Assembly: GCA_030651035.1 (NCBI GenBank) | Contig: JAUSCK010000285.1 | Coordinates: forward strand, 1-36,203 | Direction: 5' to 3' | DNA length: 36,203 bases | From: Elusimicrobiota bacterium | Lineage (GTDB): Bacteria; Elusimicrobiota; Elusimicrobia; Elusimicrobiales; UBA9959 | Part shown: one piece after another, positions 1 to 36,203 of the stretch | How positions within the stretch are numbered: position 1 is the stretch's first letter | Layout of the letters: each line of letters begins with the position of its first letter | Program-made: the position numbers and the translations under genes | Notes under the pieces: model-generated | The model's input: the letters and a program-made list of their open reading frames with translations, nothing else | Database searches by the model: none | What the model was told of the DNA's origin: nothing

Positions 1-1
1 C

Positions 2-697
2 GACACGACCCCCATCATCCGCGGCTCCTCCATGAAAGCCATGGAAGGCGACACGGGTCCTTACGGCGTGCCCGCCATCACCAAGCTGCTGGAAGCCCTT
101 GATACTGCTATCCCGGAGCCGAAGCGCGAGATCGATAAGCCGTTCCTTATGGCCGTCGAAGACGTGTTCTCGATCACCGGCCGCGGCACCGTGGCCACCG
201 GCCGCATCGAGCGCGGTCAGATCCACGTGGGCGACCCCGTTGAGATCGTCGGTCTTAAGGACACACAGGCGTCCGTGGCTACCGGTCTTGAAATGTTCAG
301 GAAGCTCCTGGATGTGGCCATGGCCGGCGACAACGTCGGTATCCTGCTGCGCGGCATCGATAAAGAGAACATCGAGCGCGGTCAGGTTATAGCGGCCCCC
401 AAGACCTGCACGCCGCACAAGAAGTTCCGCGGCGAGGCCTACATCCTTACCAAGGAAGAGGGCGGCCGCCACACTCCGTTCTTCAAAGGCTACAAGCCCC
501 AGTTCTACTTCCGGACCACGGACGTGACCGGCGGCGTTGAGCTGAAGCCCGGTGTCGAGATGATCATGCCCGGCGACCACGCCGAAGTGGTCGTCGAACT
601 GATCACGCCTATCGCCATGGAAAAGGGTCTGCGCTTCGCTATCCGCGAAGGCGGCCACACCGTGGGCGCGGGCGTAGTGAGCGAAATACTCGAATAA
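2..697 (+). CDS. tuf: Elongation factor Tu, C-terminal part (5' end outside window)
   Basis: EF-Tu carries aminoacyl-tRNA to the ribosome as a GTP complex in the cytoplasm. The reading frame is open from base 2, so this is the last 231 residues of a protein normally near 395. It holds the end of the G domain (PIIRGS followed by KAMEGD), the barrel domain 2 ([15 protein letters not shown]) and domain 3 ([17 protein letters not shown] through the C-terminal VVSEILE). The first internal ATG at 32 is not a start, because conserved EF-Tu sequence continues upstream of it. A hairpin terminator follows, then rpmG, the usual bacterial order. Nothing looks damaged. Identification is near certain. Confidence 0.98.
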
Positions 698-706
698 GCG
701 GCGGGC

Positions 707-747
707 GGCGGCGTCAGCTTTTGGCGGACGCCGCCAACCGATTTTTT
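707..747 (+). terminator. Intrinsic terminator after tuf
   Basis: A 9-bp perfect stem (707-715 with 727-735, GGCGGCGTC against GACGCCGCC) is followed by AACCGA and six Ts. It lies between the tuf stop and the rpmG start, so part of the tuf transcript probably ends here and rpmG is expressed by readthrough or its own promoter. Confidence 0.7.
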
Positions 748-763
748 CACTGGAGTTTTAACT

Positions 764-919
764 ATGGCTGACAGAATAACAATCATCCTGGGCTGCACGG
801 TATGCAAGAACAAGAATTACCACATGTCCAGGGGTAAGAAAAAAGAATTCAAGATCGAACTGAGCAAGTTCTGCCGGGCCTGCGGCAAGCAGACGGCGCA
901 CAAGGAAGTAAAGTCCTGA
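764..919 (+). CDS. rpmG: Ribosomal protein bL33
   Basis: This 51-residue protein of the large ribosomal subunit is too short for most ORF filters. The sequence begins MADRITIILGCTVCKNKNY and ends KQTAHKEVKS. It has two CxxC pairs (CTVC near residues 11-14 and CRAC near 38-41), so it is the zinc-binding form of L33. The start is preceded by TGGAG about 8 bases upstream. Its place between tuf and tRNA-Trp/secE is the standard bacterial arrangement. Confidence 0.95.
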   Translation: MADRITIILGCTVCKNKNYHMSRGKKKEFKIELSKFCRACGKQTAHKEVKS

Positions 920-935
920 TCTCTGGCCTATGGCC

Positions 936-969
936 GTGCGGCAGCAGGGCCAATAGGTAGCAGACGGCC
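936..969 (+). repeat. Degenerate copy of the 34-nt nested-hairpin repeat (copy R5)
   Basis: This has the same 34-nt length as the copies at 1933 and 2632. It matches them at both ends (GTGC at the left, CAGACGGCC at the right), but the inner stem is degraded. It ends six bases before the first base of tRNA-Trp. The match is weaker than for the clear copies, so this is a probable decayed member. Confidence 0.5.
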
Positions 970-975
970 TTCAGT

Positions 976-1049
976 GGGAGCGTCGGTTAACGGTAAACCA
1001 CCGGTCTCCAAAACCGGTACTGAAGGTTCGATTCCTTCCGCTCCCGCCA
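976..1049 (+). tRNA. trpT: tRNA-Trp (anticodon CCA)
   Basis: A complete cloverleaf can be folded by eye. The acceptor stem is GGGAGCG (976-982) with CGCTCCC (1039-1045). The anticodon stem is CCGGT/ACCGG (1001-1005 with 1013-1017), with a seven-base loop carrying CCA at 1008-1010. The T arm is GAAGG-TTCGATT-CCTTC. Discriminator G is at 1046 and CCA is encoded at 1047-1049. The rpmG-tRNA-Trp-secE-nusG order is classic in bacteria. Confidence 0.96.
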
Positions 1050-1117
1050 GTTTTTTTAGTGTTTTGTGTGTTGGCGGAAGGAATTGTCTGATAGGGGAAG
1101 CTCGCTGACGCTCGCAG

Positions 1118-1130
1118 CCGCTCCCGCCAG
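1118..1130 (+). repeat. Duplicated 3' tail of tRNA-Trp
   Basis: Thirteen bases, CCGCTCCCGCCAG, repeat exactly the 3' acceptor strand plus CCA of tRNA-Trp (1038-1050), 80 bases downstream. The rest of a tRNA is not present. It could be the scar of an insertion at the tRNA 3' end or of a slipped duplication. Confidence 0.6.
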
Positions 1131-1181
1131 GTTTTAGTTGGGGCCGTAACAGACCTTTAAGCCAGGGAAACATTTGAATTT

Positions 1182-1370
1182 ATGAATAAAATAACCAGTT
1201 TTCTAAAGGAAGTCTACCAGGAGCTGACCAAGGTTACCTGGCTGGGCCGCAAGGACGTGGTGCGTTCCACCATAGCCGTCAGCTTCGTCGTTATCCTCGT
1301 CGCAATTTACGTCAGCCTTGTGGACATCGGCCTTAACGCTATTCTTAAGACTATACTGGGAGGCCGCTAA
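1182..1370 (+). CDS. secE: Preprotein translocase subunit SecE
   Basis: SecE is the small membrane subunit that stabilises the SecY channel. The protein has 62 residues, typical of the short bacterial form. An amphipathic N-terminal part (FLKEVYQELTKVTWLGRKDV, residues 7-26) is followed by one membrane segment (about residues 28-52). The KVTWLGRKDV stretch is a family hallmark. The start lacks an obvious Shine-Dalgarno; the 20 bases upstream are AT-rich after CAGGG. Its TAA stop shares its last A with the ATG of nusG, so the two are translationally coupled. Confidence 0.95.
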   Translation: MNKITSFLKEVYQELTKVTWLGRKDVVRSTIAVSFVVILVAIYVSLVDIGLNAILKTILGGR

Positions 1371-1900
1371 TGGCTAAGTCATGGTACGTTATACACACCC
1401 GCACCGGTTTTGAGGAGCGCGTTTTGAAGATGCTCCAGGCTAAGATAGAGGACAAGGAGTTCGCCGGCCGCATAGCCCAGGTCCTCATCCCCACCGAGGA
1501 TGTGATGCAGGTCAAGAACAACCAGAAAAAAGTAAGCAAGCGTAAATTTTTCCCGGGCTACGTGCTGGTCAGCATGGAGCTGGACAGCAACACCTACTGG
1601 GCCATACGCGGAGTGCAGGGCGTCAGCGGGTTCCTCGGGGACCCCAAGCCCGTGCCGATGGACGAAGCGGAAGTCCAGCAGATCCTGGAGCTGATGAATT
1701 CCACCAGCCAGGAAAAGCCCAAGCCGGCCGTTCAGTTCGAGAAGGGCGAGAACGTGCGCATCGTGGAAGGGCCGTTCAAGCATTTCATGGGCGTAGTAGA
1801 GGACGTCAATGAGCAGAAGGCCAAGCTGCGCGTGACCGTCACCGTATTCGACCGCCCCACCCCGGTGGAACTTGATTTTCTGCAGGTAGAAAAAGTATAG
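1370..1900 (+). CDS. nusG: Transcription termination/antitermination factor NusG
   Basis: NusG binds RNA polymerase, raises processivity and links transcription to translation or Rho. At 176 residues it is the normal length. The N-terminal NGN domain (residues 1 to ~105) begins KSWYVIHTRTGFEERV and contains KFFPGYVLV. The KOW domain (about 120-176) contains KGENVRIVEGPF and the VDFLQVEKV-like end (here LDFLQVEKV). It overlaps secE by one base and is followed by a 154-base gap that carries a 34-nt repeat and the rplK leader. Confidence 0.97.
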   Translation: MAKSWYVIHTRTGFEERVLKMLQAKIEDKEFAGRIAQVLIPTEDVMQVKNNQKKVSKRKFFPGYVLVSMELDSNTYWAIRGVQGVSGFLGDPKPVPMDEAEVQQILELMNSTSQEKPKPAVQFEKGENVRIVEGPFKHFMGVVEDVNEQKAKLRVTVTVFDRPTPVELDFLQVEKV

Positions 1901-1932
1901 GGCCTAAGGCTGCAGCTTCAATGCATGCGCAG

Positions 1933-1966
1933 GTGCCGTAACAGGCGCTATGCGCATCAGACGGCC
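1933..1966 (+). repeat. 34-nt nested-hairpin repeat, copy R1
   Basis: The outer arms are GCCGT and ACGGC. The inner hairpin is GCGC-TAT-GCGC. The copy at 2632 has GAGC-TAT-GCTC at the same place, so both sides of the inner stem changed together. It lies in the nusG-rplK gap, probably transcribed as part of the leader of rplK. Confidence 0.85.
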
Positions 1967-2023
1967 AGCAGCTTCAGGATGTCCGTGTTACGCGGCGCGT
2001 TCAGGCCTTAATTATAAGGAGAG

Positions 2024-2062
2024 ATGTTAAGGATAAATTCCTTAATTTATTACTATGGCTAA
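2024..2062 (+). CDS. Possible 12-residue leader ORF overlapping rplK start
   Basis: An ATG at 2024 follows AAGGAG (2016-2021) at near-ideal spacing. It opens a 12-codon frame ([12 protein letters not shown]) whose TAA at 2060-2062 lies inside codons 2-3 of rplK. rplK itself has no Shine-Dalgarno just before its ATG. A perfect 7-bp hairpin (2027-2033 with 2039-2045, TTAAGGA/TCCTTAA) sits inside the small frame. This looks like a leader that couples ribosomes into rplK. It is an inference from spacing alone; expression is unproven. Confidence 0.4.
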
Positions 2063-2489
2063 AGTTAAACAGATAAAAACATTCATAAAACTTCAGATCC
2101 CGGCAGGCGCCGCCAACCCCGCGCCCCCCGTGGGTCCCGCCCTCGGCCAGCACGGCGTCAACATCATGGACTTCTGCAAGCAGTTCAACGAGAAGACCCG
2201 CAAGCTGGAGCAGGGCGTTCCGATACCCGTGGTCATCACGGTGTTCGAAGACCGCACTTTCACCTTCATCACGAAAATGCCGCCTATGGCCGCGCTTATA
2301 AAGAAGGCCGCCGGGCTTGCAAAGGGTTCAGCCGTCCCCAACAAAGACAAGGTGGGCAAGCTCACCCTGAAGCAGGTTGAAGAAGTCGCCAGGATCAAGC
2401 TGCCGGACCTCAATACGAAAGACGTGAAGCAGGCCATGCAGATGGTGAAAGGCACCGCCCGCAGCATGGGCGTGGACATAATCGATTAA
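2055..2489 (+). CDS. rplK: Ribosomal protein uL11
   Basis: L11 forms the GTPase-associated stalk base with 23S rRNA. It has 144 residues, the usual length. The Pro-rich N-terminal domain contains [20 protein letters not shown] (residues ~16-35) and the RNA-binding C-terminal domain ends [12 protein letters not shown]. The start is fixed by the [18 protein letters not shown] family N-terminus although no Shine-Dalgarno stands at the right distance. The nearest, AAGGAG at 2016-2021, is about 33 bases upstream and seems to serve a small leader frame. rplA follows after a 206-base gap with two repeats. Confidence 0.97.
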
Positions 2490-2576
2490 ACAAATCGAAA
2501 ATCGAAGGTCGAAGATCGAAGATCAAGGAGTTCCTTAATGATTTTCGACTTTCGATTCCCGATTTTCGATTGTTTT
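2488..2576 (+). repeat. Long imperfect inverted repeat rich in ATCGAA
   Basis: The left arm (2488-2524) and right arm (2540-2576) are imperfect reverse complements, about 28 of 37 positions by eye. Each is itself built from repeated ATCGAA-like units. It begins at the rplK stop and would form an ~85-nt hairpin in RNA. The AT-rich composition stands out from the flanking genes. Confidence 0.7.
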
Positions 2577-2631
2577 GACGAGGAAGCGGGTCCTGCCCGC
2601 GCATGAACCTCGGGGGCGCAAGGCTGTGCCA

Positions 2632-2665
2632 GTGCCGTATCAGGAGCTATGCTCATCAGACGGCC
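2632..2665 (+). repeat. 34-nt nested-hairpin repeat, copy R2
   Basis: Near-identical to copy R1 at 1933, but the inner stem is GAGC-TAT-GCTC instead of GCGC-TAT-GCGC, a compensated double change. It ends 30 bases before the rplA ATG and is probably within the rplA leader. Confidence 0.85.
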
Positions 2666-2695
2666 AAGCCCTGGAAATCACAAGGAGAAACTAAA

Positions 2696-3385
2696 ATGGG
2701 AAAGAGAATAGAGAACTTGAAGAAGGGACTGGACCTCGAAAAGAAGTACAGCCTTAAGGACGCCGTGGCCCTGGTGAAAAAAACCGCCAATGCCAAATTC
2801 GACGAGACGCTGGAAGTTCATTTCAAGCTGGGTATAGACGTGAAGCAGTCCGACCAGCAGGTGCGCAGCACCGTCAGCCTGCCGCACGGCACCGGCAAGA
2901 CCAAGAAGGTCGCCGTTATAGCCAAGGGCGAGAAGGAAAAGGAAGCCCAGACCGCCGGCGCGGACATCTGCGGCGGAGCCGAGCTGATAGAGAAGATCTT
3001 CGGCGGTTTCATGGATTTCGACGTCCTCGTGGTCACCCCCGACATGATGAAGGACGCCGCCAAGCTGGGCAAGACGCTGGGCCCCAAGGGACTGATGCCC
3101 AACCCCAAGAGCGGCACCGTCACCTTCGACGTGGCCAAGACCGTAAAGGAACTGAAGGCCGGCCGCATCGAGTTCAAGGCCGACCCCCAGGGGATAGTGC
3201 ATGCCATGGCCGGGAAGATCTCTTTCCCGGATGAGAAGCTTATAGAGAACGTGCAGACCGTGATAGACGCGGTGATGAAGGTGAAGCCGTCCTCTTCCAA
3301 AGGCGTCTATATGCAGTCGGTGTTCTTGTCGTCCACCATGGGCGCCGGGATAGCCGTCGCTGTGGAGCAGAAAACCATAAACTAA
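2696..3385 (+). CDS. rplA: Ribosomal protein uL1
   Basis: L1 binds 23S rRNA at the E-site stalk and often represses its own operon. It has 229 residues, typical. The frame stays open upstream to 2603, but the ATG at 2696 has CAAGGAG seven bases before it and starts the family sequence MGKRIENLKKGLDLEKKY, so it is the start. Recognisable blocks include KFDETLEVHFKLGID, KTLGPKGLMPNPKSGTV (the L1 signature) and FKADPQGIVHAMAGKISF. A terminator follows at once, so rplJ and rplL are not in this transcript. Confidence 0.97.
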   Translation: MGKRIENLKKGLDLEKKYSLKDAVALVKKTANAKFDETLEVHFKLGIDVKQSDQQVRSTVSLPHGTGKTKKVAVIAKGEKEKEAQTAGADICGGAELIEKIFGGFMDFDVLVVTPDMMKDAAKLGKTLGPKGLMPNPKSGTVTFDVAKTVKELKAGRIEFKADPQGIVHAMAGKISFPDEKLIENVQTVIDAVMKVKPSSSKGVYMQSVFLSSTMGAGIAVAVEQKTIN

Positions 3386-3389
3386 CCCA

Positions 3390-3423
3390 AAAAGCCCGCC
3401 GGCCAAACCGGCGGGCTTTTTAA
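3390..3423 (+). terminator. Intrinsic terminator after rplA
   Basis: AAAGCCCGCCGG and CCGGCGGGCTTT form a perfect GC-rich stem with a small loop, ending in a T tract. It separates the ribosomal cluster from hppA. Confidence 0.9.
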
Positions 3424-3454
3424 TAGCCTAAAGTTGAACGTAACAGGAGAAAAA

Positions 3455-5908
3455 ATGAGAAAACTTAAGACTCTTGCCGCCTCCGCTGCTCTTTTAATGG
3501 CTTCCGCGCCCGCTTTTGCCAGCGAGGCGGAGCTGATGATCCCGGACCTGTCCAGCGTGTCCTTCCTGGGCATGACGGGACATAATCTCCTGCTGGGCGG
3601 GCTTGTTATCTGCGTGCTCGGCATGCTTTTCGGTATTCTCCAGTCCATGCAGATCTCGAATCTCCCCGTGCACAAGTCGATGAGAGAGATCTCGGAGCTG
3701 ATCTACGAAACCTGCAAGACTTATCTCTTTACCCAGGGCAAGTTCATAGCCATACTATGGGTGTTCATCGCCTCCATCATGGTGTGGTACTTCAGCCTTA
3801 ACCCGGCGATGACCGCCATGAAGATCTTCATAATCGTGGTCTTCTCCATCGTGGGCATACTCGGCTCCTATTCGGTGGCCTGGTTCGGCATACGCATAAA
3901 CACTTATGCTAACAGCCGCACCGCGTTCGCCGGCCTGAAAGGCCTGCCCTATCCGACCATGCACATCCCGCTCAAGGCCGGCATGTCCATCGGCATGCTG
4001 CTCATCAGCGTAGAGCTGGTAATGATGCTCTTCATCCTGCTCTTCGTGCCGGGCGACTACGCCGGCCTCTGCTTCATCGGTTTCGCCATCGGCGAGTCGC
4101 TGGGCGCCGCGGCGCTTCGTATCGCCGGCGGCATTTTCACGAAAATAGCCGACATCGGTTCCGACCTGATGAAGATAGTGTTCAAGATCAAAGAAGACGA
4201 CGTCCGCAACCCCGGCGTCATCGCGGACTGCACCGGCGACAATGCCGGCGACTCCGTGGGCCCCACGGCCGATGGCTTCGAGACCTACGGCGTGACGGGC
4301 GTGGCCCTGATCACCTTCATCCTGCTGGCGGTTTCCCCCGAAGTATTCATGAGGGGCGGGCTTGACGGAGCCGCGGCGCATGCCGCTTCCCAGAAGGCCC
4401 AGATACAGCTGCTGGTCTGGATCTTCGTGATGCGCATCGGCATGATCGTGACCAGCGCCTTCTCCTACTGGGTGAACGACCTGGTAACCCACTCCATGTA
4501 CGGCGCTTCCAGGAAGTTCAACTTCGAGCACCCGCTCACCATGCTGGTCTGGCTGACCTCGTTCGTCTCCATAGCCATGACCTATGTGCTGAGCTACCTG
4601 CTGATCCCCGAGCTGGCCGGCGACGCCACCCTGTGGTGGAAACTTTCCACCATCATCTCATGCGGAACCATCGCGGGCGCGGTGATACCGGAACTGGTAA
4701 AGGTGTTCACTTCTACCAACTCCGGCCACGTGCGCGAAGTCCTGTCGGCCTCCAAAGAGGGCGGCGCTTCCCTTAATATCCTGTCTGGCTTGGTGGCCGG
4801 CAACTTCAGCGCTTACTGGCTGGGCATGGCCATCATCTTCCTGATGGGCGTGGCTTACCTGGTGTCCAACCTAGGCCTCGGGATGATAATGATCTCTCCC
4901 GCTATCTTCGCCTTCGGCCTGGTGGCCTTCGGCTTCCTGGGCATGGGCCCGGTGACCATAGCCGTGGACTCCTACGGCCCGGTGACGGACAATGCTCAGT
5001 CTGTGTTCGAGCTGTCCATGATCGAGAGCATCCCCGGCATCAAGGAAGAGCTTAAGAAGGATTTCGGCTTCGACGTGGACTTCGAGAGCGGCAAGAAATT
5101 CCTGGAAGAGAACGACGGCGCCGGTAATACTTTCAAGGCGACCGCGAAGCCGGTGCTGATAGGCACGGCCGTGGTGGGCGCGACCACGCTGATCTTCGCC
5201 ATCATCCAGATGCTGGCGGCGAAGTTCGGCACGGTGGGGCCCCAGGGCATCTACGAGGGGCTTTCTATCCTGAACCCGAAGTTCCTGCTGGGTCTTATCA
5301 CCGGCGGCGCTATCATCTTCTGGTTCGCCGGCGCTTCGATGCAGGCCGTAACCACGGGCGCCTACCAGGCGGTGGACTTCATCAAGAAGAACATCAAGCT
5401 GGACAGCACGGTTAAGAAGGCGAACGTGGAGGACTCCAAGAAGGTGGTGGAGATCTGCACGAAGTATGCCCAGAAGGGTATGTTCAATATCTTCCTGGTG
5501 GTGTTCTTCTCGACGCTGGCTTTCGCCTGCCTGAATCACTACTTCTTCATCGGCTACCTGATTAGCATCGCGATCTTCGGCCTGTACGAGGCTATCTTCA
5601 TGGCCAACGCGGGCGGCGCGTGGGACAACGCGAAGAAGCTGGTTGAGACGGAGCTGAACATGAAGGGCACGCCGCTGCACGAGGCCTCCGTCGTAGGCGA
5701 CACCGTGGGCGACCCGTTCAAGGACACCTCTTCAGTGGCCATGAACCCGATCATCAAGTTCACGACCCTCTTCGGCCTCCTGGCCGTCGAGCTGGCCGTA
5801 ACTCTCGATCCGAAAGTGAGCCACATGCTGGCGGCCGTCTTCTTCGCCATCAGCGTAATCTTCGTCTGGCGCTCCTTCTACAGCATGAGGATCCCCGAGA
5901 TAAAGTAA
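3455..5908 (+). CDS. hppA: Membrane-bound proton-translocating pyrophosphatase, K+-independent type
   Basis: It hydrolyses cytoplasmic pyrophosphate and pumps ions across the membrane through about 16 helices. Of 817 residues, the substrate loop has ADIGSDLMKIVFKI, EDDVRNPGVIADCTGDNAGD and an ADGFETYG-like block near residues 240-280. A second acidic block, GGAWDNAKKLVE followed by VVGDTVGDPFKDTSSVAMNP, lies near the C-terminus. The GNTFKA motif carries Lys561 where K+-dependent pumps have Ala, so it should be K+-independent and most likely H+-pumping. The TTG at 3434 is in frame, but ATG 3455 has AGGAG just upstream. Oddly, the protein starts with a signal-peptide-like stretch (residues 1-22, ending SAPAFA). 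Confidence 0.96.
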   Translation: MRKLKTLAASAALLMASAPAFASEAELMIPDLSSVSFLGMTGHNLLLGGLVICVLGMLFGILQSMQISNLPVHKSMREISELIYETCKTYLFTQGKFIAILWVFIASIMVWYFSLNPAMTAMKIFIIVVFSIVGILGSYSVAWFGIRINTYANSRTAFAGLKGLPYPTMHIPLKAGMSIGMLLISVELVMMLFILLFVPGDYAGLCFIGFAIGESLGAAALRIAGGIFTKIADIGSDLMKIVFKIKEDDVRNPGVIADCTGDNAGDSVGPTADGFETYGVTGVALITFILLAVSPEVFMRGGLDGAAAHAASQKAQIQLLVWIFVMRIGMIVTSAFSYWVNDLVTHSMYGASRKFNFEHPLTMLVWLTSFVSIAMTYVLSYLLIPELAGDATLWWKLSTIISCGTIAGAVIPELVKVFTSTNSGHVREVLSASKEGGASLNILSGLVAGNFSAYWLGMAIIFLMGVAYLVSNLGLGMIMISPAIFAFGLVAFGFLGMGPVTIAVDSYGPVTDNAQSVFELSMIESIPGIKEELKKDFGFDVDFESGKKFLEENDGAGNTFKATAKPVLIGTAVVGATTLIFAIIQMLAAKFGTVGPQGIYEGLSILNPKFLLGLITGGAIIFWFAGASMQAVTTGAYQAVDFIKKNIKLDSTVKKANVEDSKKVVEICTKYAQKGMFNIFLVVFFSTLAFACLNHYFFIGYLISIAIFGLYEAIFMANAGGAWDNAKKLVETELNMKGTPLHEASVVGDTVGDPFKDTSSVAMNPIIKFTTLFGLLAVELAVTLDPKVSHMLAAVFFAISVIFVWRSFYSMRIPEIK

Positions 5909-5929
5909 GACTTCTCAATAAACAAATAA

Positions 5930-5962
5930 AACTCCCCGCCGTAAGAAGCGGGGAGATTTATT
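5930..5962 (+). terminator. Intrinsic terminator after hppA
   Basis: Stem CTCCCCGC (5932-5939) with GCGGGGAG (5948-5955), followed by ATTTATTTTAT. A similar but weaker hairpin with the same TTATTTTAT-type tail stands before the second structured element near 6750-6777. Confidence 0.8.
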
Positions 5963-5978
5963 TTATAGGGCAGAGGAC

Positions 5979-6130
5979 TGCGAGATGCCCAGTCGGGGCG
6001 GCAAGGGTATGGGCTCGTCGCTCACGGCGTCGCGCACACCGTGCGCGCGCCTCCTCTCTCGGCCCTCGCGCTTATGCAAGCTCGGGCCTCCGAGAGGTCG
6101 CTCCGAACCCATCCCCTTGCCGCCCCTCCA
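5979..6130 (+). repeat. Structured intergenic element, copy C1
   Basis: This element fills the hppA-ORF6N gap. Conserved left edge: TGCGAGATGCCCAGTCGGGG. The outer stem pairs 5995-6017 with 6104-6126 (21 of 23 by eye). Inner hairpin A is GCGCAC-ACC-GTGCGC (6032-6046). Inner hairpin B is a GGCCC/GGGCC-based stem around CGCTTATGCAAGC (about 6053-6096). The outer-stem sequence is unrelated to that of C2 and C3 but pairs equally well. Small open frames within it are explained by the palindromes. No protein gene is seen here. Confidence 0.85.
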
Positions 6131-6179
6131 ATACATTGCCCAGTTTTATCACGACAGGCCCTTGTCGGGTTGGTCTGCT

Positions 6180-6190
6180 AGGATATATGC
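6180..6190 (+). promoter_or_regulatory. Likely -10 region for the ORF6N gene
   Basis: TAGGATAT just upstream of the ORF6N start resembles TAGAATAT before the DarT-like gene (7334) and before infC (10082). A TTGTCG about 18 bases upstream could be a -35. It overlaps a small CGACA/TGTCG inverted repeat. Pattern match only. Confidence 0.4.
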
Positions 6191-6216
6191 AGATAAATGA
6201 CTTTTATGGGGGTAAT

Positions 6217-6735
6217 ATGAAAGACTTGATCTCATTAGAGACGATAGAAAATAAGATATTGCTTGTGCGTGGCCATAGGGTAATGATTGATAAAGACTTG
6301 GCAGAGTTGTATGAAGTGCGCACGAAAAACCTGAATAAAGCCGTTTCAAGGAATATTGAAAGCTTTCCGGCTGATTTCATGTTCCAACTCACGGCAGAAG
6401 AATACCGTTCTTTAAGGTTCCAATTTGGAACCTTAGAAAGAGGGGCCCATTCGAAGTATTTGCCCCGTGTTTTCATGGAGCAGGGCGTGGCGATGCTCTC
6501 CAGTGTTCTAAAAAGCAAACGTGCCAGGCTGGTGAATATTCAGATAATGCGAGCGTTCGTTAAACTGCGTCAGTTGCTCAACACCCATAAGGAACTGGCC
6601 CGCAAGCTGGAAGAACTGGAAAAGAAATACAACGCGCAGTTCAAAAGCGTCTTCGACGCCATAAAAATGCTGATGACCCCGCCCCCGGACCCCGGCCCGG
6701 ACCCCAAAACAATTCCCGGCTTCAAGCCCGAGTAA
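6217..6735 (+). CDS. ORF6N-domain protein
   Basis: ORF6N is a DNA-binding domain first seen in phage antirepressor-like proteins; its role in chromosomes is unknown. Of 172 residues, the ORF6N domain covers about 1-95, with ENKILLVRGHRVMIDKDLAE, LYEVRTKNLNKAVSRN and FPADFMFQLTAEEY. The rest is a helical, coiled-coil-like tail ([13 protein letters not shown]) and a Pro-rich end ([18 protein letters not shown]). ATG 6217 has GGGGGT four bases upstream and matches the family N-terminus; in-frame starts exist at 6187 and 6136. The gene follows structured element C1, and a second, broken copy follows C2, so element plus gene looks tandemly duplicated. Confidence 0.88.
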   Translation: MKDLISLETIENKILLVRGHRVMIDKDLAELYEVRTKNLNKAVSRNIESFPADFMFQLTAEEYRSLRFQFGTLERGAHSKYLPRVFMEQGVAMLSSVLKSKRARLVNIQIMRAFVKLRQLLNTHKELARKLEELEKKYNAQFKSVFDAIKMLMTPPPDPGPDPKTIPGFKPE

Positions 6736-6789
6736 TAGCTCTAGAACTCAATGCCGAAAGCGGGAGTTATATTTTATTGGGAGAAGAGC

Positions 6790-6943
6790 TGCGAGATGCG
6801 AAGTCGGGTCCTACCGCAGGGGCAGGAACGAAAAACACGTTCGGCCACACCGTGGCCTCACTCGGTATTCGCCCGGCGCGCTTATGCAAGCGCCGGGCTC
6901 AACGACGGTTTTTCTTATCCTGCCCCCGCGGTCTCCCCTCCGT
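6790..6943 (+). repeat. Structured intergenic element, copy C2
   Basis: Left edge TGCGAGATGCGAAGTCGGGT. The outer stem pairs 6813-6836 with 6908-6932, imperfect near its middle. Hairpin A is GGCCAC-ACC-GTGGCC (6843-6857). Hairpin B is GCCCGGCGC/GCGCCGGGC (6871-6879 with 6890-6898) with loop GCTTATGCAA. Outside the hairpin stems it is nearly identical to C3; inside them most base changes come in paired, compensating sets. The left flank also resembles that of C1 back to a terminator-like hairpin. Confidence 0.9.
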
Positions 6944-6974
6944 ACTCTTATATAGACTGCTCAGCTATCCGTTA

Positions 6975-7299
6975 GGAAATCTTTAAGATGCCAATTTGGC
7001 ATCTTAAAGCGGGGGACGCATTCAAAGTCCCTGCACCGTGTTTTTATGGAGCAGGGTGTCTCGATGCTTTCGAGCGTGTTGAAAAGCAAGCAAGGCAAGT
7101 TAATATCCAGATAATGCGGGCTTTCGTAAAATTGCGTGAACTTCTAAATTCCCATAAGGACCTGACCCGCAAACTTGAGGAACTGGAAAAGAAATACGAC
7201 TCACAGTTCAAGAGCGTCTTCGACGCCATAAAAATGCTGATGACCCCTCCCCCGGCCCGTGACCCGGGCCCCAAAACGATCCCCGGTTTCAAACCCTAA
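6975..7299 (+). pseudogene. Truncated, frameshifted ORF6N-domain gene
   Basis: Homology to the intact gene at 6217 begins at its codon ~62 ([17 protein letters not shown] against RSLRFQFG), about 30 bases after element C2. The first third, including most of the ORF6N domain, is missing. The first frame continues through [18 protein letters not shown] 4-base deletion near 7090 then shifts to the frame that reads [17 protein letters not shown] and on to KTIPGFKP. The two lesions make a functional product unlikely. The tail is well conserved, so the duplication is not ancient. Confidence 0.85.
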
Positions 7300-7333
7300 A
7301 AATGACCCACACTCTATAAAAACACCCATTTGC

Positions 7334-7339
7334 TAGAAT
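7334..7339 (+). promoter_or_regulatory. Likely -10 box for the DarT-like gene
   Basis: TGCTAGAATAT is an extended -10-like sequence 30 bases before the ATG at 7370. No good -35 is visible. Confidence 0.4.
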
Positions 7340-7369
7340 ATCTGTAGCGGGTTAGTGTAGCGGCTTATT

Positions 7370-7876
7370 ATGAATCCAAGCGCATTTTTGGCAAGATATC
7401 GCCCAATTGCTATCTATCATTTCACGGATAGTAGAAATATTCCATCGATTCTTAAGCATGGGATATTGTCAAAAATAGAGTTGGGTGAACAGGTCGTGGG
7501 TGTATATGGATTCGGAGGCAACTATTTAAGTCAAAACCTGGATTCAAAGAAGAATCTATGGGATTACGTGCACTTGTGCTTTACAGAAAATCATCCAATG
7601 GCATATAGGGCACAACAGGATGGCCGAATAGACTGTCTGACCTATATTAAAATCAAGCCTGAAGTTTTGTTGTTGCCGGGGGTTATGGGTTGCGCTACTG
7701 TGGCAAATAAACAATCTTCAGAGATTTTGCCTATAGAGCAAGTCCTCGATAAAATTAATTTTGATGTTATTTATGTCCCAAGGCCGGATTTTTCATCCAC
7801 TGAATATAAAATCGGCGCACGATCGGAAATTTTAGTCCCCAAAAGTATAGATATAAAAAATATCCTAAATTTTTAA
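7370..7876 (+). CDS. DarT-like DNA ADP-ribosyltransferase toxin
   Basis: DarT enzymes (DUF4433) transfer ADP-ribose from NAD+ to thymidine in single-stranded DNA and block replication. This 168-residue protein has the family N-terminal block AIYHFTDSRNIPSILKHGIL (residues 14-33), the central VHLCFTENHPMAYR (67-80) and the C-terminal RSEILVP (151-157), whose Glu153 would be the catalytic glutamate. It is somewhat shorter than typical DarT (about 200). Base composition is clearly lower in GC than the flanking core genes, a sign of transfer. No macrodomain DarG follows; the next gene encodes a cyclotransferase-fold-like protein. Family assignment is from motif recognition; activity is inferred. 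Confidence 0.72.
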   Translation: MNPSAFLARYRPIAIYHFTDSRNIPSILKHGILSKIELGEQVVGVYGFGGNYLSQNLDSKKNLWDYVHLCFTENHPMAYRAQQDGRIDCLTYIKIKPEVLLLPGVMGCATVANKQSSEILPIEQVLDKINFDVIYVPRPDFSSTEYKIGARSEILVPKSIDIKNILNF

Positions 7877-7973
7877 CAACAAGGGGCGGGCCAGGAATCT
7901 TGAGGGAGAAAAGGCAGCAAGAGTTTTTAGTGTTAATGAGTGTTTTTGTAAATAGCCAGAAGGGAAGGTTTAC

Positions 7974-8591
7974 ATGAAAATTGCAATTCTCGGCTGGGGG
8001 TCTTTGTTGTGGGATAATCATCTGTGTTTTGATGAGCAGCATCGTAAGTGGTTGCCGAAGGGGCCTGGGTTAAAACTTGAGTTTTCGCGGGTATCGCTTA
8101 GTAGAGAGAATGCTTTAACTCTTGTTATAGACCCGGTAAACGGAAGTCTATGTAATGTTGCCTATTCTTTTAGTAATCGCAGTAACCCTGATGATGCAAT
8201 ATGTGATTTGAGGTCCCGTGAAGGGACAGTGTTGAATAAGATTGGCTTTTGTTTTGCGAATGGCGCTATAAAGCAAAGTTTTGATTCCAATTCCTTCGAA
8301 AGTATTCAGGTGTGGGCTACAGGGAAAAAAATAGATGTTGTCGTTTGGACGGATTTGCAAAATAATTTTAAAGATAAAAGCATATACAATGAAATGTTTT
8401 CAGTAGAGAATGCAGTTAAGCATATTCAAGCACTATCACCGAAGGGAAAGGCGAAGGCAGCAGAATATGTTTGGCGTGCCCCATCTTTTATCAGTACACC
8501 TCTTAGAAGTGTATTGCAAGGGGAACCATGGTTTCATAACATAGAGAAGGCTAGTGAAAAAAATAGTAATTCGCCGGGTGCATGTCTTTGA
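7974..8591 (+). CDS. Gamma-glutamylcyclotransferase-fold-like protein next to DarT-like toxin
   Basis: The 205-residue protein begins MKIAILGWGSLLWDN, a variant of the YGSLLW substrate-loop signature of the GGCT/ChaC fold. It continues with EFSRVSLSRENALTLVIDP, AICDLRSREGT and VVVWTDLQNNF, a pattern I recall from widespread uncharacterised proteins. Activity on glutathione-like substrates cannot be claimed. It starts 97 bases after the DarT-like gene, same strand and same AT-rich composition. By position it could be the partner or antitoxin, or simply passenger DNA. GGAAGG stands seven bases before the ATG. Confidence 0.6.
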   Translation: MKIAILGWGSLLWDNHLCFDEQHRKWLPKGPGLKLEFSRVSLSRENALTLVIDPVNGSLCNVAYSFSNRSNPDDAICDLRSREGTVLNKIGFCFANGAIKQSFDSNSFESIQVWATGKKIDVVVWTDLQNNFKDKSIYNEMFSVENAVKHIQALSPKGKAKAAEYVWRAPSFISTPLRSVLQGEPWFHNIEKASEKNSNSPGACL

Positions 8592-8663
8592 TATTGACGA
8601 CTGAATGACTGGGGATAATAAGGTGCAAAATAGTCGCTTAGTCGTATGGTTTGGAGGATATTT

Positions 8664-8957
8664 ATGGAAAAGGTTATGTTTGTCGCAGTATTAGTCCTAT
8701 TGATGGTCTTTCAGGGGTGTAATTCTAAAGAGAAGTCTGAAAAAGAGGCGGTGCCAGTGGTTGATAATAGTATTGTTTCCGCTTCTTTTAGTCCTGATGG
8801 TAAAAAAATATTAGTTGCTCATAAGAAATATGTTCTTATCCATGACACTGCTAGCGGAGCAGTCTTAAAAAAAATCTCTGAGAAGACGGAGGATGAAGAA
8901 TTCATTCAGAAATTATTTAGTGATGAGCCTGCTGATAAGATGAAAAATGGAAAATAG
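8664..8957 (+). CDS. Short lipoprotein with one WD40/beta-propeller-like repeat
   Basis: A 97-residue protein with a lipoprotein signal (LVLLMVFQGC, Cys19) and then a single propeller blade pattern, VSASFSPDGKKILVAHKKYVL followed by IHDTASG, and a charged tail. Propeller proteins need several blades, so this is probably a remnant of a longer gene or a very reduced form. ATG 8664 has GGAGG seven bases upstream; the in-frame ATG at 8646 does not. AT-rich like its two upstream neighbours. Followed by a strong bidirectional terminator. Confidence 0.55.
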   Translation: MEKVMFVAVLVLLMVFQGCNSKEKSEKEAVPVVDNSIVSASFSPDGKKILVAHKKYVLIHDTASGAVLKKISEKTEDEEFIQKLFSDEPADKMKNGK

Positions 8958-9015
8958 TGGTGGAAGATTGGGAGTGCTGTTGTCTGGATGACTAATTTGT
9001 AGGGAATGAGGGTAA

Positions 9016-9050
9016 AAAAGGGGCAGGCTACTTTAGCCTGTCCCCTTTTC
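9016..9050. terminator. Bidirectional terminator
   Basis: AAAAGGGGCAGGCTA and TAGCCTGTCCCCTTTT form a ~15-bp stem with a one-base bulge and a CTT loop. The A and T tracts let it work on both strands. It closes the AT-rich island on its right side, just before element C3. Confidence 0.8.
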
Positions 9051-9082
9051 TCCGACATATCAGCATCGTTTCAAAGCGTGCG

Positions 9083-9235
9083 GAGGGGGAGACCGCAGGG
9101 ACAGGAAAAGAAAAACCGTCGTTGAGCCTGCCGGTTGCATAGCCCGGCAGGCGAATACCGAGTGAGGGCACGGTGTGCCCGAACGTGTTTTTCGTTCCTG
9201 CCCCTGCGGTAGGCCCCCGACTGGACATCTCGCGG
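9083..9235 (-). repeat. Structured intergenic element, copy C3 (inverted)
   Basis: Reverse-strand copy of C2. Hairpin A is GGGCAC-GGT-GTGCCC (9166-9180). Hairpin B is GCCTGCCGG/CCGGCAGGC (9126-9134 with 9144-9152). The outer stem pairs 9092-9116 with 9187-9210. The edge CGAGATGTCCAGTCGGGG reads on the minus strand near 9216-9233. No ORF6N gene lies beside it. It fills most of the 359-base gap between the lipoprotein and the DUF218 gene; the remaining 9236-9316 shows nothing further. Confidence 0.9.
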
Positions 9236-9316
9236 ACTTCATTAGCCGTTGTTTTGCGTTCCGGCCCCCGTGGCGCACCCAACACGTAGCGAGCTATTTG
9301 GTATTATTAGCTCTGC

Positions 9317-10069
9317 ATGTTCCTTATTAAAAAGATAATCGCGGCTTTTGTGCTGCCGCCGGGATGCTATGTTGTCTTGCTGGCGTGGGTGGCTTTTTAT
9401 TTAAGGAAGAGGGCGCGGGCGGCGGCTTTGGCGTGCGCGGGGCTTTCGTTTCTGGTCTGGGTTGGGACGACAAAGGTTTTCTGCAATGTGCTGCTTGGGC
9501 CGCTTGAGCGCGCTTATTCGGTCCCGGTGAAGCCGGAGGGGGACGTTATTGTGCTGCTCTGTGGCGGGTTCAGGGGGGGCGGGAAGTCTTTCTCGGCTTC
9601 CGAGCGGCTTGCCCCCGGCACGCTGGAGCGCGTTGTCGTGGCTTTCAAGCTCCAGAAGGATACAGGCCTGCCGCTGCTGATCTCGGGCGGGGCGCCTTTC
9701 TCCGAAGCCCCTGAAGCAGAAGCCGCCGCGGCTTTCCTTAAAGAGCTGGGCGTACCCGAAAACAAGCTGATCACGGAAGAAAAGTCCCGCGACACTAAGG
9801 AAAACGCCCGCTTCAGCCTTAAGATCTGCGATGAGAAAGGGTATAAAAAGATCATTTTGCTCACCTCCGCCTACCATCTGCCCCGTTCCGTACTGCTTTT
9901 CAGCAAGGCAGGAACCGCTGAAATAGTCCCTTTCCCCGTAGCGCGCCGTTCCGGGGGTCCGCGTTTCTTCAACGATTACCTCCCCGGAAGCGGGCCTGAC
10001 AGCAGGCTGGCGCTGAACGAGTACCTGGGCCTGCTGTATTACCGCCTTTATTATTCCTTCTTCTCATAG
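9317..10069 (+). CDS. YdcF/ElyC-family protein (DUF218)
   Basis: Proteins of this family sit in the inner membrane with a cytoplasmic-like Rossmann DUF218 domain; ElyC of E. coli affects peptidoglycan and lipid-carrier metabolism. Two N-terminal membrane segments (about residues 5-27 and 33-53) are followed by the DUF218 domain (~76-225). It contains DVIVLLCGGF, ISGGAP, EEKSRDTKENARF and the SAYHLPRS motif (about 184-191), all typical. The length, 250 residues, is normal. No clear Shine-Dalgarno precedes ATG 9317. It stands before infC where thrS often lies. Confidence 0.85.
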   Translation: MFLIKKIIAAFVLPPGCYVVLLAWVAFYLRKRARAAALACAGLSFLVWVGTTKVFCNVLLGPLERAYSVPVKPEGDVIVLLCGGFRGGGKSFSASERLAPGTLERVVVAFKLQKDTGLPLLISGGAPFSEAPEAEAAAAFLKELGVPENKLITEEKSRDTKENARFSLKICDEKGYKKIILLTSAYHLPRSVLLFSKAGTAEIVPFPVARRSGGPRFFNDYLPGSGPDSRLALNEYLGLLYYRLYYSFFS

Positions 10070-10081
10070 GGGTAAAAAAGG

Positions 10082-10087
10082 TAGAAT
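10082..10087 (+). promoter_or_regulatory. Likely -10 box of the infC operon
   Basis: TAGAAT within GGTAGAATATAAC, 68 bases before the infC start. It is followed by a leader hairpin (GACAGG 10096-10101 with CCTGTC 10110-10115) and a run of six Ts at 10135-10139, which could attenuate transcription. The -35 is weak. Confidence 0.45.
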
Positions 10088-10154
10088 ATAACTCAGACAG
10101 GGGCAAAAGCCTGTCAGGTACCATTTTTTGTCTTAAGTCTACAGGAGGAAGAGT

Positions 10155-10805
10155 TTGAACAACGATAAGAGAGTAAGAGTTAACCGGAATATTACATCCC
10201 CGCAGGTGCGTCTTATAGATATGCACGGGACCATGCTTGGAATTAAACCGCTCATCGACGCGGTGACTATGGCCAAAGGTTCCGGCCTTGACCTGGTGGA
10301 GATCTCCCCCGGCGCCAACCCGCCCGTCTGCAAGGTGATGGATTTCTCCAAGTTCCTCTACGAGAAGGAAAAGCAGGACCGCGAGAACCGCAAGAAGCAG
10401 AAGGCCGGCGTGCTGAAGGAAATCCGCCTTAACCCGCGCATAGCCACCCACGACCTGCAGACCAAGATAAAGCACATAGAACAATTTCTGAAAGAGCATA
10501 ACAAGGTGCGCGTTACCGTGGTGTTCCGCGGCCGCGAGAACCAGCACCGGAACCTCGGAGAAGAAATACTTAACGCCGTGCGCGACCATCTTTCAACCGT
10601 GGGCGCCCCCGAGGGGCGGCCGCAGATGATGGGCAACCGCATGAGCATAATGCTGGCCCCGACGCATGGCAAGCCCGTGCCGGCGGCCGCGAAGCCCGCG
10701 GCGCCCAAGCCCGCCGCGGCGAAGCCTCAGGCTGCTCCGGCCGCGCCAAAGCCCGCCGCGCAGCCGGCCCCCGCTCCCGAGCCGGAGCAGGCCCCGGAAA
10801 CCTGA
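10155..10805 (+). CDS. infC: Translation initiation factor IF-3
   Basis: IF-3 binds the 30S subunit and checks start-codon pairing. AGGAGG (10143-10148) precedes a TTG start at 10155; rare starts are a known autoregulatory trait of infC. Residues 1-75 are the N-terminal domain (INxxITSPQVRLID-like start, then VEISPGANPPVCKVMDF) and ~80-170 the C-terminal domain (KEIRLNPRIATHDLQTK, KVRVTVVFRGRE). Residues ~172-216 are an unusual Ala/Pro/Lys-rich tail absent from most IF-3 proteins. It heads the infC-rpmI-rplT-pheS-pheT block. Confidence 0.96.
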   Translation: MNNDKRVRVNRNITSPQVRLIDMHGTMLGIKPLIDAVTMAKGSGLDLVEISPGANPPVCKVMDFSKFLYEKEKQDRENRKKQKAGVLKEIRLNPRIATHDLQTKIKHIEQFLKEHNKVRVTVVFRGRENQHRNLGEEILNAVRDHLSTVGAPEGRPQMMGNRMSIMLAPTHGKPVPAAAKPAAPKPAAAKPQAAPAAPKPAAQPAPAPEPEQAPET

Positions 10806-10806
10806 G

Positions 10807-10863
10807 CCCCGCACTTTTTCCCGTGCCCGGGCCAAAGTGCGGGGTAAACCCCTTTTAAAGGGG
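10807..10863 (+). terminator. Double hairpin between infC and rpmI
   Basis: An 11-bp perfect stem (10807-10817 with 10834-10844, CCCCGCACTTT/AAAGTGCGGGG) is followed by a palindrome CCCCTTTTAAAGGGG (10849-10863). No long T tract follows the first stem, so it may be a terminator, an attenuator or a processing site. Confidence 0.6.
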
Positions 10864-10876
10864 AGCCGGAAAGTTA

Positions 10877-10882
10877 TATAAT
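10877..10882 (+). promoter_or_regulatory. Consensus -10 (TATAAT) before rpmI
   Basis: A perfect TATAAT 22 bases before the rpmI ATG and just after the double hairpin, suggesting that rpmI-rplT-pheST has its own promoter. The -35 region (TTTAAA near 10854-10859) is poor. Confidence 0.5.
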
Positions 10883-10903
10883 ATTGGATAAGCGAGAAAT
10901 AAT

Positions 10904-11107
10904 ATGCCTAAAATGAAATCCCACAGCGGCGCTAAGAAAAGATTTAGGAAGACCAGCACGGGTAAGTGGCTGCACCGGAAATCCGGCCTGCGCCACCTCC
11001 TGACCGGGATGTCGGCCAAGCGCGGCCGCAATCTTCACACTGTCAAGGTGGAGGAAAAGAACTCCGCCGAAGGCCGCATGCTGAAGGTTTACCTGCCCTA
11101 CGAATAA
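10904..11107 (+). CDS. rpmI: Ribosomal protein bL35
   Basis: A 67-residue basic protein of the large subunit. MPKMKSHSGAKKRFRKTSTG is the family N-terminus; RHLLTGMSAKRGRNL is also conserved. The length is normal. rplT follows 57 bases on. Its expression could come both from readthrough of infC and from the TATAAT element just upstream. Confidence 0.97.
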   Translation: MPKMKSHSGAKKRFRKTSTGKWLHRKSGLRHLLTGMSAKRGRNLHTVKVEEKNSAEGRMLKVYLPYE

Positions 11108-11164
11108 GAACGACAACAAAGGAGCCGCGCCCGGCGGTAAACTCCCCGGAGCGGATGTAGCGTT

Positions 11165-11548
11165 ATGAGAATAAAATACAGCGTAGCACGAAACAAGAGA
11201 AAGAAGAGGATTTTAAAGCTCACCAAGGGCTATTACGGCAACAAGGGCAACCGCCTGCGCCAGGCCACACAGCAGCTGAAGAAGTCCCTCACCACGGCTT
11301 ACATACACCGCCGCGACAAGAAGGGCGACATCCGCCAGCTGTGGATAGTCCGCCTGAACGCCGCCGCGCGCGAGGAAGGCATGTCCTACAGCAGGTTCAT
11401 GGACGGCATCCACAAGGCCAATATCAACCTGAACCGCAAAATGCTGTCCGAGATCGCCATCCGCGACCCGCAGTCTTTCAAGCAGCTGGCCGAGATAGCC
11501 AGGAAAGCTATCGGTAACATCAAGAAAGTTATCGGTACCGCGAATTAA
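11165..11548 (+). CDS. rplT: Ribosomal protein bL20
   Basis: L20 is needed early in 50S assembly and represses the infC-rpmI-rplT operon in several bacteria. At 127 residues it is slightly longer than the usual ~118. The N-terminal basic arm (RIKYSVARNKRKKRILKLTK) and LWIVRLNAAAREEGMSYSRF are characteristic. A GC-rich inverted repeat (around 11126-11156) precedes the start. pheS begins nine bases after the stop. Confidence 0.97.
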   Translation: MRIKYSVARNKRKKRILKLTKGYYGNKGNRLRQATQQLKKSLTTAYIHRRDKKGDIRQLWIVRLNAAAREEGMSYSRFMDGIHKANINLNRKMLSEIAIRDPQSFKQLAEIARKAIGNIKKVIGTAN

Positions 11549-11557
11549 GGCCGCGAC

Positions 11558-12613
11558 GTGAACGCCACGACGTGGAAGGAAAAACTGTCCGCAATACGGG
11601 ACAGTTTTTCCATTTCTGTAGCCAAGGCCCCGGCCGAAAGCCCGGAGGCCATCGAGTTGCGCTACCTGGGCCGCAAGGGCGAGCTTGCCCTGCTGCTGCG
11701 TGACCTGAAAGATATCCCCATAGAAGAGCGCAAGGTCCTCGGCGCGCTCGGCAACACCGCCAAGGAAGAGATGACGGCGAAGCTGGACGCCTTGAAGGGC
11801 GCCTCCGGCCCCGCCGGGTTTGTGCTGAAATCCGATCTGGACCTGACGCTGCCGGGCTGGCCTTTTCCCAAGGGCAGCCTGCACCCGCTTACGCATACCA
11901 TGAACAGGCTTGCCGAGGGCTTTCTTAAGCTCGGTTTCACCATGGCCGACGGCCCGCTGGTGGAGGACGACTACCACAATTTCGAGGCGCTGAACTTCCC
12001 GCCTTTTCACCCGGCGCGCGACATGCAGGACACTTTCTATGTGGGCGTAAAGGATACGTCCGGCAAGGATATGCTGCTGCGCACCCACACTTCCCCGGTG
12101 CAGATACGCTCCATGGAGAAGCAGGACCCGCCGCTGCGCGTTTTTCATACCGGCCGCGTGTTCCGCTCCGAGGCGGTGGACGCCAGCCACTCTTTCGCCT
12201 TCCACCAGATAGAAGGCCTCTACGTTGACAAGGGCGTGAGCATGGCGGACCTGAAGTGGACCGTGGATGCCTTCATGAAGGACCTGTTCGGCTCAAGCGT
12301 GAAAACCCGCTTCAACCCCTCCTATTTCCCGTTCGTGGAACCCGGCGCGGAAGTGGATATGTCCTGCATTTTCTGCAAGGGCGCCAATTCCGCCGCGCGC
12401 TGCCCGGTCTGCAAAGGCACCGGCTGGCTTGAGCTGATGGGCGCCGGCATGGTGCACCCCAACGTGCTGAAAGGCTGCAAGTACGACCCCGAGAAATGGA
12501 GCGGCTTCGCTTTCGGCGGGGGCATAGAGCGCTTCGCCATGCTTCTCTACGGCATCGGCGACATGCGCATGCTGTACGAAAATGATTTGCGTATTTTAAA
12601 ACAAGTTCAATAG
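11558..12613 (+). CDS. pheS: Phenylalanyl-tRNA synthetase alpha subunit
   Basis: The catalytic alpha subunit of the alpha2-beta2 enzyme that charges tRNA-Phe. It has 351 residues, typical. A GTG start at 11558 lies nine bases after rplT. The N-terminal coiled coil (to ~85) has the RYLGRKGEL motif. The catalytic domain follows with HPLTHTMNR, FPPFHPARDMQDTFYV, LRTHTSPVQIRSM, GRVFRSEAVDASHSFAFHQIEG and GFAFGGGIERFAMLLYGI (motif 3). CIFCKG and CPVCKGTGWLELMGAGMVHP form the usual zinc-like insertion. Confidence 0.97.
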   Translation: MNATTWKEKLSAIRDSFSISVAKAPAESPEAIELRYLGRKGELALLLRDLKDIPIEERKVLGALGNTAKEEMTAKLDALKGASGPAGFVLKSDLDLTLPGWPFPKGSLHPLTHTMNRLAEGFLKLGFTMADGPLVEDDYHNFEALNFPPFHPARDMQDTFYVGVKDTSGKDMLLRTHTSPVQIRSMEKQDPPLRVFHTGRVFRSEAVDASHSFAFHQIEGLYVDKGVSMADLKWTVDAFMKDLFGSSVKTRFNPSYFPFVEPGAEVDMSCIFCKGANSAARCPVCKGTGWLELMGAGMVHPNVLKGCKYDPEKWSGFAFGGGIERFAMLLYGIGDMRMLYENDLRILKQVQ

Positions 12614-12619
12614 ATAAAA

Positions 12620-12689
12620 CATGGATAAACAGGATATACAGGATTTGTATTTTTCCTTTTCTATCCTGTCCATCCTGTTCATCAATGTG
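12620..12689 (+). repeat. Inverted-repeat element, CAGGATATACAGGAT family, copy 1
   Basis: ATGGATAAACAGGATATACA at the left and ATCCTGTCCATCCTGTTCAT at the right form an imperfect hairpin around an AT-rich loop. The same element is at 29671-29740. It fills the pheS-pheT gap. Similar elements are common in unrelated bacterial genomes, so this is a known type of intergenic repeat (recalled, not searched). Confidence 0.85.
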
Positions 12690-12703
12690 AATGGTAACTG
12701 TAA

Positions 12704-15091
12704 ATGAGAATAATTTATTCCTGGCTGTCCGACTTTATCGAGAATCCGCCGCCCGCGGAAGAGCTGGCGGCCAAGCTGGGCCGCATAGGGCTTAAGGTGG
12801 AGGAGCTAAAGAAGTCAGGCGCCTCTTTTTCGGGCGTCTGCGTCGGAGAGATCCTGAAGATAGACAAGCATCCCAACGCCGACAAGCTGGCCCTGGTGGA
12901 CGTGAGCGACGGCAGCGTGACGCTGCGCGTGGTCTGCGGCGCGAAGAACATCGCCGTGGGCCAGAAAATAGCTTTCGCCAAAGTGGGTGCCAAACTTGCC
13001 GAGGGCGAGCTTAAGAAAGCCAAGATCCGCGGCGTGGAATCCGAGGGGATGATCTGCTCCGCGTCCGAGCTGGGCCTGGAAGGCCGCGACAATACCGGCA
13101 TCCTTGTGCTGCCCGAAGCCACCCCCGTGGGGGTGGACGCGATTACCCTTTTCCCCAAAGCCGACTGCACCCTTGAAGTCGAAATGCTTCCGAACCAGTC
13201 GCATTGCCTGTCGCATTACGCGCTGGCCCGCGAGCTCTGTGTTTTTTACGGCTTTAAGCTGAAGGAGGCCGCGATATTCGACGGCCGCTCTTCCGGCAAT
13301 GTCGTGCCGGTTACCATACATGTGCCTGACCTGTGCCCCCGCTACGGCGCCATAGTTATAAAAGGCGTGCGCGGCGCTAAAACCCCTGCCTGGATGGCTG
13401 ACCGCCTGCGCGCCATGGGCTCCAATCCCAAGGGAAATATCCTTATCGACGGCTCCAATTACGTGATGTACGAACTGGGCCAGCCCACGCATTGTTTTGA
13501 TATTTCCAAACTCGCCGGCCCCAAGATAATCGTGCGCCGCGCCATGCCGGGCGAAATGCTTAAGCCCCTGGACGGCCAGGCCATTAAGCTGGACGCGGGC
13601 ATGCTGGTGATAGCCGACGCTTCAAAGCCCGTGGCGCTGGCCGGGGTGATGGGCGGCTTCTATACGGCCGTCTCCGAAGAGACCGACGCTATTTTGATAG
13701 AGTCCGCGCGCTTCCACGCGCCCACGGTACGCCTGGCTTCGAAGACCACCGGGATCAAGAGCGAATCCTCCTATCGCTTTGAGCGCGGCACGGACCCGGA
13801 GCTGCCGAAGAAGGCGGCGCGTCGCCTTGCGGCGCTTATCCTTGAGGCCTCGCCCGGTGCGGAAGTGGAGCAGATCTCCGATACTTACCCGGTTAAGTAT
13901 GAGCGGCCTGTGGTCGAGATCGACCCGGCGCGGATTAACGCAATTCTCGGCACTGGCATAGCTGACGGCGAGATCTACGCCTGCCTGAAGGCCTTCCAGC
14001 CTGACCTGAAGGATGCCAAGCCCTGGAAATTTACTGTGCCGTCCTATCGGCAGGATATCGAGTCCGTCTGGGACGTTTCAGAAGAGGTCGCGCGTTATGT
14101 AGGTTACGATGTTATCCCGGCCGAGTCGCATATGCCCATGCTGCCTTCGGCGGTCACGCCCCGGTGGGCGGTGGGGCTGGAGATGAAGAATACGCTGGCC
14201 GGCCTGGGTTTCAGCGAGGTTTATAACTACGATTTTATTTCGGCAAAGGAAATGAAGGCCTGCGCTTTTTACGCAGATATGGCGCTGGAGGTCAAGAACC
14301 CGCTGTCTTCGGATTACCAGTTCATGCGCCAGTCCTTGCTGACGGGGCTGCTTAAGACTTTGCGCTACAATCTTAACCGCGGCCGCGAGTCGGTGCAGAT
14401 CTTCGAGTCCGGCTCTGTTTACTCCAGGACGGAAGCCGGCAAGGCCGAAGATGTCCACTGCGCGGGGCTTATGTCGGGGGATTTCCCCGAGGGCGGTTTC
14501 TGGCAGGGCGGACAGGGCGTCGCCGATTTCTACCACCTTAAAGGTATGATGAGCCGGCTGTTCATCGGGAAGGGCGGTTTCCGTTTTGAGAAGCCTAAAA
14601 CAGCGCCGGGTTATTTCCAGCCGGGCCTTTGTCTTGAGATGAAGCTGGGGGGGAACTCGGCGGGATATGCGGGCAAGCTGAGCCCGGCGGTGGCGGCGGC
14701 GTTCGATTTCAAGGATAACAATATTTTCTACTTCGAGATCCCCCTGACCTGCATGGTCGCGGCCTGGAAGCCGGATTTCTGGCAGAAGATCGCCAGGATC
14801 AAGCCGGTGTCGGCTTTCCCGCAGAACTGGCGCGACTTGTCCATCGTGCTTGAAGAAAAGCACGAGTGGCACGAGCTGGAGCGCTCTTTTTCCGGCGTGC
14901 AGGACCTGGCTTCGGCGCGGCTTATAGACGTTTACAAGGGCAAGAACATCCCGGCGGGCTTCCGCAGCCTCACCATCCGCTTCACTTTCTCGTCGATGAC
15001 GGGTACCCTTAATGACGCCGATGTTGGCGCCCACATGACGGCCATCCTTGATAAGCTCGCCAAAAACTTCAGCGCCAAACTCCGCAGCTAA
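12704..15091 (+). CDS. pheT: Phenylalanyl-tRNA synthetase beta subunit
   Basis: Partner of PheS that binds and edits tRNA-Phe. It has 795 residues, the normal length. Domain order: N-terminal helix block; EMAP-type tRNA-binding OB fold (~40-150, with KHPNADKLALVDV and SEGMICSASELGL); B3/B4 editing domain (~200-370, SSYRFERGTDPELP); B5 domain (~395-465, WDVSEEVARYVGYD); core; and C-terminal ferredoxin-like anticodon-binding domain (~700-795, PQNWRDLSIVLEE to FSSMTGTLNDADV). It is separated from pheS by a 90-base gap holding a repeat, which is unusual for this normally tight pair. Confidence 0.97.
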   Translation: MRIIYSWLSDFIENPPPAEELAAKLGRIGLKVEELKKSGASFSGVCVGEILKIDKHPNADKLALVDVSDGSVTLRVVCGAKNIAVGQKIAFAKVGAKLAEGELKKAKIRGVESEGMICSASELGLEGRDNTGILVLPEATPVGVDAITLFPKADCTLEVEMLPNQSHCLSHYALARELCVFYGFKLKEAAIFDGRSSGNVVPVTIHVPDLCPRYGAIVIKGVRGAKTPAWMADRLRAMGSNPKGNILIDGSNYVMYELGQPTHCFDISKLAGPKIIVRRAMPGEMLKPLDGQAIKLDAGMLVIADASKPVALAGVMGGFYTAVSEETDAILIESARFHAPTVRLASKTTGIKSESSYRFERGTDPELPKKAARRLAALILEASPGAEVEQISDTYPVKYERPVVEIDPARINAILGTGIADGEIYACLKAFQPDLKDAKPWKFTVPSYRQDIESVWDVSEEVARYVGYDVIPAESHMPMLPSAVTPRWAVGLEMKNTLAGLGFSEVYNYDFISAKEMKACAFYADMALEVKNPLSSDYQFMRQSLLTGLLKTLRYNLNRGRESVQIFESGSVYSRTEAGKAEDVHCAGLMSGDFPEGGFWQGGQGVADFYHLKGMMSRLFIGKGGFRFEKPKTAPGYFQPGLCLEMKLGGNSAGYAGKLSPAVAAAFDFKDNNIFYFEIPLTCMVAAWKPDFWQKIARIKPVSAFPQNWRDLSIVLEEKHEWHELERSFSGVQDLASARLIDVYKGKNIPAGFRSLTIRFTFSSMTGTLNDADVGAHMTAILDKLAKNFSAKLRS

Positions 15092-15108
15092 GCTGCTTTA
15101 GGAATAAC

Positions 15109-15696
15109 ATGAAAATCATATTCTCTGTTGTTGTGTCTTTAGGTCTTATACTGCCAGTGCTTGCATCGGCGCAGCAAGCGGGTAGTCCCGCGGAGCAGCC
15201 TGCTGTAAAAAAAGCGGCTGCGCCTGCGGCTGCCGTGAAAGAAGCGGTTAAAGCGGGCGACACGGTTCCCATGTTCGCGCTCAGGAAATTTGGCGGTAAT
15301 TTTATTTTTCTTAAGCGCTATTGCGGAAAAACTAAAAATAATCCCGCAGTGAAAGCCGTGCTGCTGGACTTTTTTGCCACGGATTGTATAGGCTGCGTAG
15401 CCCAGCTTCCCGAGCTTCATTCCCTGGCGGGGAAATATGCGCCAAAAGGGCTTGAAACTTTCCTTATCAGCATCGACCCTAAGCCCGAAGAGGTGTTGCC
15501 GGATTTCTTAAAAGAAAAGAATGTAACCCTTCCCGTGCTGACGGATATGTATAGGAAAACGCTTGTAAATTACGGCTTTAAAACCGTGCCGCAGACAGTG
15601 CTTATCGACGGGGATTGTAAAGCGTTTTATGTGACGAAGAAAGGCGATAAGGGCTACTCCGCCTTTGCGGAAAGCCTTGAAAACCTGCTGAAATAG
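15109..15696 (+). CDS. Periplasmic thioredoxin-like (TlpA/ResA-type) protein
   Basis: A thiol-disulfide exchange protein, likely exported. A signal peptide (residues 1-22, ending LASAQ) is followed by a Lys/Ala linker, then a thioredoxin fold with LLDFFATDCIGCVAQLPEL (CIGC at 93-96) and cis-Pro in FKTVPQTVLIDG. The length, 195 residues, is normal for TlpA-like proteins. AGGAA stands shortly before the ATG. It starts 17 bases after pheT and may be read from that transcript. It is convergent with the next gene, whose end is 16 bases away; no terminator is visible between them. Confidence 0.85.
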   Translation: MKIIFSVVVSLGLILPVLASAQQAGSPAEQPAVKKAAAPAAAVKEAVKAGDTVPMFALRKFGGNFIFLKRYCGKTKNNPAVKAVLLDFFATDCIGCVAQLPELHSLAGKYAPKGLETFLISIDPKPEEVLPDFLKEKNVTLPVLTDMYRKTLVNYGFKTVPQTVLIDGDCKAFYVTKKGDKGYSAFAESLENLLK

Positions 15697-15711
15697 CCGG
15701 ATACCAATTTC

Positions 15712-16995
15712 CTAAAAATATAATGCGATGAAAGTGTCTATGTTAAGCGCTGGTATTTTAGACCGCCAGATTTCAAAAACCTGGCTTCCCCCTGGTCCAG
15801 TGATAGTCACTCTCTGAACAATGGTTTCCTTCTTAATATTACAACTACCGGAAAGGTTCCAACCGACTCTGGGATGGGGTTTCCATTCGACCCCGGTGCT
15901 GAGGAAGGCCGTGGAAAAATCAAAATGCTTTGAATAATGGCGGACAAAGTAAGTCTGCCCGCCTGTAGTTAACTGCAAGTTAGTCTGAGTCTGCAGATCC
16001 CCCACCTCAGGGTTTAGTGCGTGCGAGTATTTGGCGATGCCGACCCCGGCGTTCCAGTTGAAGACCTCCGAAAGCTTCCCCGTGCGGCTAACCCCGAACC
16101 GAACGCGCAAACCGGTGTATCCGAGCGGTATCCTATTGTCGTCGTTAGCGGTATAGGTGGAGCCGGGGCTGCCTGCCAGTAAATCGCCCGCCCCGAGAGA
16201 TCCATCTCCCGCAGATAAACTGGTACGCTCAAGCTGGATCATGTACTTGGGGTTAAACCATAACCTGTAACGTATGCCGTAGTTGAGACCGACTTGATTC
16301 CCGGACCCGAAAGTATCATCCGCTTTAAAGGCCAGGGGATTATAGGTCGTCACGGGGGTTTCCGCCTTGTTGTTCAACCCGTAACTTCCGCCGATAAAAA
16401 TCCCTATTCCCAGGGGTTTCCAGGGTTTAGTAATCTTAGGCGCAGTAATTCTTTTCGATGTCCTGCCGGACATGGAGAGCACCGTTTTCTCAGCCAGCTG
16501 GTAGAGCTGGCCTTCAGTGCAGTCCGGGCAGACTTCACTGGCGTTTTTGTCAACTAGCCCTGTTTCAATATCGATCACGCTGAGGGTAAGATTGTAGGTG
16601 CCGCCGGTTTTGCTCAGGCTGCCTGTCACCATCTTGCGCGCGCCCAGGAGTTGGCCCATTTCCACGGCGCAGCTTTGATCGGTGCAGCCCGAGGCCTGGA
16701 ATTTCTGCTCGTCCAGCACTTCCTTTATGCGCCCCCGCTCCAGCCAGCGGTAATCGGGCAGGACGCCAAAAACCTTGACGCGGATATGCTGCGTCAACGC
16801 CATTATGGTGCCGTTGGAAATTGTGTCCTTGCTCAGATTCTCCAAGTCCCAGACTGCCGCGGTAGCTTCAAGCGCCGGGGAAGCGGGTTTCTCTTGGGCA
16901 AAAGCGTTGAGGGGAGATATGACGGCCAGGGAGGCCAGGATCAAAACGGAACTTGCGTGCGGAAATGACTTTAAACAGCGCTTATATAATTTCAT
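15712..16995 (-). CDS. CsgG-like domain fused to an outer-membrane beta-barrel-like domain
   Basis: 427 residues. A signal peptide (1-34, PLNAFAQ) is followed by a CsgG/TolB-N-like domain (~40-185: AAVWDLENLS, WLERGRIKEVLDEQKFQASG, MGQLLGARKMVTGSLSKTGG, LSVIDIETG). Such domains occur in envelope assembly proteins. From ~195 on, alternating polar and aromatic strands end in LNIDTFIALYF, whose final Phe is the usual signal for outer-membrane insertion. The two Cys pairs (GCTDQSC and CPDC) are a lineage feature. Its function is unknown; a stand-alone envelope protein is likely. Single-gene unit transcribed leftwards. Confidence 0.7.
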   Translation of the reverse strand: MKLYKRCLKSFPHASSVLILASLAVISPLNAFAQEKPASPALEATAAVWDLENLSKDTISNGTIMALTQHIRVKVFGVLPDYRWLERGRIKEVLDEQKFQASGCTDQSCAVEMGQLLGARKMVTGSLSKTGGTYNLTLSVIDIETGLVDKNASEVCPDCTEGQLYQLAEKTVLSMSGRTSKRITAPKITKPWKPLGIGIFIGGSYGLNNKAETPVTTYNPLAFKADDTFGSGNQVGLNYGIRYRLWFNPKYMIQLERTSLSAGDGSLGAGDLLAGSPGSTYTANDDNRIPLGYTGLRVRFGVSRTGKLSEVFNWNAGVGIAKYSHALNPEVGDLQTQTNLQLTTGGQTYFVRHYSKHFDFSTAFLSTGVEWKPHPRVGWNLSGSCNIKKETIVQRVTITGPGGSQVFEIWRSKIPALNIDTFIALYF

Positions 16996-17240
16996 TAATT
17001 AATTCGCCTATGCACATGACGCCACTAACCACAACCAGTAGTATCAGCGTAGCGACGCAAACTGCTATATGTTGTAGATGGTGGAGTCAAGTAGATACCC
17101 ATATTAATTAATCACCCCTCCCGAAAAATTTGCGGCCTTTTTTGCCGGGTGGCACCCTTATAAAGGCACAATGTAGTTTAGCAAAATAAAAAAATGAATA
17201 AGGCGTTTTCATTCAACAAAAATATTAAATTTAAACAGGG

Positions 17241-18092
17241 TTAATCGTTTATACGCGCAAGCTGGTGAAGGAAGAAGTCCGCGCTCCATGCGCGGAGCCC
17301 CTCCTGCTCGCGCAAAGGCAGGAACCGCTGGACATCATTGCGGGCCGCGGCCCAATCAATGCGCCTGATGGTAGCCGCCATGCATTCCTGAACCCAGCGC
17401 ATGGTCACCGTGAGCTGTTGCCCGGCCCAGGGCCCCTGCTGGTATAAAGCATGGCATAATAGCTCCAGATCGGGTTTGGTCTTGCGCGCGACATACCACA
17501 CAAAGTCATACCAGTCGCGGCCCTTAACATAGGGGCGGCAGAGCAGCGCGTGCAGCTTCAGCCCAAAGCTGGATTCCAGGGACTGCGTAGTCAGGGGCGC
17601 CGTAACGGGGAACGTGAGGTAGCTGGTTGTGAACGTGGAGCCCGCGGGGGGATTGGTGTCTATCTCAAGCTTTATGCGAATCTTGCGGGCCTGATACCGC
17701 TCGAACGGCAGGTCCAGCGCCAGGATCTTGCCGATGGAATCGGTCTTCAGGAACGCTTTCTGAACGGCCGTTTCCGCCTGGGACTTATCTTGCACCTCAA
17801 AAGGAATGCCTTCACGCGCGCAGTCCTTGCGCACGGACTCCAGATAGTCCTGCCAGCGGAAACCCGGGTTGGGCCGCTTGAGCAGGAAATCCAGGTCCTC
17901 CGAAAAACGGTTCATCCCGGCTACGATGCGCAGGCAGGTTCCGCCATGAAACATGGCCTCCGCGAACATGCCGGCGCGCGAGAGGCTGGACAGCACATAG
18001 TGCTGCATGAGTTCCTGCAGCACGTTCTCCTGTTCAACCGGGTTAGCCGGCGCATACTCGCGGATTTTCGCGCTTAATACTTTATCCAGCAT
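17241..18092 (-). CDS. abiEii: AbiEii-type nucleotidyltransferase toxin
   Basis: The toxin of the AbiE type IV toxin-antitoxin/phage-defence system; it is a nucleotidyltransferase, and related enzymes modify tRNA acceptor ends. It has 283 residues. MFHGGTCLRIVAGMNRFSED followed by LDF (residues 48-69) is the GGT...SEDLDF active-site pattern. KIRIKLEIDTNP and LESSFGLKLHALLCRPYVKG then RDWYDFVWY are the typical mid-protein blocks. Its start overlaps the end of abiEi by 11 bases, the classic arrangement. No sign of damage. Confidence 0.93.
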   Translation of the reverse strand: MLDKVLSAKIREYAPANPVEQENVLQELMQHYVLSSLSRAGMFAEAMFHGGTCLRIVAGMNRFSEDLDFLLKRPNPGFRWQDYLESVRKDCAREGIPFEVQDKSQAETAVQKAFLKTDSIGKILALDLPFERYQARKIRIKLEIDTNPPAGSTFTTSYLTFPVTAPLTTQSLESSFGLKLHALLCRPYVKGRDWYDFVWYVARKTKPDLELLCHALYQQGPWAGQQLTVTMRWVQECMAATIRRIDWAAARNDVQRFLPLREQEGLRAWSADFFLHQLARIND

Positions 18093-18741
18093 GGTTCACG
18101 GCTCCTTTCAACCCCTCAAGGTAAGCGTGCACGCGGCGGCTTCGGATGCTGCCCAGAATTTCGTCGAACGCTTCAAAGGAGAGCGCACGCAGATCATCCT
18201 CCTCTATGCGAAGCGACTCAGTCAGATACCCAAGGCCATTGCGGCTCCAGGTGATGTCCTTATTGAGGTAAACCGCGTCGGCAATGGCGCGCAGCGGCGA
18301 AGCGATAAACGCCCACGCGTTGCGGGCAACCTCCACGGCTTCAACCCCGGCTCGCGGCGCGCGCGCCGGCACACGCCGGAAGCTGAATACCCCCAGCGGC
18401 GTGGAGAACTCCCGGCTGCGCCCTACCGTGACGCTGCTCACCTGGTAGACCGCTTCTGGGATCAGCCCGTGATGCGCCAGCGCGGACTCCAGGCTGATAT
18501 GGGATGGGGAATGCAGCACACCGGCCAGCACGAACGGGTGAGGCTCGGACTTTCTATAAGGCGGGCCGAGCGTGAAAAGGCCCGGCTTTAAGCGCAGGAT
18601 TTCACCGGCCTGACAGGCCCGATGCACCAGCAGCGCACGCGCGCCGGAACTGCTGCCGGAAAATAGGTTGCTGATGACAGTTTCATTGAACAGTCCGCCT
18701 GGCGGCGCCAATTTAAAAACTTTCTCGGTAAGGTTTTGCAT
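18082..18741 (-). CDS. abiEi: AbiEi-type antitoxin/transcriptional repressor
   Basis: The antitoxin counteracts AbiEii without direct binding and represses the operon from inverted repeats. It has 219 residues. The N-terminal winged-helix-like part covers ~1-60 (ALLVHRACQAGEILRLKPGL followed by FTLG). The C-terminal domain has HISLESALAHHGLIPE, VYQVSSVTVGRS, FRRVPA and ASPLRAIADAVYLN, all AbiEi hallmarks. An inverted repeat (ATTAC/GTAAT) lies 13-29 bases before its ATG, a fitting operator. It starts at 18741 and reads leftwards into abiEii. Confidence 0.9.
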   Translation of the reverse strand: MQNLTEKVFKLAPPGGLFNETVISNLFSGSSSGARALLVHRACQAGEILRLKPGLFTLGPPYRKSEPHPFVLAGVLHSPSHISLESALAHHGLIPEAVYQVSSVTVGRSREFSTPLGVFSFRRVPARAPRAGVEAVEVARNAWAFIASPLRAIADAVYLNKDITWSRNGLGYLTESLRIEEDDLRALSFEAFDEILGSIRSRRVHAYLEGLKGAVNHAG

Positions 18742-18753
18742 TTATGTTTATAC

Positions 18754-18770
18754 ATTACGATATTAGTAAT
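18754..18770 (-). promoter_or_regulatory. Inverted repeat in the abiE promoter, likely operator
   Basis: ATTAC-GATATTA-GTAAT, a perfect 5-bp dyad between a TTGCGT (-35-like, 18775-18780 on the minus strand) and the start region of abiEi. Position and symmetry fit self-repression by AbiEi. Unproven. Confidence 0.5.
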
Positions 18771-18830
18771 CTAGACGCAAGATATTTAACCTGAATTCTG
18801 CAGTTAGAAGTGGTTTCCGAAGCCATGCTA

Positions 18831-18865
18831 GTGCCGCATCAAAGGACTATGCCCCTCACTGTCCG
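18831..18865 (+). repeat. Decayed copy of the 34-nt nested-hairpin repeat (copy R4)
   Basis: GTGCCGCATCA at the left and an inner GGAC-TAT-GCCC resemble copies R1 and R2; the right arm is degraded. It borders the decayed dehydrogenase region. Confidence 0.5.
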
Positions 18866-19172
18866 ACTACACCGACTACGCGAAGCTCAAAGAAGATATT
18901 GAAATAGACCTCTGGGGCACGATAGTCTCGACGAAGGTTTTTACGCGGCGGAAAACAGCAGCATGCCCGGGTGGATGGAAGAAGCTGCAAGCGCGCGCAA
19001 AACGCTCTTGTCGCCCGAATCAGCCGCCGGGAAAATAATAAGCAAATGCAAGGGGAATAAATTCCTGATAACGACCAATTTCGAGATCGCGCTGTTCCGT
19101 TTCCTGAGCAAAGTCCTCCCCGACTTCGCTGTGGCCGCTCTGATGGATACCTCGCTGCCCCGTCCAAAATAG
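18865..19172 (+). pseudogene. Remnant of a short-chain dehydrogenase/reductase-like gene
   Basis: Two frames carry fragments. The first reads DYAKLKEDIEIDLWGTIVST then KVF, like the central INLxG strand region of SDR enzymes. From ~18950 another frame reads SSMPGWMEEAASARKTLLSP, KIISKCKGNKFLIT and ALFRFLSKVLPDF, like the C-terminal tail of sphinganine-reductase-type SDRs. The catalytic SYK region between them is absent, so the gene is deleted and shifted. Assignment rests on pattern memory and is moderate at best. Confidence 0.45.
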
Positions 19173-19219
19173 AGGCACTGACAATAACTTAGCCCGCTAT
19201 TATGACGCCCTTGCACCCT

Positions 19220-19423
19220 TTACCTGCCGCAGCGGAACCCGATCCGGCCGAACGTGAAGGACGGGGTGTAGCTCGCGAGGAAGTCGAACACCCCGGCGGT
19301 CGCGCTGTTGCCCCAGTCGCCGCCCCGGACCACCGCTTTGGTTGCTGCCCCGCCATAATACTGACCCACTCCATAAAGGTTAGTGTAGTTGGCGTTTGAA
19401 GGGCCGGTAAATATTACCGCTCT
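19220..19423 (-). pseudogene. 3' fragment of a C-type-lectin/FGE-like gene resembling a DGR variable repeat
   Basis: The minus strand reads NANYTNLYGVGQYYGGAATK, then AVVRGGDWGNSATAGVF, DFLASYTPSFTFGR and IGFRCGR, then stop (19220-19222). RGGxW...AGVF...IGFRC is the C-terminal pattern of formylglycine-enzyme/C-type-lectin domains used as variable regions by diversity-generating retroelements. The variable positions (D, G, N, S, T, D, L, S, Y, F, F, G) are almost all NNC codons, as expected if a template with AAC codons was copied with adenine mutagenesis. The frame closes upstream at ~19430, so the body of the gene is missing. No reverse transcriptase or template repeat is in the window. Confidence 0.6.
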
Positions 19424-19550
19424 AAAATAAAAAAGTGATCAGGCCTTGAGGTTGAGCGCTGCAACGGGATGCGGATGGGTCGCGGAAATAGCGCGGGTTT
19501 TTGATATTGAATACGAAATCTTTACAGGCGGGCTGAAGGTTTTGTATCTT

Positions 19551-19578
19551 TAACCTATCGGTTAGTAACCTTTAGGTT
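19551..19578 (+). promoter_or_regulatory. Two tandem palindromes before the ATPase gene
   Basis: TAACC-TATC-GGTTA (19551-19564) and AACCT-TT-AGGTT (19567-19578) lie 14-41 bases before the ATG at 19592. Their tandem position suggests an operator bound by a dimeric repressor. No known regulator was matched. Confidence 0.45.
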
Positions 19579-19591
19579 CAATGGAGCGCTT

Positions 19592-20722
19592 ATGAATCCG
19601 TTCATTTTCGGTGAAGTTGTGCGGGACGCTGATTTTATCGACAGAAAAGAGGAGTTGGAAACTCTTGTGAAGGACCTTTCAGACGGACAGAAGGTGTTCT
19701 TGATCGCGCCGCGCAGGTACGGAAAAACGTCGCTTCTCCTCGCCGCCGCTGAAAAACTTAAAACAAAGGGCGTAAGAGTGATCTATCTGGACCTGTTTAA
19801 AACCGCCTCTGTAGAACAGTTTGCCGCCGCATTGGGCAAAGCCGCGGCTGAAATGAGAAAGTTGGGTTTTGCCGAGGCTGTTAAATTTATCGGGGAGTTC
19901 GTTTCCGGCCTGAGGCCGCAGTTTTCCGTAAATCCGGACGGTTCCTTAAGCCTCGGCGTTGACGCCTCGCCGCCGCAGAAAGAGGTTTTTCAGATGATAG
20001 ATAACCTGCTGGCCTACCCCCAGGAATTAGCTGTCCGGGAAAAGAAACCGGTAGTTGTAATGTTCGACGAGTTCCAGGAAATAGTGAGTATAGGCGGGGA
20101 ACCGCTGGAAAAACTCATGCGCGCGGTAATACAAAAACAGCGCAATGTCGGTTATGTTTTCTGCGGTTCAAAAAAGACGATGATGAACGAAATGGTCTCA
20201 AAAAAATCCCGGGCCTTCTTCGGCATGGGGCCGGTCACACACCTTGAAAAGATCCCCCTTGAATATTTTGAAAAGTATCTTGCCGGAAATTTCGCCAGAG
20301 GTGGTTTTGACTGCCCCCGGGAAACCCTGCGGGCCATCGTCAGCTCCGCCGGCGGCATACCATACTATATTCAATATCTCGCCCACGAACTGTGGGACCT
20401 TAAAGCCGAAGAAAAGAAAATTACGGACGCCGATGTGGAACGGGCCGTAGCGCTGATCGCTAAAAGGAACACGCCGCTTTACCAGAACCTTTGGGAAAAC
20501 CTGCCCCAAACGCAAAAGCGGCTGCTGCAGGGACTGGCCGCAAACCCGGGCGCCGCAGTCTTCAGCGGGGCTTTTATCACCAGATTCCAACTAAATTCTT
20601 CAGCGCTGGTAAAAAAATCTTTAAGCCTGTTGGTATCGAAGGATATTATAGAGAAGGAAGCCGCGGGTTACATCTTTACGGATTATTGGATGGGTGTGTG
20701 GGTGCGGCAGAACTGCTCCTAA
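19592..20722 (+). CDS. AAA+ ATPase of the archaeal-ATPase (ATPase_2) type
   Basis: 376 residues. The start MNPFIFGEVVRDADFIDRKE is typical of this family. Walker A is APRRYGKTS (39-47), Walker B VVVMFDE (154-160), and a sensor-like VFCGSKKTMM follows (near 186-196). A winged-helix-like C-terminal region (~300-376, ending DYWMGVWVRQNCS) is typical. These proteins are found in many prokaryotes, often as lone or mobile genes; their substrate is unknown. GGAG at 19582-19585 precedes the ATG. Upstream palindromes suggest regulation. Confidence 0.82.
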   Translation: MNPFIFGEVVRDADFIDRKEELETLVKDLSDGQKVFLIAPRRYGKTSLLLAAAEKLKTKGVRVIYLDLFKTASVEQFAAALGKAAAEMRKLGFAEAVKFIGEFVSGLRPQFSVNPDGSLSLGVDASPPQKEVFQMIDNLLAYPQELAVREKKPVVVMFDEFQEIVSIGGEPLEKLMRAVIQKQRNVGYVFCGSKKTMMNEMVSKKSRAFFGMGPVTHLEKIPLEYFEKYLAGNFARGGFDCPRETLRAIVSSAGGIPYYIQYLAHELWDLKAEEKKITDADVERAVALIAKRNTPLYQNLWENLPQTQKRLLQGLAANPGAAVFSGAFITRFQLNSSALVKKSLSLLVSKDIIEKEAAGYIFTDYWMGVWVRQNCS

Positions 20723-20822
20723 ATGCAGGAAGGCCTGGAGAAAAACATAATTCTTTTGGCGCGTATTTTTAATTCCTATAATCTGCCTGATCAGGACTAA
20801 GGGGAAGATTTTTTCATCGACC

Positions 20823-22583
20823 ATGAGCTCCTTTACAAGAACCTTAACCCGTCTGGCCGCCGCGGCCGTATTGCTGTGGCAGTGCGCCGCGCTTTCCGCG
20901 GCCGGCGAACCGCGGGTCACTATCCTTTTTACTCACGACCTTCACGCCCGGCTTGACTCTTTCGCTCTCCCCGGCGGAGGCGAAGGCGGCGGCTTTGCGC
21001 GGCTGGCGGCGCTGGCCGCCGAAGAGCGGAAAGCGGACCCCGGCGGAACTCTCCTTCTTGACGCCGGAGATTTCTGCAGCGGGACTCTCTTTGACGCCAT
21101 ACTGCCGGACGAGGCGCCCGAGCTTAACGCGATGGCGCGCATGGGCTACGACGCCGTAACCTTCGGCAATCATGATTTTGAGGCCGGCCCCGCCAATGTG
21201 ACGGCAGGGCTTGCGGCCGTGCGCGCGGGCCCGCGGCCGGAAATAGTTCTTTCCAACACGAACCTGTCGGAGGAAAAGCCCGGAAGCGCGGAACTCGCGC
21301 GCGCTTTAGCCGCCTGGCCGGTGAAAAAATACGCGGTCTTCAGCCGGAACGGGTTAAAGATAGGCGTTTTCGGCCTGATGGGGCGGGAAGCCGCCTTCTA
21401 TGTGCAAACTCCCGGCCTCTCGTTCACCGATCGCATAGCGGCCGCTTCCGAGACCGTCAAGGCGCTGAGAGAAAAAGAGGGCTGCGACATGGTGGTGGCA
21501 CTTTCGCATTCCGGAACCTCCTCCGCCCCGGACAGGTCAGAGGACTCGCTTCTTGCCGCGGCCGTGCCGGGAATAGACGTTATAATCAGCGGCCACACAC
21601 ATACCCTGCTGAAAAAACCGCTGGCGGTCGGGAACACTTTGATAGTATCGTCGGGCTACTGGGGGCGCCGGCTGGGCAGGCTTACGCTGGAAAAGAAGCC
21701 CGGCGGCGGCTTCAGGGCGGCGGCCTACCGCCTTATAGAAACCGGTCCCGGCCCGGAGGATAAAGCGCTTACTGGCATGGTGGAGGGCTGGAAACGCAGG
21801 ACCGAAGAGCTTTACCTGGGAAAATACGGGCTGAAGTTCGACAGCGTTGTCGCCTTTTCCCCTTTTCCTTTTGTTCCGCCCACAAATGTGGAGAATTCCA
21901 CGGAACCGCTCGCCGCGGGCGACCTGGCCGCTGACGCTTTCAGGGCGGAAGTGAAGGCCGCGGAAGGCCTGGATCATAAATATATCTCGGCCGCGTTCAT
22001 CCCCCTTGGTTTTTTAAAAAGCGAACTGCCGGAAGGGATTATAAGAACGCCTGATGTTTTCCGCGTTCTGCCTATAGGCGCCGGCCCCGACGGGAAAGCC
22101 GGCTACCCGCTGACGGCTTTCTACCTGACCGGCGCGGATATCAGCCGCCTTTTGGAAGCCGAGGCGACGCTGGCCCGTGTAAACGCCGACGCCAGGCTTG
22201 AAACTTCCGGCGTCAGGTTCTCCTGGAGCCTGGGCGCGCCCCCTTTCGCCAGGATAAAAGATGTTTCGCTTGAGGAGCCGGACGGGACTTACAAGCCGCT
22301 TGCGAAAGAAAAACTGTACCGCGTAGTCATGAGCGCACACGCAGCCTTATATCTTTCCATTTCTTTCAAGCCGGCGCTGATCCCGCTCGGGCCGGCCGGC
22401 GCGCCGCTGAACGACATAAAAGAGGCGGTGATATATACCAGCCCCGGCGGAAAGGCCGAACTGAAAGAATGGGTGGCTTTGGCGCGTTATCTTGCGTCTT
22501 TCCCGCGGACCGGCCCCGGCGGCCTGCCGCAGGTACCGGAGCGGTACCGCGCGCCCAGAAATTCCGAAACCGTGCTGCCATAG
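20823..22583 (+). CDS. 5'-nucleotidase/UshA-family metallophosphoesterase, secreted
   Basis: Hydrolyses nucleotides or related phosphomonoesters outside the inner membrane. 586 residues. The signal peptide is at 1-27 (LSAAG). Metal-binding motifs: FTHDLHARLD (37-45), LLLDAGDFCSGT (77-88), VTFGNHDFE (112-120) and IISGHTHTLL (~255-264). The C-terminal 5_nucleotid_C domain follows (~340-560), with YPLTAFYLTGADISRLLE and SGVRFSW. The length is normal. Whether it acts on 5'-nucleotides, 2',3'-cyclic nucleotides or UDP-sugars cannot be told. Confidence 0.88.
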   Translation: MSSFTRTLTRLAAAAVLLWQCAALSAAGEPRVTILFTHDLHARLDSFALPGGGEGGGFARLAALAAEERKADPGGTLLLDAGDFCSGTLFDAILPDEAPELNAMARMGYDAVTFGNHDFEAGPANVTAGLAAVRAGPRPEIVLSNTNLSEEKPGSAELARALAAWPVKKYAVFSRNGLKIGVFGLMGREAAFYVQTPGLSFTDRIAAASETVKALREKEGCDMVVALSHSGTSSAPDRSEDSLLAAAVPGIDVIISGHTHTLLKKPLAVGNTLIVSSGYWGRRLGRLTLEKKPGGGFRAAAYRLIETGPGPEDKALTGMVEGWKRRTEELYLGKYGLKFDSVVAFSPFPFVPPTNVENSTEPLAAGDLAADAFRAEVKAAEGLDHKYISAAFIPLGFLKSELPEGIIRTPDVFRVLPIGAGPDGKAGYPLTAFYLTGADISRLLEAEATLARVNADARLETSGVRFSWSLGAPPFARIKDVSLEEPDGTYKPLAKEKLYRVVMSAHAALYLSISFKPALIPLGPAGAPLNDIKEAVIYTSPGGKAELKEWVALARYLASFPRTGPGGLPQVPERYRAPRNSETVLP

Positions 22584-22668
22584 ACGCATAGCCCTTTACT
22601 ATTGCCAATCCCATGGGCATTTGGTAGAAATAGGGTGGGGTATAAGTATAAAAAGGCGTTGGCTACTT

Positions 22669-23739
22669 ATGGCGCGTATAATTATAGCTTTGATGCTGTT
22701 GTGGCCGGCGGCCGCGAGGGGGGCCGGGCCGGGAGCTTATTATTTTACCGCGGTGCAGAACGGCGCTTATAATTTCAAGGGCGGTGAAGGGCAGCTGGAG
22801 GAATCCTACAAAGCGCTGCAGGGGATGGTGAAACTGGCGGACGCGCAGAATGCCCGGCTGACGCTGCTGTTCAGCGCGCAGTACGCGGTTTATATCGCTT
22901 CGGACCCGGCCCGCCTGGCGGAGCTTGAGGGCTGGAAAAAGACCGGGCATGAGATAGGGGCGTATCACCAGGGGCCGGAGACCAGGGCCTGGGACGGCTA
23001 TTCGGACCTGCCGAAAGAAGAGCTGGAGCGCGTCAGGAAAGAAAAAAGAAAAAGCGTTCCTGTGCCGGGCCGGAGGGAGTACTTCGAGGCGCTCGGCCGC
23101 CTTACGCCCGAGATAAAATCCGGCTGCGTGCCGGGCAGCGCCGACGAAGGATTTTTAGCGGCCGCGCCGGCTTACGAGGTCTGCGCGAGGCCGGGGGATA
23201 AGGGGATAAACGAGTTCCTTTCCGTCACCGGCGGCGGTGAAAAGGTGAAAAAGCGTCTTTCCTGTTTTCATCCATCCGACAAGGCCGGGATCGCGGCGGC
23301 AAAGGGAGCCTTTTCCGGCCTGGAGTTAGGTGTTTATGGCGCGTCGTTCAAAAGTTCACCGTCCGAGTTCGGGGCTTTTTACTCCTGGCTGGCTTTTCTG
23401 AAGGGCAGGGACCCGCAGGGGCTGCGCAGCCGCACGGTATCGGCTATAGTGGACGAAGGGCTCCTGGCCGAAAAGGAAGCGGTGGCCGCACCAGCGGTAA
23501 AGAAAACCGAGAAACAAAAAGTCCAGCCGCGAGCTGAAACTCGCAAGTCTGAAACTCCCAGGCAGGAGATACCGCGCCTGAAGCCGGTGCCGTCGAAGTA
23601 CGGCAAGGTCGGGACCCTTGTTCCGGAATTGCAGCTACGCAGGAAATATCCGGGGAAAGGCGGCTATTGCGGCGACGGGATATGCGACCCTTTCGAGCGG
23701 TCCCACCCGGGCCGCTGCCCCGGCGAATGCGGCCGCTAG
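22669..23739 (+). CDS. Secreted polysaccharide-deacetylase-like protein with Cys-rich tail
   Basis: 356 residues. The signal peptide is at 1-19. The region 23-290 resembles the NodB fold by the block LTLLFSAQYAVYIA...WKKTGHEIGAYHQ (residues 64-101), but the catalytic TFDDG Asp pair is not visible, so activity is doubtful. A Lys/Pro-rich linker leads to GYCGDGICDPFE...CPGECG, a Cys-motif found at ends of secreted proteins. The frame is open upstream to 22492, but that part lies inside the previous gene. ATG 22669 is followed by a good signal peptide; its Shine-Dalgarno is weak. Confidence 0.6.
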   Translation: MARIIIALMLLWPAAARGAGPGAYYFTAVQNGAYNFKGGEGQLEESYKALQGMVKLADAQNARLTLLFSAQYAVYIASDPARLAELEGWKKTGHEIGAYHQGPETRAWDGYSDLPKEELERVRKEKRKSVPVPGRREYFEALGRLTPEIKSGCVPGSADEGFLAAAPAYEVCARPGDKGINEFLSVTGGGEKVKKRLSCFHPSDKAGIAAAKGAFSGLELGVYGASFKSSPSEFGAFYSWLAFLKGRDPQGLRSRTVSAIVDEGLLAEKEAVAAPAVKKTEKQKVQPRAETRKSETPRQEIPRLKPVPSKYGKVGTLVPELQLRRKYPGKGGYCGDGICDPFERSHPGRCPGECGR

Positions 23740-23759
23740 CATTTAGGCAGGAAGGAACT

Positions 23760-24008
23760 ATGAAACATAAACTTAAAGGTGTTTGCTCTAAAGAAGTGCG
23801 GTTTAAAGTAGTTGGGGGCAGGTTGAAAGACCTTGAATTCTTTAAGGGTTGTGCCGGGAATTTAAAGACCCTTGCCGTGCTGCTTGAGGGGATGCGGGTG
23901 GACGAGGTTATTTCGAAGTTAAAAGGCATCACCTGCGGGGAAAAGGCCACCTCATGTTCCGACCAGCTGGCGAAAGTGCTGGAAAAGATCAAGAAAGCCG
24001 GAAAGTGA
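23760..24008 (+). CDS. TSCPD-domain protein (TIGR03905-like)
   Basis: 82 residues. KGVCSKEVRFKVVGGRLKDL, FFKGCAGNLKTLAVLLEGM and GITCGEKATSCSDQLAKVLE follow the small TSCPD family related to the C-terminal zinc-binding part of class II ribonucleotide reductases. The eponymous motif is TSCSD here (Pro to Ser). Four Cys could bind a metal. AGGAAGGA precedes ATG 23760. The role is unknown. Followed by a terminator. Confidence 0.85.
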   Translation: MKHKLKGVCSKEVRFKVVGGRLKDLEFFKGCAGNLKTLAVLLEGMRVDEVISKLKGITCGEKATSCSDQLAKVLEKIKKAGK

Positions 24009-24050
24009 CCCGGGGATAGAAAATCCAGGTTAAATACTTACCGTTAAATT

Positions 24051-24085
24051 AAGCCGTCCGCCTTAGGCGGACGGCTTAATTTTGG
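24051..24085 (+). terminator. Intrinsic terminator
   Basis: AAGCCGTCCGCC-TTA-GGCGGACGGCTT, a perfect 12-bp stem followed by AATTTT. It lies between convergent genes and can serve both. Confidence 0.85.
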
Positions 24086-24103
24086 AGCGGGGAACGGACA
24101 GTT

Positions 24104-24844
24104 TTACTTTGCGCAGGTTATGGGGCCCGCGGGGAGGGCCTGGTCTGAGAGCGTGGAGAGTGTTACCTTGCTTGAGGCCTGTTCGGCGCCAAGGGCCCAC
24201 AGGACCTCTCTCTGGAAGCCGCCCAGGAATTTTTTGGACGAGGGGCCGCGCTCGTAGCCGCCTACCACCACCACGCTTTTGCCGTTAAAGGTTGCCAGGA
24301 ATTTTGTTCCGGCTTTCGGCATGGCTTTGCCGACCCACATCATGTTGAAGATCCACATTTCCTCTTCATTTGAAGGGCGCACGTTCCCCCGGGCGCCCTG
24401 GCCTGCCTTGCCGTTCTCGGGAGGAGTCCACTCCTTGTCCCACTTGGTTTTGTATACTTTGCCGCAGTCCGTTCCGGGGATGAGCCTGTTAAGCAGGTCG
24501 CAGGAGTTGGCAATGTGCACGGAGATGTTTTCCCGCTTGCTTTTCGGAAATAAGCGCTTATTGGGAAAAGAATCCTCGTCCGTGGCCAGGTGGGATTCAA
24601 GGGTCCAGATGCCTTTGGCCGGAAGGGTCACCGAACGCCCGCGGAGCTTCATGGTAAGAGGGTAGCCCTCGCAGGAACCGGACTTTACCTGCACGATTTC
24701 AAGCGCCGGGACTGGGAGGTTCAGGTCCTGGCTTGATAGAAGGCTTGCGATGTCTATTTTTGAAGCGGAATCGAAATTTACCTGCGCGGCCGCGGGACTG
24801 TAAACCGCAGCGCCCAGGATCAGGATAAGAATATTTTTTTTCAT
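24104..24844 (-). CDS. Secreted protein of unknown function
   Basis: 246 residues. The frame is open to 24997, but ATG 24844 has GGAGG just upstream and begins a clean signal peptide (MKKNILILILGAAVYSPAAAQ). The mature part has VTLPAKGIWTLESHL, ANSCDLLNRLIPGTDCGKVY, EEEMWIFNMMWVGKAMPKAG and KFLATFNGKSVVVVGGYERG. It has four cysteines (GSCEGY, NSCDL, TDCG, ITCAK) that could form two disulfides. I do not recognise the family. A TACAAT (-10-like) stands before it on the minus strand near 24865. It is divergent from the radical SAM gene. Confidence 0.75.
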   Translation of the reverse strand: MKKNILILILGAAVYSPAAAQVNFDSASKIDIASLLSSQDLNLPVPALEIVQVKSGSCEGYPLTMKLRGRSVTLPAKGIWTLESHLATDEDSFPNKRLFPKSKRENISVHIANSCDLLNRLIPGTDCGKVYKTKWDKEWTPPENGKAGQGARGNVRPSNEEEMWIFNMMWVGKAMPKAGTKFLATFNGKSVVVVGGYERGPSSKKFLGGFQREVLWALGAEQASSKVTLSTLSDQALPAGPITCAK

Positions 24845-24968
24845 ATAGCCTCCGATAATAGATTGTACGCGCAAACTGTTGACAGTGGAAGTGCCATTAG
24901 TCCCAGCCAGTCCTGGGCACTTTGGCCCGGAGGTTTTTATAGGGGCCGGGATTTTATACACTTTGCTT

Positions 24969-26426
24969 ATGGCCGATATCGTACTTGCCACTTTCAACGC
25001 GCGCTATGAGCACTGCTCTTTCGGATTGCGCTGCCTGCTGGCCAGCCTGGGCGAGCTGGCTCCGCGCGCGAAGATACTGGAGTTCAACACGGACCTGCGC
25101 ACGGCCGAAGCCGCCGAGGCTGTATTGGCGCTGGAGCCGCGCATACTCGGCCTGGGCGTTTATGTCTGGAACGCGCGGGAGAGCGCCATGCTGGTGGCCG
25201 AGCTTAAGCGGCTGCGGCCGGAGCTCATAATAATCCTCGGCGGGCCTGAGGTAAGTCACGAAACTTTAGAGCAGCAGATCTGCCGCGACGCCGACTTCGT
25301 TATTAAAGGCGAGGGGGAGACGGCCTTCGCCCGCCTATGCCGCCAGGTGCTTGAGGGGCAGGCTCCCGCCGAAAAGATGATAGCCGGACCCGCGCCTGAC
25401 CTGTCCCTGCTGGAGCTGCCTTACGGGCTATATACCGGAGAGGACATAGCCGGCCGCGTCATTTACGCCGAGGCGTCCCGCGGCTGCCCTTTCGGCTGCG
25501 ACTTTTGTCTTTCCTCCCTGGATAAGGCGGTAAGGGATTTTCCTCTGCCGAAACTGTTCGCGGCCTGGGAAGGGCTCCTGTCGCGCGGCGCGCTCGGGTT
25601 TAAGTTCGTAGACCGCACTTTCAACCTGGACGCCGTACGCGCGGCTTCTATCCTTAGCTTCTTTCTTGAGCGGTACCGGCCCGGGCTGTTCCTTCATTTC
25701 GAGATGGTTCCTGACCGTTTCCCGGAAGAACTTTTCGAACTGGTGAAGAAATTCCCGGCGGGCTCGCTGCAGCTTGAGGTGGGCGTGCAGACCTTCAACG
25801 AGGCCGCTGCCGCGCGCGTCAGCCGCCGGCAGGACAACTCAGCCGCGGAGAAAAATATGCTCAGGCTGCGGCGGGAAACCGCCGCTCACCTGCACGCGGA
25901 CCTTATCATAGGCCTGCCCGGCGAGGACCTGGCCTCTTTCGCGGCCGGTTTCGACAGGCTGGCCGCCCTGGGGCCGCAGGAAATACAGGTGGGGATACTG
26001 AAGCGCCTGCGGGGCGCGCCCATCGCCCGCCACGACGCGGAGTGGAAGATGGTCTTCAGCCCGCAGCCGCCTTACGAGCTGCGGCAGAACGGCCTGCTTG
26101 ATTTTTTCACCATGCAGCGCCTGCGCCGCTTCGCGCGGTATTGGGACCTGATCGCCAACAGCGGGGTTTTTGTGGAAACCTCGCGCCTGATCTGCGCGGG
26201 GCCGTCGCCTTTTAATAATTTCCTGGCCCTTAGCGACTGGCTTTATCAACGCACCGGCCAGACCCACTCGATCTCCCGCGCGCGCCTGCGGAACCTGCTG
26301 CAGGCGTATCTTACCGAAGTTGTTAAGCATCCTGCCACCCTGGCGTCAGGCGCGGCCGAGCGCGACGCGCTGAACGCGCACCGGGAGCTTAAAGGCCGAG
26401 TACGCCAGGCAAGGCGCCAGGAATAA
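24969..26426 (+). CDS. B12-binding-domain radical SAM protein with DUF4080-like tail
   Basis: 485 residues. The N-terminal cobalamin-binding-like domain covers ~1-130 (VLATFNARYEHCSFGLRCL, IIILGGPEVSH, DFVIKGEGETAF). The radical SAM core starts at ~165, with RGCPFGCDFCLSSLD placing the cluster Cys at 173, 177 and 180. A C-terminal block (~350-480) resembles DUF4080. The pattern is that of anaerobe methyltransferase-like proteins whose substrate is unknown. Upstream in-frame codons to 24879 lack family similarity; ATG 24969 is the start. A terminator follows. Confidence 0.87.
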   Translation: MADIVLATFNARYEHCSFGLRCLLASLGELAPRAKILEFNTDLRTAEAAEAVLALEPRILGLGVYVWNARESAMLVAELKRLRPELIIILGGPEVSHETLEQQICRDADFVIKGEGETAFARLCRQVLEGQAPAEKMIAGPAPDLSLLELPYGLYTGEDIAGRVIYAEASRGCPFGCDFCLSSLDKAVRDFPLPKLFAAWEGLLSRGALGFKFVDRTFNLDAVRAASILSFFLERYRPGLFLHFEMVPDRFPEELFELVKKFPAGSLQLEVGVQTFNEAAAARVSRRQDNSAAEKNMLRLRRETAAHLHADLIIGLPGEDLASFAAGFDRLAALGPQEIQVGILKRLRGAPIARHDAEWKMVFSPQPPYELRQNGLLDFFTMQRLRRFARYWDLIANSGVFVETSRLICAGPSPFNNFLALSDWLYQRTGQTHSISRARLRNLLQAYLTEVVKHPATLASGAAERDALNAHRELKGRVRQARRQE

Positions 26427-26449
26427 AACAAACCTGCAGTTGCAGTTTG

Positions 26450-26478
26450 CCGTCCGCCGTAAGCGGGCGTTTTTGTTT
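26450..26478 (+). terminator. Intrinsic terminator
   Basis: CGTCCGC (26451-26457) with GCGGGCG (26463-26469), including one G-T pair, followed by five Ts. Confidence 0.65.
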
Positions 26479-26594
26479 TGTGTGCAATGGCTGCCGTCCC
26501 CTTTTTGCCGGGTTTAAGGGACTAAAGACCTTGTGTTGTAGGTCTTAATGCCCATGCGTTTTATTCAGTGAGTGTTAAACTATATGTATAAGTT

Positions 26595-27956
26595 ATGAAT
26601 ATTTCCGGCTCTATACTTTTTCTGCTCCTGGCCCTGCCCCAGGTTTTGTTAGCCGTTGATCCGCCGGACCGGGGCATTCCCTCCAGGGGCCGTTCTGCCT
26701 CGGGCATAAACCAGGCGCTGGGGATAGGTAATAAGTTCTTTTCACCGGCCCTTGTTTCAAATCTGCGCGCCCGCCTTTCAGGTGAAAAAGGTGCTAACCT
26801 CCTCCCCGGAACGCGGGCTGACGGTTTGCCCGCCGCGGGCAGCCCTAAAATGCTGGTGCTGCTTATTGAATTCGACGAATACCCCGCCAGACCCGGTGAT
26901 ACCACTGAAGTCATGACCGCCAGGATCTTCGGCTCCGCCGGGAAATTCCCTTTCGAGAGCTTAAGCGCCTACTACAGGCGGTCGTCCTACGGCAAGCTTA
27001 ACATAGCGGGCGACGTCCTGGGCTGGTACAAAGCCGGCAAGCGCGCCGACGTTTTGGAGACCAATGCAGGGCGCGAAGCCCTCATCAAGAAGGCCCTGCA
27101 GAGCTATAAAGGGCAGGATTTTTCACAGTATGACAACAACGGCGACGGAGTTATAGATTACTTCACGGTCATCTGGACGGGGCCGACGGGCGAATGGGCG
27201 ACCTTCTGGTGGGGCATGGCGCCGCATTTTTCGGATAAGAATTTTAAGGTCAACGGGAAGAAGCTGGGCGCTTACTCGTGGCAGGGTGTCGTAGCCAAGT
27301 GGGAAGACCCGGAGGCCAATTTTAAGATCCGCACCCTGGTGCATGAGACTGGCCACGCGCTGGGTCTGCCTGATTATTACGACTATAAGCCGGGGACGGG
27401 CCCGGACGGCGGGCTGGGCCATTTCGACATGATGGACTCTACCTGGTACGACCACAACTGCTTCAGCAAGTTCATGCTCGGCTGGACAGAGCCGAAGATA
27501 ATAACTTCAGGCGGTGAGTTCAAGCTGCCGCCGGCCTCTGAGTCGGGGGAATGCCTGATGCTCGTGCCTCCCGGCCGGGATAAAAACCCGTTCGGGGAAT
27601 TCTTCCTGGTGGAAAACCGCCGCAATGCCGGCAATGATACTGACACAGGGTTCAAAGGCGGGCTGATAGTCTGGCACGTGGACGCGCGCCTGAACCAGGC
27701 CGGAACCAATTTCCTTTACGATAACCAGGAGACGGAGCACAAGCTGCTTAAAGCGCTGGAGGCAGACGGGCTGGAGGAGCTTGAGAAAGGGCTGAGCAAG
27801 AGTTTCGACTATCCGGACTTCTATTTGAAAGACCGCGCCCTGGGCCCGGATACCCTCCCGTCCAGCCGCCTTTATGACGGACGCGACACCGGCATAAGCC
27901 TGCTCTCGCGCGGCGGTGACCAAGACGTGGAATTCTCCATCGGGTTTAAGAAATAG
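26595..27956 (+). CDS. Secreted M6-family (immune inhibitor A-like) metalloprotease
   Basis: Zinc endopeptidase, exported. 453 residues. The signal peptide is at 1-20. The catalytic motif HETGHALGLPDYYD lies at 250-263 and a Met-turn-like FDMMDSTWYD follows. Before it, PKMLVLLIEFDEYPARPG and YYRRSSYGKLNI are characteristic of the family. A calcium-loop-like YDNNGDGVIDYF is at 179-190. The C-terminal part has FFLVENRRNAGNDTD and GLIVWHVD, as in other M6 proteins. No PKD or sorting tail is present. The start has no clear Shine-Dalgarno. The stop is immediately overlapped by a 34-nt repeat. Confidence 0.9.
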   Translation: MNISGSILFLLLALPQVLLAVDPPDRGIPSRGRSASGINQALGIGNKFFSPALVSNLRARLSGEKGANLLPGTRADGLPAAGSPKMLVLLIEFDEYPARPGDTTEVMTARIFGSAGKFPFESLSAYYRRSSYGKLNIAGDVLGWYKAGKRADVLETNAGREALIKKALQSYKGQDFSQYDNNGDGVIDYFTVIWTGPTGEWATFWWGMAPHFSDKNFKVNGKKLGAYSWQGVVAKWEDPEANFKIRTLVHETGHALGLPDYYDYKPGTGPDGGLGHFDMMDSTWYDHNCFSKFMLGWTEPKIITSGGEFKLPPASESGECLMLVPPGRDKNPFGEFFLVENRRNAGNDTDTGFKGGLIVWHVDARLNQAGTNFLYDNQETEHKLLKALEADGLEELEKGLSKSFDYPDFYLKDRALGPDTLPSSRLYDGRDTGISLLSRGGDQDVEFSIGFKK

Positions 27957-27989
27957 GCCGTCTGAGGAGCATAGCTCTTGTTACGGCAT
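27956..27989 (-). repeat. 34-nt nested-hairpin repeat, copy R3 (inverted)
   Basis: Reads on the minus strand as ATGCCGTAACAAGAGCTATG then CTCCTCAGACGGCC. The inner stem is GAGC-TAT-GCTC as in R2. Its last base is the last base of the protease stop codon. Confidence 0.85.
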
Positions 27990-28022
27990 GACCATAGGTC
28001 TAAAGCCGCTGTTTCATTGCTT

Positions 28023-28250
28023 TAAGCCGTCCCCTCCGGGGGCGGTTTTGCTTACGGGACACTGCTGCCTTTGCTGGGCATAGGCGTTTTCAGCGTCAGC
28101 CAGTTCACCATAGCGGGCTGGGCGCTGGCGCAGTTCGCCCTGGCTTATTCGCTGACAGCGCAGATGAGGATTTACGTGCACTCCGGCCGCGGCCAGGTGG
28201 TGCGGAGCCTGGAGGAGATACTTAAGCTTCTGACGCGGGTAATGGGCTAG
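28023..28250 (+). pseudogene. Small membrane-protein fragment of unknown family
   Basis: After an in-frame stop at 28020, the frame reads FAYGTLLPLLGIGVFSVSQF, then TIAGWALAQFALAY and a basic tail RIYVHSGRGQVVRSLEEILK to TAG 28250. It has high-GC third positions and two plausible membrane segments. It has no ATG start (TTG 28071 is possible, giving 59 residues) and stands 33 bases after repeat R3, so it may be the 3' end of a lost gene. Not recognised. Confidence 0.4.
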
Positions 28251-28269
28251 CGGCAATACAATATAAAAT

Positions 28270-28299
28270 AAAAAAGGCCGGAAATCCCGGCCTTTTTTA
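28270..28299. terminator. Bidirectional terminator
   Basis: GGCCGG and CCGGCC flanked by A5-6 and T6 tracts. It serves the small fragment on the plus strand and the secreted-protein gene on the minus strand. Confidence 0.85.
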
Positions 28300-28344
28300 T
28301 CGCACAGTTTTAAGTCTTACCGCGGCTGCTGCGGCTGGTTGGCC

Positions 28345-28471
28345 GGAAAGCTTGCGCTTTCCACCCGCATAGCGGGTGCGCCTGCGGCGCGGCATACACC
28401 CTCTCGGACCTGGCGCGCATAGCGCTTGGTCCTCGACCCGCTAGCGCGGGGAACCCTGCTGCGCAGGGTTC
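28345..28471. repeat. Array of six perfect hairpins
   Basis: H1 GGAAAGC/GCTTTCC (28345-28362); H2 ACCCGC-ATA-GCGGGT (28363-28377); H3 GCGCC-TGC-GGCGC (28378-28390); H4 GGACC..GCGC/GCGC..GGTCC (28406-28432); H5 CCCGC/GCGGG (28437-28450); H6 GAACCCTGC/GCAGGGTTC (28451-28471). H1-H3 touch each other, and H5-H6 touch each other and include the last codons and stop of the secreted-protein gene on the minus strand. Confidence 0.85.
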
Positions 28472-29565
28472 GGGTTAATCTGCTGGTAGGTCATCACCAG
28501 CGCGGTAATGGCCCCGACCACTTCCTTGGGGTATATCTTGGTTTCCACGTCGCCGCTGATGCTGTTGCGGTCTATGTTGAGGCGTATGCCGTCCGCCCAG
28601 ATATAGAAAGAGCCGTCGCCGAAGCGGTCGCGCATCTCGAGTTTTACGGCCTGCTCGTTATTCTGAGCGCCCTGCACTTCAACGCGTCCGGTTATCTCCC
28701 AGCGGCCGGCCCATTCTTCCATCCTAAGGTCGGTGCGCCCGGCGCGCAGCTCGTAGCGGCGGGTGAAGAAGCCGCTGACCCTGCCCCACTGGCGGTTATT
28801 GTCGATCTCTATCTCGGCGTCGTATTCCCTGTCGAAGATCTTGCGCAGGTTCACTTCTATGCGGGAGAAGGGGTCGCTGGCTTCCACGGTGTTCCAGCCG
28901 CCGAAGCCGGGGCGTATCGTCAGCCAGATCCGCTCTTCGTTTTTGACCGATTTCTCTTCCTGTTTGGGCTCGCCTTTCTCCAGCTGCACGGCGAGCAGCA
29001 TTGAAACCACGCCAGCCACGGATTTCTTTGAAAAGCGGTCGGTGTCGTAGTTGCCGTTTATGGAATTCCTGTCGGTGTAAAGGTTGAGGCCGGAGCCGAA
29101 CACGTTAAAGGTGAAGTCGTCGAAGCGCTTGCTGACGTTTACGCTGACGTTGGTCATCTTGCCGTTCTCGGTTACGGTGCCGTTGATGAAGTAGGAGCCG
29201 TTGGAGCCGCTCATGTTGAGGAAGATGCCGGAGCCGGAGAGGCTGTAGTAGCTGCCGGTCTTGCGTATGGAGCCCCAGGCGGAATCCATTCCCGCGCGCA
29301 GGCTGACGCTGTAGCTGTCCTTGAAGGTCTCTTTCACGCGGGCTTCCATCTGGGCGCTCCAGTCGTTGGCCTCTACTTCTTTCCAGGACGGGTTATTGCG
29401 CACGCTCATCCAGACGTACTGGTTGCCGGCTTTGGCCGCGGCCGGGGCTTCCACGGCTACGGGTTCAGTTTTGTTGATTTCGGCCAGGTCGACGGACTGC
29501 AGGTCGAAGGCGAGAACCGGAGAGGCTGAGAAGGCTAGCAGAAGTGCTGAAAGGCTTTTTATCAT
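28441..29565 (-). CDS. Secreted protein with an internal tandem domain duplication
   Basis: 374 residues. The signal peptide is at 1-19 (SPVLA). Two related halves follow. Residues ~50-195 have YVWMSVRNNPSWKEVEAND, then LNLYTDRNSINGNYDTDR and KKSVAGVVSMLLAVQ. Residues ~212-362 have RIWLTIRPGFGGWNTVEASD, LNIDRNSISGDVETK and KEVVGAITALVMTYQ. The strand-rich pattern suggests two beta sandwiches or barrel-like folds in the envelope. I do not recognise the family. The last codons (NPNPAQQGSPR) are encoded by two palindromes of the hairpin array, so the tail may have been added by that repeat. Confidence 0.75.
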   Translation of the reverse strand: MIKSLSALLLAFSASPVLAFDLQSVDLAEINKTEPVAVEAPAAAKAGNQYVWMSVRNNPSWKEVEANDWSAQMEARVKETFKDSYSVSLRAGMDSAWGSIRKTGSYYSLSGSGIFLNMSGSNGSYFINGTVTENGKMTNVSVNVSKRFDDFTFNVFGSGLNLYTDRNSINGNYDTDRFSKKSVAGVVSMLLAVQLEKGEPKQEEKSVKNEERIWLTIRPGFGGWNTVEASDPFSRIEVNLRKIFDREYDAEIEIDNNRQWGRVSGFFTRRYELRAGRTDLRMEEWAGRWEITGRVEVQGAQNNEQAVKLEMRDRFGDGSFYIWADGIRLNIDRNSISGDVETKIYPKEVVGAITALVMTYQQINPNPAQQGSPR

Positions 29566-29670
29566 TGTACCCCCATTTAAATGGCGCTGCTATATTATAT
29601 ATGACGCGGGCAGTACGGCGAAAGGGTCATACTGCTCATGCCGCGCCTGGGTATTAAGGGCAAACCTAAA

Positions 29671-29740
29671 CATGGATAAACAGGATATACAGGATTTTAC
29701 ATTCTCCTGTTTTTATCCTGTCCATCCTGTTCATCCATGT
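29671..29740 (+). repeat. Inverted-repeat element, CAGGATATACAGGAT family, copy 2
   Basis: Same element as 12620-12689. The left arm ATGGATAAACAGGATATACA and right arm ATCCTGTCCATCCTGTTCAT pair over about 21 of 24 positions. It lies upstream of the amylase gene. Confidence 0.88.
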
Positions 29741-29816
29741 GAACAATAAGGCGGTTTCGGTTTTAATTTCCCATTTGCTAGACTTACAGATGACAAATTC
29801 CCGGAAGCCGGAGATC

Positions 29817-31361
29817 ATGGTTAAAAACGCGGTTCTTTGCGCCCTTTTCCTGGCCCTGCCGCCGGCGGTCTCCGGCGCTGATTTCAGGGACGAGACGATA
29901 TATTTCGTGATGACCGACCGCTACGCGGACGGGGATCCCTCCAATAATAATATTTACGGAGACGAATACCGGCCCGGCGACCTGAAATATTACCAGGGCG
30001 GGGATTTCCGCGGCCTGATGGACAACCTCGACCACATCAAGGACATGGGTTTCACCGCCGTCTGGATAACCCCGCCGGTCATGCAGCCACCCGGGCGCTA
30101 TGTCAACGGCTCGCAGACCTACGACGCGGCCGGCTACCACGGCTACTGGGCCTGGGATTTCTCGAAGATAGACCCGCACCTGGAATCGAAGGGCGCCGCC
30201 TACCCGGATCTGATAAAAGCGCTCCATTCCAAAGGGCTGAAGCTGATACAGGATATCGTGGCCAACCACGGCCACGGCGGCGACACCCATCCCTCGGTAA
30301 AGTGGCACGCCGACCGCGGCAAGGCGCGGGGGCTGGGGCGCGAGTTCGATTACTACGCGGACGACAGGAACTGGTTCAACCATAAGGGGCCGGCTATAGC
30401 CGACCTGCTTGATTTCAACGACGAGAATCCCGAGGTGCTCAAATGGTTCACCGCCATTTACGGCAAATACCGGGACATGGGCGTGGACGCTTTCCGCGTT
30501 GATACCCTGGTCTGGATGAAGAACGAGTTCTGGCGTGATTTCGCCGCCGCGATGCACGCCGGGAAGAAGGATTTCTTCATGTTCGGCGAGGCCTGGACCA
30601 GGGACGACTTCGTGCAACTGGCTGGCTATACGAACCTCTCCCCGGGAGGTCCGATGAATAGCGGCATGAGCGTGGTGGATATGCCGCTGTCCTCCATGGG
30701 GACCTGGGGGCCCATGGAAAAGGTTTTCAAGGGCGGGGATTACGCGCAGGCCGACGAGATCTTTAAGCATGACGCCGACTACAGGGACGCCACCTGGCTG
30801 GTGACCTACCTGGACAACCACGACAAGCCGCGCTTCAACGGCGTGGAAAACGACGGCACTCCCGCCGCGGCGGAGCAGTATTTTGACGCGCTGAATTTTT
30901 ACTTTACCGCGCGCGGCATCCCCTGCGTTTATTACGGCACCGAGTTGCGCATGCCCGGCGGCAGCGACCCCGACAACCGCAGGTTCCTTGGCCCGGAGGG
31001 GATGAGGAAAGCAAGAACGGACCCGGTGTACAACCATCTAAAAATGCTTAATGCGATAAGAAGGTCCGCGGCGCCGCTGAGGAAGGGTGCGCAGACCCGC
31101 CTACTGGCCGCCCCGCAGCAGTACGCCTTCCGCCGGGACCATGGCGGGGAGACCGCCGCGGTCTTCCTTAACAAGGCTGAGAAACCCGCCCTGCTTAAGG
31201 CCGCCGGCCTGCCCGACGGGAGCTACCGTGAACTTTATACCGGGGTAAAGCTTAAAGTGAAGGGCGGAGCGCTGGAAACGGAAGTCCCTGCCCACGGGCT
31301 GAGGGTTTTTGTGAAGGGCAAGGTTAAAGGCAGCCCGTGGAAATTAAAGGGCGGGTCTTGA
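29817..31361 (+). CDS. Secreted GH13 alpha-amylase-family glycosidase
   Basis: Hydrolyses or rearranges alpha-glucans outside the inner membrane. 514 residues from ATG 29817, which is followed by a signal peptide (1-20, PPAVSG). The barrel begins ETIYFVMTDRYADGDPSNNN. Conserved regions: DIVANH (146-151), GVDAFRVDTLVW with nucleophile D229, FMFGEAW with acid E258, and YLDNHDKPRF with D336. A short C-terminal beta domain ends at ~505. Other in-frame starts at 29790 and 29739 would spoil the signal peptide; CGGAG stands just upstream of 29817. Substrate preference is unknown. Confidence 0.92.
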   Translation: MVKNAVLCALFLALPPAVSGADFRDETIYFVMTDRYADGDPSNNNIYGDEYRPGDLKYYQGGDFRGLMDNLDHIKDMGFTAVWITPPVMQPPGRYVNGSQTYDAAGYHGYWAWDFSKIDPHLESKGAAYPDLIKALHSKGLKLIQDIVANHGHGGDTHPSVKWHADRGKARGLGREFDYYADDRNWFNHKGPAIADLLDFNDENPEVLKWFTAIYGKYRDMGVDAFRVDTLVWMKNEFWRDFAAAMHAGKKDFFMFGEAWTRDDFVQLAGYTNLSPGGPMNSGMSVVDMPLSSMGTWGPMEKVFKGGDYAQADEIFKHDADYRDATWLVTYLDNHDKPRFNGVENDGTPAAAEQYFDALNFYFTARGIPCVYYGTELRMPGGSDPDNRRFLGPEGMRKARTDPVYNHLKMLNAIRRSAAPLRKGAQTRLLAAPQQYAFRRDHGGETAAVFLNKAEKPALLKAAGLPDGSYRELYTGVKLKVKGGALETEVPAHGLRVFVKGKVKGSPWKLKGGS

Positions 31362-31426
31362 CCTGTATCCCCGATGCCGGATAAAATAACTTGATACTAA
31401 CAGGAATTTGCCTTGTTAAGGAATTT

Positions 31427-31510
31427 CACCGCAGAGGCGCGGAGCACGCAGAGAGCAGAAATATGAAGTAATGTTCTTCTCTGCGACCTCTGCGACTCTG
31501 CGGTGAATCT
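31427..31510 (+). repeat. Inverted-repeat element, CACCGCAGAG family
   Basis: TTCACCGCAGAGGCGCGGAG at the left and CGACTCTGCGGTGAA at the right pair as imperfect arms with an AT-rich loop; inner CGCAGAGAG also pairs with CTCTGCG. This is a widely seen type of bacterial intergenic repeat (recalled). It lies between amylase and lipoprotein genes, where nothing else was seen apart from the lipoprotein leader. Confidence 0.8.
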
Positions 31511-31622
31511 TAGGAAGTCGCCCGAAGGGCGTTAATTAATGTTCGCCGAGGAGCCATGTTTTCGTCCGAATAGGGCATTGTCGTTGTCCGCTTAGGTCCC
31601 CGGGATTTACAGGAGAAGCGAT

Positions 31623-32000
31623 ATGAAAAAGACAGTGCTGTTCTCTTTGCCGCTGCTGGCGCTGCTGTCCGCAGCGGGCTGCAAGAAGAAGGAAGCCGCG
31701 CCGGCCGCAGCGCCCGCGGCCGGGCAGCCTGCCCCCGTTGCCGAGGCCGCGCCCGCGGCCGCCCCCGAGCCCGCGGCTATCCCCGTGTTCACGGCTGCCC
31801 CCGAGCCCGCGCCGATCCCCATGTTCACGTATACCCCCGAGTCCGCGCCTGCCCCCGAGCCCGGGTTTGCCCCCGCGCCCGCGGCTGCCCCCGAGTCCGC
31901 GATCCCGCCCGGGTCCATTATGCTCCCTACGCCTAAGGGCGCCCCCGCGGGCGTGAAACTCTTTCTTCCCCCGCCGGCTCCCGATAACAAGGCCAAATAA
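31623..32000 (+). CDS. Pro/Ala-rich lipoprotein
   Basis: 125 residues. A lipoprotein signal peptide (LLSAAGC, Cys20) is followed by KKKE and then a low-complexity region of APAAAPEP-type repeats. In it, AIPVFTAAPEPAP is echoed by IPMFTYTPESAP. The C-terminus PTPKGAPAGVKLFLPPPAPD is less repetitive. It is likely an envelope tether or spacer. AGGAGAAG stands just before the ATG. No known family. Confidence 0.75.
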   Translation: MKKTVLFSLPLLALLSAAGCKKKEAAPAAAPAAGQPAPVAEAAPAAAPEPAAIPVFTAAPEPAPIPMFTYTPESAPAPEPGFAPAPAAAPESAIPPGSIMLPTPKGAPAGVKLFLPPPAPDNKAK

Positions 32001-32037
32001 ACCTGCGGGTTATCCTTATGTTCCCGCGGATCAAACT

Positions 32038-32904
32038 ATGAAAGAAAGAAAAATAAAAAAGATCATCGAGGGCAGCTGGGTGGTGGAGGGCGCGGGCGTG
32101 AAACTCAAGCGCATCTTCGGCTTCGGAGACACGTCCCTGACCGACCCGTTCCTGCTGCTGGATAATTTCGGCTCCAAAACCCCGGCCGATTACATTGCCG
32201 GCTTCCCCTGGCACCCGCACCGGGGCATCGAAACCATCACTTACATGATAGAGGGCGTGGTAGCGCACGGCGATTCGCTCGGCAATTCCGGCGAGATAAA
32301 GAGCGGGCAGGTGCAGTGGATGACCGCGGGCTCCGGCATAGTGCACCAGGAGATGCCGAAGGCCTATGAGGGCAACATGCGCGGCTTCCAGCTCTGGGCC
32401 AACCTGCCGAAGAAAGAAAAGATGAGCCGCCCGCGCTACCGGGATATACAAGCCGAAGACATCCCCGAGTTCAAGGGGGAAGGTTTTAGCATTAAACTTA
32501 TCTGCGGCGATTACGGCGGCGTCAGCGGCCCGGCGCAGGACATAATAATAAAACCGTGGTTCTTCGACGTGAAAGCCGGGCCGGGCGCCGAGTTCACCCT
32601 GGAGGTCCGGCCGGAAGACAATGTGCTCTGCTGCGTGTTCGAGGGCAAAGGCTGGTTCGACAAGATGAAAACGCAGGAGGTCGGCCCGGGCCAGCTGGCC
32701 GTGCTCGAGGAAGGCGGTTCAGCCCTGTCCTGCTCGGCCGGCGCGGAGGGGCTGCGCTTCATGCTCATGGCGGGCAAGCCGCTTAAGGAGCCGGTGGCCT
32801 GGCAGGGCCCGATAGTGATGAATACCGCGTCAGAACTGCGCACCGCCTTTGAGGAATACCGCAAGGGGACCTTCATTAAGCCTTACTCGGGGGTCAAAGG
32901 GTGA
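32038..32904 (+). CDS. Pirin-family cupin protein
   Basis: Bicupin metal protein related to human pirin and E. coli YhhW quercetinase; its bacterial role is uncertain. 288 residues, typical. The N-terminal cupin has FPWHPHRGIETITYMIEG (metal His59, His61), then SGIVHQEMP (His103, Glu105). The C-terminal pirin_C domain (~165-280) is present. It follows the lipoprotein after 37 bases, perhaps in one transcript, and ends before a terminator. Confidence 0.93.
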   Translation: MKERKIKKIIEGSWVVEGAGVKLKRIFGFGDTSLTDPFLLLDNFGSKTPADYIAGFPWHPHRGIETITYMIEGVVAHGDSLGNSGEIKSGQVQWMTAGSGIVHQEMPKAYEGNMRGFQLWANLPKKEKMSRPRYRDIQAEDIPEFKGEGFSIKLICGDYGGVSGPAQDIIIKPWFFDVKAGPGAEFTLEVRPEDNVLCCVFEGKGWFDKMKTQEVGPGQLAVLEEGGSALSCSAGAEGLRFMLMAGKPLKEPVAWQGPIVMNTASELRTAFEEYRKGTFIKPYSGVKG

Positions 32905-32949
32905 TCGCGGGACCTGTTGCGGTGTAAAATAACCCCGCCGCCTGTAGAC

Positions 32950-32977
32950 AAAAACCCCGCCTGAAAGCGGGGTTTTT
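32950..32977. terminator. Bidirectional terminator
   Basis: AAAAACCCCGC-CTGAAA-GCGGGGTTTTT, an 11-bp perfect stem between convergent genes (pirin and serine protease). Confidence 0.92.
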
Positions 32978-32999
32978 GCTGTCTGCTCTGCGGTCCGGC

Positions 33000-34025
33000 T
33001 CAGAACTGTATCCTGCGGGTCAGTTCCTCGCTGGCGGCGGGGGCCTGCTCAACCTGCATGTCCAGCGTTACCAGTTTCCCGGCCTTGGAGGAACCGATCT
33101 CGGGGATATGCTTCTCCAGCATCGAGATCTTGGTGACGGCCTCGCCCTTGCCCTCGTTCTGGCCTGACTTGAGCTGCACCTTGCAGCCGGCCGGGCTGTC
33201 CACGAAGTCGGTGCCGCCGCGCACCAGTATGCCCTCTATCTTGTTGGTGACGGCGTTGAACACCGCGCTGCCCGAATTGCCGCCGAAAGTGTCCAGGTCG
33301 GTGGTGAAGAAAGCGCGCTTGCCGGCATCGCGCACTCCGGCGTCGCCGGCCACTTTGACAGGCAGGCCAACGGGGTGGCCTATCACGAAGATCCTGTCTC
33401 CGGCTTTAAGGTTATTGTCCCTGTTGACCGGGAGGGGCTTGCGGCCTTCCACCTTGCGGTCCAGCTGCACCAGCGCGTAGTCGGGGCCCGCTTTGTTGAG
33501 CAGGGCGTTCAGGATAGCCATGCCGGTGCCGAAGAAGCCGGAGGCCTGCTTGTCCAGGTCGCGCTTGATTATGCGCTTGCAGCCGTAGAGGTCCTTGGCT
33601 GTGACCGAAGTGCGGGCGGCGCCGCCTTCCTTATCTATATTGAAGCCGAAAACGAACTTGGTGTCCGCGCATTTGGCCTCGTCGGTTATGCAGTGGCCGG
33701 CGGTCATCACTATGTCCTCTCCGACCAGCGTGCCGGAGCAGAAGGCGCCTATGGGCTGCTCGCGGAACTTCTCGCCGGGGCAGAGGTTGAGCGCTTCGCC
33801 GAAGCCTATGGTGGCCAGCTTGTATTCGCCGGCTTCGAATTTTATCTGCCTCAGGGGCCAGAGCGAGACCACCGAGTCGGCGAGCTGCTGCATGGCGGGG
33901 GAGGCCTCGAAGTAGTCAAGGCGGTTGTCGTCGCCGTAGATGCTCTTGTACTGGGCGTCGGCAAGGGACGGCAGGATCACCGCGGCCGCCGCCAGGATAG
34001 AAACCGATCTTAAAAGTTTGTTCAT
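33000..34025 (-). CDS. Secreted trypsin-like serine protease
   Basis: 341 residues. The signal peptide is at 1-24 (SLADAQ). The S1 fold carries the triad: His111 in VMTAGHC, Asp182 in GPDYALVQLD and Ser251 in FGGNSGSAVF. GHPVGLPVK is typical of V8/glutamyl-endopeptidase-like members. Cys pairs at CSGTL/GHC and the KCAD/YGCK region suggest disulfides in the periplasm. The C-terminus (~285-341) is a short extension without homology I recognise. GGAGG precedes the ATG on the minus strand. It is divergent from the FecR-domain gene. Confidence 0.9.
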   Translation of the reverse strand: MNKLLRSVSILAAAAVILPSLADAQYKSIYGDDNRLDYFEASPAMQQLADSVVSLWPLRQIKFEAGEYKLATIGFGEALNLCPGEKFREQPIGAFCSGTLVGEDIVMTAGHCITDEAKCADTKFVFGFNIDKEGGAARTSVTAKDLYGCKRIIKRDLDKQASGFFGTGMAILNALLNKAGPDYALVQLDRKVEGRKPLPVNRDNNLKAGDRIFVIGHPVGLPVKVAGDAGVRDAGKRAFFTTDLDTFGGNSGSAVFNAVTNKIEGILVRGGTDFVDSPAGCKVQLKSGQNEGKGEAVTKISMLEKHIPEIGSSKAGKLVTLDMQVEQAPAASEELTRRIQF

Positions 34026-34172
34026 AAGGCCTCCTGTTATCTGCTGTGTATATTATGGCATCCGTTAAGAAGGGATACAAAGGCCCAAGGGCCCTTTATC
34101 TTATAGGCCCAAAGGGACCGTAAGCCGCAGCGCGACTGAATTATCTTTGACAAAGCTAAAAGCATTATTAGG

Positions 34173-34178
34173 TATAAT
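34173..34178 (+). promoter_or_regulatory. Consensus -10 box before the FecR-domain gene
   Basis: TATAAT 25 bases before ATG 34203. A TTGACA lies at 34147-34152, but the 20-base spacing is too long for a standard promoter, so only the -10 is confident. Confidence 0.5.
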
Positions 34179-34202
34179 ATGGTTTCCACAATTTGAGGGT
34201 TA

Positions 34203-35693
34203 ATGGTTCGGAGAGGGATGTCCTTCAGATATATTGTTATTTCAGCCGCCGCGGCGTTCCTGCTTATGCAGAACGCCCAGTGCGCCTCCGTCGTTTCATA
34301 TAAGGGCGAGGTGGAGTATAAAAAAGCCCCGTCACAGGATTGGAAACGGCTTGAAGGCGTCGGGCTGCAGCTGGCCGGCGGGGATGAAGTGCGGACCAAG
34401 CGCGCTTCCACGGCCGAAATACTGATGGATAGCGGCTCCAGGGTAAGGCTGGCGCCCGTATCGGCTTTCAAACTCTCAGGCGAGGACAGTGAACAGACCT
34501 CGATGGAACTCACTTCCGGCAAGCTGCTGGCCTGGGTGAAGAAATTTTCCAACAAATTCCACGTAAAGACGCCGACGGTGGTCTGCGCCGTGCGGGGCAC
34601 GGAGTTCTCGCTGGACGTGGACCCGCAGACAGCCAATACGCAGGTGGACCTTTTCCGCGGGACGCTTGCGGTTCAGGACAACCTGGGGAACGAATTGATG
34701 CTGCAGGAAGGCATGAGGCTTTCCGTCACGCCAGAAGGGCTGGGCGCGCCGCAGCGGATCTCGGGCGCGCTTGAAGGCGAGCGCCAGTCCGGCAGGGATA
34801 CCCTGACCAGGGAAGTGGGGCTGGCGATGTCCAAGGAGGCGGTCCTGGCCGCCGCGGCCGAGGAGATAAAGCTGGCCGAGTACCAGCAGGGGAAATCGCT
34901 CATCGACGTTTTCGGGAACCGGGTGCAGCTTGAGGAGTACGTGATGCGCCCCGCGCCCGACCAGTTCAAGCTGGTGGTCCTCAACAAGCGGGAAAGCCGG
35001 CTGGACTATTTTTTCTACAAGGGCACGTTCAACACAACGCTGCCCGCCGACCTGAACCTGGCCCTGAAGCAGGTGGGCGGCACGCCGGGAACCCCCGCGT
35101 GGTACCTGACCGCCTCCCAGACCGGAAGGTCCAACACCATAGACACGGTGGAGGAGAACTCCTGGGGCGGCCACCCCGTGGACGTGAACGGCAACCTCGA
35201 CCCCGACGATAATGTGACCTCCTATTTCGATTCCTCCACGGACCTGTTCGTCCCCGTGACCGGGACCTTCTATAAAACCCTGTTCGACAACTATTCCATA
35301 AAATACAACGGGACAGAGACCTATTCCTGGGCGCCCGTAACACCCAATGTGCAGAGCTATCTCAGCTCCGCTATCACAGCCACCATTTTCGGCGGCAACG
35401 CCAACTACAACATCGAGCCGAGCTTCCCGGACGGGACGTACCTGCACAACCGCATACGCGAAACCTACGGCACCGGGGATGATTTCACGCAGTACGACAA
35501 CTATATCATCGACAACGACGGCAATACGGCCAGCCTCGCCGACTTCGCGGGCGTAACCGGCGGGCCGCAGTACAAGGAAGCCCTTTTGAAGTGGAACTTC
35601 CAGCAGGTCATCACTTCCAGCTTCTTCGGCGGCCGCAAGATAGACCTTGTGGTGGAGCCGAAAATACTGATCCAGTCGGGGCTTGTCCAATGA
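34203..35693 (+). CDS. FecR-domain secreted protein
   Basis: 496 residues. The signal peptide is at ~1-28 (NAQCAS). The FecR domain (about 30-175) reads VVSYKGEVEYKKAPSQDWKR, GDEVRTKRASTAEILMDSGS, LTSGKLLAWVK, FHVKTPTVVCAVRGTEFSLD and VDLFRGTLAV. FecR domains often anchor or sense in the envelope. The rest (180-496), with a helical segment (~200-250) and a beta-rich Asn/Asp-rich part, is unrecognised. Its TGA overlaps the ATG of the next gene (ATGA), so the two are coupled and probably act together. Confidence 0.85.
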   Translation: MVRRGMSFRYIVISAAAAFLLMQNAQCASVVSYKGEVEYKKAPSQDWKRLEGVGLQLAGGDEVRTKRASTAEILMDSGSRVRLAPVSAFKLSGEDSEQTSMELTSGKLLAWVKKFSNKFHVKTPTVVCAVRGTEFSLDVDPQTANTQVDLFRGTLAVQDNLGNELMLQEGMRLSVTPEGLGAPQRISGALEGERQSGRDTLTREVGLAMSKEAVLAAAAEEIKLAEYQQGKSLIDVFGNRVQLEEYVMRPAPDQFKLVVLNKRESRLDYFFYKGTFNTTLPADLNLALKQVGGTPGTPAWYLTASQTGRSNTIDTVEENSWGGHPVDVNGNLDPDDNVTSYFDSSTDLFVPVTGTFYKTLFDNYSIKYNGTETYSWAPVTPNVQSYLSSAITATIFGGNANYNIEPSFPDGTYLHNRIRETYGTGDDFTQYDNYIIDNDGNTASLADFAGVTGGPQYKEALLKWNFQQVITSSFFGGRKIDLVVEPKILIQSGLVQ

Positions 35694-36203
35694 GACAATT
35701 CCCGCGAATTTTAATGCTTTGCCTCCTGGCGGCGGGCTGCTGCACGCCGGCTTTCGCGGCGACCGCCAGGTGGACCGGGAAAGGTGAAACCGACAAGGCC
35801 TCGGACGGCATGAACTGGAACAGGGGCAACGCGCCCGGTGAAAATGACTATGTCGTTTTCAGCGCTCTTTCGGCAAAAGACTGCTCCTGGGACCTCAATA
35901 TTAAGCTCTATTACCTTGCCATTAAGAAGGATTTTAAAGGAACGGTCAGGCTGCAAACCTCCAGCCTTACAGTTACGAAGAACGTGAATGTCGAGGGCGG
36001 AAAGCTGGACCTGCAGGAAGGTTCCCTCACCGTTGGCCGCCGGATCTATGTGGGGTCCAGCGGAACCTTCGACCTTTCCAACGGCACGTTGAGCGTGGGG
36101 CCGACAGGTATCCTGGTGGATGCCGGGGGAACTTTCTTGTCAACGGGGCATTCTCAGGCGCGGGTAATGTCCGCGAAACATAAGAGGTATTATAAATTCA
36201 TTG
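35690..36203 (+). CDS. Start of a secreted, beta-helix-like surface protein (3' end outside window)
   Basis: Open frame from ATG 35690 to the window end, 171 codons. The signal sequence RILMLCLLAAGCCTPAFA could be cleaved as a lipoprotein (LAAGC) or after AFA. The mature part begins TARWTGKGETDKASDGMNWN and contains GNAPGENDYVVFSA, as seen at the head of many beta-helical passenger proteins. Repeating strand turns follow: VEGGKLDLQEGSLTVG, SGTFDLSNGTLSVGPTG, DAGGTFLSTG. The coupled FecR-domain gene may help present it. The start is fixed by the ATGA overlap and the signal peptide. Confidence 0.7.
   Translation, partial: MRQFPRILMLCLLAAGCCTPAFAATARWTGKGETDKASDGMNWNRGNAPGENDYVVFSALSAKDCSWDLNIKLYYLAIKKDFKGTVRLQTSSLTVTKNVNVEGGKLDLQEGSLTVGRRIYVGSSGTFDLSNGTLSVGPTGILVDAGGTFLSTGHSQARVMSAKHKRYYKFI

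Follow-up and report, generated by a model that had tools for sequence, protein, structure and literature searches.

The window, i.e. the whole 36,203-nucleotide stretch of Elusimicrobiota DNA analysed here, contains on its minus strand (19405-19220) an isolated gene end, which most probably (at roughly 85%) represents the terminal portion (~62 codons) of a gene that encoded a C-type lectin of the FGE subtype and was a target of a diversity-generating retroelement (DGR), now a pseudogene whose template is either lost or located outside the assembly. The overwriting of such targets by adenine-mutagenised cDNA is well established for DGRs (PMC6328139; PMC3521204). According to this scheme, the 3' end of the once intact gene would have been overwritten by cDNA copies of an AAC-rich template repeat, and random bases at the template adenines would have turned about a dozen positions within a fixed scaffold into NNC codons. 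A later deletion or rearrangement would have removed the promoter together with ~270 codons from the start of the gene. The matching template would have disappeared from the genome or have remained outside the assembly. Both the DGR-dependent writing of the stub itself in its own lineage and the order of the losses are what we infer.

The stub, the 3' portion of a C-type-lectin/FGE-like gene, encodes GPSNANYTNLYGVGQYYGGAATKAVVRGGDWGNSATAGVFDFLASYTPSFTFGRIGFRCGR followed by a stop. It is read as the preliminary description had it, on the minus strand with the stop at 19222-19220, and all the codons listed there are present. The following parts were distinguished:

19223-19336, minus strand: variable repeat of 38 codons (AVVRGGDWGNSATAGVFDFLASYTPSFTFGRIGFRCGR), aligned without gaps to the templates of relatives
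19220-19222, minus strand: stop codon TAA, directly 3' of the variable repeat and at the same place in the homologue on contig C256
19337-19405, minus strand: invariant lectin-domain lead-in (GPSNANYTNLYGVGQYYGGAATK), a gene-body remnant aligned with the C256 frame from residue 292 onward
19406-19438, minus strand: open, non-homologous 5' extension (SLFYFRAVIFT) behind an in-frame TGA, with the truncation point of the gene located here

The variable repeat sits at the very 3' end of the C-type-lectin gene, ending at the stop codon. The stub is homologous to the C-terminal ends of genes on contigs C256 and C180 of the same genome, the C256 homologue being the best relative there (58% identity at the protein and 74% at the DNA level). 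The intact C256 frame has 353 codons, from which residues 292-353, i.e. the last 62 codons, were the only ones matched in the window, while the gene body of the other ~270 codons is missing. The homology spans 19405 to 19219, the extent up to 19423 given previously being slightly longer, and none was found upstream of 19405 in the stub frame. A tblastn search of the window with four full-length homologues recovered the lectin end alone, in agreement with the earlier claim that the rest of the gene is gone. Because only the last 62 codons of C256 are matched and an intact homologue exists, the window copy appears to be a severed gene end, with a wrong contig join being possible at this point of an assembly consisting of 320 contigs. 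The stub frame is open for 72 codons. A Pfam scan assigned no domain either to the stub or to the C256 protein.

The stub is placed within a ~850-base stretch free of intact genes, flanked by an AbiEii gene and the AbiEi-like gene paired with it (17241-18741) on one side and by an ATPase_2 gene (19592-20722) on the other. The same stretch also contains further debris and parts of two dispersed repeats, a setting that fits a graveyard of gene remnants. Two adjoining short blocks at 18784-18858, TTAACCTGAATYCTGCAGTTAGAAGNGGTTTCC and CGAAGCYATGCTAGTGCCGYATCAAAGGNCTATGCCCCTC, are each dispersed separately over several contigs of the genome and matched no Rfam family at gathering score. The plus-strand debris at 18860-19170 resembles, by eye, the C-terminal part of a short-chain dehydrogenase in broken form. 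An AbiEi-like gene, also recognised by eye, is found beside the lectin-end genes of contig C180 as well (locus L042, 544-1702), possibly by coincidence. An undisturbed version of the site was not found using synteny with the neighbouring 5'-nucleotidase gene, which was present in only one relative.

The main evidence for a DGR origin came from the templates of relatives. A search among 341 genomes of the phylum with the template of genome G035 as a query identified further AAC-rich copies in G150, G155, G197 and G232. Altogether, this template type (AVIRGGNWNNDANAGVFAFNANNAPSNVNTNIGFRCGR) occurred at six loci, distributed over five genomes of the phylum besides the source genome (two in G035 and one in each of the remaining four). 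Each of the six has a DGR-type reverse transcriptase (RT) close by, its motif IGNLTSQ being encoded on the template strand 0.5-1.5 kb further downstream. In a gapless alignment with the closest template (contig C221 of G035), the window copy differed at 19 of the 27 template adenines and at 11 of the 87 other bases (Fisher p = 2e-8). When the adenine labels were shuffled within codon positions, 19 mismatches were not reached in any of 20,000 permutations (mean 8). Comparison with three other distinct templates gave p values from 8e-7 to 7e-5. All four distinct templates belong to other genera and the true parent template of the window was not found; the mismatch bias toward adenines was strong but not exclusive, as might be expected when the template compared is not the parent. 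Considering codon positions 1 and 2 only, 17 of the 25 template adenines were changed, compared to 6 of the 51 other bases; thus, the first and second bases at template adenines are saturated, while the third-base C is kept in 10 of the 11 AAY columns.

The two G035 loci (C221 and C23; L049 and L050) are cis DGRs with the same lectin end, fixed positions and mutable columns as in the window. Their own template/variable pairs differ at 21 positions, 17 of them template adenines, in C221 and at 17 positions, 16 of them template adenines, in C23. In contrast to the window, which has nothing but the variable end left from a target that was truncated, both retain the template and an RT with the SQ motif. 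An Avd-like gene was also recognised by eye in both of them.

The codon composition of the stub pointed in the same direction. The 11 columns occupied by AAC or AAT in the relatives' templates read GAC, GGC, AAC, ACC, CTC, AGC, TAC, TTC, TTC, GGC and CGG in the window, i.e. 10 of the 11 are NNC, similar to the 9 of 11 in the verified G035 variable repeats and to other members of the family. This fraction exceeded both the 32% NNC of FGE-type genes outside the lectin-end region (binomial p = 8e-5) and the 15 of 27 in the remaining stub codons (Fisher p = 0.04). The NNC signature of adenine-specific errors, as proposed previously, is supported. Taken alone, the codon pattern is insufficient, since four ordinary FGE paralogues in the same genome reach 19 of 32 NNC codons (59%) at eight equivalent columns; simple arithmetic against this paralogue rate gives about p = 0.03, which is suggestive. 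The last codon of the window copy is AGG, as in 23 of 27 variable-repeat-like ends, while the templates have AGA or AGT (5 of 5), a likeness in sequence to the IMH versus IMH* difference for which the functional IMH role is only putative. Because of its adenine-biased mismatches and the AGG last codon, the window copy would represent a variable repeat and not a template.

The high NNC content of the ordinary paralogues, together with the genus members in which such ends occur but a DGR RT does not, might also be explained by a decayed FGE-like end that never was diversified by a DGR, with selection on the binding surface and codon bias generating the NNC codons. Such an origin is improbable, since the phylum contains templates of this type next to DGR RTs, the third-base C is conserved next to saturated first and second bases, and the last codon is of the variable-repeat type. 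The preliminary description had named, as evidence against a DGR, the lack of a template and RT in the genome combined with homologues free of adenine bias; this was looked at, and the homologues do show the bias and two DGR RTs do exist in the genome. The orphan variable-repeat end recognised in that description is thereby borne out, both by the templates of relatives and by the DGRs elsewhere in the genome.

The source genome encodes three RTs. One is of the group II intron type (above the NCBIfam cut-off and with a YADD motif), and the other two, on contigs C180 and C310, are of the DGR type with the (I/V/L)GxxxSQ motif; neither of these two is located in the window, consistent with the previous statement that RT and template are absent from the vicinity. 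The C180 DGR (locus L042) has the appearance of a complete cis element with an FGE-type target:

6913-11068 of locus L042: the whole DGR
9069-9191: variable repeat
9310-9663: avd
9932-10054: template repeat, encoding GLRGGSWNNNATNARVSDRNNAGWTNTNRNNNVGARVASTP
10085-11068: RT

Its template and variable repeat differ at 18 positions, 17 of them template adenines. Three tandem FGE-type genes beside it (2047-5758) have the same kind of end as the stub, unlike the C180 template, and the one of them that was scanned contained the Pfam domain FGE-sulfatase (PF03781). The C310 DGR (locus L044, 7528-7637 and 9659-9768), likewise complete in appearance, has a DUF1566/Lcl_C-like target, with 15 of the 16 template/variable mismatches at adenines. 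Its template, which adjoins the DUF1566/Lcl_C-like gene, specifies an end of another kind and, beyond its cis target, has a single distant match on C320 (76%), in which non-adenine sites differ too. An Lcl_C gene also adjoins the lectin gene of C256. Being of other sequence types, the C180 and C310 templates were both ruled out as a parent of the stub. A DNA search up to E 10 found no parental template in the assembly, which is 96.4% complete in 320 contigs and may have left a matching template unassembled; a guessed template, searched at the protein level (E 10), led to no AAC-rich copy other than the C180 template, again of the other sequence type (E 0.03). The genome-wide check proposed previously therefore succeeded for the RT and failed for the template. 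Of the parts of a complete DGR, neither a matching template nor an intact target gene was found for the stub. As for a conserved hairpin or motif 3' of the variable repeat, the window flank shared only AGGTAAA with C256.

Remote DGR targets are known (PMC8144416; PMC10907252), and trans diversification has been reported for Thiohalocapsa PB-PSB1 (PMC10907252). A live remote target, with the stub still being overwritten in trans from a template in the unassembled part of the genome or on a mobile element, would be compatible with the two DGR RTs, one of them accompanied by Avd, and with the 62 codons free of stops and frameshifts. In these studies remote targets were recognised by a match to a template of the genome at non-A sites (PMC8144416; PMC10907252). 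The absence of such a match weakens this reading of the stub; moreover, both resident DGRs have templates of other sequence and the gene body is missing. The trans-acting version put forward earlier is, accordingly, very improbable. A silent cassette donating its variable end to the C256 and C180 paralogues by gene conversion, also suggested earlier, can hardly be considered: although the stub corresponds to exactly that 3' end which would be exchanged, and the genome offers four full-length paralogues, it is a single copy outside any cassette array. Moreover, its DNA is only 74-78% identical to that of the closest paralogues and departs from them at non-variable sites as well, which rules out recent conversion. 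Most likely, the stub is now an inert, template-less DGR target.

Lectin ends of the window's type were detected in 10 of the 32 genomes of the genus, including the source genome, and a template of this type in none of the 32. The assemblies of the nine other end-carrying genomes lacked a DGR RT: six (G008, G011, G013, G022, G023 and G027) had no RT match at all and three (G012, G016 and G030) had only group II-type RTs, with the draft-bin status of these genomes being a serious confounder for the absence of any DGR part. The ends in G027, G012 and G023 retained NNC in 10-11 of the 11 columns; those in G013, G022 and G011 had 6-7 and may never have been DGR targets. The pattern fits DGRs having been lost repeatedly while the presumed targets survived. 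It is possible, albeit doubtful, that DGR targets in this genus generally outlive their retroelements, the ends being frozen variants that date from a lost or mobile DGR and the stub one discarded copy. A gene on C35 of G034 (L052, ~5425-5586) has a DGR-type lectin end out of frame with the gene body, which may indicate either a further target in decay or an error in sequencing. Relatives of the stub were found neither in viral contigs nor in GTDB genome contigs (67-aa query), and the C256 protein had no relative among phage records.

In the FGE-type lectin end and the AAY-encoded variable sites, the stub resembles the FGE-subtype C-type-lectin DGR proteins TvpA of Treponema, TaqVP of Thermus and Mtd of a phage (PMC6328139), despite a low sequence similarity and the lack of an intact protein; a family profile gave weak matches to TvpA (2Y3C, E 0.5) and SUMF2 (E 0.23). 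It also resembles those targets of Thiohalocapsa PB-PSB1 that have no RT or template nearby, in a genome likewise with several DGRs, with the difference that some variable ends of PB-PSB1 match a remote template at all non-A sites (PMC10907252).

The stub is a relic of an already known kind and its consequence for the window itself is small; what remains of interest are the orphaned targets across the genus. Adenine-directed hypermutation was recognisable in a relic of 114 bases by means of templates borrowed from relatives. The lineage frequently carries DGR-type target genes whose templates and enzymes are mostly missing, and a loss, mobility or trans action of the DGRs would be testable by comparison of strains.
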